A DNA stretch of 51,925 nt, from assembly GCA_019119975.1 (NCBI GenBank), contig DWVZ01000127.1:1-51925 (forward strand), in the 5' to 3' direction. This stretch comes from Candidatus Blautia merdavium. Lineage in GTDB: Bacteria; Bacillota; Clostridia; Lachnospirales; Lachnospiraceae. The translations under genes were made by a program, and so were the position numbers. Below, piece after piece: positions 1-51,925 of this stretch (the first letter of the stretch is position 1; every line of letters begins with the position of its first letter). Below the pieces are notes generated by a model. The model was not told where the DNA came from and ran no database searches. It saw only the letters and a program-made list of their open reading frames with translations.

Positions 1-800
1 CTGGAGTGGAGTGCTGTCCGTCCGATCAGGGAAAAATCCGGGTGGTAGAGATAATCACCCAGAAGAGGGCAGCCAATGGATTTCATGTGGACCCGGATCT
101 GATGGGTCCTCCCGGTCTCCAGCCGCAGCTGCACCAGGGAATAAGAGGAGCGGGAATCCAGCACCTGATAGTGGGTCACTGCCCGTTCCCCCTGCTGAGG
201 ATCCACCTGACGCTCTATTGCAGATCCAGGTTTCCTGCCGATGGGAGCGTCTACAGTGCCTGCCGGCGGGTCCGGGATCCCCGCGGTTACTGCCAGATAG
301 GTTCTGTGGATCTGCCGTTCCTTCATCTGGACAGACAGCAGGGAGGCACTCAGGGCATTTTTTGCCAGGATGAGAAGTCCGGTGGTATCCCGGTCCAGAC
401 GGTTGATGCACCGGAAGACAAAGGATTCCCCCTTTTCCTGAAAGTAGTAAGCCACGCCGTTGGCAAGGGTATTGTCATAATTGTTGACAGAAGGATGCAC
501 GGGCATATCTGCCGGTTTGTCCAGCACCAGCAGATCCTGATCCTCATAGACAATGGAAAAGGGAAGGCGGACGGGAAGGATCTTTTCAGAGGAGGCTTCC
601 TCTGTCAGCAGGGTTTCCAGCCGGTCGCCTGCTTTCAGGGGCGTTCTGACATACGCCCATTCTCCGTTGACCAGGATTCCCCGGCAGGTCTTTTTCAGCT
701 GGATGAGGATCTGGCGGGAATAGCCCCTGGCCCGCAGATAGTCTCCCACACAGCAGGGCAGATCTTTTTCGGTGATATGATAGCAAAAGGTTCGTTCCAT
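1..800 (-). CDS. RluA-family rRNA/tRNA pseudouridine synthase (3' end cut by window)
   Basis: Converts specific uridines in structured RNA to pseudouridine. Reading the minus strand from ATG at 800 gives 266 residues with no stop before the window edge, so the C-terminus is missing. Residues about 20-65 look like an S4-type RNA-binding domain (YLRARGYSRQ ... ILVNGEW). The catalytic domain follows, with VLDKPADMPVHPS near 92-104 and the RluA signature NRLDRDTTG at 133-141; D136 is the expected nucleophile. The later LETGRTHQIRVHM motif is also typical. The usual H of HRLD is N here, which is tolerated in the family. Which RluA subfamily and target base cannot be told from the sequence. A strong promoter lies just upstream. 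Confidence 0.9.
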   Translation of the reverse strand, partial: MERTFCYHITEKDLPCCVGDYLRARGYSRQILIQLKKTCRGILVNGEWAYVRTPLKAGDRLETLLTEEASSEKILPVRLPFSIVYEDQDLLVLDKPADMPVHPSVNNYDNTLANGVAYYFQEKGESFVFRCINRLDRDTTGLLILAKNALSASLLSVQMKERQIHRTYLAVTAGIPDPPAGTVDAPIGRKPGSAIERQVDPQQGERAVTHYQVLDSRSSYSLVQLRLETGRTHQIRVHMKSIGCPLLGDYLYHPDFSLIGRTALHS

Positions 801-881
801 AGCGCCTCCCAGGATGAATTCGGATTGGTCTCTCCCCTGTATCCGGGCAGTTTTTCATCCGTTTTTTCGTTCATAAATCCC

Positions 882-909
882 ATTATACTAAAGAGAAAAG
901 TCCTGTCAA
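882..909 (-). promoter_or_regulatory. Sigma-A promoter for the pseudouridine synthase
   Basis: On the minus strand TTGACA (909-904) and TATAAT (887-882) are both perfect consensus and are separated by 16 bp. The start codon lies 81 bp further downstream. Confidence 0.75.
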
Positions 910-985
910 TCGTGTTCTTTGGAAATTTTCGCAAAATACTGTGCCGGGATCACGGAAGAAAAAATATTGGCAGTGATTTTTCCGG

Positions 986-1014
986 TTGTATTAAAAAAAA
1001 CTTTGTGGTAGAAT
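986..1014 (+). promoter_or_regulatory. Sigma-A promoter for the lactonase gene
   Basis: TTGTAT at 986-991, a 17 bp spacer and TAGAAT at 1009-1014, with TGG directly before the -10 box (extended -10). Transcription should start near 1021. With the minus-strand promoter at 882-909 this accounts for most of the 310 bp gap between the divergent genes. Confidence 0.6.
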
Positions 1015-1022
1015 GGCACTAG

Positions 1023-1038
1023 GTATCCCGGGGGATAC
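1023..1038. repeat. Perfect palindrome at the lactonase transcription start
   Basis: GTATCCC (1023-1029) and GGGATAC (1032-1038) are perfect 7 bp arms around two bases. The position immediately after the predicted start site fits a repressor operator or a 5'-end hairpin. No matching site was noticed elsewhere in the window. Confidence 0.5.
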
Positions 1039-1110
1039 AGTCTTGTAATGCAAAAATACAGAACTGTAACTGGAGATAGAATCTAAGAAATCAGGAGGGT
1101 ATTGCATAAG

Positions 1111-2172
1111 ATGAAAGAAAAATATGTTGCATATGTCGGAACGTATACCCATGGAAGCAGTATCGGAATCCATCTGTATGATGTAAACGTGGAAGAAGGA
1201 ACTCTGACCGAGAGAAAAGTAGTTCCGGTAAACAATTCTTCCCACCTTGCCCGTTCCTTAAACGGCAAATATCTTTATTCCATTGCGGATGAAGGAGTTG
1301 CGGTTTTTGCCATCGAACCGGACGGAGACCTTACTTTTATCAATAAGGTAGATATCGACGGCATGAGGGGCTGCCACCTTTCCACGGACGAAGAGGGGAA
1401 ATACCTGTTCGTTGCCGGCTATCACGACGGAAAAGTTACCGTAGTCCATACCCACAAGGACGGTCGTCTGGGAAGCGTTATGGACGGTGTATTCCACAAG
1501 GGTCTGGGAAGTGTAGCGGAGAGAAACTTCCGTCCCCACGTCAGCTGTGTGCGCCCTACGCCGGATAACAAATATCTGTGCGCGGTGGACAACGGCATTG
1601 ACCAGATCAAGATCTACAGAGTCCATAGCCGGACAGGCCGTCTGGAACTGGTAGATATCTTAAGATGCAGAAGGGAATCCGGTCCAAGACTGATCAAATT
1701 CAGCCCGGACGGGAAATTCGCATATCTCAATTATGAGCTGAGCAATACCGTGGAAGTTTATAAATATGACGGAAGCAGGAAGAACCCGGTGTTTGAGAAG
1801 ATCCAGTCCATCAGCACCCTGGCTTCTCATGATGACGAAACACATGATGCAACCTCCGGAATGTGTCTTTCTCCGGACGGCAGGTATATCTTCTGCTCTA
1901 CCGCAGGAGAGGATACGGTTGCCATGTATGAAAGAGATGAAGAGACCGGACTTCTGGAAAAACAGTTTATCCTGCCGATCAGCGGCAGCTATCCCAAGGA
2001 TCTGGATGTGTTCCCCGATGGAAAGCATCTGGCAGTCGTAAACCATGAGTCCAATTCCATCACCACATTTACCATTGATTATGAGAAGAAGCTGCTGGTC
2101 ATGAAGGGAAAACCAATGAAAGTAGAGACTCCCAACAGCATTATTTTTTCAAAATGTGAAATGGAAGACTGA
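1111..2172 (+). CDS. Lactonase family protein (seven-bladed beta-propeller, YbhE/Pgl-type)
   Basis: A cytosolic beta-propeller of the family that includes the YbhE-type 6-phosphogluconolactonases, so a role in hydrolysing a sugar lactone is likely but the substrate is unproven. The 353 residues contain regularly spaced blade motifs: YVGTYTHGS near the start, RPHVSCVRPTPDNKYLCAVD, LIKFSPDGKFAYL, SGMCLSPDGRYIFCS and PKDLDVFPDGKHLAVVNH. There is no signal peptide. I chose the ATG at 1111 because AGGAGG at 1093-1098 is 12 bp upstream; an in-frame TTG at 1102 is only 3 bp from it. The gene has its own promoter and stands alone before corA. Confidence 0.85.
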   Translation: MKEKYVAYVGTYTHGSSIGIHLYDVNVEEGTLTERKVVPVNNSSHLARSLNGKYLYSIADEGVAVFAIEPDGDLTFINKVDIDGMRGCHLSTDEEGKYLFVAGYHDGKVTVVHTHKDGRLGSVMDGVFHKGLGSVAERNFRPHVSCVRPTPDNKYLCAVDNGIDQIKIYRVHSRTGRLELVDILRCRRESGPRLIKFSPDGKFAYLNYELSNTVEVYKYDGSRKNPVFEKIQSISTLASHDDETHDATSGMCLSPDGRYIFCSTAGEDTVAMYERDEETGLLEKQFILPISGSYPKDLDVFPDGKHLAVVNHESNSITTFTIDYEKKLLVMKGKPMKVETPNSIIFSKCEMED

Positions 2173-2300
2173 GAACTGCAAAGTGAGTTATAATAATTAA
2201 AAAAAAGGAAGTGCAAACAGTTATGGAAAGCGGGCCTTGTCCTGTGCGAACAGAAAGAAATAGGAAAATAAAATATCATTCCTGCCTGACAGGCGCTCCG

Positions 2301-2388
2301 GGAAGACCCAGGGTCTTCCTGCCATAACCTATGCACAGAAAAGGACTGCCTTTTCTGCCTGCGGTGGTTTTCTGCCCTGTCCCGGCAG
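2301..2388 (+). promoter_or_regulatory. Structured leader with three tandem hairpins upstream of corA
   Basis: Three inverted repeats follow one another: GGAAGACCC/GGGTCTTCC (2301-2309, 2311-2319), CAGAAAAGG/CCTTTTCTG with loop ACTG (2336-2344, 2349-2357), and CTGCC/GGCAG (2372-2376, 2384-2388). None has a U-tract, so they do not look like terminators. They fill the 235 bp gap before the CorA-type gene. I do not recognise a known magnesium riboswitch in them. Confidence 0.45.
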
Positions 2389-2407
2389 GAGACGAAGGGA
2401 GAAAGCC

Positions 2408-3349
2408 ATGATTAAGATTTTTAAAACCATCGATGGAAAGATTCATCAGATAGACAAAGCGAGTGAGGGCTGCTGGATTGCCATGATCAACCCTACGGCG
2501 ACGGAGATTTTTGAGATTGCCAACCAGTACCGGATTGAAGTGGACGACCTGCGGGCGCCTTTGGATGAAGAGGAGCGTTCCCGTATTGAGGTGGAAGACG
2601 ATTATACACTGATCATTGTGGATACCCCCATTTTAGAGGAAAGCGGGAAGAAGGACTGGTATGGGACCATACCCCTGTCCATCCTGGTGACGGATGAAGT
2701 GATCATCACCGTCTGCCTGGAGGATACTTCCGTTCTCAGCACCTTTATGGACGGACGGGTGAGAAATTTTTACACCTATATGAAGACCAGATTCATCCTT
2801 CAGATCCTGTATAAAAATGCCAGTATGTTCCTGCACTATCTGCGCATCATTGACAAGAAAAGCGCGGAAGTGGAGGATAAGCTGCAGGCAGCTACCAAAA
2901 ACCAGGAGCTGATCGAGCTGATGGAGCTGGAAAAGTCTCTGGTTTACTTTACCACCTCTCTTAGGTCCAATGAAATGGTTCTGGAGAAACTGCTGAAGAT
3001 CGAGCGGATCAAGAAATATCCGGACGATGAGGATCTTCTGGAAGACGTTATCATTGAAAATAAACAGGCGATCGAGATGGCGAATGTATACAGCGGTATT
3101 TTAAGCGGGATGATGGACGCGTTTGCTTCCATTGTCTCCAATAACCAGAATATGGTGATGAAGTTTTTGGCAACCGTCACCATTGTGATGTCCATTCCCA
3201 ACATTATCTTCAGTGCCTACGGCATGAATGTGAACATCAAAGGCATGCCCTTTGCCGATACGCCGGAGGGCTTTTTCCTGGTGATCATCATTGCGCTGCT
3301 TTTAAGCCTGCTGGTAGCCCTTATCTTTTCAAAGAAAAACTTGTTTTAA
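2408..3349 (+). CDS. CorA-family divalent cation transporter
   Basis: Inner-membrane channel of the CorA family, normally for Mg2+ or Co2+. The 313 residues show a long cytosolic N-terminal domain rich in acidic and coiled-coil helices (to about residue 250) and two C-terminal membrane helices. The first helix ends in the family signature GMN (SAYGMNVN, about residues 271-278) and the second is FFLVIIIALLLSLLVALIF; a short positive tail (SKKNLF) follows. The loop after GMN is IKGMPF rather than the common MPE sequence, as in many Firmicute paralogues with less certain ion preference. The ATG has a good GGGAGAAA ribosome site. It ends 21 bp before the rhomboid-like gene, so the two are probably one operon. 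Confidence 0.9.
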   Translation: MIKIFKTIDGKIHQIDKASEGCWIAMINPTATEIFEIANQYRIEVDDLRAPLDEEERSRIEVEDDYTLIIVDTPILEESGKKDWYGTIPLSILVTDEVIITVCLEDTSVLSTFMDGRVRNFYTYMKTRFILQILYKNASMFLHYLRIIDKKSAEVEDKLQAATKNQELIELMELEKSLVYFTTSLRSNEMVLEKLLKIERIKKYPDDEDLLEDVIIENKQAIEMANVYSGILSGMMDAFASIVSNNQNMVMKFLATVTIVMSIPNIIFSAYGMNVNIKGMPFADTPEGFFLVIIIALLLSLLVALIFSKKNLF

Positions 3350-3370
3350 TTTCAGCCTGAAGGAGACAAC

Positions 3371-4216
3371 ATGAATTTTATTAACAAAATGGAACGCAGA
3401 TTCGGAAGATATGCCATTCATAATCTGACAAAATACATTATCGGGATCTATGTGCTGGGCTATATTCTGGAATACATGGGAAGACTGACCGGTTTTTCCG
3501 TGCTGTCCTGGCTGGTACTGAGCCCTTATCACATTGTGCAGGGGCAGATCTGGCGTCTGATCTCCTGGGTTCTGATCCCGCCGCCCAGTTCCAATCTGCT
3601 TTTTGTACTGATCATGCTGATGTTTTACTATTCCATCGGCACGGCGCTGGAAAGGACCTGGGGAGCATTCCGGTACAATCTGTACATCTTCGGAGGAATC
3701 ATCTGTACCGTGATCGGCGCCTTTCTTCTTTACGCCATTGGCGGACCGATGATCTCTGTCTATGGTTCCATGGCATTTTCCACATATTATATCAACCTGT
3801 CTATTTTCCTTGCTTTTGCGGCAAGCTATCCGGATATGCAGGTTTTGTTTATGATGATCATTCCTATGAAGATGAAATGGCTCGCCTATCTGGACATCGC
3901 CTATCTGCTGTATGATCTGATCCGTGGAAACTGGGCGACCCGTACCGTGATCATTGCGTCTTTATTCAATTTTATCCTGTTTTTCCTGGCTACCAGGAAT
4001 TACACCAGGATATCTCCGGGACAGATGCACAGAAGGCAGGAGTTTAAGAAAGCAGTGCACCCTAAGATGGCGCAGGGGGTGACAAAGCATAAATGCGCCA
4101 TATGCGGAAGGACAGAGAAAGACGGAGACCATCTGGAATTCCGTTTCTGTTCCAAATGCAATGGAAACTATGAGTATTGCCAGGACCACCTCTTTACTCA
4201 TGAACATGTAAAATAA
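3371..4216 (+). CDS. Rhomboid-like membrane protein lacking the catalytic dyad, with C-terminal Cys/His module
   Basis: A polytopic membrane protein of 281 residues with about six hydrophobic segments between residues 20 and 210. The layout recalls rhomboids: IVQGQIWRLISWVLIP early, ALERTWGAFRYNLYIF in the middle, then YPDMQVLFMMIIPMKMKWLAYLD. The expected catalytic GxSG is replaced by VYGSMAFS and no His is seen in the last helix (VIIASLFNFILFFLATR), so it should not be a protease; a Derlin-like role is one possibility. The soluble C-terminus carries CAICGRT, CSKCNGNYEYC and HLFTHEH, a likely metal-binding module. AAGGAG precedes the ATG. Probably cotranscribed with the CorA gene. Confidence 0.7.
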   Translation: MNFINKMERRFGRYAIHNLTKYIIGIYVLGYILEYMGRLTGFSVLSWLVLSPYHIVQGQIWRLISWVLIPPPSSNLLFVLIMLMFYYSIGTALERTWGAFRYNLYIFGGIICTVIGAFLLYAIGGPMISVYGSMAFSTYYINLSIFLAFAASYPDMQVLFMMIIPMKMKWLAYLDIAYLLYDLIRGNWATRTVIIASLFNFILFFLATRNYTRISPGQMHRRQEFKKAVHPKMAQGVTKHKCAICGRTEKDGDHLEFRFCSKCNGNYEYCQDHLFTHEHVK

Positions 4217-4297
4217 TACCGGCGTCAACGTGCTGGACAAAGAAGTTTCCGGTATTTTGCTTCACCATTATCATAAAAAACAGGAGGAAATCAAAAG

Positions 4298-5734
4298 ATG
4301 CGCAGAACAAAAATTGTCTGTACCATGGGACCGAGAACCAACACCAGGGAAATGATGAAGGAAATGGTTGAAAACGGCATGAATGTCGCACGTTTTAACT
4401 TTTCCCACGGCAGTCATGAGGAACATAAAAACCGCATGGACCTGCTGAAAAATGTCAGAGAGGATCTGGATAAGACCGTTGCCATCCTGCTGGACACCAA
4501 GGGACCGGAAATCCGCACCGGCATGCTGAAGGAAGGAAAGAAAGTAACCCTTACAGAAGGCAGCCAGTTTATCCTGTACACAGATGAGGTAGAAGGAAAC
4601 GAAGAGGGCTGTTCCATCACTTATCCGGAACTGACCCAGGACGTAAAAGCAGGAAACACCATTTTGATCGATGACGGTCTCCTTGAACTGAAGGTAGAAG
4701 AAGTGCAGGAAAATAAGATCGTCTGTACCGTGATCAACGGTGGTGAGCTGGGAGAGAAAAAGGGAGTCAATGTGCCGAATGTAAATGTGAACCTCCCCGG
4801 GATCACAGAGCAGGATGTCAAGGATATCCTTTTCGGGATCGAACAGGGAATTGACTTTATCGCGGCCTCATTTGTAAGGAGCGCTTCGGCAATCCATGAA
4901 ATCCGCCAGATCTTAAAGGAGAACCACGCAGAAGACATTGCCATCATTGCCAAGATTGAAAACAAAGAAGGCGTGGATAATATTGATGAGATCATTGAGG
5001 CTTCCGACGGAATTATGGTGGCAAGGGGAGATCTGGGTGTAGAGATCCCGCCTCAGGAGGTTCCGCACATCCAGAAAGAGATCATCAATAAATGCAATGA
5101 AAGCTATATCCCGGTCATCACAGCTACACAGATGCTGGATTCCATGATCCGCAATCCCCGTCCTACCCGTGCCGAGGTAGCAGACGTGGCGAATGCCATT
5201 TACGATGGTACAGACGCTGTCATGCTCTCCGGTGAGACCGCAGCGGGAAAATATCCGGTGGAAGCGCTGTGCATGATGAGTGAGATCGCAGAAAACACAG
5301 AACGCTATGTGGACTATGAGAAATACATCAATCACAGAAGCATGTATACAAAGAAAAGAATTTCCAGTGCCATCGGTATTGCCTCTGTGCGTACAGCAAG
5401 GAACATCGGCGCTACCTGCATCGTAACGCCTACCGTATCAGGAAATACAGCAAGGCTGATCTCCAGCTTCCGTCCGTCCATGCCCATCTACGCCATCACG
5501 CCCAATGCAAAAGTGGAGAGGACCATGCAGCTTTACTGGGGTGTACTGCCGCTGAAAGGCTATCAGAAGGAAACCACAGAGAATATTATCCTCAATGCCA
5601 TGGAGACGATCAGCAGAAAGAAACTGGTAAAAACAGGCGATCTGGTGGTTGTAACTGCAGGAGACCCGGCGACCAACAGCAGTCAGTCCGAGTCCAACGT
5701 TACGAATATGATGAACGTTATGGAAGTAAAATAA
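4298..5734 (+). CDS. pyk: Pyruvate kinase
   Basis: Makes pyruvate and ATP from phosphoenolpyruvate and ADP, the last step of glycolysis in the cytosol. The 478 residues cover the whole enzyme: RRTKIVCTMGPRT at the N-terminus, NVARFNFSHG, LDTKGPEIRTG, the metal and substrate region IIAKIENKEGVDNIDEI, the signature MVARGDLGVEIP, and ITATQMLDSMI with PTRAEVADVANAIYDG. The length matches the standard form; the extra PEP-utiliser domain of Bacillus enzymes is absent. AGGAGG sits 10 bp before the ATG. A strong terminator follows. Confidence 0.98.
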   Translation: MRRTKIVCTMGPRTNTREMMKEMVENGMNVARFNFSHGSHEEHKNRMDLLKNVREDLDKTVAILLDTKGPEIRTGMLKEGKKVTLTEGSQFILYTDEVEGNEEGCSITYPELTQDVKAGNTILIDDGLLELKVEEVQENKIVCTVINGGELGEKKGVNVPNVNVNLPGITEQDVKDILFGIEQGIDFIAASFVRSASAIHEIRQILKENHAEDIAIIAKIENKEGVDNIDEIIEASDGIMVARGDLGVEIPPQEVPHIQKEIINKCNESYIPVITATQMLDSMIRNPRPTRAEVADVANAIYDGTDAVMLSGETAAGKYPVEALCMMSEIAENTERYVDYEKYINHRSMYTKKRISSAIGIASVRTARNIGATCIVTPTVSGNTARLISSFRPSMPIYAITPNAKVERTMQLYWGVLPLKGYQKETTENIILNAMETISRKKLVKTGDLVVVTAGDPATNSSQSESNVTNMMNVMEVK

Positions 5735-5747
5735 ATTTTTTAGATCA

Positions 5748-5777
5748 GGGGGACGCAGAGAATGCGTCCTCCTTTTT
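5748..5777 (+). terminator. Rho-independent terminator of pyk
   Basis: GGGGGACGCA (5748-5757) pairs with TGCGTCCTCC (5763-5772) across loop GAGAA with one G-T pair, followed by five T. Confidence 0.9.
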
Positions 5778-5832
5778 CTGGACAGGCATCCGGCATAAGA
5801 AAGGATTCCTGTGGAGACAGGAGAGGAAAGAG

Positions 5833-6498
5833 ATGGAAAAGAAGAACATAAAAGCAGTCGTATTTGACATGGACGGTCTGATGTTCGATTCTGAGAGGAT
5901 CGTCCAGAAATCCTGGGATATCGCAGGCGAACAGATGGGATACGGAAAGCTGGGCGGGCATATTGTAAATACGCTTGGATTTAACAGAGAGCGGAGAGAA
6001 CAGTATTTTAAGGAAGCCTGCGGAGCCGACTTTCCCTTTGAGCGGTTTCAGGAGCTTTACAGAAAAGCCTTTTATGAATATGTGGAGCATTACGGGCTGC
6101 CGGCAAAGAAGGGGCTTCATCAGCTGCTTCAGCTGCTGCGCAGGAAACAGATCCCTATGGCAGTGGCGACGTCCTCCAGCCGGGAACATGCAGTAGGCAA
6201 TCTGAAGAAGGAAGGGATTGAAGATTATTTCGCAGCTGTGATCACAGGGAATATGGTGTCCGAGGCAAAACCCTCTCCTGAGATTTATGAAAAAGCGTGC
6301 CGGGCGCTGGGGGTGGACCCGGGGGAAGCGTTAGCCCTGGAAGATTCTTATAACGGGATCCGGTCCGCGCATGGAGCCGGCATGATCACCATTATGATCC
6401 CGGATCTGCTGACAGATTCTTCCTGTGTAGATGAAATCCTGGATGGAAAAATGGAGTCTTTGCTGGAAGTGGAGCACTGGATTGCGTCAATGCGTTAA
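5833..6498 (+). CDS. HAD-superfamily phosphatase (beta-phosphoglucomutase-like, subfamily IA)
   Basis: Likely removes phosphate from a small metabolite or acts as a phosphoglucomutase; the substrate cannot be read from the sequence. The 221 residues contain the HAD motifs: FDMDGLMFDSE (nucleophile and acid-base Asp, residues 11-21), VATSSS (motif II), the Lys of SEAKPSPEIY (motif III), and LEDSYNG (motif IV). A helical cap occupies about residues 20-85. The ribosome site is GGAGAGGAAAG. It lies between the pyk terminator and the lysA promoter, so it is probably transcribed alone or by readthrough. Confidence 0.85.
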   Translation: MEKKNIKAVVFDMDGLMFDSERIVQKSWDIAGEQMGYGKLGGHIVNTLGFNRERREQYFKEACGADFPFERFQELYRKAFYEYVEHYGLPAKKGLHQLLQLLRRKQIPMAVATSSSREHAVGNLKKEGIEDYFAAVITGNMVSEAKPSPEIYEKACRALGVDPGEALALEDSYNGIRSAHGAGMITIMIPDLLTDSSCVDEILDGKMESLLEVEHWIASMR

Positions 6499-6526
6499 AA
6501 AGTTATAAAGTTTAAGCGAAAATACC

Positions 6527-6555
6527 TTGAAAATCAAAAGGCTTTCCCTTATAAT
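6527..6555 (+). promoter_or_regulatory. Sigma-A promoter of lysA
   Basis: TTGAAA (6527-6532), exactly 17 bp, then a perfect TATAAT (6550-6555). The leader to the lysA start is about 95 bp. Confidence 0.8.
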
Positions 6556-6656
6556 AGTCCTGATAAAAAATAAGCGTATACAAGAAGGAAAGAAAACAGA
6601 GGCAGCCAGCGTATACCCGCCGGGCAGGCGCAGGATGCTGTCCAGAGGAGACGACT

Positions 6657-7940
6657 ATGGAGAAAAAAACATTTGTGACAAAAGAACAGCTGGAGAAAAT
6701 CACCGCTCAATACCCCACACCCTTTCATCTGTATGATGAAAAAGGAATCCGGAGAAATGCGGAGGCAATGAAAAAGGCTTTTGCCTGGAACAAAGGATTT
6801 AAAGAATATTTTGCAGTAAAAGCAACGCCGAACCCGTTTCTGATCAAGATTCTGCAGGAGTATGGATTTGGCTGCGACTGTTCTTCTTATACAGAATTAA
6901 TGCTTTCCAAAGCCATCGGATGTGTGGGAGATGACATTATGTTCTCTTCCAACGACACACCGGCAGAGGAATTCCGCTATGCTTACGAAATGGGAGCGAC
7001 CATTAACCTGGATGACATTACCCACATTGAGTTTCTGGAAAACGCCATCGGCACCATTCCCAAAAGGATCAGCTGCCGTTACAATCCCGGCGGTGTTTTT
7101 GAGATCAGCAACGGGATCATGGATAATCCGGGAGATGCCAAATATGGCATGACCACAGAACAGATTTTTGAGGCTTTCCGCATCCTGAAGGAAAAGGGCG
7201 CCGAAGAATTCGGCATCCATGCTTTCCTGGCAAGCAATACGGTTACCAACGAATACTACCCTATGCTGGCAAAGCAGCTTTTTGAGCTGGCTGTCCGCCT
7301 GGAGAAAGAGACCGGGGCGAAGATCTGCTTCATCAATTTATCCGGCGGTGTGGGAATCCCTTACCAGCCCGGACAGGAAGCCAATGACATCGGCGTCATC
7401 GGAGAAGGCGTGCGCAGGGTTTATGAGGAAGTCCTGGTACCTGCGGGAATGGGAGAGGTCGCTATTTATACAGAGCTGGGGCGCTTTATGATGGGGCCTT
7501 ACGGCTGCCTTGTGACAAAAGCCATCCATGAGAAGCACACACACAAGGAATACATCGGTGTGGACGCCTGCGCGGTGAATCTGATGCGTCCTGCCATGTA
7601 TGGGGCATATCACCACATTACAGTCATGGGAAAAGAAGAGGAGCCCTGCGATCACAAATACGATGTGACGGGATCTCTGTGTGAGAACAATGATAAATTT
7701 GCAGTGGACCGGATGCTGCCTAAGATTGACATGGGAGATCTGCTGGTGATCCACGATACCGGAGCCCATGGATTCGCTATGGGATACAATTACAACGGCA
7801 AGCTGAAATCTGCGGAGATTCTGCTGAAAGAGGACGGCAGCACCCAGCTGATCCGCCGGGCAGAGACGCCCAAGGATTATTTTGCGACCTTCGACTGTTT
7901 CCAGGAGTTTTATGATAAGTTAGACTGCAGCCAGAAGTAA
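6657..7940 (+). CDS. lysA: Diaminopimelate decarboxylase family protein
   Basis: PLP-dependent fold-III decarboxylase that makes L-lysine from meso-diaminopimelate. The 427 residues show the PLP lysine in YFAVKATPNP (K55), an alanine-racemase-type barrel (FGIHAFLASNT, NLSGGVGIPY), the phosphate-binding ELGRFMMGPYG, and the C-terminal VTGSLCENNDKFA, where classical LysA has CESGD. It belongs to a divergent branch (decarboxylase or a close carboxy-lyase), hence slightly lower certainty on substrate. The start follows AGAGGAG and a strong promoter. No other lysine gene is adjacent; tRNA-Leu follows. Confidence 0.88.
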   Translation: MEKKTFVTKEQLEKITAQYPTPFHLYDEKGIRRNAEAMKKAFAWNKGFKEYFAVKATPNPFLIKILQEYGFGCDCSSYTELMLSKAIGCVGDDIMFSSNDTPAEEFRYAYEMGATINLDDITHIEFLENAIGTIPKRISCRYNPGGVFEISNGIMDNPGDAKYGMTTEQIFEAFRILKEKGAEEFGIHAFLASNTVTNEYYPMLAKQLFELAVRLEKETGAKICFINLSGGVGIPYQPGQEANDIGVIGEGVRRVYEEVLVPAGMGEVAIYTELGRFMMGPYGCLVTKAIHEKHTHKEYIGVDACAVNLMRPAMYGAYHHITVMGKEEEPCDHKYDVTGSLCENNDKFAVDRMLPKIDMGDLLVIHDTGAHGFAMGYNYNGKLKSAEILLKEDGSTQLIRRAETPKDYFATFDCFQEFYDKLDCSQK

Positions 7941-7955
7941 AAGAATTTCTTTTAC
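7937..7955. repeat. AT-rich palindrome across the lysA stop codon
   Basis: GTAAAAGAA (7937-7945) and TTCTTTTAC (7947-7955) form perfect 9 bp arms around one base and include the TAA stop. With a one-base centre and low GC it is a poor terminator, so its role is unclear. Confidence 0.5.
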
Positions 7956-7967
7956 AGATGATAGAAA

Positions 7968-8034
7968 TCCGGAAGGACTGCAAGTTTTTTGAAAAAGATA
8001 CGTTTTTCTAAAAATAACTTGCAATTCTTCCGGA
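7968..8034. repeat. Long inverted repeat overlapping the tRNA-Leu -35 box
   Basis: TCCGGAAGGACTGCAAG (7968-7984) is repeated in inverted form as CTTGCAATTCTTCCGGA (8018-8034), matching at 15 of 17 positions with a 33 bp spacer. The right arm contains the TTGCAA -35 element of the tRNA promoter. Confidence 0.6.
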
Positions 8035-8047
8035 ACTATGGTAAGAT
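8019..8047 (+). promoter_or_regulatory. Promoter of tRNA-Leu
   Basis: TTGCAA (8019-8024), 17 bp, TAAGAT (8042-8047), with TGG before the -10 box. The tRNA begins 20 bp downstream. Confidence 0.7.
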
Positions 8048-8067
8048 TTTTATCGTTCCAAATAGAT

Positions 8068-8150
8068 GCCGGCGTGTCGGAATGGCAGACGAGGCAGACT
8101 CAAAATCTGTTGTGGGCAACCACGTGCGGGTTCAAGTCCCGCTGCCGGCA
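8068..8150 (+). tRNA. tRNA-Leu (anticodon CAA)
   Basis: GCCGGCG (8068-8074) pairs with TGCCGGC (8143-8149) as acceptor stem. The anticodon loop is CTCAAAA (CAA, reading UUG) between GCAGA and TCTGT. A long variable arm typical of class II tRNAs is present, and GCGGG/CCCGC encloses TTCAAGT in the T arm. The discriminator is A and CCA is not encoded. Confidence 0.95.
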
Positions 8151-8158
8151 GTACTAAA

Positions 8159-8181
8159 AGTCCGTATATACGGGCTTTTTT
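8159..8181 (+). terminator. Terminator of tRNA-Leu
   Basis: AGTCCGTA (8159-8166) pairs with TACGGGCT (8169-8176), including one G-T pair, and is followed by a T-run through 8181. The convergent antiporter gene ends just downstream. Confidence 0.85.
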
Positions 8182-8198
8182 ATTTTGTTCAAAAACGA

Positions 8199-9788
8199 TT
8201 ACGTCCGGGCGAAGACCAGTACGTCTTCTGCCTGGATCCTGGTATTGCCGTTGGGGATGATGGTGCTGTCCCCTCTTTTGATCATGATGATCAGGAAATG
8301 ATTATCCTTGGGAAGATCCTTCAGCAGTTTTCCATTCAGTCTGTGATTCTTCGATACCACAGATTCATGGAGCGTCAGATTGCTGCGGTCAGTAAATTCC
8401 GGAGCTGCAAGGACCAGCAGGTCTCCTTCCTGAAGAAGGGTGTCGCCGGAGGGAAGCAGTGTCTGTTCTCTGCGCAGCAGGAGCACAGCCAGCAGCTCTT
8501 TGGGAAGGGTCAGATTCTTTAACTGCTTGCCAGTATAGGGATGATCCCTGGAAATATGGACCTTTACAAAAGCCACATCCGATTCTTCCTGATAATCGTT
8601 GAAGGTTTTCAGTACGTCTGTATTGGGATCGATCATATCCAGCTTTCTGGAGACCAAGGGCAGCAAAGTCCCCTGGAACGAAAGAGAGAGAAGGACGATG
8701 ACAAACACCAGGTTAAACAGATTATAGGAAACGGAAACTCCTTCCAGGACCACATAGATGGAAAATACAATGGATGCCACGCCGCGCAGCCCTGCAAAAG
8801 AAACCAGACCGATCTGCCTTAGGGATACCCGGAAGGGCAGCAGGACCGCGGCTACAGAAAGCGGACGGGCAGCAAAGGTAAGAACGAGGGTGATCATAAG
8901 CGCTGGAAGGAATACTTGCGGCAGATTGGACGGCGTTACCAGCAGCCCCAGGAGGAAGAAAATCGCCATCTGGGAAACTTCTGTCAGCACATCAAAAAAG
9001 TGGACCATTGCCCGCTTTTCCGGCAGATAGTGGTTTCCAAGAAAAATACCGCAGAAATAAACACTTAAGTAGCCGTTTCCTCCCAGGACAGCGGGGAGCG
9101 CGTAAGCGATCAGGGCTGTGGAGAAGAGGAAGATCGTTCTTCCGGGAGAGGAAAGACCGCTGTAATGATTGAGAAAAAATTCTGCCAGCCAGCCGATCAG
9201 GATACCCCCGGCAATGCCCAGGGCAAGCTGCAGGAACAGGGTCATGGGAACGGAGACATCTCTTCCGGTCATGACTGCCACCAAAAGGATGGTCAGCATA
9301 TAAGATACCGGGTCGTTGGAACCGGATTCCAGCTCCAGCATGGAGTCGGTATGATTCTTCAGCGCCAGCTTCTGGGAACGCAGTACGCTGAAGACCGACG
9401 CAGCGTCTGTGGAAGAAATCACAGAGCCGATCAGAAAGCTGGGCAGCCAGTCAAGACCAAAGACTCCGTGGACAAAGACACCTACCAAAGCAGCTGTCAG
9501 TACGACACCAATGGTGGAAAGCAGAAAAGCAGGCGCAGCGACAGGGCGCGCAGCCTTAAGATTGGTGCCGAATCCGCCGTAAAACATAATAAACACCAGA
9601 CAGGTGGAGCAGATGGTCTCCGAAAGGCTGTAGTCGTCAAAAGGAATCCGCAGAAGCCCGTCCACGCCAAAGCACATACCCAGCAAAAGGAAAAAGATCA
9701 GGGAGGGGACAGGGATCTTATCGGTAAAACGGTTCATAAAAAGGCACAGAATGATAACAATGCCCGAAAACAGTAAAAAGTGAGTCAA
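8199..9788 (-). CDS. CPA1-type K+(Na+)/H+ antiporter with C-terminal RCK_C domains
   Basis: Membrane cation/proton exchanger of the NhaP2/CvrA type. The N-terminal about 380 residues hold roughly twelve hydrophobic helices, with the signature SVISSTDAASVFSVLR and LELESGSNDPVSYML carrying the ion-binding Asp residues. The remaining part is cytosolic with two RCK_C/TrkA_C-like stretches (each ending near GDLLVLA or AEDVLVFA), suggesting gating by a bound nucleotide or ion. I place the start at TTG 9788 (529 residues): TAGGAGGT lies 7 bp upstream of it, whereas the longest frame starts at GTG 9851 with no ribosome site. It converges on tRNA-Leu and diverges from the patatin gene. Confidence 0.88.
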   Translation of the reverse strand: MTHFLLFSGIVIILCLFMNRFTDKIPVPSLIFFLLLGMCFGVDGLLRIPFDDYSLSETICSTCLVFIMFYGGFGTNLKAARPVAAPAFLLSTIGVVLTAALVGVFVHGVFGLDWLPSFLIGSVISSTDAASVFSVLRSQKLALKNHTDSMLELESGSNDPVSYMLTILLVAVMTGRDVSVPMTLFLQLALGIAGGILIGWLAEFFLNHYSGLSSPGRTIFLFSTALIAYALPAVLGGNGYLSVYFCGIFLGNHYLPEKRAMVHFFDVLTEVSQMAIFFLLGLLVTPSNLPQVFLPALMITLVLTFAARPLSVAAVLLPFRVSLRQIGLVSFAGLRGVASIVFSIYVVLEGVSVSYNLFNLVFVIVLLSLSFQGTLLPLVSRKLDMIDPNTDVLKTFNDYQEESDVAFVKVHISRDHPYTGKQLKNLTLPKELLAVLLLRREQTLLPSGDTLLQEGDLLVLAAPEFTDRSNLTLHESVVSKNHRLNGKLLKDLPKDNHFLIIMIKRGDSTIIPNGNTRIQAEDVLVFART

Positions 9789-9925
9789 GTGAGTACCTCC
9801 TAACAAATTATGTTGATGAAAAAAGTTTATCATAGTTTCTATTGGTGACACAAGGAAATTTCAAAGAGTTCAAAGAGTTTTCCTATAGTTTTCAAGGATT
9901 TAACTTTTGCGCAAAAAGAAATTGT

Positions 9926-9933
9926 GCTAAAAT
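9926..9933 (+). promoter_or_regulatory. Extended -10 promoter of the patatin-like gene
   Basis: TGC followed by TAAAAT (9928-9933) forms an extended -10 element; the hexamer 17 bp upstream (TTTTGC) is a poor -35. The 194 bp between the divergent starts otherwise contains the leader of the antiporter. Confidence 0.4.
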
Positions 9934-9982
9934 AGTACTAATTGAAGTGAGAAATGGAAGTCAGAAGAAGGGAGTCGTTAGA

Positions 9983-10846
9983 ATGACAGATACGTGTAAG
10001 ACCGGACTTGTTTTGGAAGGAGGCGGCATGCGGGGCGTATTTACTGCCGGAGTGCTGGACTTCTTTTTGGATAAAGAAATTTCCTTTGATACCTGTATGG
10101 GAGTTTCTGCCGGCTCCTGCCATGCGTGCAGCTATCTTTCCCGTCAGAGAGGGCGCGCCTATGCGGTGAGCGTGGACTATTTGGAGGATGAAAGATACTG
10201 CAGTTTAAAAAGCCTGATTAAGACAGGAGATCTGTTCGGCGCGGATATGTGCTATAAGAAGATTCCGGATGAGCTGCTGCCTTACGATTATCCGGCTTAT
10301 GACAGGAATCCCACAGATTTCTACGCAGTGGTGACCAACTGCAGGACCGGGAAGGCAGAATATAAGAAGATAGGAGATATGCACAAAGGCATTTATTATG
10401 TGCGGGCATCCAGCTCCCTGCCTCTTCTTTCCAGGACTTTGTGGATCCAGGGACAGCCTTACCTGGACGGAGGGATCTCGGATTCCATTCCCATTAAAAA
10501 GTCCCAGGAGCTGGGAAATCAAAAGAATGTGGTGGTGCTCACCAGAGACCGGAATTACCGTAAGGGACCCAATCAGGCAATGCCCCTGATCCGGCTGCGC
10601 TACCAGAGAGAATTTCCCAGGCTGGTAGAAAAGATGCGGGACCGCCATTTGTATTACAATGAAACCCTGGACTATCTCTGGGAACAGGAGAAAAAAGGAA
10701 CCGTGCTGGTGATCTGTCCGGATAAGCCGGTGGAGATCGGCAGGATTGAAAAGGATAAAGAAAAGCTGGAAAAACTATACCAGGAAGGCTATCATACAGC
10801 CGAACAGCAGTATGAACAGCTGAGAGAGTTTCTGAACCTTTCCTGA
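9983..10846 (+). CDS. Patatin-like phospholipase
   Basis: Ser-Asp dyad hydrolase of the patatin family (YjjU-like), expected to cleave acyl esters of lipids; the natural substrate is unknown. The 287 residues open with the oxyanion-hole motif LEGGGMRGVFTAGVLD (residues 11-26), the nucleophile motif GVSAGS (GxSxG, about residues 40-45), and the dyad Asp in LDGGISDSIP (about residues 161-170). There is no signal peptide or membrane helix. The frame is open further upstream, but ATG 9983 is preceded by AGAAGAAGGGA and the residues before it show no family similarity. A ppx-type gene follows 69 bp later. Confidence 0.9.
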   Translation: MTDTCKTGLVLEGGGMRGVFTAGVLDFFLDKEISFDTCMGVSAGSCHACSYLSRQRGRAYAVSVDYLEDERYCSLKSLIKTGDLFGADMCYKKIPDELLPYDYPAYDRNPTDFYAVVTNCRTGKAEYKKIGDMHKGIYYVRASSSLPLLSRTLWIQGQPYLDGGISDSIPIKKSQELGNQKNVVVLTRDRNYRKGPNQAMPLIRLRYQREFPRLVEKMRDRHLYYNETLDYLWEQEKKGTVLVICPDKPVEIGRIEKDKEKLEKLYQEGYHTAEQQYEQLREFLNLS

Positions 10847-10915
10847 ACAGGAAGATCATGCCTGACCGTCAGGAAAACCATACAGGAAAGAGAAAAGAAG
10901 GGAGAACCAAGGAAG

Positions 10916-12454
10916 ATGAAAACATTTGCTGCCATTGATGTGGGCTCTTACAGTGTCTGCATGAATATTTATGAAATTTCTCCCAGGGTGGGGATACGCA
11001 GTATTGATGAGATCAGGAGCCGCATGGATATCGGAAGAGATACTTACGGCAGAGGGAAGATCGCCTATGAAACAGCAGAGGAGCTGTGCAGAGTCCTGAA
11101 AAATTTTGCAGAGATCATGAAAGAATACCAGGTCAGCGATTACCGCGCCTGTGCCACCAGCACCCTCCGGGAAGCGGAGAACGTGTGGATCGTCCTGGAG
11201 CAGGTCTATCAAAAGACCGGGATCCGGGTGGAGATCCTCAGCAATTCGGAGCAGCGGTTTTACGGATATAAATCCATTGCGGCAAAAGAGACATCCTTTG
11301 CCAAGATGATCCAGAAGGGGACGGCAGTCATTGAGATCGGCGGCGGCAACGTACAGATTTCCCTGTTTGATAAGGACGCCCTTGTGACCACACAGAATTT
11401 CCGGCTGGGCAGCCTGAGGATCCAGGAACTGCTCCAGTCTGTGGAGAGAGAAACTGTACACTATGAGAAAATGGTGGAAGAGCTGGTCCACAGCCAGATC
11501 CTGGGATTTAAAAAGCTGCATTTAAAGGACCGCAAGATTGACAACATCATTCTTCTGGGGGATATTTTCCTGGACAGGCTCTTTGAAAAGAAAGACAGCA
11601 TGAAGGAAAGCAGGATCATTGACCTTGACGCCTTTTTGGAAGGCTATGATAAGATCGTCCGCCGTTCCGCGGATGAAGTATCGGTATCCCTGGGCGTATC
11701 CCTGGATTATGCCCAGATCATGGTGCCGGCGCTGATCATTTACCGGGTCTTTATCGAGGAACTGGGAGCACAGACCATGTGGCTTCCAGGAACGCAGTTA
11801 AACGACGGAATTTCTTATGACTATGCGGAAAAGCATAAACTGATCAAGAGCAAGCATAATTTTGAAAATGATATCCTGATTTCAGCGAAAAACATTGCAA
11901 AGCGTTACATGAGCAGTAAGAACCATACCCAGGCAGTGATGAAAAATGCCCTTGCTATCTTTGACGGCATGAAGAAGGTACACGGGATGGGAGCCAGGGA
12001 ACGGCTCCTTCTGCAGATCGCGGTGATCCTCCATGACTGCGGAAATTATATCAGTCTGAGCAATGCGTCGGAATGCGCTTATGAGATTATCATGTCCACG
12101 GAGATCATCGGGCTTTCCCATGGGGAGCGGGAGCTGATCGCCCATGTGGTAAAATACATTAAGCAGCCCTTTGAATATTACCGGGAAGCGGACTCCAAGG
12201 CACAGATCGACCGGAATGATTTCATGACTGCTGCCAAGATGACTGCCATCATCCGGGTGGCAAATGTGCTGGACCGCAGCCATAAACAGAAGGTGGAGGA
12301 GATCAAGGCAGCGGTAAAAGACCGGGAGCTGGTCATGACCGTGGAGGCGAAAGAGGATATGACACTGGAACAGGGACTTTTGGAAGAGCCTGCGGACTTC
12401 TTTGAGGAGATCTTCAGTCTCCGTCCCCAGCTGAAAAGGCGCAAGAAGAAATAG
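10916..12454 (+). CDS. Ppx/GppA phosphatase with C-terminal HD domain (exopolyphosphatase)
   Basis: Removes terminal phosphate from polyphosphate, or the gamma-phosphate of pppGpp, in the cytosol. The N-terminal sugar-kinase/actin-like fold is shown by AAIDVGSYSVCMNIYEI (residues 4-20), YRACATSTLREAEN and AVIEIGGGNVQISLF (phosphate-binding loop near 140). A C-terminal HD-type helical domain follows from about residue 310, with ILHDCGNYIS near 377-386. The 512 residues match full-length two-domain Ppx. It ends 14 bp before ppk1 with the ribosome site AGGAGG between, a typical synthesis-plus-degradation polyphosphate operon. Confidence 0.88.
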   Translation: MKTFAAIDVGSYSVCMNIYEISPRVGIRSIDEIRSRMDIGRDTYGRGKIAYETAEELCRVLKNFAEIMKEYQVSDYRACATSTLREAENVWIVLEQVYQKTGIRVEILSNSEQRFYGYKSIAAKETSFAKMIQKGTAVIEIGGGNVQISLFDKDALVTTQNFRLGSLRIQELLQSVERETVHYEKMVEELVHSQILGFKKLHLKDRKIDNIILLGDIFLDRLFEKKDSMKESRIIDLDAFLEGYDKIVRRSADEVSVSLGVSLDYAQIMVPALIIYRVFIEELGAQTMWLPGTQLNDGISYDYAEKHKLIKSKHNFENDILISAKNIAKRYMSSKNHTQAVMKNALAIFDGMKKVHGMGARERLLLQIAVILHDCGNYISLSNASECAYEIIMSTEIIGLSHGERELIAHVVKYIKQPFEYYREADSKAQIDRNDFMTAAKMTAIIRVANVLDRSHKQKVEEIKAAVKDRELVMTVEAKEDMTLEQGLLEEPADFFEEIFSLRPQLKRRKKK

Positions 12455-12468
12455 GAGGAGTAAGTATT

Positions 12469-14607
12469 ATGGATTTGAAAGCATATACAAAACCGGAATA
12501 TTACCGAAACAGGGAATTAAGCTGGCTGGGTTTTAATGAGCGTGTGCTCTCAGAGGCGAGAGATAAGAGTCTGCCGCTTTTTGAAAGACTGAAATTTTTA
12601 AGCATCACCGCCTCCAATCTGGATGAGTTTTTCATGATCCGTGTGGCATCTTTAAAGGATATGGTCCATGCAAAATATACCAAGCCGGATATTTCCGGGC
12701 TTTCCCCGAAAGAACAGTTAAAGGCGCTGGCGCCCCAGATCCGGGACTTTATCCAGGCGCAGTACAGTACCTACAACCGCTCTCTTCTGCCGGGACTGAA
12801 AAAAGCCGGAGTGACCGTGGTGGAAAAGCATGAAGACCTGAACAAAGAGCAAAAGCAATTTGTGGACCAGTATTTTGAGGAGACCATTTATCCGGTACTG
12901 ACTCCCATGGCGATGGACAGCGCCAGACCCTTTCCTTTGGTCAGGAATAAAACGCTGAACATCGGCGCGCTGATTGCGAAAAAGAATAAAAAAGACAAGG
13001 AAGAACTGGAATTTGCCACCGTACAGGTGCCCTCTGTGCTTCCCAGGATCGTGGAGATTCCTGCGGGAAAAGAAAATAAGACGGCAGTGATCCTTTTAGA
13101 GGAGATTATTGAGAGAAATATCGGAAAATTATTTCTGAGCAACCAGGTGGTATGCGCCTGCCCGTACCGGATCATCCGCAACGCGGATCTGACCATTGAT
13201 GAAGATGAGGCGGCAGATCTGCTTAACGAGATCCAGAAACAGTTAAAGAAACGCCAGTGGGGAGAAGTAATCCGCCTGGATGTGGAAGAGCGGATGGACG
13301 ACAGGCTTTTGAAAATCCTGAAGACCGAGTTCGATATGAAGGAAGAAGATGTGTTTGCCATCAATGGTCCTCTGGATCTGACCTTCCTGATGAAAATGTA
13401 CGGTCTGGAAGGCTATGAGGAGCATAAATATAAGCCGTATGTGCCGGCTCCTGTACCGGAGATGATGACGGAGGAGGATATTTTTACCCAGATCCGCAGA
13501 CAGGACATTCTGCTGCATCATCCCTACATGACCTTCCAGCCGGTGGTGGATTTTGTCCGTCAGGCTTCCAGGGATCCGGAGGTCCTTGCCATTAAGCAGA
13601 CCCTGTACCGGGTCAGCGGCAATTCCCCCATCATCGCGGCGCTGGCGCAGGCTGCGGAGAATGGGAAACAGGTGACGGTTCTGGTGGAATTAAAAGCGAG
13701 ATTTGACGAAGAGAACAACATCGTGTGGGCGAAAAAGCTGGAAAAGGCGGGCTGTCATGTGATCTACGGTCTGCTGGGGCTGAAGACCCACAGCAAGATC
13801 ACGCTGGTGGTCCGGAAAGAGGAAGAAGGCATCCGCAGGTATGTCCATCTGGGAACCGGAAATTACAACGATTCCACGGCAAAACTGTATACAGACTGCG
13901 GGATCCTGACCTGCTCTGCCCAGATCGGGGAGGACGCCACAGCGGTCTTTAATATGCTTTCCGGATATTCGGAGCCAAGAAGCTGGAACAAACTGGCAGT
14001 GGCGCCCATCTGGCTGAGAGATAAGTTCCTCCATCTGATCGAGATGGAGCGCAGAAGAGCGGAGGAAGGCAGGCAGGCGCGCATTGTTGCCAAGATGAAT
14101 TCTCTGTGCGACCGGGATATCATTGCGGCTCTGTACGCTGCCAGTGCATCCGGGGTGAAGATCGACCTGATCATCCGGGGTATCTGCTGCCTGAAAACAG
14201 GGATCCCGGGAATCAGTGAAAATATCACGGTGCGCTCCATTGTAGGAAATTTCCTAGAGCACAGCAGAATCTTCTATTTCTATAATGACGGCAATGAGAG
14301 ACTCTTCATGGGCAGTGCGGACTGGATGCCCAGAAATCTGGATAAGCGAGTGGAGATTGTCTTCCCTGTAGAGGATGAGAGACTGAAAGAACAGGTGAAA
14401 CACATCCTTCATATGCAGCTGACCGATAATGTAAAGGCACATATCCTACAGCCGGACGGCAGTTACGAGAAAATAGACAAGAGAGGAAAGCAGCTTCTGA
14501 ACTCTCAGGAATATTTCTGTCAGGAAGCGTGGGAAAAGGCGCAGAAGCCCCACAATCCTGTGCGGGACCGGATCTTTATCCCGGCAGAAGCGCCGGAAGA
14601 TCTGTAA
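12469..14607 (+). CDS. ppk1: Polyphosphate kinase 1
   Basis: Reversibly polymerises the gamma-phosphate of ATP into polyphosphate at the inner membrane face. All four PPK1 regions are visible in 712 residues: NRELSWLGFNERVL at the N-terminus, the head domain with YPVLTPMAMD and PFPLVRNKTLN, and two PLD-like catalytic domains. The first includes LKTHSKITLVVR with the expected autophosphorylated His and HLGTGNYND; the second includes YFYNDGNERLFMGSADWMPRNLDKR. AGGAGG is 8 bp from the ATG. The 3' hairpin at 14653-14686 probably ends the operon. Confidence 0.96.
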   Translation: MDLKAYTKPEYYRNRELSWLGFNERVLSEARDKSLPLFERLKFLSITASNLDEFFMIRVASLKDMVHAKYTKPDISGLSPKEQLKALAPQIRDFIQAQYSTYNRSLLPGLKKAGVTVVEKHEDLNKEQKQFVDQYFEETIYPVLTPMAMDSARPFPLVRNKTLNIGALIAKKNKKDKEELEFATVQVPSVLPRIVEIPAGKENKTAVILLEEIIERNIGKLFLSNQVVCACPYRIIRNADLTIDEDEAADLLNEIQKQLKKRQWGEVIRLDVEERMDDRLLKILKTEFDMKEEDVFAINGPLDLTFLMKMYGLEGYEEHKYKPYVPAPVPEMMTEEDIFTQIRRQDILLHHPYMTFQPVVDFVRQASRDPEVLAIKQTLYRVSGNSPIIAALAQAAENGKQVTVLVELKARFDEENNIVWAKKLEKAGCHVIYGLLGLKTHSKITLVVRKEEEGIRRYVHLGTGNYNDSTAKLYTDCGILTCSAQIGEDATAVFNMLSGYSEPRSWNKLAVAPIWLRDKFLHLIEMERRRAEEGRQARIVAKMNSLCDRDIIAALYAASASGVKIDLIIRGICCLKTGIPGISENITVRSIVGNFLEHSRIFYFYNDGNERLFMGSADWMPRNLDKRVEIVFPVEDERLKEQVKHILHMQLTDNVKAHILQPDGSYEKIDKRGKQLLNSQEYFCQEAWEKAQKPHNPVRDRIFIPAEAPEDL

Positions 14608-14652
14608 AGGATGTAAAAGAAGGCAGACGGATTACAAGAAAAAAAGACAGGA

Positions 14653-14686
14653 AGAAGGGACAGTCCATGCGAGGGCTGTCCCTTCT
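14653..14686. terminator. Hairpin between convergent ppk1 and PHP genes
   Basis: AGAAGGGACAG (14653-14663) and CTGTCCCTTCT (14676-14686) form a perfect 11 bp stem with a 12-base loop. On the plus strand there is no T-run; on the minus strand a T-run begins 8 bases after the stem, so it may serve mainly the PHP gene. Confidence 0.6.
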
Positions 14687-14789
14687 ATGTCATAAAACCG
14701 CGTTCGGGAAACCGTCTTTGCCAGCGCTGCTCTTGGTAAGGACTGCTCTTTGCAGCAGGAAGGGGCGGCTGTCCAGCCTGCGCAGATCC

Positions 14790-15629
14790 TTATCGATCCC
14801 TCAGATTGGTAAGGATCTCCATAGGAATACACAGATTTCCAAGACCAGTGCCCAGGGAGATGTCAGGCTTATTGGAGCCGTGGAAATCGCTGCCGCCGGA
14901 GGGCTTGAGCCCGTGGCGCCGTGCCAGCCGGGTCATGGCAGCTTCATCCGAAGGGCGATAGGTGGAATAGAGCGTTTCCATAGCGTCCAGACCCGCATGC
15001 TTTAGTTCTGCCGTAAGGCTTTCCAGACGGTCTGCGCCAAAGCGGCAGAGCGCCGGGTGGGCGAATACGGCAATGCCTCCGGTCTCTTTGATCAGCCGGA
15101 CTGCCTGAAAGGGAGTAACCTTTTCTCTGGGAACATAGCATCTGGCGTGGTCCCCCAGATACCGGTCAAAAGCCTCCCTTACAGAACCTACAAAGTGATG
15201 GTCCAGCAGAAAGCGGGCAAAATGCGCCCGGGTCCAGACGCTGCCGGGAAAGGCTTCCTCCATGGCTGCCCCGGTGATGGGAATCCCTTCTTTCTGCAGA
15301 AGCGCCAGGATCTTTTCGTTCCGCTCATCTCGGGAAGCCTGGAAACGGCTAAGAGTCTCCTGGAACCAGACGTTTTCAAAATCCAGGTCCAGCCCTACGA
15401 TGTGGACGTCTTTTCCCAGCCAGGTGGTGGAAAGCTCAATGCCGGGAATGACTTCCAGGGCAGTGCCTTTGGCTGCCTGCAAAGCTTCCGGAATGCCGGC
15501 AGTGGTATCATGGTCGGTCAGGGCAAAGGCGGACAGACCTTTTTTGAGGGCGCAGTCTACCAGCTGAGAGGGAGTCAGGGTGCCGTCGGAGGCAGTGGAA
15601 TGGACGTGGAGATCAACATAGTTTTTCAT
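14790..15629 (-). CDS. PHP-domain phosphoesterase (TrpH/YciV-like)
   Basis: A metal-dependent phosphoesterase; E. coli relatives act on 3',5'-nucleoside bisphosphates and short RNA 5' ends, so a related nucleotide role is plausible. The 279 residues contain the PHP metal motifs DLHVHSTASDGTL (residues 5-17), LTDHDTTAGI (37-46), IPGIELST (60s), IAVFAHPAL, and the C-terminal GGSDFHG. The ATG is preceded by TCAGGAGGAC. It follows the terminator of the upstream tRNA-Glu, and I see no clear promoter of its own, so readthrough is possible. Confidence 0.9.
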   Translation of the reverse strand: MKNYVDLHVHSTASDGTLTPSQLVDCALKKGLSAFALTDHDTTAGIPEALQAAKGTALEVIPGIELSTTWLGKDVHIVGLDLDFENVWFQETLSRFQASRDERNEKILALLQKEGIPITGAAMEEAFPGSVWTRAHFARFLLDHHFVGSVREAFDRYLGDHARCYVPREKVTPFQAVRLIKETGGIAVFAHPALCRFGADRLESLTAELKHAGLDAMETLYSTYRPSDEAAMTRLARRHGLKPSGGSDFHGSNKPDISLGTGLGNLCIPMEILTNLRDR

Positions 15630-15674
15630 GGAAAGTCCTCCTGAAAAGAAATGAAAAATTTTGCTGTAAAACAG

Positions 15675-15706
15675 AAAAAAGGAAATACTTAAAACTAAGT
15701 ATTTCC
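15675..15706 (-). terminator. Terminator of tRNA-Glu
   Basis: On the minus strand GGAAATACTTA (15706-15696) pairs with TAAGTATTTCC (15691-15681) across a four-base loop, followed by six T. Confidence 0.85.
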
Positions 15707-15712
15707 TGAAAG

Positions 15713-15784
15713 CAGTTCGTACGGGAATCGAACCCGTGTTTCCGCCGTGAGAGGGCGGCGTCTTAACCGCTTGACCAACGAACC
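15713..15784 (-). tRNA. tRNA-Glu (anticodon CTC)
   Basis: On the minus strand GGTTCGT pairs with ACGAACT (one G-U) as acceptor. The anticodon arm is CCGCC-CTCTCAC-GGCGG with anticodon CTC. The T arm ACGGG-TTCGATT-CCCGT is canonical. The length is 72 bases without CCA and the discriminator is G. Confidence 0.93.
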
Positions 15785-15794
15785 GTGCTCAATT

Positions 15795-15823
15795 ATAATA
15801 CAACACAATCTGATAAAATGCAA
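15795..15823 (-). promoter_or_regulatory. Promoter of tRNA-Glu
   Basis: On the minus strand TTGCAT (15823-15818), 17 bp, TATTAT (15800-15795). The tRNA begins 11 bp downstream. Confidence 0.65.
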
Positions 15824-15859
15824 GTGTTTTTTTGAAAAAATTATCAAAAATTTTTCTGC

Positions 15860-15888
15860 TTGATAAATCGAACATACATTCGTATTAT
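15860..15888 (+). promoter_or_regulatory. Promoter with a LexA-like box in its spacer, upstream of the topoisomerase cluster
   Basis: TTGATA (15860-15865), 17 bp, TATTAT (15883-15888). The spacer contains CGAACATACATTCG (15869-15882), which fits the Gram-positive LexA consensus CGAACRNRYGTTYC at 12 of 14 positions. The first downstream gene is PAP2, followed by the type IIA topoisomerase pair. Confidence 0.5.
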
Positions 15889-15943
15889 GAAAAGGAACAG
15901 ACTCAGGAATGCCGGACAGAAAAAGAATCGATAGAAAAAAGAT

Positions 15944-15972
15944 TTGAAAATTAAGAGAAAATGAGCTATGAT
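15944..15972 (+). promoter_or_regulatory. Second promoter of the PAP2-topoisomerase cluster
   Basis: TTGAAA (15944-15949), 17 bp, TATGAT (15967-15972). It lies 54 bp before the PAP2 start and would give a short leader independent of the LexA-like site. Confidence 0.65.
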
Positions 15973-15980
15973 AAGTAATA

Positions 15981-16004
15981 CTGTCCGGCAAGAGCCGGAT
16001 ACAG
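15981..16004 (+). repeat. Hairpin in the PAP2 leader
   Basis: CTGTCCGGC (15981-15989) can pair with GCCGGATACAG (15994-16004) with a two-base bulge. The same left arm is also a perfect inverse of GCCGGACAG at 15911-15919, which is only transcribed from the upstream promoter, so two exclusive foldings are possible. Confidence 0.4.
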
Positions 16005-16025
16005 ACAATGAGAAAGGGAAATGCT

Positions 16026-16562
16026 ATGGCGTGGGAATTTACATTTCTTGACTGGCTGCAGGGGTTTCATACCCCGGTACTGACCAGGATTATGGAAGCA
16101 GTGACGTTTCTGGGAGAGGCGGGATGGTTCTGGATCCTTCTGGGCATCGTGCTCTTATGCACCAGAAAGTACCGCTTCTGCGGCGCGGCAATACTGGCGG
16201 CGCTTTTGCTGGACCTGGTCCTGGCGAACATGCTTTTAAAACCTTTGGTAGCCAGGGACCGCCCCTGCTGGATCAACCGGGAGGTGGAGCTTTTGGTAAG
16301 GGTGCCCAGGGATTATTCTTTTCCTTCCGGGCATACCATGGCGTCTTTTGCAGCGGCATCCGCTTTGTTTCTTACCTGGAGGAAGGCAGGGATCTGGGCA
16401 TTGCTTTTGGGCGCGCTGATGGGAATCTCCAGACTATACTTTTACGTGCACTTTCCCACCGATGTGCTGGCTGGAGTGATCCTGGGGATTTTCTGCGGGG
16501 CGGCAGGCGTATGGATCATGAAAAAGACGCGGCAGACAAAACTAGGCAACAAATATCTATAA
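16026..16562 (+). CDS. PAP2-family membrane phosphatase
   Basis: A phosphatidic-acid phosphatase-type enzyme with its active site on the outer face, of the kind that dephosphorylates lipid carriers such as undecaprenyl diphosphate. The 178 residues contain all three signature parts: KPLVARDRP (KxxxxxxRP), PSGH, and SRLYFYVHFPTD (SRxxxxxHxxxD). Several hydrophobic helices separate them. I chose ATG 16026 because GAAAGGGA ends 7 bp upstream; ATG 16008 in the same frame lacks a ribosome site. The 16 bp gap to the topoisomerase B gene suggests cotranscription. Confidence 0.9.
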   Translation: MAWEFTFLDWLQGFHTPVLTRIMEAVTFLGEAGWFWILLGIVLLCTRKYRFCGAAILAALLLDLVLANMLLKPLVARDRPCWINREVELLVRVPRDYSFPSGHTMASFAAASALFLTWRKAGIWALLLGALMGISRLYFYVHFPTDVLAGVILGIFCGAAGVWIMKKTRQTKLGNKYL

Positions 16563-16578
16563 GGAAGGATTTCAGGCA

Positions 16579-18501
16579 ATGGCGAAAAAGAACACGTATG
16601 ATGCCAGCAGTATTACCGTGCTGGAAGGTCTGGAAGCGGTGAGAAAGCGTCCGGGTATGTACATCGGAAGCGTATCCCGCAAGGGCTTAAATCATTTAAT
16701 ATATGAAATTGTAGACAATGCGGTGGACGAACATCTGGCAGGATTCTGCAGCCGCATCCGGGTGACCCTGGAGAAAGACGGCTCTGCCACCGTGGAGGAT
16801 AACGGAAGAGGCATTCCGGTAGGCATGCATGAAAAAGGCGTGTCCGCAGAGCGTCTGGTCTTTACCACCCTTCATGCCGGAGGAAAATTCGATGATTCCG
16901 TGTATAAGACCAGCGGCGGGCTCCACGGCGTGGGCTCCTCGGTGGTCAACGCCCTCTCCGCTTACCTGGACATTCAGGTCCGCAGAGAAGGCTATATACA
17001 CCACGACCGCTACGAGAGAGGAATCCCTACCGTACAGCTGGAGGACGGACTTTTACCAAAGCTGGGGCGCACCAAAGAGACGGGAACCCTGGTCAATTTC
17101 CTTCCGGATGCGGAGATTTTTGAAAAGACCTGGTTCTCTGCCACAGAGGTGAAAAGCAGGCTGCATGAGACTGCGTACTTAAATCCCCAGCTGACCATAG
17201 TCTTTCAGGATTTCAGGGGCAGCGAGCCGGAGGAGGTCCTATACCAGGAGCCGGAAGGCATCGTGGGCTTTATCCGTGATCTGAATAAGAAGGCGGAGCC
17301 GGTCCATGAGCCGGTCTATTTTAAAGGAGAATGCGACGGCATTACAGTGGAGGCAGCCTTCCAGTACGTCAATGAGTTCCGGGAAAATGTGCTGGGCTTT
17401 TGCAACAATATTTATAATGCAGAAGGCGGAACCCATCTCACCGGCTTTAAGACCACCTTCACCTCGGTCATGAACAATTATGCCAGGGAGCTGGGGATCC
17501 TCAAGGAAAAGGATGCCAATTTCACCGGGGCAGATATCCGAAACGGCATGACTGCCGTAGTGTCCATTAAGCATCCGGCACCCAGATTCGAGGGACAGAC
17601 CAAGACCAAGCTGGATAACCAGGATGCGTCAAAAGCCACAGGAAAGGTCACAGGAGAGGAGATCGTCCTGTACTTTGACCGGAATCTGGAGGTGCTGAAG
17701 AACATCTTGTCCTGCGCAGAGAAATCTGCCAAGATCCGAAAGACAGAGGAAAAGGCAAAGACCAATCTTCTGACCAAACAGAAATACTCCTTTGATTCCA
17801 ACGGAAAGCTCGCCAACTGTGAGAAAAAAGACCCTTCCGTCTGCGAGATCTTTATCGTGGAGGGAGATTCCGCGGGAGGAAGCGCCAAGACCGCCAGGGA
17901 CAGAAGCTTCCAGGCGATCCTGCCCATCCGGGGAAAGATTCTGAATGTAGAGAAAGCCACCATCGACAAGGTCCTGGCAAACGCGGAGATCAAGACCATG
18001 ATCAATGCGTTCGGATGCGGTTTTTCCGAAGGATACGGCAATGACTTTGATATTGAAAAGCTGCGCTACAATAAGATCATCATTATGGCAGATGCCGATG
18101 TAGACGGCGCGCACATCTCTACGCTGCTTCTGACTTTGTTTTACCGCTTTATGCCGGAGCTGATCTATGAGGGGCATGTGTACATTGCCATGCCGCCCCT
18201 GTATAAAGCCATGCCCTCCAAAGGGAAGGAAGAGTATCTCTATGACGACAAAGCCCTGGAGCGCTACCGCAAGACCCACAAAGGACCCTTTACTCTACAG
18301 AGATACAAAGGTCTGGGAGAGATGGACGCGGATCAGCTTTGGGAAACTACCTTAAATCCGGAGACCCGGATGCTCCGCCTGGTGGAGATCGAGGACGCCC
18401 GGATGGCTTCGGAGGTCACAGAGGTCCTCATGGGTACGGAGGTGCCTCCCAGAAAAGCATTTATTTACGAACACGCACAGGATGCGGAATTAGATATATA
18501 G
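16579..18501 (+). CDS. Type IIA DNA topoisomerase subunit B (GyrB/ParE-like)
   Basis: ATPase subunit of a gyrase or topoisomerase IV. The 640 residues contain the GHKL ATP site (EIVDNAVDEHLAGF, VEDNGRGIP, TSGGLHGVGSSVVNALS), the Q-T-K loop GQTKTKL, and the TOPRIM motifs EGDSAGGSA and MADADVDGAHI. It ends in QRYKGLGEMDADQLWETTLNP and RKAFIYEHA. Gyrase and topo IV B subunits are hard to separate by sequence alone; the paired A subunit lacks a recognisable GyrA box, which favours a topo IV-like complex. Overlap with parC is absent (10 bp gap). Confidence 0.93.
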   Translation: MAKKNTYDASSITVLEGLEAVRKRPGMYIGSVSRKGLNHLIYEIVDNAVDEHLAGFCSRIRVTLEKDGSATVEDNGRGIPVGMHEKGVSAERLVFTTLHAGGKFDDSVYKTSGGLHGVGSSVVNALSAYLDIQVRREGYIHHDRYERGIPTVQLEDGLLPKLGRTKETGTLVNFLPDAEIFEKTWFSATEVKSRLHETAYLNPQLTIVFQDFRGSEPEEVLYQEPEGIVGFIRDLNKKAEPVHEPVYFKGECDGITVEAAFQYVNEFRENVLGFCNNIYNAEGGTHLTGFKTTFTSVMNNYARELGILKEKDANFTGADIRNGMTAVVSIKHPAPRFEGQTKTKLDNQDASKATGKVTGEEIVLYFDRNLEVLKNILSCAEKSAKIRKTEEKAKTNLLTKQKYSFDSNGKLANCEKKDPSVCEIFIVEGDSAGGSAKTARDRSFQAILPIRGKILNVEKATIDKVLANAEIKTMINAFGCGFSEGYGNDFDIEKLRYNKIIIMADADVDGAHISTLLLTLFYRFMPELIYEGHVYIAMPPLYKAMPSKGKEEYLYDDKALERYRKTHKGPFTLQRYKGLGEMDADQLWETTLNPETRMLRLVEIEDARMASEVTEVLMGTEVPPRKAFIYEHAQDAELDI

Positions 18502-18511
18502 GAGGAAGGAC

Positions 18512-20758
18512 ATGGCAGACAGAAAGGATCAGATTATCAGAACCGAATATTCGGAGATCATGCAGAAGTCCTACATCGACTATGCCATGAGCGTCATTGT
18601 CTCCCGAGCCCTGCCGGATGTGAGGGACGGGCTGAAGCCGGTGCAGAGAAGGACGCTGTATGATATGTACGAGCTGGGGATCCGCTATGACCGCCCTTAC
18701 AGGAAATGCGCCCGTATCGTAGGCGATACCATGGGTAAATATCATCCCCACGGAGACAGCTCCATCTATGAAGCTTTGGTCGTTATGGCTCAGGATTTTA
18801 AGAAAGGGCTTCCTCTGGTGGACGGCCATGGAAATTTTGGCTCCATTGAAGGCGACGGAGCAGCCGCCATGCGTTACACAGAGGCAAGGCTTCAGAAGAT
18901 TACCCAGGAAGTCTATTTAAGTGACATGGACAAACACGTGGTAGACTTTGTGCCCAATTTTGACGAGACAGAGAGAGAGCCCTCCGTTTTGCCGGTGAGG
19001 ATCCCCAACCTGCTGGTCAACGGGGCAGACGGCATTGCAGTGGGAATGGCGACCAGCATCCCGCCCCACAATCTGGGCGAGGTTATCGACGGCGTCATTG
19101 CCTATATGAAGAACAATGACATCACTACCCAGGGGCTGATGAAATATGTGAAAGGACCGGATTTCCCCACCGGGGGGATCGTGGTCAATAAGGACGACCT
19201 GCCGGCGATTTACGAGACTGGTTCCGGCAAGATTAAACTGAGGGGCAGGGTGGAGACCGAAAAAGGGAAAAACGGCAAAACCCTTCTGGTGATCACAGAG
19301 ATCCCCTATACCATGATCGGCGCCAACATCGGGAAATTCTTAAACGATGTGGCAGCTCTCATAGATACCAAAAAGACCACCGACATTGTGGATATTTCCA
19401 ACCAGTCCTCCAAAGAGGGCATCCGCATCGTACTGGAACTGCGAAAGGGCGCGGATGCGGAAAATCTCATCAATATGCTGTATAAAAAAACCAGACTGGA
19501 AGATACTTTTGGTGTGAATATGCTGGCAGTGGCAGATGAAAAGCCCGAGACCTTAAGCTTAAAGCAGATCATTGAACACCATGTGGATTTTCAGTTTGAC
19601 GTTGCCACCAGGAAATATACCAGCCTGCTGACAAAGGAGCAGGAGAACAGAGAAATCCAGGAAGGTCTCATCCAGGCATGCGATGTCATTGACCTGATCA
19701 TCGAGATCTTAAGAGGAAGCAAGAGCCGGGAACAGGTAAAGAACTGTCTGGTAAGAGGAGAGACTGAGGGCATCCGCTTTAAGACCAAGACCAGCCAGCG
19801 CCAGGCGTCCAAGCTGCGGTTTACCGAGCGTCAGGCAGCGGCGATCCTGGATATGCGTCTTTACAAGCTGATCGGGCTGGAGATCCAGACCCTGATGGAG
19901 GAGCATGAGGAAACCTTAAAAAAGATCGCCCGGTATGAGGATATCCTCAATAACTACGATTCCATGGCAGACGTGATCATCACAGACTTAAAGAAGATCA
20001 AAAAAGAATACGCGAAGCCCAGAAAGACAGCAGTGGAAAACGCGGCAGAGGCGGTTTACGAAGAAAAGAAAATAGAGGAAATGGAAGTAGTCTTCCTCAT
20101 GGACCGGTTCGGATATGCCAGAACCGTGGAAAAATCCGTATATGAGAGGAATAAAGAGACTGCGGACAATGAGAATAAATATGTGCTGCCCTGTAAAAAT
20201 ACAGAAAAGATCTGTGTGTTTACAGACGCAGGAAGGATGCACACCGTGAAAGTGCTGGACCTGCCTTTCGGAAAATTCAGAGATAAGGGAACACCCATTG
20301 ACAACGTGAGCAATTATGACAGCGCGTCCGAGCAGGTGCTGCAGGTGGAGGTCCTGGAGCAGATCCGCGCCGCAAAGCTCTGCTTTGTCACTGCCAGGGG
20401 AATGGTCAAGCTGGTAGACGGAGGAGAATTTGAAGTGTCCAAAAGGACCATTGCCGCCACCAAGCTGGCACAGGAGGATAAACTGGTGCTGGTACAGGCG
20501 GCAGACTCTATGGAGCATGTGGTGCTGCAGACCAGGGACGGATATTTCCTGAAATTCTTAAAAGAGCAGGTGCCGGAGAAAAAGAAAAACGCCCTGGGCG
20601 TCAGAGGCATCCGCTTAGGAGAAAAAGATGAAGTAGAACATGCGTATATGCTGGAGAACCGTACCGAGTATGCCATTGAATACAGACAGAAGAAAATCGT
20701 CTTAAATAAACTGAAGCTGGCAAACAGGGACAGCAAGGGAACCAAGGTACGGATCTAG
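18512..20758 (+). CDS. Type IIA DNA topoisomerase subunit A (ParC/GyrA-like)
   Basis: DNA cleavage and religation subunit paired with the gene just upstream. The 748 residues begin with [27 protein letters not shown], have the quinolone region [12 protein letters not shown] with Ser and Glu at the usual positions, and the catalytic Tyr in [11 protein letters not shown] coiled-coil arm and a C-terminal beta-pinwheel of degenerate repeats follow ([18 protein letters not shown]). I find no QRRGGKG-like GyrA box, so true negative supercoiling activity is doubtful and a decatenating role is more likely. AGGAGGA lies just before the ATG. Confidence 0.93.
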
Positions 20759-20775
20759 GACGGAGGTGCAGAGCC

Positions 20776-21993
20776 ATCAGAAAAGCAGCCGCAGTACTGC
20801 TTGCCCTGCTGCTTTTAGCAGCAGCAGGGTGCAGTACAGACAGTATGGGAGAAAATTTTGACGGGATCAAGCAGACTGCCCGTAAGATCCAGGCGGCAGT
20901 CGCAGGGTCCGGGCAGGAGAGCAGCGATTCAGACCAGGGGCTTCCCCAGCGCGGCATCACCGCGGAAGAAGAAGCCCTTTATTATGGATATGCCTGTCTC
21001 ACCGAAGAAGAAAAAGAAGTATACCGGCAGTTCGCTGCAGGGATCGAAGAGTTTCAGACCGAGATCCCGGTTACGGCAGTGGATACAGACCGGCTGGAGA
21101 AGATTATTAAGATGGTGATGACAGACCATCCGGAATATTTCTGGGCAGACGGGACCTGCAGCTTTTCCTACCGGGAGCTGCCCTCCGGCGAGGTGTCGGA
21201 TCTGAGCATCCGTCCGGAATACCAGGCAGACCGGGAAGAAGCCCGGCAGCTGAAAGCGCAGATCGAGACAAAGGCAGATCAATGGATCTCACAGATCCCG
21301 GAAGGCGCGGATACCTACCAGAAGATCAAGTTTGTCTATGAGACGCTGATCAGTCAGGTGCATTACCGGCAGGACAGCGCTCAGAACCAAAATATCCGCA
21401 GTGTGTTCCTGGAAGGGAGCACGGTGTGTATGGGCTATGCTAAGGCTACTCAGTACCTGCTAAACCGGATGGGGATCTTCTGCACCCTGGTGACCGGGAC
21501 CGCCGGCGAGGACAATGTAAGCCATGCCTGGAATCTGGTACAGATCGGCAGTCAGTACTATTATGTAGACACCACCTGGGGAAATCCCGGCTATCAGAAT
21601 CCGGAGGAGGAGGATCTTTATATCTCTTACAGTTATCTGTGCTGTACAGATGAGGAGATCCGGGATACCCACCGTCCGGATGAGATCATGCCCCTTCCGG
21701 CATGTACCGATGACAGCTATAACTATTACAGGAATCAGGGATGCTTTTACAATTCTTTTGACCGGGAAGAACTGTACCAGCTGATCCAGCGGGAACTGGA
21801 GCAGGGAGCAGAGGCGACAGAAATGAAGTTTTCTACCCAATATGCCTATGAAGAGGCAGTGGACGCCATAGTCCGGGGATCTCTCATTGAGAACGCAGTG
21901 CAGAATTCCACCGCTTTGCTGCCGGGTACCGCGTACTCCTGGAGGACCTTTTACGGAACAAACGACCGGCTTTTGGTGATCGTATGGAGGTAG
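20776..21993 (+). CDS. Transglutaminase-like lipoprotein, apparent ATC start codon
   Basis: A predicted surface lipoprotein with a transglutaminase-like cysteine-protease domain, possibly acting on cell-wall peptides or proteins. In this frame a perfect ribosome site GGAGGT (20762-20767) lies 8 bp before ATC at 20776. Translation from there gives an ideal lipoprotein signal: RKAAAVLLALLLLAAAGC, with the lipobox Cys at residue 19. The only in-frame ATG nearby (20845) lies after the signal and has no ribosome site. The catalytic Cys is in STVCMGYA, the His in VSHAWNL and the Asp in YVDTTWG. ATC may be a genuine rare start, a mutation that lowers expression, or a sequencing error for ATG. It follows the topoisomerase A gene by 17 bp. 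Confidence 0.7.
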   Translation: MRKAAAVLLALLLLAAAGCSTDSMGENFDGIKQTARKIQAAVAGSGQESSDSDQGLPQRGITAEEEALYYGYACLTEEEKEVYRQFAAGIEEFQTEIPVTAVDTDRLEKIIKMVMTDHPEYFWADGTCSFSYRELPSGEVSDLSIRPEYQADREEARQLKAQIETKADQWISQIPEGADTYQKIKFVYETLISQVHYRQDSAQNQNIRSVFLEGSTVCMGYAKATQYLLNRMGIFCTLVTGTAGEDNVSHAWNLVQIGSQYYYVDTTWGNPGYQNPEEEDLYISYSYLCCTDEEIRDTHRPDEIMPLPACTDDSYNYYRNQGCFYNSFDREELYQLIQRELEQGAEATEMKFSTQYAYEEAVDAIVRGSLIENAVQNSTALLPGTAYSWRTFYGTNDRLLVIVWR

Positions 21994-22018
21994 GTACAGA
22001 GGCAGCAGAAAAAAGCAC

Positions 22019-22047
22019 TTGCATGTTTTCTGGATTAATGGTATTCT
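22019..22047 (+). promoter_or_regulatory. Candidate promoter of the rimP-nusA-infB operon
   Basis: TTGCAT (22019-22024), 17 bp, TATTCT (22042-22047). A TTGACA at 22058-22063 has no matching -10 box. The leader to rimP is about 130 bp. Confidence 0.5.
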
Positions 22048-22074
22048 AATATAGAACTTGACAGTTATTTCAGC

Positions 22075-22104
22075 ATAAGAGTGGGCCGCTTGGTCCACTC
22101 TTAT
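22075..22104 (+). promoter_or_regulatory. Stem-loop in the rimP leader
   Basis: ATAAGAGTGG (22075-22084) and CCACTCTTAT (22095-22104) form a perfect 10 bp stem with a 10-base loop, followed by TTGCGC and not a T-run. It could be an attenuator, a protein-binding site, or the terminator remnant of the upstream gene. Confidence 0.45.
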
Positions 22105-22184
22105 TTGCGCAAAGGGCACAGGGAAAAGCAGTGTCCGCGCAAAGAATGCGGAAACAGTGTGCATCAGAGAAAGAAGGTGAATCT

Positions 22185-22649
22185 ATGGGAAAAAAGGAAA
22201 CTTATGAACAGAAAGCAGAGCAGCTGCTGATCCCCATCGTAGATGCCCACGGTTTTGAACTGGTGGACGTAGAATATGTGAAAGAGGGAAGCAATTTTTA
22301 TCTGCGCGCCTATATTGATAAACCGGGCGGCATCACGGTGGATGACTGTGAGACTGTAAGCCGGGCATTTTCCGATAAGCTTGATGAAACGGACTTTATT
22401 GAGGAAGCCTATATTATGGAAGTGAGTTCTCCGGGGCTTGGAAGACCCCTGAAAAAGGAGAAAGACTATAAAAGGAGCATGGGAAAGGAACTGGAGATCA
22501 GAACCTACCGTGCCAGAAACAGAGAAAAGGAATTTTACGGCATTCTGACTGCATATGATGAGAACAGTGTGACCATTGCATGTGAAGGAGAAGAAATGAC
22601 TTTCCAGAAGTCAGACATTGCCCTGATCCGTCTTGCATTCGATTTTTAA
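22185..22649 (+). CDS. rimP: Ribosome maturation factor RimP
   Basis: Assists 30S subunit assembly. The 154 residues show LLIPIVDAHGFELVDVEYVKEG at the start, YIDKPGGITVDDCETVSRAFSDKLDE in the middle and YIMEVSSPGLGRPL, all family signatures. The open frame extends further upstream, but ATG 22185 is preceded by GAAGGTGA and matches the usual N-terminus. It is the first gene of the conserved operon ending with ribF. Confidence 0.96.
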   Translation: MGKKETYEQKAEQLLIPIVDAHGFELVDVEYVKEGSNFYLRAYIDKPGGITVDDCETVSRAFSDKLDETDFIEEAYIMEVSSPGLGRPLKKEKDYKRSMGKELEIRTYRARNREKEFYGILTAYDENSVTIACEGEEMTFQKSDIALIRLAFDF

Positions 22650-22666
22650 TTTAGGAGGAAGAAAAA

Positions 22667-23836
22667 ATGAACACAGAATTATTAGAAGCTCTCAATATTC
22701 TGGAAAAGGAAAAATCCATCAGCAAAAATACACTTTTGGAAGCCATCGAACAGTCTCTGCTCCAGGCATGCAAAAACCATTTTGGAAAGGCAGACAATGT
22801 AAAGGTTCATATCAATCCGGATACCTGTGATTTCGGTGTGTTCGCGGAAAAGACCGTGGTGGAAGAGGTTTATGATCCGGTGATGGAGATCAGCCTGGCA
22901 GACGCCAAGATGATGAATTCCCAGTATACCCTGGGCGATGTGGTGAATGTGGAGATCAAATCCAAGGAATTCGGACGCATTGCCACACAGAATGCAAAGA
23001 ATGTGATCCTGCAGAAGATCCGGGAAGAAGAAAGAAAAGTGATCTTCAACCAGTATTATGGAAAAGAGAAAGATGTAGTTACAGGTATTGTGCAGAGAAG
23101 CATGGGAAGAAGCTACAGCATCAACCTGGGAAAAGCAGACGCTGTGCTGACAGAGAATGAGCAGGTAAAAAGCGAAGTCTTCCGTCCTACAGAAAGGATC
23201 AAGGTCTATATCCTGGAAGTTAAGGATACACCGAAAGGACCTAAGATCCTGGTATCCAGGACCCATCCGGAACTGGTAAAGCGCCTGTTCGAGGCAGAAG
23301 TTACAGAAGTCCGGGACGGTACAGTAGAGATCAAGAGCATTGCCAGAGAAGCAGGCTCCCGTACCAAGATCGCTGTATGGAGCAATGACCCGGATGTAGA
23401 TCCGGTAGGCGCCTGTGTAGGTGTCAACGGTGTCAGGGTCAACTCCATTGTAGATGAGCTGAGGGGAGAGAAGATCGACATCATCAACTGGAGTGACAAC
23501 CCTGCCATCCTCATTGAAAATGCTTTAAGCCCGGCAAAGGTTATCTCCGTTATGGCAGACCCGGATGAAAAGACGGCTATGGTCATTGTACCGGATTTCC
23601 AGCTTTCTCTGGCGATCGGCAAAGAAGGACAGAACGCAAGGCTTGCCGCAAGACTGACCGGATTTAAGATTGATATCAAGAGCGAGACACAGGCAAGAGA
23701 GTCCGGCGAGTTTGACTTCTATGAAAGAGAATATGAAGAAGGATACGAAGAAGTCCAGGAGATCGAAGCCGAGGAGAATCCCGACGCAGAAGAGATCATG
23801 GGAAACGCTGCCCAGGCGGTATCCGAAGAAGAATAA
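22667..23836 (+). CDS. nusA: Transcription termination/antitermination factor NusA
   Basis: Binds RNA polymerase and modulates pausing, termination and antitermination. The 389 residues contain the N-terminal polymerase-binding domain, an S1 domain (DVVTGIVQRSMGRSYSINLG, about residues 136-155), KH1 (DPVGACVGVNGVRVNSI) and KH2 (LAIGKEGQNARLAARL), then a short strongly acidic tail. It lacks the E. coli C-terminal repeats, as usual in Firmicutes. AGGAGGAAG precedes the ATG and the gap to rimP is 17 bp. Confidence 0.98.
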   Translation: MNTELLEALNILEKEKSISKNTLLEAIEQSLLQACKNHFGKADNVKVHINPDTCDFGVFAEKTVVEEVYDPVMEISLADAKMMNSQYTLGDVVNVEIKSKEFGRIATQNAKNVILQKIREEERKVIFNQYYGKEKDVVTGIVQRSMGRSYSINLGKADAVLTENEQVKSEVFRPTERIKVYILEVKDTPKGPKILVSRTHPELVKRLFEAEVTEVRDGTVEIKSIAREAGSRTKIAVWSNDPDVDPVGACVGVNGVRVNSIVDELRGEKIDIINWSDNPAILIENALSPAKVISVMADPDEKTAMVIVPDFQLSLAIGKEGQNARLAARLTGFKIDIKSETQARESGEFDFYEREYEEGYEEVQEIEAEENPDAEEIMGNAAQAVSEEE

Positions 23837-23847
23837 GGTGAGATTCT

Positions 23848-24126
23848 ATGAGTACAGTGCGGAAAGTGCCTATGCGTAAATGCGTGGGCTGCGGGGAAAT
23901 GAAGAATAAGAAGGAAATGATGCGTGTCTTAAAGACTGCGGAGGATACCATTATCCTGGACACCACAGGCAGGAAAAACGGAAGAGGCGCGTACCTGTGC
24001 TTTTCCGGTCAGTGCCTGGAAAAAGCTGTGAAAAACAAAGGGCTGGAGCGCTCTTTAAAGACAGCCGTTCCCCAGGAAGTCTATGAGAGCCTGAAAAAGG
24101 AGTTTGAAAAATTTGAACAGTCATAA
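23848..24126 (+). CDS. rnpM: RNase P modulator RnpM (YlxR family)
   Basis: Small RNA-binding protein of the YlxR family; the B. subtilis member binds RNase P RNA and tempers its activity. The 92 residues show the family hallmark RKVPMRKCVGCGEMKNKKEMMRV at the N-terminus, then GRGAYLC and the helix KAVKNKGLERSLK. It starts 11 bp after nusA and its end overlaps the L7Ae-type gene, as in most Firmicutes. Confidence 0.93.
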   Translation: MSTVRKVPMRKCVGCGEMKNKKEMMRVLKTAEDTIILDTTGRKNGRGAYLCFSGQCLEKAVKNKGLERSLKTAVPQEVYESLKKEFEKFEQS

Positions 24127-24433
24127 AGAATTGTCCCTTCTGGGGCTTGCAGCCAAAGCAGGGAAGGTGGTAAGCGGAGAATTCGCCTGTGAGAAGGCAG
24201 TCCGGTCCGGCAGCGCCTGGCTGGTCCTTACTGCTGAGGACGCATCAGATAATACAAAAAAGAAATTCAGAGATATGTGCACCTATTATGAAGTGCCTTT
24301 TTATATCATCGGGACAAAGGAGGAGTTGGGAAACGCCATAGGAAAGGAATACCGGGCAACACTGGCAATGACAGATGAAAACTTTTCTGCGGCAACGATT
24401 AAAAAATTAGAAAAAGTCAGACGTGAACAATAG
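24113..24433 (+). CDS. L7Ae/L30e-type ribosomal-like protein (YlxQ)
   Basis: RNA-binding protein that recognises kink-turns in related proteins; its exact partner is unknown. The 106 residues show [27 protein letters not shown] and the later [12 protein letters not shown] choose TTG at 24113, which lies 10 bp after AAGGAG (24097-24102); the upstream TTG at 24104 is one base from the same site. It overlaps the end of rnpM by 14 bp, so translation is probably coupled. Confidence 0.88.
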
Positions 24434-24447
24434 AAGGAGGGCAATAT

Positions 24448-27147
24448 ATGTCAACACTGAGAGTGTATGAACTAGCAAAAGAATTAAACAAGACAAACAA
24501 AGAGGTTTTAGATTTTCTGAAATCAAAAAATATAGATTTAACCAGCCATATGAGCAATGTGGAAGACGCAGACGCGGCAATGGTGAGGGCAAACTTTAGA
24601 AAAGGAAATGCTTCCCCGGCAGGAACAGGGGCAGCGGCAAAGAAAGAAGACGGTGAAAAACCTAAGAAAAAATTTATTCAGGTATTCCGCCCTCAGAATG
24701 CCAGCCATATGCCGGAGCGCAGGCAAAAACCCCAGCGCCAGGCAAATGCCGGACAGGAACAAAAGAGTGAGAACAGACGCCAGGACAGCCGTTCTGGAGA
24801 GAACAGAGGTACACAGGGTTCCATGAGACAGGAAAATAACAGAAACAACCGTCCAAATAACAACCGCCAGCAGAACGGCGAAGGACGTTCCAATAATAAC
24901 CGAGGAGCAGAAAACCGTTCCGGCGGACGCTTTGGCGGCAATCAGGAGAACCGGGGAGGAAACCGCTTCAATAATTCAGACCGTCAGGACCGTTCCGGCG
25001 GACGTTTCGGCGGCAATCAGGAGAACCGGGGAGGAAACCGTTTCAACAATTCAGACCGTCAGGACCGTTCCGGCGGACGCTTCGGCGGAAACGGAGACAA
25101 CAAGGGAGCCAACCGCTCCGGCGGCAGCCGCTTCGGACAGAGAAATGAAGGAAGAGGCGATTCCAGAAGAGAACAGGGCATGAAATTTGAAAGCCCCAAT
25201 CTGGAATTTGTAGAAAAAGACAGCCGCAAAGCAAACCGGGAAAATAAAAAGAAAGACAACAGAAGGGATGAATACCAGAACCAGGGCGGACAGAAGCGTC
25301 CAAACCAGGGCGGACGCCGCCAGGCGCAGAAGATCCCCAAAGCCCTTCAGCTGCAGAAGCCAGTCACTCATGCAAAAGAAGAGAAGAAGGAAGAAGTAAA
25401 GGAAATTACCCTTCCGGAGAAGCTGACCATCCGTGAACTGGCAGACAAGATGAAGATGCAGCCTTCTGTTATCGTGAAGAAACTTTTCATGGAAGGCATC
25501 ATGGTAACCGTCAACCATGAAATTGATTTTGAAAAAGCACAGGAGATCGCATTGGATTACGACATCATCGCAGAGCCGGAAGAAAAGGTGGATGTGATCG
25601 AAGAACTGTTAAAAGAGGAAGAAGAGAGAGAAGAAGATATGGCTGCCAGACCGCCGGTAGTCTGTGTCATGGGTCACGTTGACCATGGTAAGACATCTCT
25701 TCTGGACTGTATCCGAAACACCCATGTCACCGACCGGGAAGCAGGCGGTATTACCCAGCACATCGGCGCGTACATGGTTACCATCAACGGACAGAAAATC
25801 ACCTTCCTGGATACCCCGGGTCATGAGGCGTTTACTGCCATGCGTATGAGAGGCGCCAATGCCACTGATATTGCCATTCTGGTAGTCGCGGCAGACGACG
25901 GCGTTATGCCCCAGACTGTGGAAGCCATCAACCATGCCAAGGCAGCCGGTGTCGAGATCATCGTTGCCATCAATAAGATTGATAAGCCCAGCGCCAATAT
26001 CGAGAGAGTAAAACAGGAGCTCTCCGAGTACGAACTGATCCCGGAAGACTGGGGAGGAAGCACCATCTTTGTTCCGGTATCTGCTCATACAGGAGAAGGC
26101 ATCGATACCCTTCTGGAAATGATCCTTCTGACAGCAGAAGTGGCAGAACTGAAAGCCAACCCCAACAGAAGAGCCAGAGGTCTGGTCATCGAGGCAGAGC
26201 TTGATAAAGGAAAAGGTCCTGTTGCCACCATTCTGGTGCAGAAAGGTACCTTAAAGGTAGGAGACTGTATCGCGGCAGGCGCATGCTCCGGTAAAGTCCG
26301 CGCCATGATCGACGATAAGGGAAGAAAGGTCAAAGAAGCAGGACCGTCCACACCAGTGGAGATCCTGGGCTTAGGCGACGTGCCCAATGCAGGTGAGATC
26401 CTGGTAGTAACAGAAAACGATAAGGAAGCCAAGAGTTTCGCGGCAACCTTTGTATCTGAGAATAAGAACCGCCTTCTGGAGGAGACAAAAGCCAAGATGT
26501 CTCTGGACGATCTGTTCAGCCAGATCCAGGCAGGCAATTTAAAGGAACTTCCGATCATCGTAAAAGCCGATGTACAGGGTTCCGTGGAAGCAGTAAAGCA
26601 GAGCCTTGTGAAGCTTTCCAACGAAGAAGTGGTAGTAAAAGTCATCCACGGCGGCGTAGGCGCCATCAACGAATCCGACGTAACTCTGGCAAGCGCGTCC
26701 AATGCCATTATCATTGGCTTCAACGTGCGTCCTGACGCTACCGCGAAGGCAGTGGCAGAGCAGGAAGGCGTGGACCTTCGCCTGTACAAAGTCATTTACC
26801 AGGCGATCGAAGATGTGGAAGCTGCCATGAAGGGTATGCTGGATCCCATCTACGAAGAAAAAGTCATCGGACACGGAGAAGTGCGCCAGATCTTCAAGGC
26901 TTCCGGTGTGGGCAACATTGCAGGTTCCTATGTGCTGGACGGTATGTTCCAGAGAAACTGCAAGGTGCGCATTACCAGAGAGGGAGAGCAGATCTACGAA
27001 GGCGCCCTGGCTTCCTTAAAGAGATTCAAGGATGACGTAAAGGAAGTAAAGGCAGGCTACGAGTGCGGTCTTGTATTTGAAGACTTCAACGATATCAAGG
27101 AAGAAGACAAAGTAGAAGCTTATATTATGGTGGAAGTCCCAAGATAG
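24448..27147 (+). CDS. infB: Translation initiation factor IF-2
   Basis: GTPase that brings initiator tRNA to the 30S subunit and promotes 50S joining. The 899 residues begin with an IF2-N module ([24 protein letters not shown]), followed by a long disordered Arg/Gly/Asn/Gln-rich linker (about 60-310) with tandem repeats. A second IF2-N module starts near 330. The G domain begins near residue 408: [24 protein letters not shown] and SAHTGEG. C-terminal domains follow to the end. GAAGGAGGG precedes the ATG. The linker is unusual in its RGG-like character. Confidence 0.98.
24916..25092 (+). repeat. 75 bp tandem repeat within infB
   Basis: Two almost identical 75 bp units (24916-24990 and 24991-25065) and a partial third (25066-25092) encode repeated [12 protein letters not shown] / [13 protein letters not shown] blocks. 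The unit is a multiple of three, so copy number can change without a frameshift. Confidence 0.9.
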
Positions 27148-27158
27148 GAAAGGATAGC

Positions 27159-27563
27159 ATGAGAAAAAACAGTATAAAAAATACCCGGGTCAACACAGAG
27201 GTACAGCGGGAGCTGGCAAATCTGATCCGGGAAGGAATCAAGGATCCCCGTATCCACCTCATGACTTCAGTCACCGGGGTGGAGGTAGCGCCGGATCTGA
27301 AGACCTGCAAAGCGTTTATCAGTGTTCTGGGGGACAGTGAGGCGAAGAAAAACACCCTTGCAGGGTTAAAAAGCGCGGAGGGCTATATCCGCAAACAGCT
27401 GGCAAGAAGCATCAATTTAAGAAATACCCCGGAGATACGTTTTATCTTAGATGAATCGATTGAGTACGGCGTGACTATGTCAAAACTCATTGACGAAGTC
27501 AGCCGTCAGGAACATGCACAGGAGGTGCACGAAGATGGAGAGAATGGAGAAGATAACCAGTGA
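27159..27563 (+). CDS. rbfA: Ribosome-binding factor A
   Basis: Needed for late 16S rRNA maturation in the 30S subunit. The 134 residues show NTRVNTEVQRELANLIREGIKDPRI, VTGVEVAPDLKTCKAFISVLGD, and LRNTPEIRFILDESIEYG, all family signatures. It follows infB by 11 bp and its 3' end overlaps nrnA by 29 bp. Confidence 0.97.
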   Translation: MRKNSIKNTRVNTEVQRELANLIREGIKDPRIHLMTSVTGVEVAPDLKTCKAFISVLGDSEAKKNTLAGLKSAEGYIRKQLARSINLRNTPEIRFILDESIEYGVTMSKLIDEVSRQEHAQEVHEDGENGEDNQ

Positions 27564-28524
27564 ATTTGAAGGCATCCGAACAGTGGCTGTGGCAGGGCAT
27601 GTACGCCCGGACGGGGACTGCATCGGTTCCTGTATGGGGCTGTACCTGTATCTGAAGGAGAATTACCCTCAGATTGAGACCCATGTGTATCTGGAAGAAC
27701 CGAGAGCGGGATTTTCTCATATCCGGAATCTGAATGAGATCAGGACACAGTACCGGGAGAGAGAGCCCTATGATCTGTTCATTGTACTGGATGTCAGTGA
27801 AAAGAACCGGATCGGCGTTGCGCTGGATGGCTTTGAGCGCGCAAAGAAAACCCTGTGCATTGATCATCATGTGAGCAATAAAGGCTTTGCGGAGAAAAAT
27901 ATCATCCAGGCGGACGCAAGCTCTGCCAGTGAGCTTTTATACACGCTGCTGGAGAAGGATAAGATCTCTGTGGGGACAGCGGAGGCGCTGTATACGGGAA
28001 TCGCCCATGATACAGGCGTTTTCCAGTATTCCTGTACCACCCCGGCGACCATGAGGATCGCTGCGGAACTGATGGAAAAAGGCATTGATTTTTCTTCCAT
28101 TGTAGATAAATCTTTTTATGAGAAAAGCTATGTGCAGAACCAGGTACTGGGCCGCTGCCTGACAGAAAGCATTATGGTACTGGACGGCAAGTGCATCATC
28201 GGCAGCGTGAAGAAAAAGGATATGGAGTTTTACGGTGTGGAGCCGAAGGATCTGGATGGGATCGTGCAGCAGCTGCGGGTGACCAGAGGCGTGGAGGTTG
28301 CGCTGTTCCTTTATGAGGCAAAGACCCAGGAATTTAAGGTGAGCCTCCGCTCCAATGGAAACGTGGATGTGAATAAGATCGCTTCCTATTTCGGCGGCGG
28401 CGGTCATGTGAAAGCGGCAGGCTGTACCCTGCAGGGATCGGTCTATGACGTGATCAACAATCTGACCGAGCACATTGAAAAAGAAATCCTTGAAAAATGT
28501 ACGCCCAGGGAAACAGAAGACTGA
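27535..28524 (+). CDS. nrnA: Bifunctional oligoribonuclease / pAp phosphatase NrnA (DHH family)
   Basis: Degrades nanoRNAs and 3'-phosphoadenosine 5'-phosphate. The 329 residues contain the DHH motifs GHVRPDGDCIGS (metal ligands), LDVSEKNRIG, the namesake IDHHVSN, and IAHDTGVFQYS, with the DHHA1 part ending in GGGGHVKAAGCTL. The frame opens earlier, but ATG 27535 lies 8 bp after GGAGGT (27521-27526). The 29 bp overlap with rbfA suggests coupled translation. Confidence 0.92.
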   Translation: MERMEKITSEFEGIRTVAVAGHVRPDGDCIGSCMGLYLYLKENYPQIETHVYLEEPRAGFSHIRNLNEIRTQYREREPYDLFIVLDVSEKNRIGVALDGFERAKKTLCIDHHVSNKGFAEKNIIQADASSASELLYTLLEKDKISVGTAEALYTGIAHDTGVFQYSCTTPATMRIAAELMEKGIDFSSIVDKSFYEKSYVQNQVLGRCLTESIMVLDGKCIIGSVKKKDMEFYGVEPKDLDGIVQQLRVTRGVEVALFLYEAKTQEFKVSLRSNGNVDVNKIASYFGGGGHVKAAGCTLQGSVYDVINNLTEHIEKEILEKCTPRETED

Positions 28525-28541
28525 CAGAGAGGAACAGGACA

Positions 28542-29459
28542 GTGATCAACGGTGTTATCAATGTTTATAAGGAAAAGGGCTACACTTCCCATGATGTGGT
28601 GGCGAAGCTGAGAGGGATCCTGCATCAGAAAAAAATCGGGCATACAGGCACCCTGGACCCGGAGGCAGAAGGGGTTCTCCCGGTCTGCCTGGGAAGGGGT
28701 ACCAAGCTGTGCGCCATGCTGACGGATAAGAGAAAGACCTATGAGGCGGTGCTGTACCTGGGAAAGGAGACCGATACCCAGGATATGACGGGAACCTGTA
28801 TCCGGGAGTGTCCCGTGGAGGTGACCCCGGAGGAAGTCCGCAGCTGTATCCTGGGTTTTCTGGGAGAGCAGATGCAGATCCCGCCTATGTACTCTGCCCT
28901 GAAGGTGCAGGGGAAAAAGCTTTATGAGCTGGCACGGGAAGGCATCGAGGTAGAACGTCAGCCCAGGAAAGTGGTTTTCTACCAGATCGAAGTCCTTTCC
29001 ATGGACCTGCCCAGGGTATCCTTCCGGGTGACCTGCTCCAAGGGAACTTATATCCGGACCTTATGCCATGACATTGGCAGCAGGCTGGGCTGCGGGGGCT
29101 GTATGGAGAGCCTGAAGCGGACACAGGTGGACCGCTTTGCAGTCAGGGACAGCAGGACCCTTGCCCAGCTGGAAAGCCTTGCCCGGGAGGGCAGGATCTC
29201 GGAGGCAGTGGTCTCTGTGGAGGAGATGTTTTCCCAGTGCCCGGCTGTGAGAAAGGCAGAAGCCTTTGACAAAATGCTGAAAAACGGCAACCCGGTCCCG
29301 GCACAGGGAGAGATCCTGGAGGGAAAGGTCCGCATGTACAATAGTACAGGTGTTTTTATCGGGATCTATGAGTTCCGGCGGGAAAAGAATATGTATTGTC
29401 CTGCGGCGATTTTCTGTACGCCGGAAGATTTTGCAGGAAAGACAAAGGAGACGACATGA
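28542..29459 (+). CDS. truB: tRNA pseudouridine(55) synthase TruB
   Basis: Makes pseudouridine 55 in the T loop of tRNAs. The 305 residues show INGVINVYKEKGYTSHDVVAKLR, the catalytic motif KIGHTGTLDPEAEGVLP and the later YSALKVQGKKLYELAREG and CSKGTYIRTLCHDIG. I chose GTG 28542 because GAGAGG lies 9 bp upstream and INGVI aligns with family N-termini; the frame is open back to ATG 28497. It overlaps ribF by ATGA. Confidence 0.95.
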   Translation: MINGVINVYKEKGYTSHDVVAKLRGILHQKKIGHTGTLDPEAEGVLPVCLGRGTKLCAMLTDKRKTYEAVLYLGKETDTQDMTGTCIRECPVEVTPEEVRSCILGFLGEQMQIPPMYSALKVQGKKLYELAREGIEVERQPRKVVFYQIEVLSMDLPRVSFRVTCSKGTYIRTLCHDIGSRLGCGGCMESLKRTQVDRFAVRDSRTLAQLESLAREGRISEAVVSVEEMFSQCPAVRKAEAFDKMLKNGNPVPAQGEILEGKVRMYNSTGVFIGIYEFRREKNMYCPAAIFCTPEDFAGKTKETT

Positions 29460-30370
29460 TTTACACAACGGAAATTCCCCGGCTGCCGCAAGGGGAGCGC
29501 AGCGCCGTGACCCTGGGAAAGTTTGACGGGCTTCACAGAGGGCATCAGAAACTGATCCGACGCATCCGGGAAAAAAGAGCGGAAAACTGCAGGACCGTGG
29601 TCTTTACCTTTGATGTGTCCCCCCGCTCCCGGATTCTGCATACGCCTCCCAAATTTCTTCTTACCCATGAGGAACGCAGGGAATTGGCAGAGGAGTTCGG
29701 TGTGGATATCCTGGCAGAGTGTCCTTTCACCGATGCGCTGATGAAGACCAAACCGGAGGAATTTGTAAAAGAGTATCTGGTGGACCGGCTTCATACCGCC
29801 TATGTGGCAGTGGGCCCGGATTTCCGTTTTGGCTACCACAGAGAGGGGACGCCTGCCCTTTTGCAGGAGCTGGGAAGGCAATATGGCTTCCGCACAGAGA
29901 TCATAGAAAAGGAAAAAGACGGAAGCCGGGACATCAGCAGCACCTATGTCCGGGAAGAGCTGGAAAAGGGAAATATGGAAAAGGTCAATGAACTGCTGGG
30001 ATACCGGTATTTTACCAGAGGAGAGATCGTTCACGGAAGACAGCTGGGACGGACCATCGGGATCCCTACAGCCAATCTGATCCCTCCGGATATTAAGAAG
30101 CTGCCGCCCAACGGGGTCTATCTGACAGAGTCCCAAATCGGCGAAAAGCTTTACCATGGCGTGACCAATGTGGGATATAAGCCCACCGTGAAGGAAAATT
30201 TCCTGGGAGTGGAGACCTATCTGTTCCAGTGCGATGAAGACCTGTATGGACAGGAGGCAGAGGTCCGGTTTTTTACCTACCTGCGCCCGGAGACCAGATT
30301 CGCTTCCCTGCAGGAATTAAAAGAACAGCTGGACAAAGATGTGGAAGCGGGAAGGCAGTATTTTCAGTAG
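29456..30370 (+). CDS. ribF: Bifunctional riboflavin kinase / FAD synthetase
   Basis: Converts riboflavin to FMN and then FAD. The 304 residues have the nucleotidyltransferase N-terminus (VTLGKFDGLHRGHQKLI, VGPDFRFGYHREG, DISSTYVREEL) and the C-terminal flavokinase domain (GRTIGIPTANL, NGVYLT, TNVGYKPTV). AAAGGAG precedes the ATG at 29456, which overlaps the truB stop as ATGA; the longer upstream frame is shadowed by truB. It is the last gene of the operon. Confidence 0.96.
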   Translation: MIYTTEIPRLPQGERSAVTLGKFDGLHRGHQKLIRRIREKRAENCRTVVFTFDVSPRSRILHTPPKFLLTHEERRELAEEFGVDILAECPFTDALMKTKPEEFVKEYLVDRLHTAYVAVGPDFRFGYHREGTPALLQELGRQYGFRTEIIEKEKDGSRDISSTYVREELEKGNMEKVNELLGYRYFTRGEIVHGRQLGRTIGIPTANLIPPDIKKLPPNGVYLTESQIGEKLYHGVTNVGYKPTVKENFLGVETYLFQCDEDLYGQEAEVRFFTYLRPETRFASLQELKEQLDKDVEAGRQYFQ

Positions 30371-30444
30371 CCGCAATAAGGAAAATCCTATAATTTTATG
30401 AGAAAGTAAAAAAGAAAAGACAGAATATTACAAAAACAGCACAA

Positions 30445-30498
30445 AAGATGTAATGTTTGGGGAAGATATCACATTTTTTTGCTATACTAAGATGTAAT
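30445..30498 (+). repeat. Direct repeats flanking the LytTR operon promoter
   Basis: AAGATGTAAT occurs at 30445-30454 and again at 30489-30498, starts 44 bp apart, on both sides of the -10 box. LytTR-type regulators often bind direct repeats, so self-regulation is possible. Confidence 0.45.
30480..30488 (+). promoter_or_regulatory. Extended -10 promoter of the LytTR/GHKL operon
   Basis: A seven-T tract (30474-30480) runs into TGC and TATACT (30483-30488). There is no good -35 at 17 bp, which suggests activator dependence. The promoter of the LCP gene at 33420-33428 has the same design. Confidence 0.5.
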
Positions 30499-30522
30499 AT
30501 TTTATAAAAATGAGGCGGGAGC

Positions 30523-31242
30523 ATGCATAAGATAACAGTAGGAATATGTGACGATGACAGCAAATGGAGTGAAAAAGCAAAGAAATTGATCCTGAACTAC
30601 GGCAAGAAAACCAGTACGGTGATGGAGGTTTTTTGTTTTACCGGAAAAGAAGATCTGGAGAGGTATCAGGGAGAACCCCTGGAAGTTTTGTTCATGGACA
30701 TTTCTCTGAAAGAGGAAAGCGGGATCGAACTGGCATCGGATGTGTGCAAAAAGTGGAAGAAGTGCCAAATTGTTTATTTATCCAATTACATTTATTATGC
30801 AACAGAGGTTTATAAAACGCCGCATATTTATTTTGTGTTAAAGGAACAGTTTGAGGACCGTATTGGGGATGTTTTTCTGAAAGTGTTCCATGCGTTGGAG
30901 CAGACCAGGACCGCGCTGGTATTTTCCGTCATCGGAAATAAGGAGATTTCCTTTGCGCCGGAGGATATCCTGTATTTTGAACGGAATAAGAGGATTACCT
31001 ATGTCTATACCGTGTGGGGCACTTATGAGATGTGGGACAAGCTGGATGAGATCATGGAGGTTCTGCCGAAAATTGATTTTGTCCGCTGCCACAACAGCTA
31101 TATCGTGTATCTACCGGCTGTGAAGGAAATGATGAAGGGCTACTTTATCTTAAAAGACGGAAGCAAGATCATGATCAGCAGAAGTCACAGCAGGAGTGTG
31201 AAGGCTGCCTTTATGAAATGGGCGCTGACACAGATTTCCTGA
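30523..31242 (+). CDS. LytTR-family response regulator
   Basis: Response regulator of the AgrA/LytR class. The 239 residues have a receiver domain with GICDDDSKW (acidic pocket, residues 7-15) and a phospho-acceptor Asp in LFMDISLKEESGIELA (about residue 66), followed from about residue 130 by a LytTR DNA-binding domain (LYFERNKRITYVYT, FVRCHNSYIVYL, ILKDGSKIMISRSHSR). A GHKL kinase follows 21 bp later, so the two should form a two-component system. Targets are unknown; the repeats around its own promoter are candidates. Confidence 0.92.
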   Translation: MHKITVGICDDDSKWSEKAKKLILNYGKKTSTVMEVFCFTGKEDLERYQGEPLEVLFMDISLKEESGIELASDVCKKWKKCQIVYLSNYIYYATEVYKTPHIYFVLKEQFEDRIGDVFLKVFHALEQTRTALVFSVIGNKEISFAPEDILYFERNKRITYVYTVWGTYEMWDKLDEIMEVLPKIDFVRCHNSYIVYLPAVKEMMKGYFILKDGSKIMISRSHSRSVKAAFMKWALTQIS

Positions 31243-31263
31243 CAGGCAGGAGGCGAAAGTGCA

Positions 31264-31995
31264 GTGATAACCGTTTTGATTGTTTTGGGGCTTTTTCTCC
31301 TGATCCTGCTGACGGCAGCAGGGATTATGAAAACAAGGGAGATCGAGCAGGAGAACCGCCTGCTCCAGTCCTATATGCATTCCATGGAGATGTTTTATGA
31401 AGGGATCCAGAACCGCATAGAAGCTGCCAGACAGTACAGACACGATCTGGCAAAGCATATCCAGACCCTGCAGGCGCTTCTGGAGGAAGAGGAAAATGAC
31501 GGCGTAAAGGACTATATGGAAGACCTGAAACAGCGGTACGACCATTTAAAAAACCAGGAATTCTGCAGCGATGAACTGGTGAATTCCATCTTGAACCTCA
31601 AGCAGGAGCAATGCAGGGAAAGAGGAATCCCGCTGTATGTCCGGGTTCAGGACTGTATTTACAGCGGCATCGAAGAGGTGGATATGGTAGGACTGCTCCA
31701 CAATCTGCTGGACAATGCCATAGAGGCAAATGAAAGGATCCCCCGGGAGGAACCCAGGGGGATTTGGTTTTTTATGGAAAAAGAACAGGGAAAACTGACC
31801 CTGAAAATGAAAAACTGTCTGAAAAGAGGAGAAAAATTCAGTTTTAAAACCCAAAAGGCAGAGAAAGAGGAGCATGGCATCGGGACGAGGATCATCCAAA
31901 GCCTGGTGGAGAAGTATCAGGGGACCCGAGTATACGCTGTCAACACCCGGGAAGGGGTCTTTGAAGACGAGATTCGGCTGAAATGCGGCAGATAA
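31264..31995 (+). CDS. GHKL sensor histidine kinase, nearly sensorless
   Basis: Predicted kinase for the adjacent LytTR regulator. The 243 residues begin with one membrane helix (VLIVLGLFLLILLTAAGIM), a short coiled coil, and then the dimerisation box with phospho-acceptor His in QYRHDLAKHIQTL (about residue 60). The catalytic domain has the N box LLHNLLDNAIEAN and the G box HGIGTRIIQSL. No extracellular or input domain is present, so it probably needs a partner for sensing. The start is GTG 31264, 10 bp after AGGAGG. The seven-helix pseudokinase follows after 32 bp. Confidence 0.88.
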   Translation: MITVLIVLGLFLLILLTAAGIMKTREIEQENRLLQSYMHSMEMFYEGIQNRIEAARQYRHDLAKHIQTLQALLEEEENDGVKDYMEDLKQRYDHLKNQEFCSDELVNSILNLKQEQCRERGIPLYVRVQDCIYSGIEEVDMVGLLHNLLDNAIEANERIPREEPRGIWFFMEKEQGKLTLKMKNCLKRGEKFSFKTQKAEKEEHGIGTRIIQSLVEKYQGTRVYAVNTREGVFEDEIRLKCGR

Positions 31996-32027
31996 GCCCC
32001 GGATAAAAGTGCAGAGGTGATGAGAAA

Positions 32028-33359
32028 ATGGCAGCGTACGCAATCGAATATGTGAAAGAAAATCCCGGAATCATGCTGTATATGCTGATGCTTTTGATCG
32101 CCAATATTTCGGGATTGCTGTATGCCCAGCAAAAAGTATTGGGGCTTAAGCGGTCACAGAAAGTGCTGATGCTCTATATTATTCCCAAAACTCTGGCAGT
32201 CAATCTGCTTATGGGTGTGATCCTGCTGGATTATATGCCAAAAGACAGGAATTGGATGACCATCTATATGGTGACGACTGCGCTCTGCGGAATCCTGACT
32301 CCTCTGGTGATGTGGTATACTTATGAAGGTTCCCTGGCAAAGGTGGGGACCGTCAGCATTGTACTGGAAGGGATCGTGGCAGCAATCGGCGGTATCATAA
32401 GCTTTCTTCTGAATTTCTTAGAAAAGAGAGAAGAGATTAGCTCTGTGGTACAGGAATTCCGTATCTGGGATCTGTTCTATCCGGTTCTGCTGTGGAGCAT
32501 CCTCTTTCTGCTGTTTCGAGCAGGCAGAAAACCTATTGAGAAAATCAGAGAATGCAGGTTCCGGCATGAAAAAACATGGGCAGCCTTTGTCATTGTCTGC
32601 AGCGGAGTAGGGATTTTCCAGATGTGGACGGATGCCCGGGCAAATATAACTGCGGGATGGTTTGTGACGGCAGTCATTGCGTGTGCGGCGGTTCTGGCAG
32701 TTTTGGGCATATTATTTCTGATCTGGAGGGAATACCGGCTTCAGGTGTACAGAGAAAATGAATATTTAAAGACCAGGCAGAGGCTGATCGTGCTGCATAT
32801 GGACGCCATACAGAGCCAGACAGAGCGGCTGAAGCAGCTGCAGCAGACTTTAGACGAACAAATGAAGGAAATCCTGCGGCTCAGACAGGAGGGAATGGCA
32901 GGGCAGCGCCTGAGAAATTATCTGGAAGGTTTAAGAGAAGCCTATGAGTCCATCACTGCGGGAACCTACTGCGGGGACTGGAGGCTGGACGCCATCTTTC
33001 ACTATTACGCAGGGATATTGAAAGAGAACGGGATGGTGCCGGATTTTCATTTTTACCATTGGGCAGGAAGCCCGGAGGACGATCTGCCGGGAAAAATCTT
33101 CTTAAAGCTGCTGGATCTGGCAGCGGAAGAATCCAAAAGGGCAGATGCCCGGGGACAGCATTGTATCCTGCAGGCTGGAACTGTAACCAATCAGCAGGTG
33201 ATCTATATGGTATTCCCCTGGAGCAGGAGACAGAGAAAAGCGCTGAGAGAGCTGAAAAAACTGTTGGACGGGCAGCAAAGTACTTATACGGTATCCGTCC
33301 AGGGAAATCAGATGAAGATCAGGATCCTCCGGACAGTGCCGGAGAAAGAAAAAGAATAG
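32028..33359 (+). CDS. Seven-helix membrane protein with degenerate GHKL kinase core (putative pseudokinase)
   Basis: The 443 residues show about seven hydrophobic helices (to residue 235), a coiled coil rich in Gln and Arg (about 240-300), and then a region that parallels the kinase upstream. RLRNYLEGLREAYESI and YCGDWRLDAI match the dimerisation layout, but the phospho-acceptor His position reads as Thr in my alignment. The N box is KLLDLAAEESKRA, lacking the ATP-binding Asn. No G box is visible. I infer a receptor-like pseudokinase that could pair with the sensorless kinase. The ATG follows GAGGTGA by 7 bp. Alternatively it is an unrelated membrane protein. Confidence 0.6.
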   Translation: MAAYAIEYVKENPGIMLYMLMLLIANISGLLYAQQKVLGLKRSQKVLMLYIIPKTLAVNLLMGVILLDYMPKDRNWMTIYMVTTALCGILTPLVMWYTYEGSLAKVGTVSIVLEGIVAAIGGIISFLLNFLEKREEISSVVQEFRIWDLFYPVLLWSILFLLFRAGRKPIEKIRECRFRHEKTWAAFVIVCSGVGIFQMWTDARANITAGWFVTAVIACAAVLAVLGILFLIWREYRLQVYRENEYLKTRQRLIVLHMDAIQSQTERLKQLQQTLDEQMKEILRLRQEGMAGQRLRNYLEGLREAYESITAGTYCGDWRLDAIFHYYAGILKENGMVPDFHFYHWAGSPEDDLPGKIFLKLLDLAAEESKRADARGQHCILQAGTVTNQQVIYMVFPWSRRQRKALRELKKLLDGQQSTYTVSVQGNQMKIRILRTVPEKEKE

Positions 33360-33419
33360 GGCAGATTATTACCAAAGTGTGACGGGTTTTGAAAATACAG
33401 GATCCGGCGCACTTTTTTT

Positions 33420-33428
33420 TGCTATAAT
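33420..33428 (+). promoter_or_regulatory. Extended -10 promoter of the LCP gene
   Basis: An eight-T tract (33413-33420) leads into TGC and a perfect TATAAT (33423-33428), with no clear -35. It closely resembles the promoter at 30480-30488. The 97 bp leader to the LCP start shows nothing else clear. Confidence 0.55.
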
Positions 33429-33524
33429 GACTACGGTTTTCAATAGAAATGCAGTCAGGGATGCCCCAGAGGCAAAAGAAAGCCGGAAAAAGCAGGTTTC
33501 AAGGCTGATAGAAAAGAGAATAAC

Positions 33525-34649
33525 ATGAAGAGAGAAAAGAAAACAAACAGGATTCAAAAAAAGAAACGGAAAGTCTGGAAATACATTCTCCTGGCAGAAG
33601 GGATCCTCTGTCTGATCCTTGCAGGCGCCGCCGGCGGATTTTTTTATCTGAGGGCACAGGGAGAGAAGAATCTAAAGACCAGCGTACCTGTGCCGCCGGC
33701 AGACGCGCAGGAAATTTCAACCGAAGAAGAAAGTACAGAGAGTACGTCAGAAGACGGGCTGTACATCACCTATCAGGGGAAGCGGTACCGGTATAATGCA
33801 GATGTGATCAACATTCTGTGCATGGGGATCGACAAAGACCTTCCCATTGAGGAAAAACGGGATACCGGAAGTGAGGGGCTCTCAGATGCCATCATGCTTG
33901 CCAGCATCAATACAGAAGAAAATACCGTAAAGTTTCTGGCTGTCCCCAGGGATACTGTGGTGCCGGTGAAAGTGCTGAATACTGCCGGGGAGCTTGTGGG
34001 CACGGAGAATAAACAGATTACTTTGCAGTATGCTTACGGAAGGACTGCCAAGGAAAGCTGCGAGCTGATGAAACAGGCAGTCTCCAACCTCCTTTACCAG
34101 GTTCCCATACAGAGATACTGTTCCATTAATTTCCAGGCAGTGCCTGTGCTCAACGATGCCATAGGCGGAGTGAAGCTGACCTCCATTGAGACTGTGCAGT
34201 GGTGGAACGGCAGCTTTTACGAAGGACAGGAAATGCATCTTCTGGGAGAGGCTGCCCTGGATTATGTGAGACAGAGAGATGAGACCATACCGGGAAGCAG
34301 CATGGGAAGGATCGAAAGGCAGAAACAGTACATTACCTGCTACATCGACCAGGCAAAGGAAGCGGTGAAAAAAGATCTTACCCTTCCGGTGAAACTGTTC
34401 CAGAGCCTGACGGAGGATATGTGCACAGACCTGGAAGTGGAGGATGTGACCTATCTGGCTTCGGAACTTCTGCAGGTGTCGGTATCTGCTGACGATATGA
34501 GCATGGTGCCGGGGGATGTGGTGCCGACAGGAGAGCATGAGGAATACCATGTGCAGACCGATGCTCTGAAAGAATTAGTGGTGCAGTCTTTCTACGAAGA
34601 AGTGCCTGAGGAAACCCGGCAGCAGGAAAGTGCGGAGGAGACTCCGTAG
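33525..34649 (+). CDS. LytR-CpsA-Psr (LCP) family cell-wall ligase
   Basis: LCP enzymes transfer anionic or capsular glycopolymers from lipid carriers to peptidoglycan on the outer face of the membrane. The 374 residues begin with a positively charged cytosolic tail, one membrane helix (YILLAEGILCLILAGAAGGFFYL) and a Ser/Glu-rich linker. The LCP domain spans about residues 95-290, with NILCMGID, SDAIMLASINTE, KFLAVPRDT, LNDAIGGVKL, ALDYVRQRD and GRIERQKQY. A C-terminal region of unknown role follows. The neighbouring sortase suggests a cell-surface assembly locus. Confidence 0.9.
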   Translation: MKREKKTNRIQKKKRKVWKYILLAEGILCLILAGAAGGFFYLRAQGEKNLKTSVPVPPADAQEISTEEESTESTSEDGLYITYQGKRYRYNADVINILCMGIDKDLPIEEKRDTGSEGLSDAIMLASINTEENTVKFLAVPRDTVVPVKVLNTAGELVGTENKQITLQYAYGRTAKESCELMKQAVSNLLYQVPIQRYCSINFQAVPVLNDAIGGVKLTSIETVQWWNGSFYEGQEMHLLGEAALDYVRQRDETIPGSSMGRIERQKQYITCYIDQAKEAVKKDLTLPVKLFQSLTEDMCTDLEVEDVTYLASELLQVSVSADDMSMVPGDVVPTGEHEEYHVQTDALKELVVQSFYEEVPEETRQQESAEETP

Positions 34650-34736
34650 GGAAAGAGAGCAGCAGGATTTTGGCAGCACCGGAAACAAGAGAAACGGGCA
34701 ATGCCCGAAAGCAAAGAGAGAAACAGAGGAGTCGAC

Positions 34737-35528
34737 ATGAAAAAGAGTGTGAAAATCATTGCGGCGGTCATAGCAGCCCTGGTGATCGCGGCAGCAGCGG
34801 CAGCAGGAGTCATCCTGTTTTTTGGCGCAGGACAAAATGAGCAGGCGGCGCAGAGTGTCCAGAAGCAGGAAGAGGCAGATCCCATAGAAGCGGAGGAAGA
34901 ATACCAGGAGCTTCAGGGACAGGTAGTGGAAGAGAAGGAAGATCCCTATGAAAGTGTCATTGACTTTGAAGCACTTTGGGAGATCAATCCTGATGTCTAT
35001 GCCTGGATCCAGATCCCGGGCACAAACATTGATTATCCTATTCTTCAGTCAGTGGTGGAAGCAGATGAGTATTATCTGAATACTACCATTGACGGCAAGA
35101 CCGGCTATCCGGGTTCTATCTATACAGAGAAATACAATGCCACAGATTTTTCCGATCCGGTGACAGTGGTATACGGACATAACATGAAAGAAGGCACCAT
35201 GTTTTCGGATCTGCATAACTATACAGACAGAGCGTTCTTTGACCAGAATGCCTATATCTACATCTATCTGCCGGACAGGACGCTGAAGTATCAGATCTTT
35301 GCTGCGGTAGCCTTTGACGACAGATATCTTCTGGGAAACTATAATTTCCGGGATCCAGCGGATTTCCAGACCTATCTGGACGAGCTGAGAAGCTCCATTG
35401 ACGGAAATGTAAACAATGAGGTGCAGGTGACCCAGGACAGCACCATTCTGACGCTGTCTACCTGTATCGGTGAGTATCCGGACCAGAGATGGCTGGTGAA
35501 CGCCACCCTGGTGGAAGTGGAAGAATAA
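34737..35528 (+). CDS. Class B sortase
   Basis: Membrane transpeptidase that cleaves a sorting motif and joins the protein to the cell wall. The 263 residues have an N-terminal membrane anchor (IIAAVIAALVIAAAAAAGVIL), an acidic linker, and the class B fold: WEINPDVYAWIQIPGTNIDYPILQ, catalytic His in VVYGHNM, Cys in ILTLSTC and Arg in DQRWLVNA. The ATG at 34737 follows AGAGGAG; the frame is open further upstream without similarity. Its probable substrate, ending in SPKTG, is the next gene. Confidence 0.92.
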   Translation: MKKSVKIIAAVIAALVIAAAAAAGVILFFGAGQNEQAAQSVQKQEEADPIEAEEEYQELQGQVVEEKEDPYESVIDFEALWEINPDVYAWIQIPGTNIDYPILQSVVEADEYYLNTTIDGKTGYPGSIYTEKYNATDFSDPVTVVYGHNMKEGTMFSDLHNYTDRAFFDQNAYIYIYLPDRTLKYQIFAAVAFDDRYLLGNYNFRDPADFQTYLDELRSSIDGNVNNEVQVTQDSTILTLSTCIGEYPDQRWLVNATLVEVEE

Positions 35529-35610
35529 ATGCCGCAGAAAACAGCTGCCTGCTCCTGCAGGGAAAACCCCGCGGGACTGTCAGCGTACAGGCACTGAGAA
35601 ATTGGTTAAA

Positions 35611-35627
35611 GCATTGCGGTACAATGC
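35611..35627. repeat. Inverted repeat upstream of the SPKTG protein
   Basis: GCATTG (35611-35616) and CAATGC (35622-35627) flank five bases. It lies in the 150 bp gap before the secreted-protein gene, where I find no convincing promoter, so it may be an operator or chance. Confidence 0.35.
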
Positions 35628-35678
35628 CGGAATGTTTTAATAGATATCACACAAAATAATGGAGAGGAGAAAAAAGAA

Positions 35679-36641
35679 ATGAAAAACTTAAAAAGGGCAG
35701 CTGCAGTCATTGCAGCCGCAGTGCTTTGCATGGGCATGAGTATGAGCGCGTTTGCATCCAGTGTGACAGACCCTACCATTCCAGGGGCAGAAGTTGATAA
35801 AGATGGAAACACTCTCACAATTTACTCTCTCTACAGAGGAGAGGGAACGGATAAAGATGGGAATAAGTTTACTGCATATGCAAATGATATCAGTGAAGAA
35901 GTAGAAGAAATCCTGAAAGACGGAGACAAAGTGAAAGAAATCCTTTCCGATGCAGGTTACGATGTAACAGGTGATCAGAATGTAGTCGTTTTAGGTGCAG
36001 CTGACTTTGAACTGATTGGCGAGTACGATAGCGAAGCTGGTCAATTCACCAAAGTTGATATGCCGGAAGGCGGAGTAGACCTCGAAATTACTATTCCTGC
36101 CATCAGTGCAAACGGAATTGAAGAAGGCGATACTTTGTATATCCTTCACCAGAAAGCAGATGGTACTTGGGAAGTCCTGGAAGGTGAAGCTATTGTTGAG
36201 ACTCATACATTTGGATATGGAAACGGCGATGTTACTTATGAAACTTATAAAGTAAAAGCTCATTTTGACAGTCTCTCCCCAGTAGCGGTTGTTAAGGTAA
36301 TGTCCAATGGTGATGTAGTTGTCCTGGACGAAAAAGAAGAAGTGATTGATAATGTAGACATCAGTGAAATTGTAAAACCAAATACAGATTCTACCGATGA
36401 AGAAGACAGCAATGTAGTTACAGAAGAAAATAAAGATAATACAGCCGTTACAGACAAAGAAGAACAGAACGACGAAATTTCTTCCGACAAGGAAACAACA
36501 AACGAGGAAGAAATAGAAGAAACAAAAGAAGAGACAAAAGAAGAAACAGTAGAAGGTCAGAAAGCGCAGACAGAAAAATCTTCCTCTGCAGTAAAGACAA
36601 GCTCTACCGTTAAGAAATCTCCTAAGACAGGTAATTTCTAA
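35679..36641 (+). CDS. Secreted acidic protein ending in a bare SPKTG sorting-like motif
   Basis: Function unknown; a likely surface-exposed partner of the adjacent class B sortase. The 320 residues start with a clear signal peptide (KNLKRAAAVIAAAVLCMGMSMSAFA, residues 2-27 approximately). The middle shows beta-rich sequence such as DKDGNTLTIYS and VDLEITIPAISANG. From about residue 230 the chain becomes Glu/Lys/Thr-rich and disordered. It ends KKSPKTGNF; the usual hydrophobic helix and charged tail are missing. A hand count of one line of the gene gave 20 of 60 G+C, lower than most neighbours. The ATG follows GGAGAGGAG. Confidence 0.75.
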   Translation: MKNLKRAAAVIAAAVLCMGMSMSAFASSVTDPTIPGAEVDKDGNTLTIYSLYRGEGTDKDGNKFTAYANDISEEVEEILKDGDKVKEILSDAGYDVTGDQNVVVLGAADFELIGEYDSEAGQFTKVDMPEGGVDLEITIPAISANGIEEGDTLYILHQKADGTWEVLEGEAIVETHTFGYGNGDVTYETYKVKAHFDSLSPVAVVKVMSNGDVVVLDEKEEVIDNVDISEIVKPNTDSTDEEDSNVVTEENKDNTAVTDKEEQNDEISSDKETTNEEEIEETKEETKEETVEGQKAQTEKSSSAVKTSSTVKKSPKTGNF

Positions 36642-36681
36642 AAATATTAAAAAGTGAAACATTATTTTGTGTGATAAGCAG

Positions 36682-36715
36682 AAACCCATTCTCGCAAAAG
36701 ACAGAATGGGTTTTC
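36682..36715 (+). terminator. Terminator of the SPKTG protein gene
   Basis: AAACCCATTCT (36682-36692) pairs with AGAATGGGTTT (36703-36713) over a 10-base loop; one T and a C follow, and a further T-rich stretch lies just after. Confidence 0.75.
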
Positions 36716-36745
36716 TGTGTTTGGATACAATAAAGGAGAAATCGA

Positions 36746-38551
36746 GTGAAGGGACTAAACATTTATTATAAAGTTTTGGCAGCAGCCAGCGTGGTATTTC
36801 TGGTCTTTTTCCCTTTTGTGACCCGGCTGTATGCGGCAAAGCCTGTGGGAATGGAACTGGAGTATTTTGCAAAGAAATCAAAGGTGACAGTAGACCTTTT
36901 TTATTACCACAAAGAAGTGCTGCTCTTTTTATTCGCAGTGGCTCTTCTGGCGGCGCTGGCAGCAGGGGCAGTGTTTTCTCTGGTGATCCAGGAAAAATTT
37001 CCGGCAAAGCTGCTTCCCGGCGAAAAAGCAGTGGTTCTGGCAGGCGGTTATTTCCTGCTGAATGTGATTTCCTGTCTGGTGTCCAATTATCGGGAATATG
37101 CCCTTATGGGACTGAGTCTGGACTATGAAGGACTGGCAGCCATATTCGGTTATCTGGTACTGTTTCTGGGCGGCTCAGTACTTTTTCTTACCAGAAAGTC
37201 CCGGCAGTTTTTAGAGGCAGGCATCCAGGTCCTGTCCGCGCTGCTCCTTGCAGGCACACTGGCAGAGGGGATCTGGGGACCGTTCTTTAACATTCCCTGG
37301 GTACAGGAACTGCTGACGCCTGACCGGTATGAGCACTTGCTGGAGAACATCTATCTAGATTATCATGGAAGCATCTCCCTGACCTTTGGAAATCCAGGGT
37401 TTTATGGAGGATTCTGCGCCATGCTGGCGCCTGTGGAACTGGGATTTGCCCTTTCGGCAAAGGGGCTGGGGCGGCGGCTGTGGAATGGGGTGCTTTTCGG
37501 AGGGCTTGTTCTTTGCGTGGTGCTTTCCGGTTCTTCCGGGGCGTTTTATGCTCTCTGTGCAGCCATACTCCTGGAACTGGTCTTTGTGGGAAAGAAATTT
37601 GCAGGAAAAAGGATTGCCGGGGCAGCCGGGATGGCTCTGGCAGGAGCGGCACTTTTCGCGGCACTGCTGTTTTTGTCAGCGGGAGAGGAAAACATTTCCC
37701 TGTTGGGCAAAGTGAAAAAATCTGTGGTGAATACCCAGTATGAAAAAACAGAGGATGTCTTTACTGTGAAAAAAATCCAGCTGGAAGACGGGAAGCTCTG
37801 TGTAGAAGGAGAGGACGCTGCACTGACTGCGCAGGTTTCAGAGGAAGTGCAGGAAGAGGGCAGCGGTCTTACCTGGAAAGAGGTGACGCTGCTGGATCAG
37901 GAGGGAAAGAGCATTTCCAGTACAAAGGATCTGCAGGGACTTCATCTGGAAGGCAGCTTTCAGGGCATCACGGTCACGGCACAGGGCAGGATTTTAAGTT
38001 TTGATTTTGGCTATCAGGATCCGGTGGAATTTTATGCAGAAGAGGGAAGGCTTTATTACATTGACTTTAATGGTTCCCTTCTGGCAGAGATCCCACAGCC
38101 CCAGATCACAGGTCTGGAAAGGCTGTATCCCCTTTTTACCGGAAGAGGATACATCTGGATCTCTGCGCTGCCGCTGGTGAAAGAAGTGATCTTTCTGGGA
38201 AAAGGCATCGGTACCTTCCCCTTTTACTATCCGCAGAATGAAGCGGCAGGCATGCTGAACGTCCATGGAAGCGCGGACTACTGCATAGAGCAGGCGCACA
38301 GCTGGTACCTGCAGACGGCGGTAAGCAGCGGTCTGTTGTCCCTATTGTGCATGGCGGGACTGTTTCTTCTGGGTTTTTTCAAAGAAATCCGGCGTACCGC
38401 AAAGACAGAAGGCGCAGCCCTTGAGGGCACAGATTTTATGGTCTGGGGACTGATCGCCTACGCCGTAGCAGGGCTGGTCAACAACAGCTGCATTGCCTGC
38501 GCGCCTTTGTTCTGGCTGCTGCTTGGGGTATGTCTGAGAAAAAGGCTGTGA
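36746..38551 (+). CDS. O-antigen ligase/Wzy-like polytopic membrane protein
   Basis: Members of this class polymerise or ligate lipid-linked glycans outside the membrane; the substrate is unknown. The 601 residues have about eleven hydrophobic helices, a short outer loop with [17 protein letters not shown] and a run of charged sequence, and a second outer loop near residues 330-475 that is strikingly long and beta-rich. The family motif-like stretch [15 protein letters not shown] and [17 protein letters not shown] (usually containing the catalytic His region) occur late. GTG 36746 follows AAGGAG by 7 bp. It sits beside LCP and sortase genes. Confidence 0.7.
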
Positions 38552-38588
38552 GGAGGAGAAACAAAAAAGAAACAATCAAACTTTTTCC

Positions 38589-38617
38589 TTTACAACCCAA
38601 TTTTCATGTGATATACT
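38589..38617 (+). promoter_or_regulatory. Promoter of rpsO
   Basis: TTTACA (38589-38594), 17 bp, TATACT (38612-38617). It lies within the short gap after the Wzy-like gene. Confidence 0.7.
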
Positions 38618-38619
38618 CA

Positions 38620-38667
38620 AAACGTTGGAAACAGCCGTGGTTCAGAAATTGGAATCTCCAACCGTTT
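38620..38667 (+). promoter_or_regulatory. Possible S15 autoregulatory leader
   Basis: AAACGTTGGA (38620-38629) can pair with TCCAACCGTTT (38657-38667) with one bulged C, enclosing 27 bases. The position right after the -10 box of rpsO fits the self-binding leaders known for S15 in other bacteria, although the structure differs between groups. Confidence 0.45.
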
Positions 38668-38709
38668 CTTAATCACTGGCGATCAGAAAAGTATATGGAG
38701 GAAAACAAA

Positions 38710-38976
38710 ATGATTTCTAAAGAAAAGAAACAGGCAATCATGGAAAAATATGCAAGAACACCTGGTGATACAGGTTCACCGGAAGTTCAGGTAGCAGTTC
38801 TGACAGCAAGGATCGAAGAGCTGACAGAGCACTTAAAGAACAACCACAAAGACCATCACTCCAGAAGAGGTCTTCTGAAAATGGTAGGCCAGAGACGTGG
38901 ATTACTTGCATATCTGAAGAAAAAAGATATCGAAAGATACCGTGCTTTAATTGAAAAATTAGGTCTGAGAAAATAA
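38710..38976 (+). CDS. rpsO: Ribosomal protein S15
   Basis: Primary 30S protein that binds 16S rRNA helices 20-22. The 88 residues match the full family: [32 protein letters not shown] in outline, [16 protein letters not shown] and [15 protein letters not shown]. The upstream frame is open but ATG 38710 follows GGAGGAAAAC and matches the standard N-terminus. It has its own promoter and leads into pnp, an arrangement found in many bacteria. Confidence 0.98.
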
Positions 38977-39027
38977 TCTTTTCCGATACCTTAGTTTTTC
39001 GGTTACTGAGAGCATCAGGCACAGACA

Positions 39028-39056
39028 GCGGGGCGGGAGGAATCCCGCCCTGTTTT
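39028..39056 (+). terminator. Hairpin between rpsO and pnp
   Basis: GGGCGGGA (39031-39038) and TCCCGCCC (39043-39050) around GGAA, followed by TGTTTT. It may terminate most rpsO transcripts and lower pnp expression. The 231 bp gap shows nothing else clear. Confidence 0.75.
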
Positions 39057-39207
39057 CAGGAAGAGCCGGACGGCGTATTTGCTGCTGCCGGGACCACTGA
39101 AAAGCGCATTTTCTGCCGTAGGCGAAAGAGGAAAGTGCTTTTTTCAGTTGTTTCGGACAGGAAAAGCCGGAAGGCAGACAAAGAATAAAAAGAAAAGGAG
39201 AAAACAT

Positions 39208-41304
39208 ATGTACAAAAGTTTTTCAATGGAACTTGCTGGCAGGACTCTGACGGTTGATATCGGACGTGTGGCAAAGCAGGCAAACGGCGCTGCATTTATG
39301 CATTACGGCGATACCACAGTGCTGTCCACTGCCACTGCTTCTGACAAACCAAGGGAAGGCATCGACTTTTTCCCTTTAAGTGTAGAATACGAAGAGAAAA
39401 TGTACGCGGTAGGAAAGATCCCGGGAGGATTTAACAAAAGAGAGGGAAAGGCAAGCGAACACGCCATCCTGACTTCCCGTGTCATTGACCGTCCCATGCG
39501 TCCTTTATTCCCCAAAGATTACAGAAACGACGTAACTTTAAATAATATGGTCATGTCCGTAGATCCGGAATGCAATCCGGAAGTAGTAGCCATGCTGGGC
39601 TCCTCCATCGCAACCTGCATTTCCGACATTCCTTTCGACGGCCCCTGCGCCGCAACCCAGATGGGTATGATCAAAGGAGAGCTGGTGGTCAATCCGTCTC
39701 TGGCTCAGAAAGAGATCTCTGACCTGCAGCTGACCGTTGCTTCCACAAGGGAAAAAGTCATCATGATCGAAGCCGGAGCCAATGAGGTACCGGAAGATCA
39801 GATGATCGAAGCCATCTTCAAAGCACACGAAGTCAACCAGCAGATCATCCAGTTCATTGATACCATTGTGGCAGAGTGCGGAAAAGAAAAGCATAGCTAT
39901 GAAAGCTGCGCGGTTCCGGAAGAGCTGTTTGCCGCGATCAAAGAGATCGTAACTCCGGAAGATATGGAGAAAGCCGTATTTACCGATGAAAAACAGGTAA
40001 GAGAAGAAAATATCCGCCAGATCACAGAAAAGCTGGAAGAAGCTTTTGCTGACAACGAAGAATGGCTGGAAGTGCTGGGAGAAGCCATCTACCAGTACCA
40101 GAAAAAGACTGTGCGCAAGATGATCTTAAAAGACCACAAGCGTCCCGACGGCAGACAGATCACCCAGATCCGTCCGCTGGCAGCAGAGGTAGACATTGTT
40201 CCCAGAGTACATGGTTCTGCCATGTTTACAAGAGGACAGACCCAGATCTGCACCGTGACCACACTGGCTCCTCTGTCAGAGGCACAGAGACTGGACGGTC
40301 TGGATGAGTTTGAAGTAAGCAAGAGATATATGCACCATTACAACTTCCCGTCCTATTCTGTAGGCGAGACAAAGCCTTCCAGAGGACCGGGACGCCGTGA
40401 GATCGGACACGGAGCGCTGGCAGAAAGGGCTCTGGTACCGGTAATCCCCTCTGTGGAGGATTTCCCATACGCCATCCGTACCGTATCTGAAACCTTTGAA
40501 TCCAACGGTTCTACTTCTCAGGCAAGTATCTGTGCGTCCACCATGTCCCTGATGGCAGCCGGCGTACCCATCAGAAAGCCGGTAGCAGGCATTTCCTGCG
40601 GTCTGGTAACCGGAGACAGCGACGATGATTACCTGGTTCTGACCGATATCCAGGGTCTGGAAGACTTCTTCGGCGATATGGACTTTAAGGTAGCCGGTAC
40701 CCATGACGGTATTACAGCGATCCAGATGGATATTAAGATCCACGGTCTCACCAGACAGATCATCGAGGAAGCCATCGCAAGGACCAAAGAGGCGAGAGAA
40801 TACATTCTCACAGAAGTTATGGAAAAATGTATCCCGCAGCCAAGAGAAAGCGTAAGCAAATATGCGCCTAAGATCGTACAGATCCAGATCGATCCGGAAA
40901 AGATCGGCGATGTGGTAGGTCAGAGAGGAAAGACCATCAACGCCATCATCGACGAGACCGGCGTGAAGATCGACATTGATGACAACGGCGGCGTTTCCAT
41001 CTGCGGCACAGACCAGCATATGATGGACAAGGCGATCGATTATATCCGCATCATCACCACCGATTTTGAAGAGGGACAGATCCTGACCGGCAAGGTCGTC
41101 AGCATCAAAGACTTCGGCGCTTTCCTGGAATTCGCTCCCGGAAAAGAAGGCATGGTACACATTTCCAAGATCGCCAGAGAAAGGATCAACAAAGTAGAAG
41201 ATGTCCTTTCCATGGGCGATGTGGTAAAAGTCGTATGCCTTGGAAAAGATAAAATGGGACGCACCAGCTTCAGCATCAAGGACGTTCCGGCAGAAGAAAA
41301 ATAA
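39208..41304 (+). CDS. pnp: Polyribonucleotide nucleotidyltransferase
   Basis: Phosphorolytic 3'-5' exoribonuclease of the RNA degradosome. The 698 residues contain two RNase PH domains (ELAGRTLTVDIGRVAKQANGA; RRTVSETFESNGSTSQASICA region and VTGDSDDDYLVLTDIQG), then KH (IGDVVGQRGKTINAI) and S1 (LTGKVVSIKDFGAFLEF) domains. ATG 39208 follows AAAAGGAG and matches the usual start; the longer upstream frame is not conserved. It follows rpsO by 231 bp. Confidence 0.98.
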   Translation: MYKSFSMELAGRTLTVDIGRVAKQANGAAFMHYGDTTVLSTATASDKPREGIDFFPLSVEYEEKMYAVGKIPGGFNKREGKASEHAILTSRVIDRPMRPLFPKDYRNDVTLNNMVMSVDPECNPEVVAMLGSSIATCISDIPFDGPCAATQMGMIKGELVVNPSLAQKEISDLQLTVASTREKVIMIEAGANEVPEDQMIEAIFKAHEVNQQIIQFIDTIVAECGKEKHSYESCAVPEELFAAIKEIVTPEDMEKAVFTDEKQVREENIRQITEKLEEAFADNEEWLEVLGEAIYQYQKKTVRKMILKDHKRPDGRQITQIRPLAAEVDIVPRVHGSAMFTRGQTQICTVTTLAPLSEAQRLDGLDEFEVSKRYMHHYNFPSYSVGETKPSRGPGRREIGHGALAERALVPVIPSVEDFPYAIRTVSETFESNGSTSQASICASTMSLMAAGVPIRKPVAGISCGLVTGDSDDDYLVLTDIQGLEDFFGDMDFKVAGTHDGITAIQMDIKIHGLTRQIIEEAIARTKEAREYILTEVMEKCIPQPRESVSKYAPKIVQIQIDPEKIGDVVGQRGKTINAIIDETGVKIDIDDNGGVSICGTDQHMMDKAIDYIRIITTDFEEGQILTGKVVSIKDFGAFLEFAPGKEGMVHISKIARERINKVEDVLSMGDVVKVVCLGKDKMGRTSFSIKDVPAEEK

Positions 41305-41356
41305 ATCCTGCAGGATTTTTTGACCATACAGGTCTAGGGAAATCCGCAGCAAGAAA

Positions 41357-41395
41357 GGAAAGGGCGGCACGCAGAAAAGGTGGGCGCCCTTTTCC
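41357..41395 (+). terminator. Hairpin after pnp
   Basis: GGAAAGGGCG (41357-41366) pairs with CGCCCTTTTCC (41385-41395) with one unpaired T and a long loop. A short TCCTGCAGGA followed by six T near 41310-41320 is a further weak termination signal. Confidence 0.5.
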
Positions 41396-41480
41396 GGTAT
41401 CCGATACTGTAAACGTGAAATCCCATGCTGGTTTTTCTCTGGAAGACCCGCATGGCAGAAGGAAAGAAGGTGCAGGTCCT

Positions 41481-41969
41481 GTGAGGTATCATAATATTAC
41501 CAAAGACGACATGTTAAACGGAGACGGACTCCGGGTAGTCCTGTGGGTGGCTGGCTGCGACCATGGCTGCAAGGGCTGCCAGAATCCCATTACCTGGGAT
41601 CCCAACGGCGGGCTGGAGTTTGACCAGGCAGCAGAGCAGGAGATTTTTGAACAGCTGGAGAAAAGCTACATTGCAGGCGTGACATTTTCCGGAGGCGATC
41701 CCCTCTACTGGGGAAATCTCCACGATATCACAGCTCTGGCAAAGAAGATCAAAGAGCATTATCCCGGCAAGACCATCTGGCTGTATACCGGCTCTGTCTG
41801 GGAAGAATTAAAGAAACTGGAGATCCTGAAGTACCTGGATGTGCTGGTGGACGGAGAATTTGTGGAGGCAAAGAAAGACCTTTCCCTGAAATGGAAAGGC
41901 AGCTCCAACCAGAGGGTCATTGATGTACAGAAATCCCTGGAACAGGGAAAAATAATCTTACACGCATAG
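41481..41969 (+). CDS. nrdG: Anaerobic ribonucleotide reductase-activating protein
   Basis: Radical SAM enzyme that generates the glycyl radical on NrdD under anoxia. The 162 residues contain the iron-sulfur motif CDHGCKGCQN and the later TFSGGDPLYW and IWLYTGSVWEEL. I chose GTG 41481, which is followed by RYHNITKDDMLNGDGLR, as expected; AAGGTG lies about 8 bp upstream. nrdD is not in the window. The dut gene follows after 9 bp, so the two form a deoxynucleotide pair. Confidence 0.94.
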   Translation: MRYHNITKDDMLNGDGLRVVLWVAGCDHGCKGCQNPITWDPNGGLEFDQAAEQEIFEQLEKSYIAGVTFSGGDPLYWGNLHDITALAKKIKEHYPGKTIWLYTGSVWEELKKLEILKYLDVLVDGEFVEAKKDLSLKWKGSSNQRVIDVQKSLEQGKIILHA

Positions 41970-41978
41970 GAGGACCAC

Positions 41979-42494
41979 ATGAAGAGAATCGCGAAATTTG
42001 ATAAAGTAAGCAAGGCACAGTTTGCAGAAGGCTGGAGGGATGCCTTTGGCGAGGTCAGCGAAGAAGAGATCCGCAGCATTTATGAAAGCATCCGCCTGCC
42101 CAGGCGCGCCACAGCCGGAAGCGCAGGCTATGATTTTTACAGCCCTGTGGATTTTGACCTGAAGCCGGGGCAGACTTTGAAGATGCCTACCGGGATCCGT
42201 GCGCAGATGGACCTGGGCTGGGTACTGAAGATCTATCCCAGAAGCGGGCTGGGCTTTAAGTACCGTCTCCAGCTGAATAATACAGTGGGGATCATTGACA
42301 GCGATTATTTTTATTCTGACAATGAGGGGCATATTTTTATTAAGATCACCAATGATTCCAATGAAGGCAAAACCCTCCATGTGGATGCAGGAACCGGTTT
42401 TGCCCAGGGGATCTTTGTGGAATACGGCATTACGGTGGACGATGACGCGGACGGTGTGAGAAACGGCGGCATGGGCAGCACCACAGGCAAGTAA
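41979..42494 (+). CDS. dut: dUTP diphosphatase
   Basis: Hydrolyses dUTP to dUMP, keeping uracil out of DNA and feeding dTMP synthesis. The 171 residues contain trimeric dUTPase motifs: AGSAGYDFYSP (motif 1), PRSGLGFKYRLQLNN (motif 2), VGIIDSDYF (motif 3), GTGFAQGIFVEY (motif 4), and GGMGSTTGK at the C-terminus (motif 5). The first about 45 residues are an unusual N-terminal extension. AGGAGG precedes the ATG. Confidence 0.88.
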   Translation: MKRIAKFDKVSKAQFAEGWRDAFGEVSEEEIRSIYESIRLPRRATAGSAGYDFYSPVDFDLKPGQTLKMPTGIRAQMDLGWVLKIYPRSGLGFKYRLQLNNTVGIIDSDYFYSDNEGHIFIKITNDSNEGKTLHVDAGTGFAQGIFVEYGITVDDDADGVRNGGMGSTTGK

Positions 42495-42516
42495 AGAAAA
42501 TTTGTCTTTTCTTTTG

Positions 42517-42551
42517 TGCAAGGGGGCTATCCCCTTGCATATTATTTTTAT
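42517..42551 (+). terminator. Terminator of nrdG-dut
   Basis: TGCAAGGGG (42517-42525) and CCCCTTGCA (42531-42539) around GCTAT, followed by TATTATTTTT. Its right arm overlaps the fabV -35 box. Confidence 0.85.
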
Positions 42552-42563
42552 TTGTGTTAAACT
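42535..42563 (+). promoter_or_regulatory. Promoter of fabV
   Basis: TTGCAT (42535-42540), 17 bp, TAAACT (42558-42563), with TGT before the -10 box. Confidence 0.6.
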
Positions 42564-42564
42564 A

Positions 42565-42579
42565 TTTTGAAGGTCAAAA
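42565..42579. promoter_or_regulatory. FabT-like operator at fabV
   Basis: TTTTGAAGGTCAAAA, a TTTTG-N5-CAAAA palindrome one base after the -10 box. It resembles the TTTGA-N3-TCAAA sites bound by FabT-type MarR repressors of fatty acid synthesis. A closely similar 15-mer lies at the fabH promoter. Confidence 0.6.
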
Positions 42580-42665
42580 CAATTAGAGAGCGACAGCAGA
42601 TACGGCGCAGGGAGACCTGCCGTGGAAAAAAATGGCAAAGTTGATTATTCCAGGAGGATTGAATC

Positions 42666-43844
42666 ATGATTGTAGAACCAAAGGTCAGAGAATTTATCTG
42701 TACGACTGCACATCCGGAAGGCTGCAGGGAAAATGTAAAGAAACAGATCGCTTATGTAAAAGCGCAGAACATCGAGGGAGCGCCGAAAAAGGTACTGGTT
42801 ATCGGCTCTTCTACCGGATATGGACTGGCGAGCAGGATCACCGCTGCATTCGGATGTCATGCGGCGACCCTGGGTGTTATGTTTGAGAAAGCCGCAGCAG
42901 GCAAGAGAACTGCCACACCGGGCTGGTACAACACAGCGGCTTTTGAAGAAGAAGCGGCAAAGGAAGGCTTATATGCCAAGACTATTAACGGAGACGCTTT
43001 TTCAAAGGAAGTAAAGGAGCAGGCGATTTCCATGATCCGGGAAGATCTGGGAAAGGTGGATATGGTGATCTACAGTCTGGCAGCCCCCAGAAGGACTGAC
43101 GCGCAGGGAAAGACCTGGGTATCCAGCTTAAAGACCACAGACCAGCCCTTTACAGAAAAGAGCCTGGATTTAAAGAATAATACCATTGTCACCAGAACCG
43201 TAGACCCTGCCGAGGAGGGCGAGCTGGAAGGCACAGTCAAAGTCATGGGCGGCGAAGACTGGATGGACTGGATGGATGCCTTAAAGGCGGCAGATGTGCT
43301 GGAGAAGGACGCAGTGACTGTGGCATATTCCTACATAGGTCCGGAACTGACTTACCCCATCTACTTTGACGGAACCATCGGGGAAGCCAAGAAGCATCTG
43401 ACCAGGACAGCCCATGAGATCAATGAAAAATACAGCGATGTAAAAGCATATATTTCTGTTAATAAAGCCCTGGTGACCCAGGCGAGCGCGGCGATCCCCA
43501 TTGTTCCTCTGTATTTTGCTATCCTTTATAAAGTGATGAAGAAGCAGGGAAATCATGAAGGCTGCATCGAGCAGATCGCGAGACTGTTCCGGGACAGACT
43601 GTCTAAGGAACAGGTGCCGGTAGACGAAGAGGGCAGGATCCGTATGGATGACTGGGAACTGTCTGAAAGCGTGCAGAAAGAAGTTATGGAGTGCTGGGAA
43701 AAGGTCAGCACAGACAATGTAGCAGAAATTTCTGATATCGAAGGATACTGGGAAGATTTCTATCACATGTTCGGCTTCCATTTTGATGAGATTGATTACA
43801 CCAAAGACGTGGATGTTGATACCAAGATTCCAAGCCTTGCATAG
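42666..43844 (+). CDS. fabV: Enoyl-ACP / trans-2-enoyl-CoA reductase FabV
   Basis: NADH-dependent reductase that completes each fatty acid elongation cycle, or reduces crotonyl-CoA in related Ter enzymes. The 392 residues show EPKVREFICTTAHPEGC, the NAD site VIGSSTGYGLASRI, and the catalytic Tyr-x8-Lys in YFDGTIGEAK, followed by LTRTAHEIN. FabV is large and differs from FabI, and the family is known for triclosan tolerance. AGGAGG lies before the ATG. Its promoter carries an operator shared with fabH. Confidence 0.94.
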   Translation: MIVEPKVREFICTTAHPEGCRENVKKQIAYVKAQNIEGAPKKVLVIGSSTGYGLASRITAAFGCHAATLGVMFEKAAAGKRTATPGWYNTAAFEEEAAKEGLYAKTINGDAFSKEVKEQAISMIREDLGKVDMVIYSLAAPRRTDAQGKTWVSSLKTTDQPFTEKSLDLKNNTIVTRTVDPAEEGELEGTVKVMGGEDWMDWMDALKAADVLEKDAVTVAYSYIGPELTYPIYFDGTIGEAKKHLTRTAHEINEKYSDVKAYISVNKALVTQASAAIPIVPLYFAILYKVMKKQGNHEGCIEQIARLFRDRLSKEQVPVDEEGRIRMDDWELSESVQKEVMECWEKVSTDNVAEISDIEGYWEDFYHMFGFHFDEIDYTKDVDVDTKIPSLA

Positions 43845-43872
43845 AAATAAGGAAATTTCAGAAGAGAAAAAA

Positions 43873-43906
43873 CAGGAGCAGGCACACAAATAGGTACCTG
43901 CTCCTG
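43873..43906. terminator. Bidirectional terminator between fabV and the DUF1292 gene
   Basis: CAGGAGCAGG (43873-43882) and CCTGCTCCTG (43897-43906) form a perfect 10 bp stem. On the minus strand six T follow directly; on the plus strand only CTTTG. Confidence 0.75.
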
Positions 43907-43913
43907 CTTTGCA

Positions 43914-44303
43914 TTATAAATCTTTTTCGCTTTTTAAATTGGAAATGAAGTCATGGAACGCCTCAGCGGCAGCCATGTATTCGTCTTCTCTTTCAATGTT
44001 GCTTACTACAGGGTTGTCGCCTTCCTCCGCATAGCGGAACAGATAGGTTTCCCCTTCCGGGCTTTTGCCGTCTTTATTTAAGGGGACAAGGGCAATGTAT
44101 TCGCCGAAGCCTTCTACCGGAAACGTGGTAAGCACTGCGCATTCCAGGACAGAGTCGTCGTCCAGGGTCAGTTTGATGGTAGGATTGGGAACTCTGGGAA
44201 TGGTGCCCTGATTTTTCCCTGCGCTGGAGCAGTTGGAGGTGCAGGAAGCGCAGTCGCTGGGGCTGCAGCTGCCGATGTCGGTTGTATAGGTTTCTTCACT
44301 CAT
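43914..44303 (-). CDS. DUF1292 family protein with Cys-rich N-terminus
   Basis: Function unknown. The 129 residues have a Cys-rich start (SCSPSDCASCTSNCSS, about residues 12-27) and a DUF1292 core with IKLTLDDDSVLECAVLTTFPVEGFGEYIALVPL in outline, FRYAEE and the conserved IEREDEYMAAAEAF. The Cys pattern C-x4-C-x2-C-x3-C could bind a metal or form disulfides. AGAGGTCC precedes the ATG. It converges on fabV and shares its terminator. Confidence 0.85.
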   Translation of the reverse strand: MSEETYTTDIGSCSPSDCASCTSNCSSAGKNQGTIPRVPNPTIKLTLDDDSVLECAVLTTFPVEGFGEYIALVPLNKDGKSPEGETYLFRYAEEGDNPVVSNIEREDEYMAAAEAFHDFISNLKSEKDL

Positions 44304-44357
44304 AGTTGGACCTCTTTCTTTTGATTTTGTACAGGATTCCCTGTCTGTTTTTCAAAT

Positions 44358-44386
44358 ATTTTAGCAGATAAAGAGAGGGATTGCAA
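44358..44386 (-). promoter_or_regulatory. Promoter of the DUF1292 gene
   Basis: On the minus strand TTGCAA (44386-44381), 17 bp, TAAAAT (44363-44358), with TGC before the -10 box. Confidence 0.7.
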
Positions 44387-44403
44387 CCGCAGCCAGAAAG
44401 GAA

Positions 44404-44432
44404 TTGCATTTTCAGGGCAGTCCACGTATAAT
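44404..44432 (+). promoter_or_regulatory. Promoter of the ClC gene
   Basis: TTGCAT (44404-44409), exactly 17 bp, TATAAT (44427-44432). It lies 84 bp upstream of the start and back to back with the DUF1292 promoter. Confidence 0.75.
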
Positions 44433-44444
44433 AAAAATGACAGG

Positions 44445-44458
44445 CGCCAAAATTGGCG
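44445..44458. repeat. Operator-like palindrome downstream of the ClC promoter
   Basis: CGCCAA (44445-44450) and TTGGCG (44453-44458) flank two A, about 6 bp after the expected transcription start. Confidence 0.45.
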
Positions 44459-44516
44459 TAAGAAAGAGTAAGAAAAAGAAGAAGTTTAAGAAAAGAACGG
44501 AACAGGAGGAAGTCTT

Positions 44517-46094
44517 TTGAAAAAAGGAACTTCTCAGCTGCTGAAAAGAGCGGAGCATTTTAAGGCAATCCTGACCGGAGAGGGCTTTTTAGTAGGAATT
44601 ATCGCCGGGCTGGTGGTCCTTTTGTACCGGGTTCTGCTGGAGTATGCGGGAGCAGGCATGAATCTGGTTTTAAAGTACAGCAGGGAATATCCAGCAGTGG
44701 CAGGTATCTGGTTTCTGGTTCTTGCCGGGCTTGCCTGTGTCGTGGGAAGAATGGTGCGGTATGAGCCTATGATCTCCGGAAGCGGGATCCCCCAGCTGGA
44801 AGGGGAGATGGCAGGAAAGTTGGACCAGGTCTGGTGGAGAGTGATCCCTGCCAAATTTTTAGGCGGTTTTTTGTCCTTGTTTGCCGGGCTGTCCCTGGGA
44901 CGGGAAGGTCCCTCCATCCAGATCGGGGCAATGGCGGGAAAAGCGGTCTCCAAAGTCCTGGACAGAGGGAAGACAGAGGAAAAGTATCTGCTGACCTGCG
45001 GTGCCAGCGCCGGGCTTGCGGCAGCTTTTCATGCGCCTTTGGCAGGCGTGATGTTTTCCCTGGAAGAGATCCATAAGAATTTTTCTGTGTCCGTGCTGGT
45101 ATCTGTCATGACTGCGTCGATTACCGCAGACTATATATCCAGCCGGTTTCTGGGATTCGACGCGGTTTTCCAGTTTGATATCGGCGCGGAGATCCAGCCG
45201 GAATTTTACTGGCACATTTTGATCCTGGGCGCGATCTTAGGCGTTCTGGGAGCCTTTTATAATAAAATGACTCTCTGGGTCCAGGGACTGTACTATAAGG
45301 CAAAGAGACTGAATGAAACCACCAGGCTTCTGATCCCCTTTCTCCTTGCGGGGGTTCTGGGTCTGGTGATGCCTGAGGTGCTGGGAAGCGGGCATCATCT
45401 GATCGACATGGCTGCCCAGGAGCGTCTGGCGCTGACCAGCATCCTGGCGCTTCTGGCAGTGAAATTTCTGTTTTCCCTGATCAGCTTTGGCTCCGGGGCG
45501 CCGGGAGGGATTTTCTTTCCCCTTCTGGTGCTGGGCGCGCTGATCGGAAGCGCCTATAGTACGTTTGCTGTGCAGTATATGGGGCTGGATGCTTCTTATA
45601 TCAGCAATTTCGTGCTGCTTGCCATGGCAGGCTATTTCACTGCCATTGTGCGGGCGCCGATTACGGGGATTATCCTGATCTTTGAGATGACCGGGCAGGT
45701 CAGCCAGATGCTGTCCATGTCCCTGGTATCCATCACAGCCTATCTGGTGGCTTCTGCCCTGAGGTCAGAACCCATCTATGAGAGTTTGCTTCATTCCCTG
45801 CTGAAGAGGCGGGGAGAAAAGATTCCGGAAAAGACCGGAGAAAAGATCCTTCAGGAATTTGTGGTATGCCATGCCAGCCCGGTCCACAACCGGATGCTGC
45901 AGCAGATTTCGCTGCCGAAAAATTGTCTGGTGGTGGCAGTAAGAAGAAATGAGGAGGAGCTGATCCCCCGGGGAAGGACCATCCTGATGGCGGGGGATAT
46001 CCTTGTGACCCTTACCGATGAGGCGGATGCTTCTGCGGTGTACGACTGCATGGAGAAATTATGCGCAGAACAGGCGGTCAGGGAAAAGGGATGA
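44517..46094 (+). CDS. ClC-type chloride transporter with C-terminal RCK_C domain
   Basis: Membrane Cl-/H+ exchanger or channel. The 525 residues contain the selectivity motifs GSGIPQLEGE, GREGPSIQIG (with the gating Glu) and GAPGGIFFPLLVLGA. The second Glu used for proton transport in exchangers is in FSLEEIHKNF, so an exchanger is more likely than a channel. About residue 440 onwards is a TrkA_C-like domain (LVVAVRRNEEELIPRGRT, GDILVTLT). I chose TTG 44517, which lies 7 bp after AGGAGG (44504-44509). Confidence 0.92.
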   Translation: MKKGTSQLLKRAEHFKAILTGEGFLVGIIAGLVVLLYRVLLEYAGAGMNLVLKYSREYPAVAGIWFLVLAGLACVVGRMVRYEPMISGSGIPQLEGEMAGKLDQVWWRVIPAKFLGGFLSLFAGLSLGREGPSIQIGAMAGKAVSKVLDRGKTEEKYLLTCGASAGLAAAFHAPLAGVMFSLEEIHKNFSVSVLVSVMTASITADYISSRFLGFDAVFQFDIGAEIQPEFYWHILILGAILGVLGAFYNKMTLWVQGLYYKAKRLNETTRLLIPFLLAGVLGLVMPEVLGSGHHLIDMAAQERLALTSILALLAVKFLFSLISFGSGAPGGIFFPLLVLGALIGSAYSTFAVQYMGLDASYISNFVLLAMAGYFTAIVRAPITGIILIFEMTGQVSQMLSMSLVSITAYLVASALRSEPIYESLLHSLLKRRGEKIPEKTGEKILQEFVVCHASPVHNRMLQQISLPKNCLVVAVRRNEEELIPRGRTILMAGDILVTLTDEADASAVYDCMEKLCAEQAVREKG

Positions 46095-46122
46095 CAAGAA
46101 AGAAAAAGAGAGGTGTTATAGC

Positions 46123-48054
46123 TTGAATGCGAGAATCGAAGCGGCAGCCGGGGAAATACAAGCAATACCGGGATATACAAAAGCTTTGGGAGTGAGAAAA
46201 TGGAAAAACGGATACGAATTTTCCATAGAAGTCCCGAAGGGGGAGGAAGCGTCTCTTGTGCTGTACCGGACAAGAGACGGGATTGAGGAGCGGCAGGAGT
46301 TCCCATTTACGGAGGCTGGAAGGACAGGAGGGATCCTTTCCCTTCTGGTCACGGGAATCCGGCCGGAAAATACACAGTACAATTTCTGCCTGAATGGTCA
46401 GGTGATCCGGGATCCTTATGCCAGGGTCCTTGTGGGTACGCCGGAGTTTGGCAGAAAAGAGGAAGATCCGGAGAAGATCCGGTGCAGTTTTAAGGAGGAG
46501 ACCTACTCCTGGACAGACGGGCATTTCCAGGGCAGAGAGCTCAATGACTCCATCTATTATAAGCTGCAGGTGCGCAGCTTTACCATGCATAAAAATTCCA
46601 AAGTAAGGAAAAAAGGTACTTTTGCCGGCGCCATGCAGAAGATCCCCTATCTGAAGGAATTGGGGGTCACAGGCGTGCTGCTGATGCCTGCCTATGAATA
46701 CAGTGAGATCATGAAGCCGCAGACCAGAGGCGCCAAAGACTATCGGTATCCGGAGAACAAGCAGCCGGAGGAAAAGGCGCGGGTAAACTGCTGGGGTTAT
46801 ACCGGAGATGCCTGTTATTTCGCTCCCAAAGGGGCGTTCAGTGCTGCCGGGAATCCGGTGAGGGAATTCCGGGATCTGGTAAACGCCCTTCATAATGCCG
46901 GCATGGAGTGTCTGATGGAGTTTTTCTTTGACAGACAGACTTCTCTGACCAAAATGCTGGACATTTTAAAATACTGGAAATGCGCCTATCACATTGACGG
47001 TTTTCACCTTATGGGACAGGGCATCTGCAGAGAACTATTCATCAAAGATCCGGTCCTTGCAGGGTGCAAGCTGTTTTTCCACGATGTGGAGGAAGGTATA
47101 TTCGGAAAGAAGAAAGTGCCCCACAGGACCGTGGCGGAATACAACGAAGGGTTCCTTTATTCCATGCGCCATATGCTAAAGGGAGACGAAAATGCAGGAG
47201 AGGAATTTCTCTGGAGGAACAAAAGGAATCCTGCCTGCAGCGGAGTGATCAACTATCTGGCAGACCAGGACGGCTTTTCCATGATGGATATGGTATCTTA
47301 TGAGCAGCGCCACAATGAAGCCAATGGGGAGAACAACCAGGATGGGCTGGAATATAACTGTACCTGGAACTGCGGGACAGAAGGACCCAGCCGAAAGCAG
47401 AAGATCCGCAGACTTCGTCAGAAGCAGCTGAAAAATGCCTTTGCCATGCTGTTTTTGGCACAGGGCACGCCGCTGATCTTTCAGGGAGACGAATGGGGAA
47501 ACAGCCAGCAGGGCAACAACAATGTGTGGTGCCAGGATAATGAAGCAGGCTGGATCGACTGGAACGGAAGGAAGAACAACAGCCAGCTGCTGGAATTTGT
47601 GAAAAAAGCCATTGCTTTTCGCAAGGAGCACGGCGTCCTCCATATGGATGAGGAACCGAGAAATATGGATTACCGGGCGCTGGGATATCCGGACCTGTCC
47701 TATCACGGATCCCAGGCATGGGTCCTGAACCGGGACAGCAGCCTGAGGAGCCTGGGCATGATGTACTGCGGCGATTACAGCAACAAAGAACGGGAGTTTG
47801 TGTTCGCCGCCTGTAATTTTCATTGGGATCCCCATGAGATCGCCCTTCCGGGAATGCCGGGAGAGATTGTATGGAAAGAGATTATGCGGACAGACCGGGA
47901 AGAGGAGGGAGGATTCCTTTCGGAACCGGTGACAAGGAAAGAAAAGGTGGTGGAGGTACCGCCCCGAACCATTATCATATTGACAGGAAAGCAGGAAGAG
48001 AAAGCATGCGGGTCTGGCAACATTTTAAGACGATTACAAGGCACAAGCTTTTAG
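46123..48054 (+). CDS. GH13 isoamylase/GlgX-like protein lacking catalytic residues (putative pseudoenzyme)
   Basis: The 643 residues follow the GlgX/isoamylase plan: an N-terminal CBM48-like beta domain (FSIEVPKGEEASLVLYR), a barrel with YKLQVRSFT, LPYLKELGVTGVLLMP and NCWGYTGDACYFAPKG, and a late FLAQGTPLIFQGDEWGNSQQGNNN. The catalytic regions are altered: region I reads CLMEFFFDRQ where Asp and Asn-His are expected; region II reads DGFHLMGQGI for DGFRFD; region III reads FFHDVEEG for the acid Glu; region IV keeps Asp in DQDGF but His is Gln. It therefore should not cut glycosidic bonds and may bind or regulate glycogen. The start is TTG 46123, 9 bp after GAGAGG. It overlaps the next gene by 49 bp. 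Confidence 0.75.
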   Translation: MNARIEAAAGEIQAIPGYTKALGVRKWKNGYEFSIEVPKGEEASLVLYRTRDGIEERQEFPFTEAGRTGGILSLLVTGIRPENTQYNFCLNGQVIRDPYARVLVGTPEFGRKEEDPEKIRCSFKEETYSWTDGHFQGRELNDSIYYKLQVRSFTMHKNSKVRKKGTFAGAMQKIPYLKELGVTGVLLMPAYEYSEIMKPQTRGAKDYRYPENKQPEEKARVNCWGYTGDACYFAPKGAFSAAGNPVREFRDLVNALHNAGMECLMEFFFDRQTSLTKMLDILKYWKCAYHIDGFHLMGQGICRELFIKDPVLAGCKLFFHDVEEGIFGKKKVPHRTVAEYNEGFLYSMRHMLKGDENAGEEFLWRNKRNPACSGVINYLADQDGFSMMDMVSYEQRHNEANGENNQDGLEYNCTWNCGTEGPSRKQKIRRLRQKQLKNAFAMLFLAQGTPLIFQGDEWGNSQQGNNNVWCQDNEAGWIDWNGRKNNSQLLEFVKKAIAFRKEHGVLHMDEEPRNMDYRALGYPDLSYHGSQAWVLNRDSSLRSLGMMYCGDYSNKEREFVFAACNFHWDPHEIALPGMPGEIVWKEIMRTDREEEGGFLSEPVTRKEKVVEVPPRTIIILTGKQEEKACGSGNILRRLQGTSF

Positions 48055-48542
48055 TAATGAGCTATTGCTTCAAAATAGGATTATACAAACAGGGGCTGCT
48101 CCACGACCTGTCCAAGTATTCCTGGACAGAGTTTTCCGTAGGATGTAAATATTATCAGGGAGACCGCAGCCCCAACAACGCGGAGCGGGAAGCTACCGGG
48201 CTGTCCACCTCCTGGATCCACCATTACGGCAGGAACAAGCACCATTTTGAGCACTGGGTGGATTACGGCATTGACTGCGATACTATTATCCAGGGAGTGC
48301 CCATGCCCAGAAAATACATAGCAGAAATGGTCATGGACCGGATCAGCGCATCCAGGAATTATCATCCGGCTACCTATACGGACAGCGCTCCGCTGGAGTA
48401 TTTTTTAAAAAGCAAGGACAAATTATGGTTTGTCCATGAAAAGACCAATGAGGATCTGGAACTTCTGCTGCGGATGCTGGCAGAAAGAGGGGAGAAAGAA
48501 ACACTGAAATATATTAAGCATGTTTATTTGAAAGGGAAGTAA
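48006..48542 (+). CDS. DUF5662 family protein
   Basis: Function unknown; the family is common in Clostridia. The 178 residues show HLLHDLSKYS-like HDLSKYSWTEFS (about residue 33), HHYGRNKHHFEHWVDYG and PMPRKYIAEMVMDRISASRNY. The repeated His and Asp residues suggest a metal-dependent HD-like fold, but this is inference. ATG 48006 lies within the 3' end of the GH13 gene, so translation is probably coupled; AGGAAGAG is 4 bp upstream. Confidence 0.8.
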   Translation: MRVWQHFKTITRHKLLVMSYCFKIGLYKQGLLHDLSKYSWTEFSVGCKYYQGDRSPNNAEREATGLSTSWIHHYGRNKHHFEHWVDYGIDCDTIIQGVPMPRKYIAEMVMDRISASRNYHPATYTDSAPLEYFLKSKDKLWFVHEKTNEDLELLLRMLAERGEKETLKYIKHVYLKGK

Positions 48543-48555
48543 GGGAGTTATGAAT

Positions 48556-49689
48556 ATGAATGCTGAACAGATTCTGGGAATAATCAAAGGATTTCGGGAA
48601 GAGATTCCATGGCAGTATCTGGTCGTTGCAGCTATGGCAATCGCAGTCTTTTCCGCGCTGAACTGTTTCCTGGGGTACCGGCTGAGAAAGGTGTGGAGCT
48701 GTATCCTGGGCATCGGATTCGGAGGGGGAGGCGGCACGGCTGCGGTGTATCTGGTGCTTCACGATAAGACGCTTGCCATCTTAGGCGGGGCAGTGTGCGC
48801 GCTGCTTTTCGGGGCGCTTGCCTGGGTCCTCTATAAATTCGGTGTTTTCGTGATGTGCGGAGGATTGGTGTATGCCTGTATCCTTTTCCTGCTCAGCGAG
48901 CCGTCCCTGGAACAGTGCCTGATCGCTCTGGCGGCATGGGTCTTTGCAGGGACGCTGGCGCTGGGCTATGAGAAACAGGTGGTGATTGCCATTACCGCGT
49001 TCTGCGGGGCATATGGGACCATCCATATGGTATTTTTCATGACCAAGATCGAAACCCGGGCAGGGGAATTGATCCTGACTCTGGTGCTGGGACTGATCGG
49101 CGCTGTGGTACAGGCTGCTCCCTTCTTTAAGGGCGAGGACGTGGAAGCAGGGCTTCTGAACCTGTTCTCCAGAAAGAAAAAGAAGAAAGTGGTCCATAAA
49201 TCCAAAGTTACCCATGTCCATAAGGTAAAGAACCAGGAGAAAAACAGCCGGTATGTGAAACGCCCTTCTTCTATCAGCCGGGAAGAGGAGCCGGCGCCCC
49301 GGTATGACCGCAGAGAGCCCCAGAGGACATATCCTGACTGGGAAGCGGAGCGGGAGACATATGGAACCCATGAAAGAGAGAATAACGCCCGCTATAGCCA
49401 GGGAAATCCTTATGACAGCTATGGCTATGGGACAGTCAGGGGAGAGGAGAGCAGAGGTTATAAAGAAGATCTGGACAGCACCCGGGTATACGATACCCGT
49501 TACCAGGAAAGCAGGGAAGATCTGGATAAGACCCGGGTTTATACCGGACAGGAGATTCCTTTCCAGCCGGAGACCAGACAGAAGAATCCCTCTTACATGG
49601 CGCCGGGCATGGGGATTGACCTGGACAACCTGAACCGGGAACTGTCTCAGGAGATACAGAAGATTTATCAGGAAGAGAATCAGGAATAG
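48556..49689 (+). CDS. DUF4203-like membrane protein with charged tail carrying two DLDxTRVY motifs
   Basis: Function unknown. The first about 190 residues contain about seven hydrophobic helices (LVVAAMAIAVFSALNCFLGY; ILGIGFGGGGGTAAVYLVL; FVMCGGLVYACILFLL), a DUF4203-type layout. A basic stretch (RKKKKKVVHKSK) then leads to a disordered Arg/Glu/Tyr-rich tail. The tail has two nearly identical EDLDSTRVY and EDLDKTRVY motifs and a final amphipathic helix (LNRELSQEIQKIYQEE). These threonine motifs may be phosphorylated and read by an FHA-type protein, which is speculative. I chose ATG 48556 (9 bp from AAGGGAG) over ATG 48550. A strong terminator follows. Confidence 0.7.
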   Translation: MNAEQILGIIKGFREEIPWQYLVVAAMAIAVFSALNCFLGYRLRKVWSCILGIGFGGGGGTAAVYLVLHDKTLAILGGAVCALLFGALAWVLYKFGVFVMCGGLVYACILFLLSEPSLEQCLIALAAWVFAGTLALGYEKQVVIAITAFCGAYGTIHMVFFMTKIETRAGELILTLVLGLIGAVVQAAPFFKGEDVEAGLLNLFSRKKKKKVVHKSKVTHVHKVKNQEKNSRYVKRPSSISREEEPAPRYDRREPQRTYPDWEAERETYGTHERENNARYSQGNPYDSYGYGTVRGEESRGYKEDLDSTRVYDTRYQESREDLDKTRVYTGQEIPFQPETRQKNPSYMAPGMGIDLDNLNRELSQEIQKIYQEENQE

Positions 49690-49709
49690 CGGAAACTTCA
49701 GCGCAGAAA

Positions 49710-49750
49710 GCCAAAAGATAAGGCAGGTCAGTCTTATCTTTTGGCTTTTT
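49710..49750 (+). terminator. Strong terminator before fabH
   Basis: GCCAAAAGATAAG (49710-49722) and CTTATCTTTTGGC (49733-49745) form a perfect 13 bp stem with a 10-base loop, followed by five T. Confidence 0.93.
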
Positions 49751-49761
49751 ACAGCTATTTA

Positions 49762-49790
49762 TTGACAAGGAAGGTCAGTATGTGTATACT
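49762..49790 (+). promoter_or_regulatory. Promoter of fabH
   Basis: A perfect TTGACA (49762-49767), exactly 17 bp, TATACT (49785-49790). It follows the preceding terminator by 11 bp. Confidence 0.85.
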
Positions 49791-49798
49791 ATCTATAG

Positions 49799-49821
49799 AA
49801 TATTTTGATATACAAAATATT
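49799..49821. promoter_or_regulatory. Operator-like palindrome at fabH
   Basis: AATATTTTG (49799-49807) and CAAAATATT (49813-49821) are perfect 9 bp arms around ATATA. The core TTTTG-N5-CAAAA has the same spacing as the fabV site at 42565-42579. It lies just downstream of the transcription start, where a bound repressor would block elongation or initiation. Confidence 0.65.
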
Positions 49822-49853
49822 TGGAATATAAACAAAATACAGAGGTATTTAAA

Positions 49854-50816
49854 ATGACAGCCAGAATCATAGGGACCGGAAGAGCAGTTCCGGCTGAGAT
49901 AATTACAAATGATGATCTTTCCAGGATCGTAGAGACAAACGATGAGTGGATCTCCTCCCGCACAGGGATCCGCCAGAGAAGAATCGCAAAGGAGGAGACC
50001 ACGGCAGGGCTTGCGGCAGAGGCAGCCAGGAAAGCCCTGGAGCAGTCAGGCAAGGCGCCGGAGGAAATCCAGCTGGTGATCGTTGCCACCTGCTCTTCGG
50101 ATTACTTTTTCCCCAATACTGCCTGCCTGGTGGCAAAGGAACTGGGAATCCGCCACGCGGCAGGATTTGACCTGAGCGCGGCATGCACAGGCTTTCTCTA
50201 TGCCATGAATACGGCACAGGCATACATGGCAGCCGGGATGTACGAAAACGCCCTGATCATTGGTGTGGAGACCATTTCCAAGCTGGTGGACTGGAAGGAC
50301 AGAAGCACCTGTGTCCTCTTTGGAGACGGGGCGGGGGCTGCTGTATTGGAAGCGGCTGATACCGGATTTATCGGTATGGTCCAGCACTCAGACGGAGAAA
50401 AGGCAGATGTGCTCACCTGCAGGACCAGAGAGATGAATAACCTTTTGGTTTCCGGAGATCCGGCTCTTGACTATATTAAAATGGAAGGGCAGGAAGTCTT
50501 CAAATTCGCAGTAAAGAAAGTGCCGGAGTGCGTGGAAGAGCTGCTGGAAAAGACCGGTGTTTCCAAAGAAGAGATCCGCTACTATATCCTGCATCAGGCA
50601 AACAGCAGGATCATCAGCAGCGTGGCAAAACGCTTAAAGGTGGAAGAGGACAGATTCCCCATGAACGTTAATCTCTACGGGAACACATCCGCTGCCAGCA
50701 TTCCCATCCTTTTAGATGAAATGAACCGGGATGGAAAGTTGCAAAAAGGAGACAAGCTTCTCCTTTCCGGCTTCGGCGCAGGACTTACCTGGGGCGCCGC
50801 ACTGGTAGAGTGGTAA
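49854..50816 (+). CDS. fabH: 3-oxoacyl-ACP synthase III
   Basis: Condenses acetyl-CoA or a branched starter with malonyl-ACP to begin fatty acid synthesis. The 320 residues contain the catalytic triad motifs: Cys in DLSAACTGFLYA, His in LHQANSRI and Asn in NLYGNTSAASIP, and the family GFGAGLTWGA end. ATG 49854 follows AGAGGT by 7 bp; the open frame upstream falls in the operator. No other fab gene is adjacent; a terminator follows, so it appears to be a single-gene unit. Confidence 0.97.
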   Translation: MTARIIGTGRAVPAEIITNDDLSRIVETNDEWISSRTGIRQRRIAKEETTAGLAAEAARKALEQSGKAPEEIQLVIVATCSSDYFFPNTACLVAKELGIRHAAGFDLSAACTGFLYAMNTAQAYMAAGMYENALIIGVETISKLVDWKDRSTCVLFGDGAGAAVLEAADTGFIGMVQHSDGEKADVLTCRTREMNNLLVSGDPALDYIKMEGQEVFKFAVKKVPECVEELLEKTGVSKEEIRYYILHQANSRIISSVAKRLKVEEDRFPMNVNLYGNTSAASIPILLDEMNRDGKLQKGDKLLLSGFGAGLTWGAALVEW

Positions 50817-50851
50817 AAAGGCAGCAGGAAAGCAAAGGAAATCATTTCAAT

Positions 50852-50904
50852 AAACAAGGGCGTAAGAGAAAACCGTTTTTGTTCTCTCTTACGCCCTTGT
50901 TTTT
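50852..50904. terminator. Bidirectional terminator between fabH and uxaB
   Basis: An 18 bp perfect stem (arms 50852-50869 and 50885-50902; core AAGGGCGTAAGAGA / TCTCTTACGCCCTT) with a 15-base loop, followed by T on both strands. Confidence 0.93.
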
Positions 50905-50947
50905 GTTCAGGCAGCACAAAGATTACCCGGATGTGCTGCCTGTGACA

Positions 50948-51925
50948 TTAGTTCAGGCACTCTTTCATCTCTTCGTAAGTACCTTTGGCTTCAATATTCT
51001 CCAGGATTCTGGTGACTTCCTCTTCAAAGCCTGGGATTTCGGTCAGATCTTTGCCCCAGAAGTCTGTGTTGGTGCATACGGCATGTACCAGATCTTTCGC
51101 GCTGTCATCTTTGTGCGCATAGTAGAATTCCAGTACGGCACGGTCATCGGAAATAGTATAGCTGTCACCGTTCGGACGCTTTGCGGCAAGTCCTTTGTCC
51201 GTAAGCTCTGTTCCCCGGTAGAAAGCAATGTAGAAGGCAAAAGAAGCAGTGATGCATTTGGGCAGCTTCTTAAATTTGTTCACGTAGCCTTCCAGAGACG
51301 GCATCACACGTGCTTTCCACTTGGAGGTGGAGTTCAGTGAGATAGAAAGCAGCGCATGGTCAATGAACGGGTTTTTGAAGCGTTCTGTGACAGCGGCGGC
51401 AAAGTCCTTGCAGTCCTCCTCAGACAGAGACAGAGTGGGGATGATCTCATCGTAAATGGTCTTATTCATGAAGTTTAAGATGGTGTCATCGTGCATACAG
51501 TCTCTTACGATATCCTGTCCTGCCAGGTACGCGCCTAAGACCATGGAGGTATGGGCACCGTTTAAGATGCGGACTTTTCTCTGCTTATAAGGCTTGTGGT
51601 TGTCTGTGATCAGCACAGGAAGACCGGCTTCGGCAAAAGGAAGCTCTTTTTTCAGAGATTCCGGTCCTTCGATCACCCAGAAGCCGAACACTTCGCCGGT
51701 GTCGATGATGTTGTCTTCATAACCGTTTTCTTCGTTGATGGCAGCAGCCTCTGCTCTTGGGAAGCCAGTCACGATACGGTCAACCAGGGTGGAGCAGAAG
51801 ATGTTCTCTGTTTTGATCCAGTTGATAAAGTCTTCGCCCAGTTCCCACTGTTCTGCATATTTTAATACACATTTTTCCAGTTCTTTTCCATTGTCGTCGA
51901 TCAGCTCACAGGCAAGGATCACAAA
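50948..51925 (-). CDS. uxaB: Tagaturonate reductase (altronate oxidoreductase), 5' end cut by window
   Basis: NAD-dependent reductase of the mannitol dehydrogenase family that interconverts tagaturonate and altronate in galacturonate breakdown. The 325 visible residues run to the window edge without a start, so about a third of the protein is missing. Family features include VRILNGAHTSMVLGAYLAG (catalytic Lys and the Asn-x2-His motif), FKNPFIDHALLSISLNSTSKWKARV and a C-terminal helical domain. UxaB and its close relative UxuB/MtlD are separated here by the SISLNSTSKW region. It converges on fabH. Confidence 0.85.
   Translation of the reverse strand, partial: FVILACELIDDNGKELEKCVLKYAEQWELGEDFINWIKTENIFCSTLVDRIVTGFPRAEAAAINEENGYEDNIIDTGEVFGFWVIEGPESLKKELPFAEAGLPVLITDNHKPYKQRKVRILNGAHTSMVLGAYLAGQDIVRDCMHDDTILNFMNKTIYDEIIPTLSLSEEDCKDFAAAVTERFKNPFIDHALLSISLNSTSKWKARVMPSLEGYVNKFKKLPKCITASFAFYIAFYRGTELTDKGLAAKRPNGDSYTISDDRAVLEFYYAHKDDSAKDLVHAVCTNTDFWGKDLTEIPGFEEEVTRILENIEAKGTYEEMKECLN

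Follow-up and report, generated by a model that had tools for sequence, protein, structure and literature searches.

A gene that keeps the build of a glycogen debranching enzyme after its active site has been dismantled raises the question of what its product is maintained for. Such a gene lies in the window, the 51,925-nucleotide stretch of contig DWVZ01000127.1 of Candidatus Blautia merdavium analysed here (Table 1), and we refer to its product as pseudo-GlgX. The initial annotation, made from the sequence alone, described a GlgX-like protein that had lost its catalytic residues at several sites and proposed a selected non-catalytic role, such as glycan binding or scaffolding, rather than decay.

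A GlgX fold without its active site

Table 1. Features of the pseudo-GlgX locus, in window coordinates.
Feature	Position	Strand	Description
CLC chloride channel gene with TrkA_C domain	44517..46094	+	28 bases upstream of pseudo-GlgX
Pseudo-GlgX gene	46123..48054	+	643 aa, TTG start; GlgX/isoamylase fold, dead active site
Former region I	46915..46938	+	MEFFFDRQ replaces LDVVFNHT
Former region II	46996..47016	+	DGFHLMG replaces DGFRFDL; M297 at nucleophile
Former region III	47068..47091	+	KLFFHDVE replaces KLIAEAWD; H320 at acid/base
Former region IV	47251..47277	+	NYLADQDGF; Q382 for His, D383 kept
Residues 394-480 (HNEANGENNQDG..WNCGTEG..GDEWGNSQQGNNNVWCQDN)	47302..47562	+	almost as conserved as in catalytic GlgX; includes E403, N467, W469
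Residues 511-535, linker with YPDLSYHG	47653..47727	+	conservation in the pseudo group slightly above that of catalytic GlgX
DUF5662 gene (PF18907)	48006..48542	+	49-base overlap with pseudo-GlgX 3′ end; recurrent downstream partner

The TTG at 46123 is the likelier start of the gene, because the longer frame on the list opens with an ATG (46018) that falls within the upstream CLC gene and because GAGAGGTG precedes the TTG at 46108-46115. The nearest relative (L033, 84% identical) shows the same start arrangement. The open frame is intact, as the initial annotation stated in calling it full-length, but it falls short of GlgX length, with about 44 residues missing between regions I and II.

The TIGR02100 (GlgX) profile matched pseudo-GlgX at E 2e-80 with 270.7 bits, short of the family cut-off of 640.9 bits, and a PDB search returned solved GlgX and isoamylase structures (Sulfolobus GlgX 2vnc, E 8e-60). 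The predicted model (pLDDT 89.7) has the overall GlgX/isoamylase fold of N-terminal beta part, barrel and C-terminal beta part; Foldseek aligned it to GlgX and ISA1 structures with query TM scores of 0.73-0.81 among the matches listed, the best solved one among these being rice ISA1 (TM 0.80). The intact GlgX plan described earlier was thus borne out for the fold and for a beta-rich N-terminal part, but the proposed CBM48-like start gave a Pfam CBM_48 match of only 17.7 bits, below the cut-off of 22.4. By descent pseudo-GlgX is a member of the GlgX fold family; as an enzyme it is not GlgX.

Pseudo-GlgX was compared by alignment with 27 GlgX proteins, among them the catalytic one encoded in its own genome (L002, G000:C99), and against these all substitutions of the initial annotation were confirmed. 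Region I has lost its Asp and Asn-His (LDVVFNH to MEFFFDR; E266, D270, R271), region II carries Met for the nucleophile Asp (DGFRFD to DGFHLM; M297), region III His for the acid Glu (LIAEAWD to LFFHDVE; H320) and region IV Gln for His (CHDGF to DQDGF; Q382). The Asp-Glu-Asp triad of Streptomyces venezuelae GlgX, given as Asp342, Glu378 and Asp450 in the available part of the source (PMC9530166), aligns with M297, H320 and D383, so that the third residue alone is kept.

This loss extends well beyond the window. The comparison covered 130 loci, of which L003 is a second piece of L002 and was set aside, so that 129 homologous proteins remained: 102 of a pseudo group, the window's included, and 27 ordinary GlgX, with no intermediates between active and dead forms; several rows of the two alignments, A1 and A2, begin at an internal Met. 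The nucleophile Asp and the region I His are each present in 27/27 GlgX and in 0/102 of the pseudo group, a loss beyond chance, and the acid/base Glu in 27/27 versus 14/102. The region I Asn persists in 3/102 and the region IV His in 25/102. Also missing from 102/102 pseudo-group proteins is the stretch of some 44 residues between regions I and II; it is present in 27/27 GlgX, as well as in 10/10 GlgX read from other families. The window's own substitutions are not typical of the group, Met occupying the nucleophile position in 32/102 and His the acid/base position in 20/102. Judged by these residues, pseudo-GlgX is probably devoid of hydrolytic activity.

Retention of sugar-contacting residues

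For S. venezuelae GlgX, the available part of PMC9530166 lists W222, Y224, H271, D342, E378, W380 and H449 as subsite -1 contacts, and R212, E470, N534 and Y536 as contacts of the other acarbose sugars. With this numbering transferred by way of S. flavotricini GlgX (offset 110-111), E470, N534 and Y536 aligned with E403, N467 and W469 of pseudo-GlgX, and R212 found no counterpart. These three mappable outer-sugar contacts, of four, are kept throughout the pseudo group: E403 and N467 in 102/102 each, and an aromatic residue at 469 in 102/102 (Y 76, W 26). Among GlgX proteins the Glu of this position is less constant, at 18/27 for E403. Within subsite -1, the group retains W224 in 101/102 and Y/F226 in 101/102, H271 and D342 are gone from all members, and E378, W380 and H449 remain in 14, 17 and 25 of 102.

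Overall, pseudo-GlgX shares with the bacterial-archaeal glycogen debranching enzyme GlgX/TreX (GH13_11-type, TIGR02100) its fold, the HNEANG..NQDG..NCGxEG and GDE..GNNN..QDN blocks and the mapped outer-subsite residues; unlike that enzyme, it lacks the nucleophile, the region I Asn-His and the stretch between regions I and II, has its acid/base Glu replaced, and scores less than half the TIGR02100 cut-off. This residue pattern is as expected of a protein that holds glucan without cutting it, and among non-catalytic roles such as glycan binding or scaffolding the retained outer-subsite residues favour the former. The retention could also be structural, because 61 of the 175 columns conserved in GlgX are kept at ≥90% in the pseudo group anyway.

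We lean, by a modest degree, towards reading pseudo-GlgX as a glucan-binding pseudoenzyme derived from a GlgX/isoamylase of GH13_11 type, a bacterial counterpart of plant ISA2.

Distribution of pseudo-GlgX and its relation to catalytic GlgX

Among 299 Lachnospiraceae genomes, about one per genus, 243 contain a match to the window protein and about 232 the dead form as assigned by score (E below 1e-70; at most the best four candidates per genome scored). The 11 genomes with weaker matches were left out of the latter count, and five of them have no detected GlgX (G048, G074, G130, G147, G189). When every candidate was scored, 20/20 genomes of the window's genus proved to carry the dead form (cut by a contig end in G300).

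Beyond the family, a class sample searched at E <= 1e-60 yielded the dead form in 8/10 Lachnospiraceae members and in 0/281 others, six of the latter giving GlgX-like matches, which began at model position 261-262 or were broken into two pieces, and being classed by that pattern rather than by residues. An order sample of 116 genomes gave the dead form in nine Lachnospiraceae members and 13 outside matches; ten of these 13 were read (G624, G689 and G696 were left out), and all ten have intact catalytic motifs and are GlgX. A phylum sample of 199 contained no pseudo-GlgX match outside Lachnospiraceae at E <= 1e-60. Within the class, order and phylum samples, at E <= 1e-60, the dead form is thus seen only in Lachnospiraceae. 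Of the dead-form loci that have a name, most but not all bear one from Lachnospiraceae; the exceptions are Eubacterium sp. (L055, L096) and Clostridium sp. chh4-2 (L075), and several loci are titled only uncultured Clostridiales or bacterium.

When 44 dead rows and the 27 active ones were placed together, a single branch with SH-aLRT 100 parted the two groups; the tree was built by a quick method with SH-aLRT support only, is unrooted, includes 44 of the 102 pseudo rows and retains the catalytic columns. L086 and L106 form long branches in it. No description of a bacterial dead GlgX was found among the matches listed in searches of the open-licence PMC literature.

Glycogen synthase (GlgA) was detected in 289/299 genomes (at most the best five candidates per genome scored) and in 228 of the approximately 232 with the dead form; completeness of the four dead-form genomes without detected GlgA is 95, 61, 95 and 77%. 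Because GlgA is near-universal, this co-occurrence says little. Catalytic GlgX, assigned by score from the best three candidates per genome, was detected in 98/299 (TIGR02100 E <= 1e-120), 62 of them above the curated cut-off. Both forms occur in 92 genomes, the dead form only in 140, the active form only in 6, and neither or an ambiguous match in 61.

Of the 20 genomes of the window's genus, again with all candidates scored, 20/20 have glycogen synthase (in two frames in G299) and 12/20 have catalytic GlgX (divided between two contigs in G311). No type I pullulanase lies above cut-off in these 20 genomes, two matches at E <= 1e-60 being GlgX itself. Eight of them (G299, G302, G303, G307, G308, G309, G310, G314) have glycogen synthase but yielded no catalytic GlgX and no type I pullulanase. 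The synthase match in G299 (G299:C1:1229989-1231411) runs over two overlapping frames, reflecting a real frameshift or a sequence error.

These counts bear on the idea that the dead protein pairs with catalytic GlgX as a subunit that alters its stability or specificity, in the way that plant ISA2, a noncatalytic paralogue, is bound to ISA1 according to the available parts of PMC12510319 and PMC3787081. The pseudo gene occurs in 92/98 genomes with catalytic GlgX versus 140/201 without it (Fisher p 6e-7, kinship ignored), and the two genes lie a few kb apart on one contig in G133:C30 (about 151-157 kb) and G126:C6 (about 66-72 kb). However, the 140/299 genomes with the pseudo gene and no GlgX detected among the best three candidates make it unlikely to be a GlgX subunit only, and 8/20 genus genomes, two of them single-contig, lack catalytic GlgX even when every candidate is scored. 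Such a phyletic distribution speaks against an obligate complex, and a role solely as GlgX partner is disfavoured; we regard the subunit explanation as unlikely, at roughly one chance in five.

Association with DUF5662

The glucan-binding reading must also accommodate the gene that overlaps the 3′ end of pseudo-GlgX, whose product belongs to DUF5662 (PF18907) at E 3e-34; the overlap suggests translational coupling. We surveyed 75 dead-form loci, namely the window, 20 chosen good matches and 54 others (7 belong to the genus). In 50/75, DUF5662 follows downstream on the same strand at a distance of up to 0.9 kb, and in 42 the distance is -97 to +99 bases; in L068, L074, L082, L085, L093, L095 and L140 it lies 0.65-0.9 kb downstream and is not adjacent. 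The upstream gene is visible in 39 of the 42 adjacent pairs and falls into 13 different clusters, that of the CLC gene accounting for 8/39; the pair therefore persists while its surroundings change. None of the 26 catalytic-GlgX loci carries DUF5662.

Among the 25 commonest neighbour clusters of the 75 loci, no glycogen gene stands out by eye, which counts against the glucan-binding reading. One cluster of membrane proteins of about 222 aa, presumably TraX-like, occupies position +1 in 12/75 loci. In the window, DUF5662 is directly followed by a frame at 48550-49689 whose product has a long polar tail and matches TM7S3/TM198 only weakly, below the cut-off.

The DUF5662 protein was modelled as mostly helical (pLDDT 93.3), and H13, H33-D34, H72-H73, H79-H80 and D111 are invariant in 31 rows, a pattern that strikes us as reminiscent of metal-binding HD-type hydrolases. 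Foldseek found no match of the model to solved structures with E < 0.001, and an HD fold was rejected, since Ddi2 and YpgQ, which we take to be HD proteins, appear only at E above 4. No paper naming DUF5662 was found among the matches listed in a search of the open-licence PMC literature.

So recurrent a neighbour allows a reading without glucan, in which the DUF5662 protein would be scaffolded or inhibited by the GlgX fold; the persistence of the pair and its absence from catalytic-GlgX loci speak for it. Nevertheless, 25 dead-form loci have no downstream DUF5662, 19 of them despite more than 1.5 kb of downstream sequence, and DUF5662, found in 246/299 Lachnospiraceae genomes, also occurs where dead GlgX is missing (e.g. 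G002, G021). Nor does this reading give a clear reason for keeping the sugar-contacting residues, and we rate it as rather improbable, somewhat below the subunit explanation.

Constraint on the dead barrel

Relative to GlgX, variability in the pseudo group is raised 1.6-fold overall (85 thinned pseudo rows against 27 GlgX rows, which differ in spread), 3.4-3.7-fold at residues 259-345 (regions I to III), 2.4-fold around region IV and 2.0-fold in the CBM48-like part, compared with only 1.2-1.3-fold at residues 394-510 and 0.86 in the linker (511-535). Constraint was therefore relaxed on the catalytic side and maintained on the beta7/beta8 side. That the CBM48-like part, a natural glucan binder, varies more than the protein overall counts against the glucan-binding reading.

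Conceivably the barrel could instead house a changed enzyme, with a different catalytic arrangement or residual activity. The fold is intact, the region IV Asp is kept in the window protein and in 44/102 of the group, 77/102 still have an acidic residue at the position of the region I Asp (Glu 68, Asp 9), and D516 and D524 are conserved and pseudo-specific. Yet the nucleophile Asp and the acid/base Glu occur together in 0/102 rows, the former catalytic positions vary among relatives, and the pseudo-specific acids sit in the C-terminal linker. A relocated active site, which the initial annotation had named as evidence that would speak against it, was also sought by column conservation, and no newly conserved acid emerged in the barrel. 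A changed enzyme is, in our estimate, very improbable.

Pairwise dN/dS across orthologues, a check proposed in the initial annotation, gave 0.060-0.122 by NG86 (8 pseudo-GlgX pairs) and 0.066-0.162 by YN00 (6 pairs), for frames that include codons upstream of the start and with a dS of 1.57, near saturation, in the window pair. In length, 96/102 members of the pseudo group have at least 600 aa, and the other six 393-598 aa. A decaying gene, suggested by the loss of several catalytic sites and of a segment, is contradicted by these dN/dS values (0.06-0.16), which speak against recent decay too, and by the long open frames of the relatives, and has next to no probability. The proposal of a selected non-catalytic role is accordingly upheld by these dN/dS values, by the spread over about 232/299 genomes and by the single branch separating active from inactive proteins. 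The dead GlgX family is spread through Lachnospiraceae under purifying selection, more widely than the initial annotation reported.

Proposed role and implications

Under the glucan-binding reading, the cleft would have lost its catalytic half, made up of regions I-III and the loop that joins I to II, most simply once and early in Lachnospiraceae, and the fold would then have been retained as a glucan-binding protein. The cleft wall on the beta7/beta8 side (W224, Y226, E403, N467, W/Y469) and the C-terminal linker would hold maltooligosaccharide chains of glycogen uncut. Pseudo-GlgX, probably made together with DUF5662, might then recruit or regulate another protein at the glycogen particle, or protect chain ends.

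A more speculative extension, to which we give about one chance in eight, is a two-protein glycogen module in which the dead enzyme acts as the glucan-binding arm that brings DUF5662 to the glycogen particle. By editing either the polymer or some bound metabolite there, DUF5662 might control storage turnover across Lachnospiraceae, including species without GlgX.

Two known dead proteins offer parallels. Plant ISA2 is described, in the available part of PMC12510319, as a noncatalytic isoamylase paralogue kept by selection in which most conserved catalytic residues are changed; in pseudo-GlgX, likewise, most conserved catalytic residues are changed, the nucleophile included. The two belong to different organisms, so the losses were presumably independent, and ISA2 works with ISA1, whereas pseudo-GlgX often occurs where catalytic GlgX was not detected. 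GlgD, an inactive GlgC paralogue in Firmicutes, is dead, belongs to the same pathway and phylum and has a modulatory role; in contrast to pseudo-GlgX, it comes from a different protein family and is found in complex with its active paralogue, as far as the available part of PMC9093745 describes it.

Noncatalytic isoamylase is known from plants as ISA2, and why it was selected is said in the available part of PMC12510319 not to be understood. If our reading is true, a bacterial counterpart of ISA2 would make that question testable by simple genetics. The dead form, moreover, occurs in more Lachnospiraceae genomes than the working enzyme (about 232 versus 98 of 299). A review, in its available part, credits Blautia obeum with two glgX homologues (PMC10395257), and since gut genome surveys count glgX homologues, debranching capacity may be over-called.
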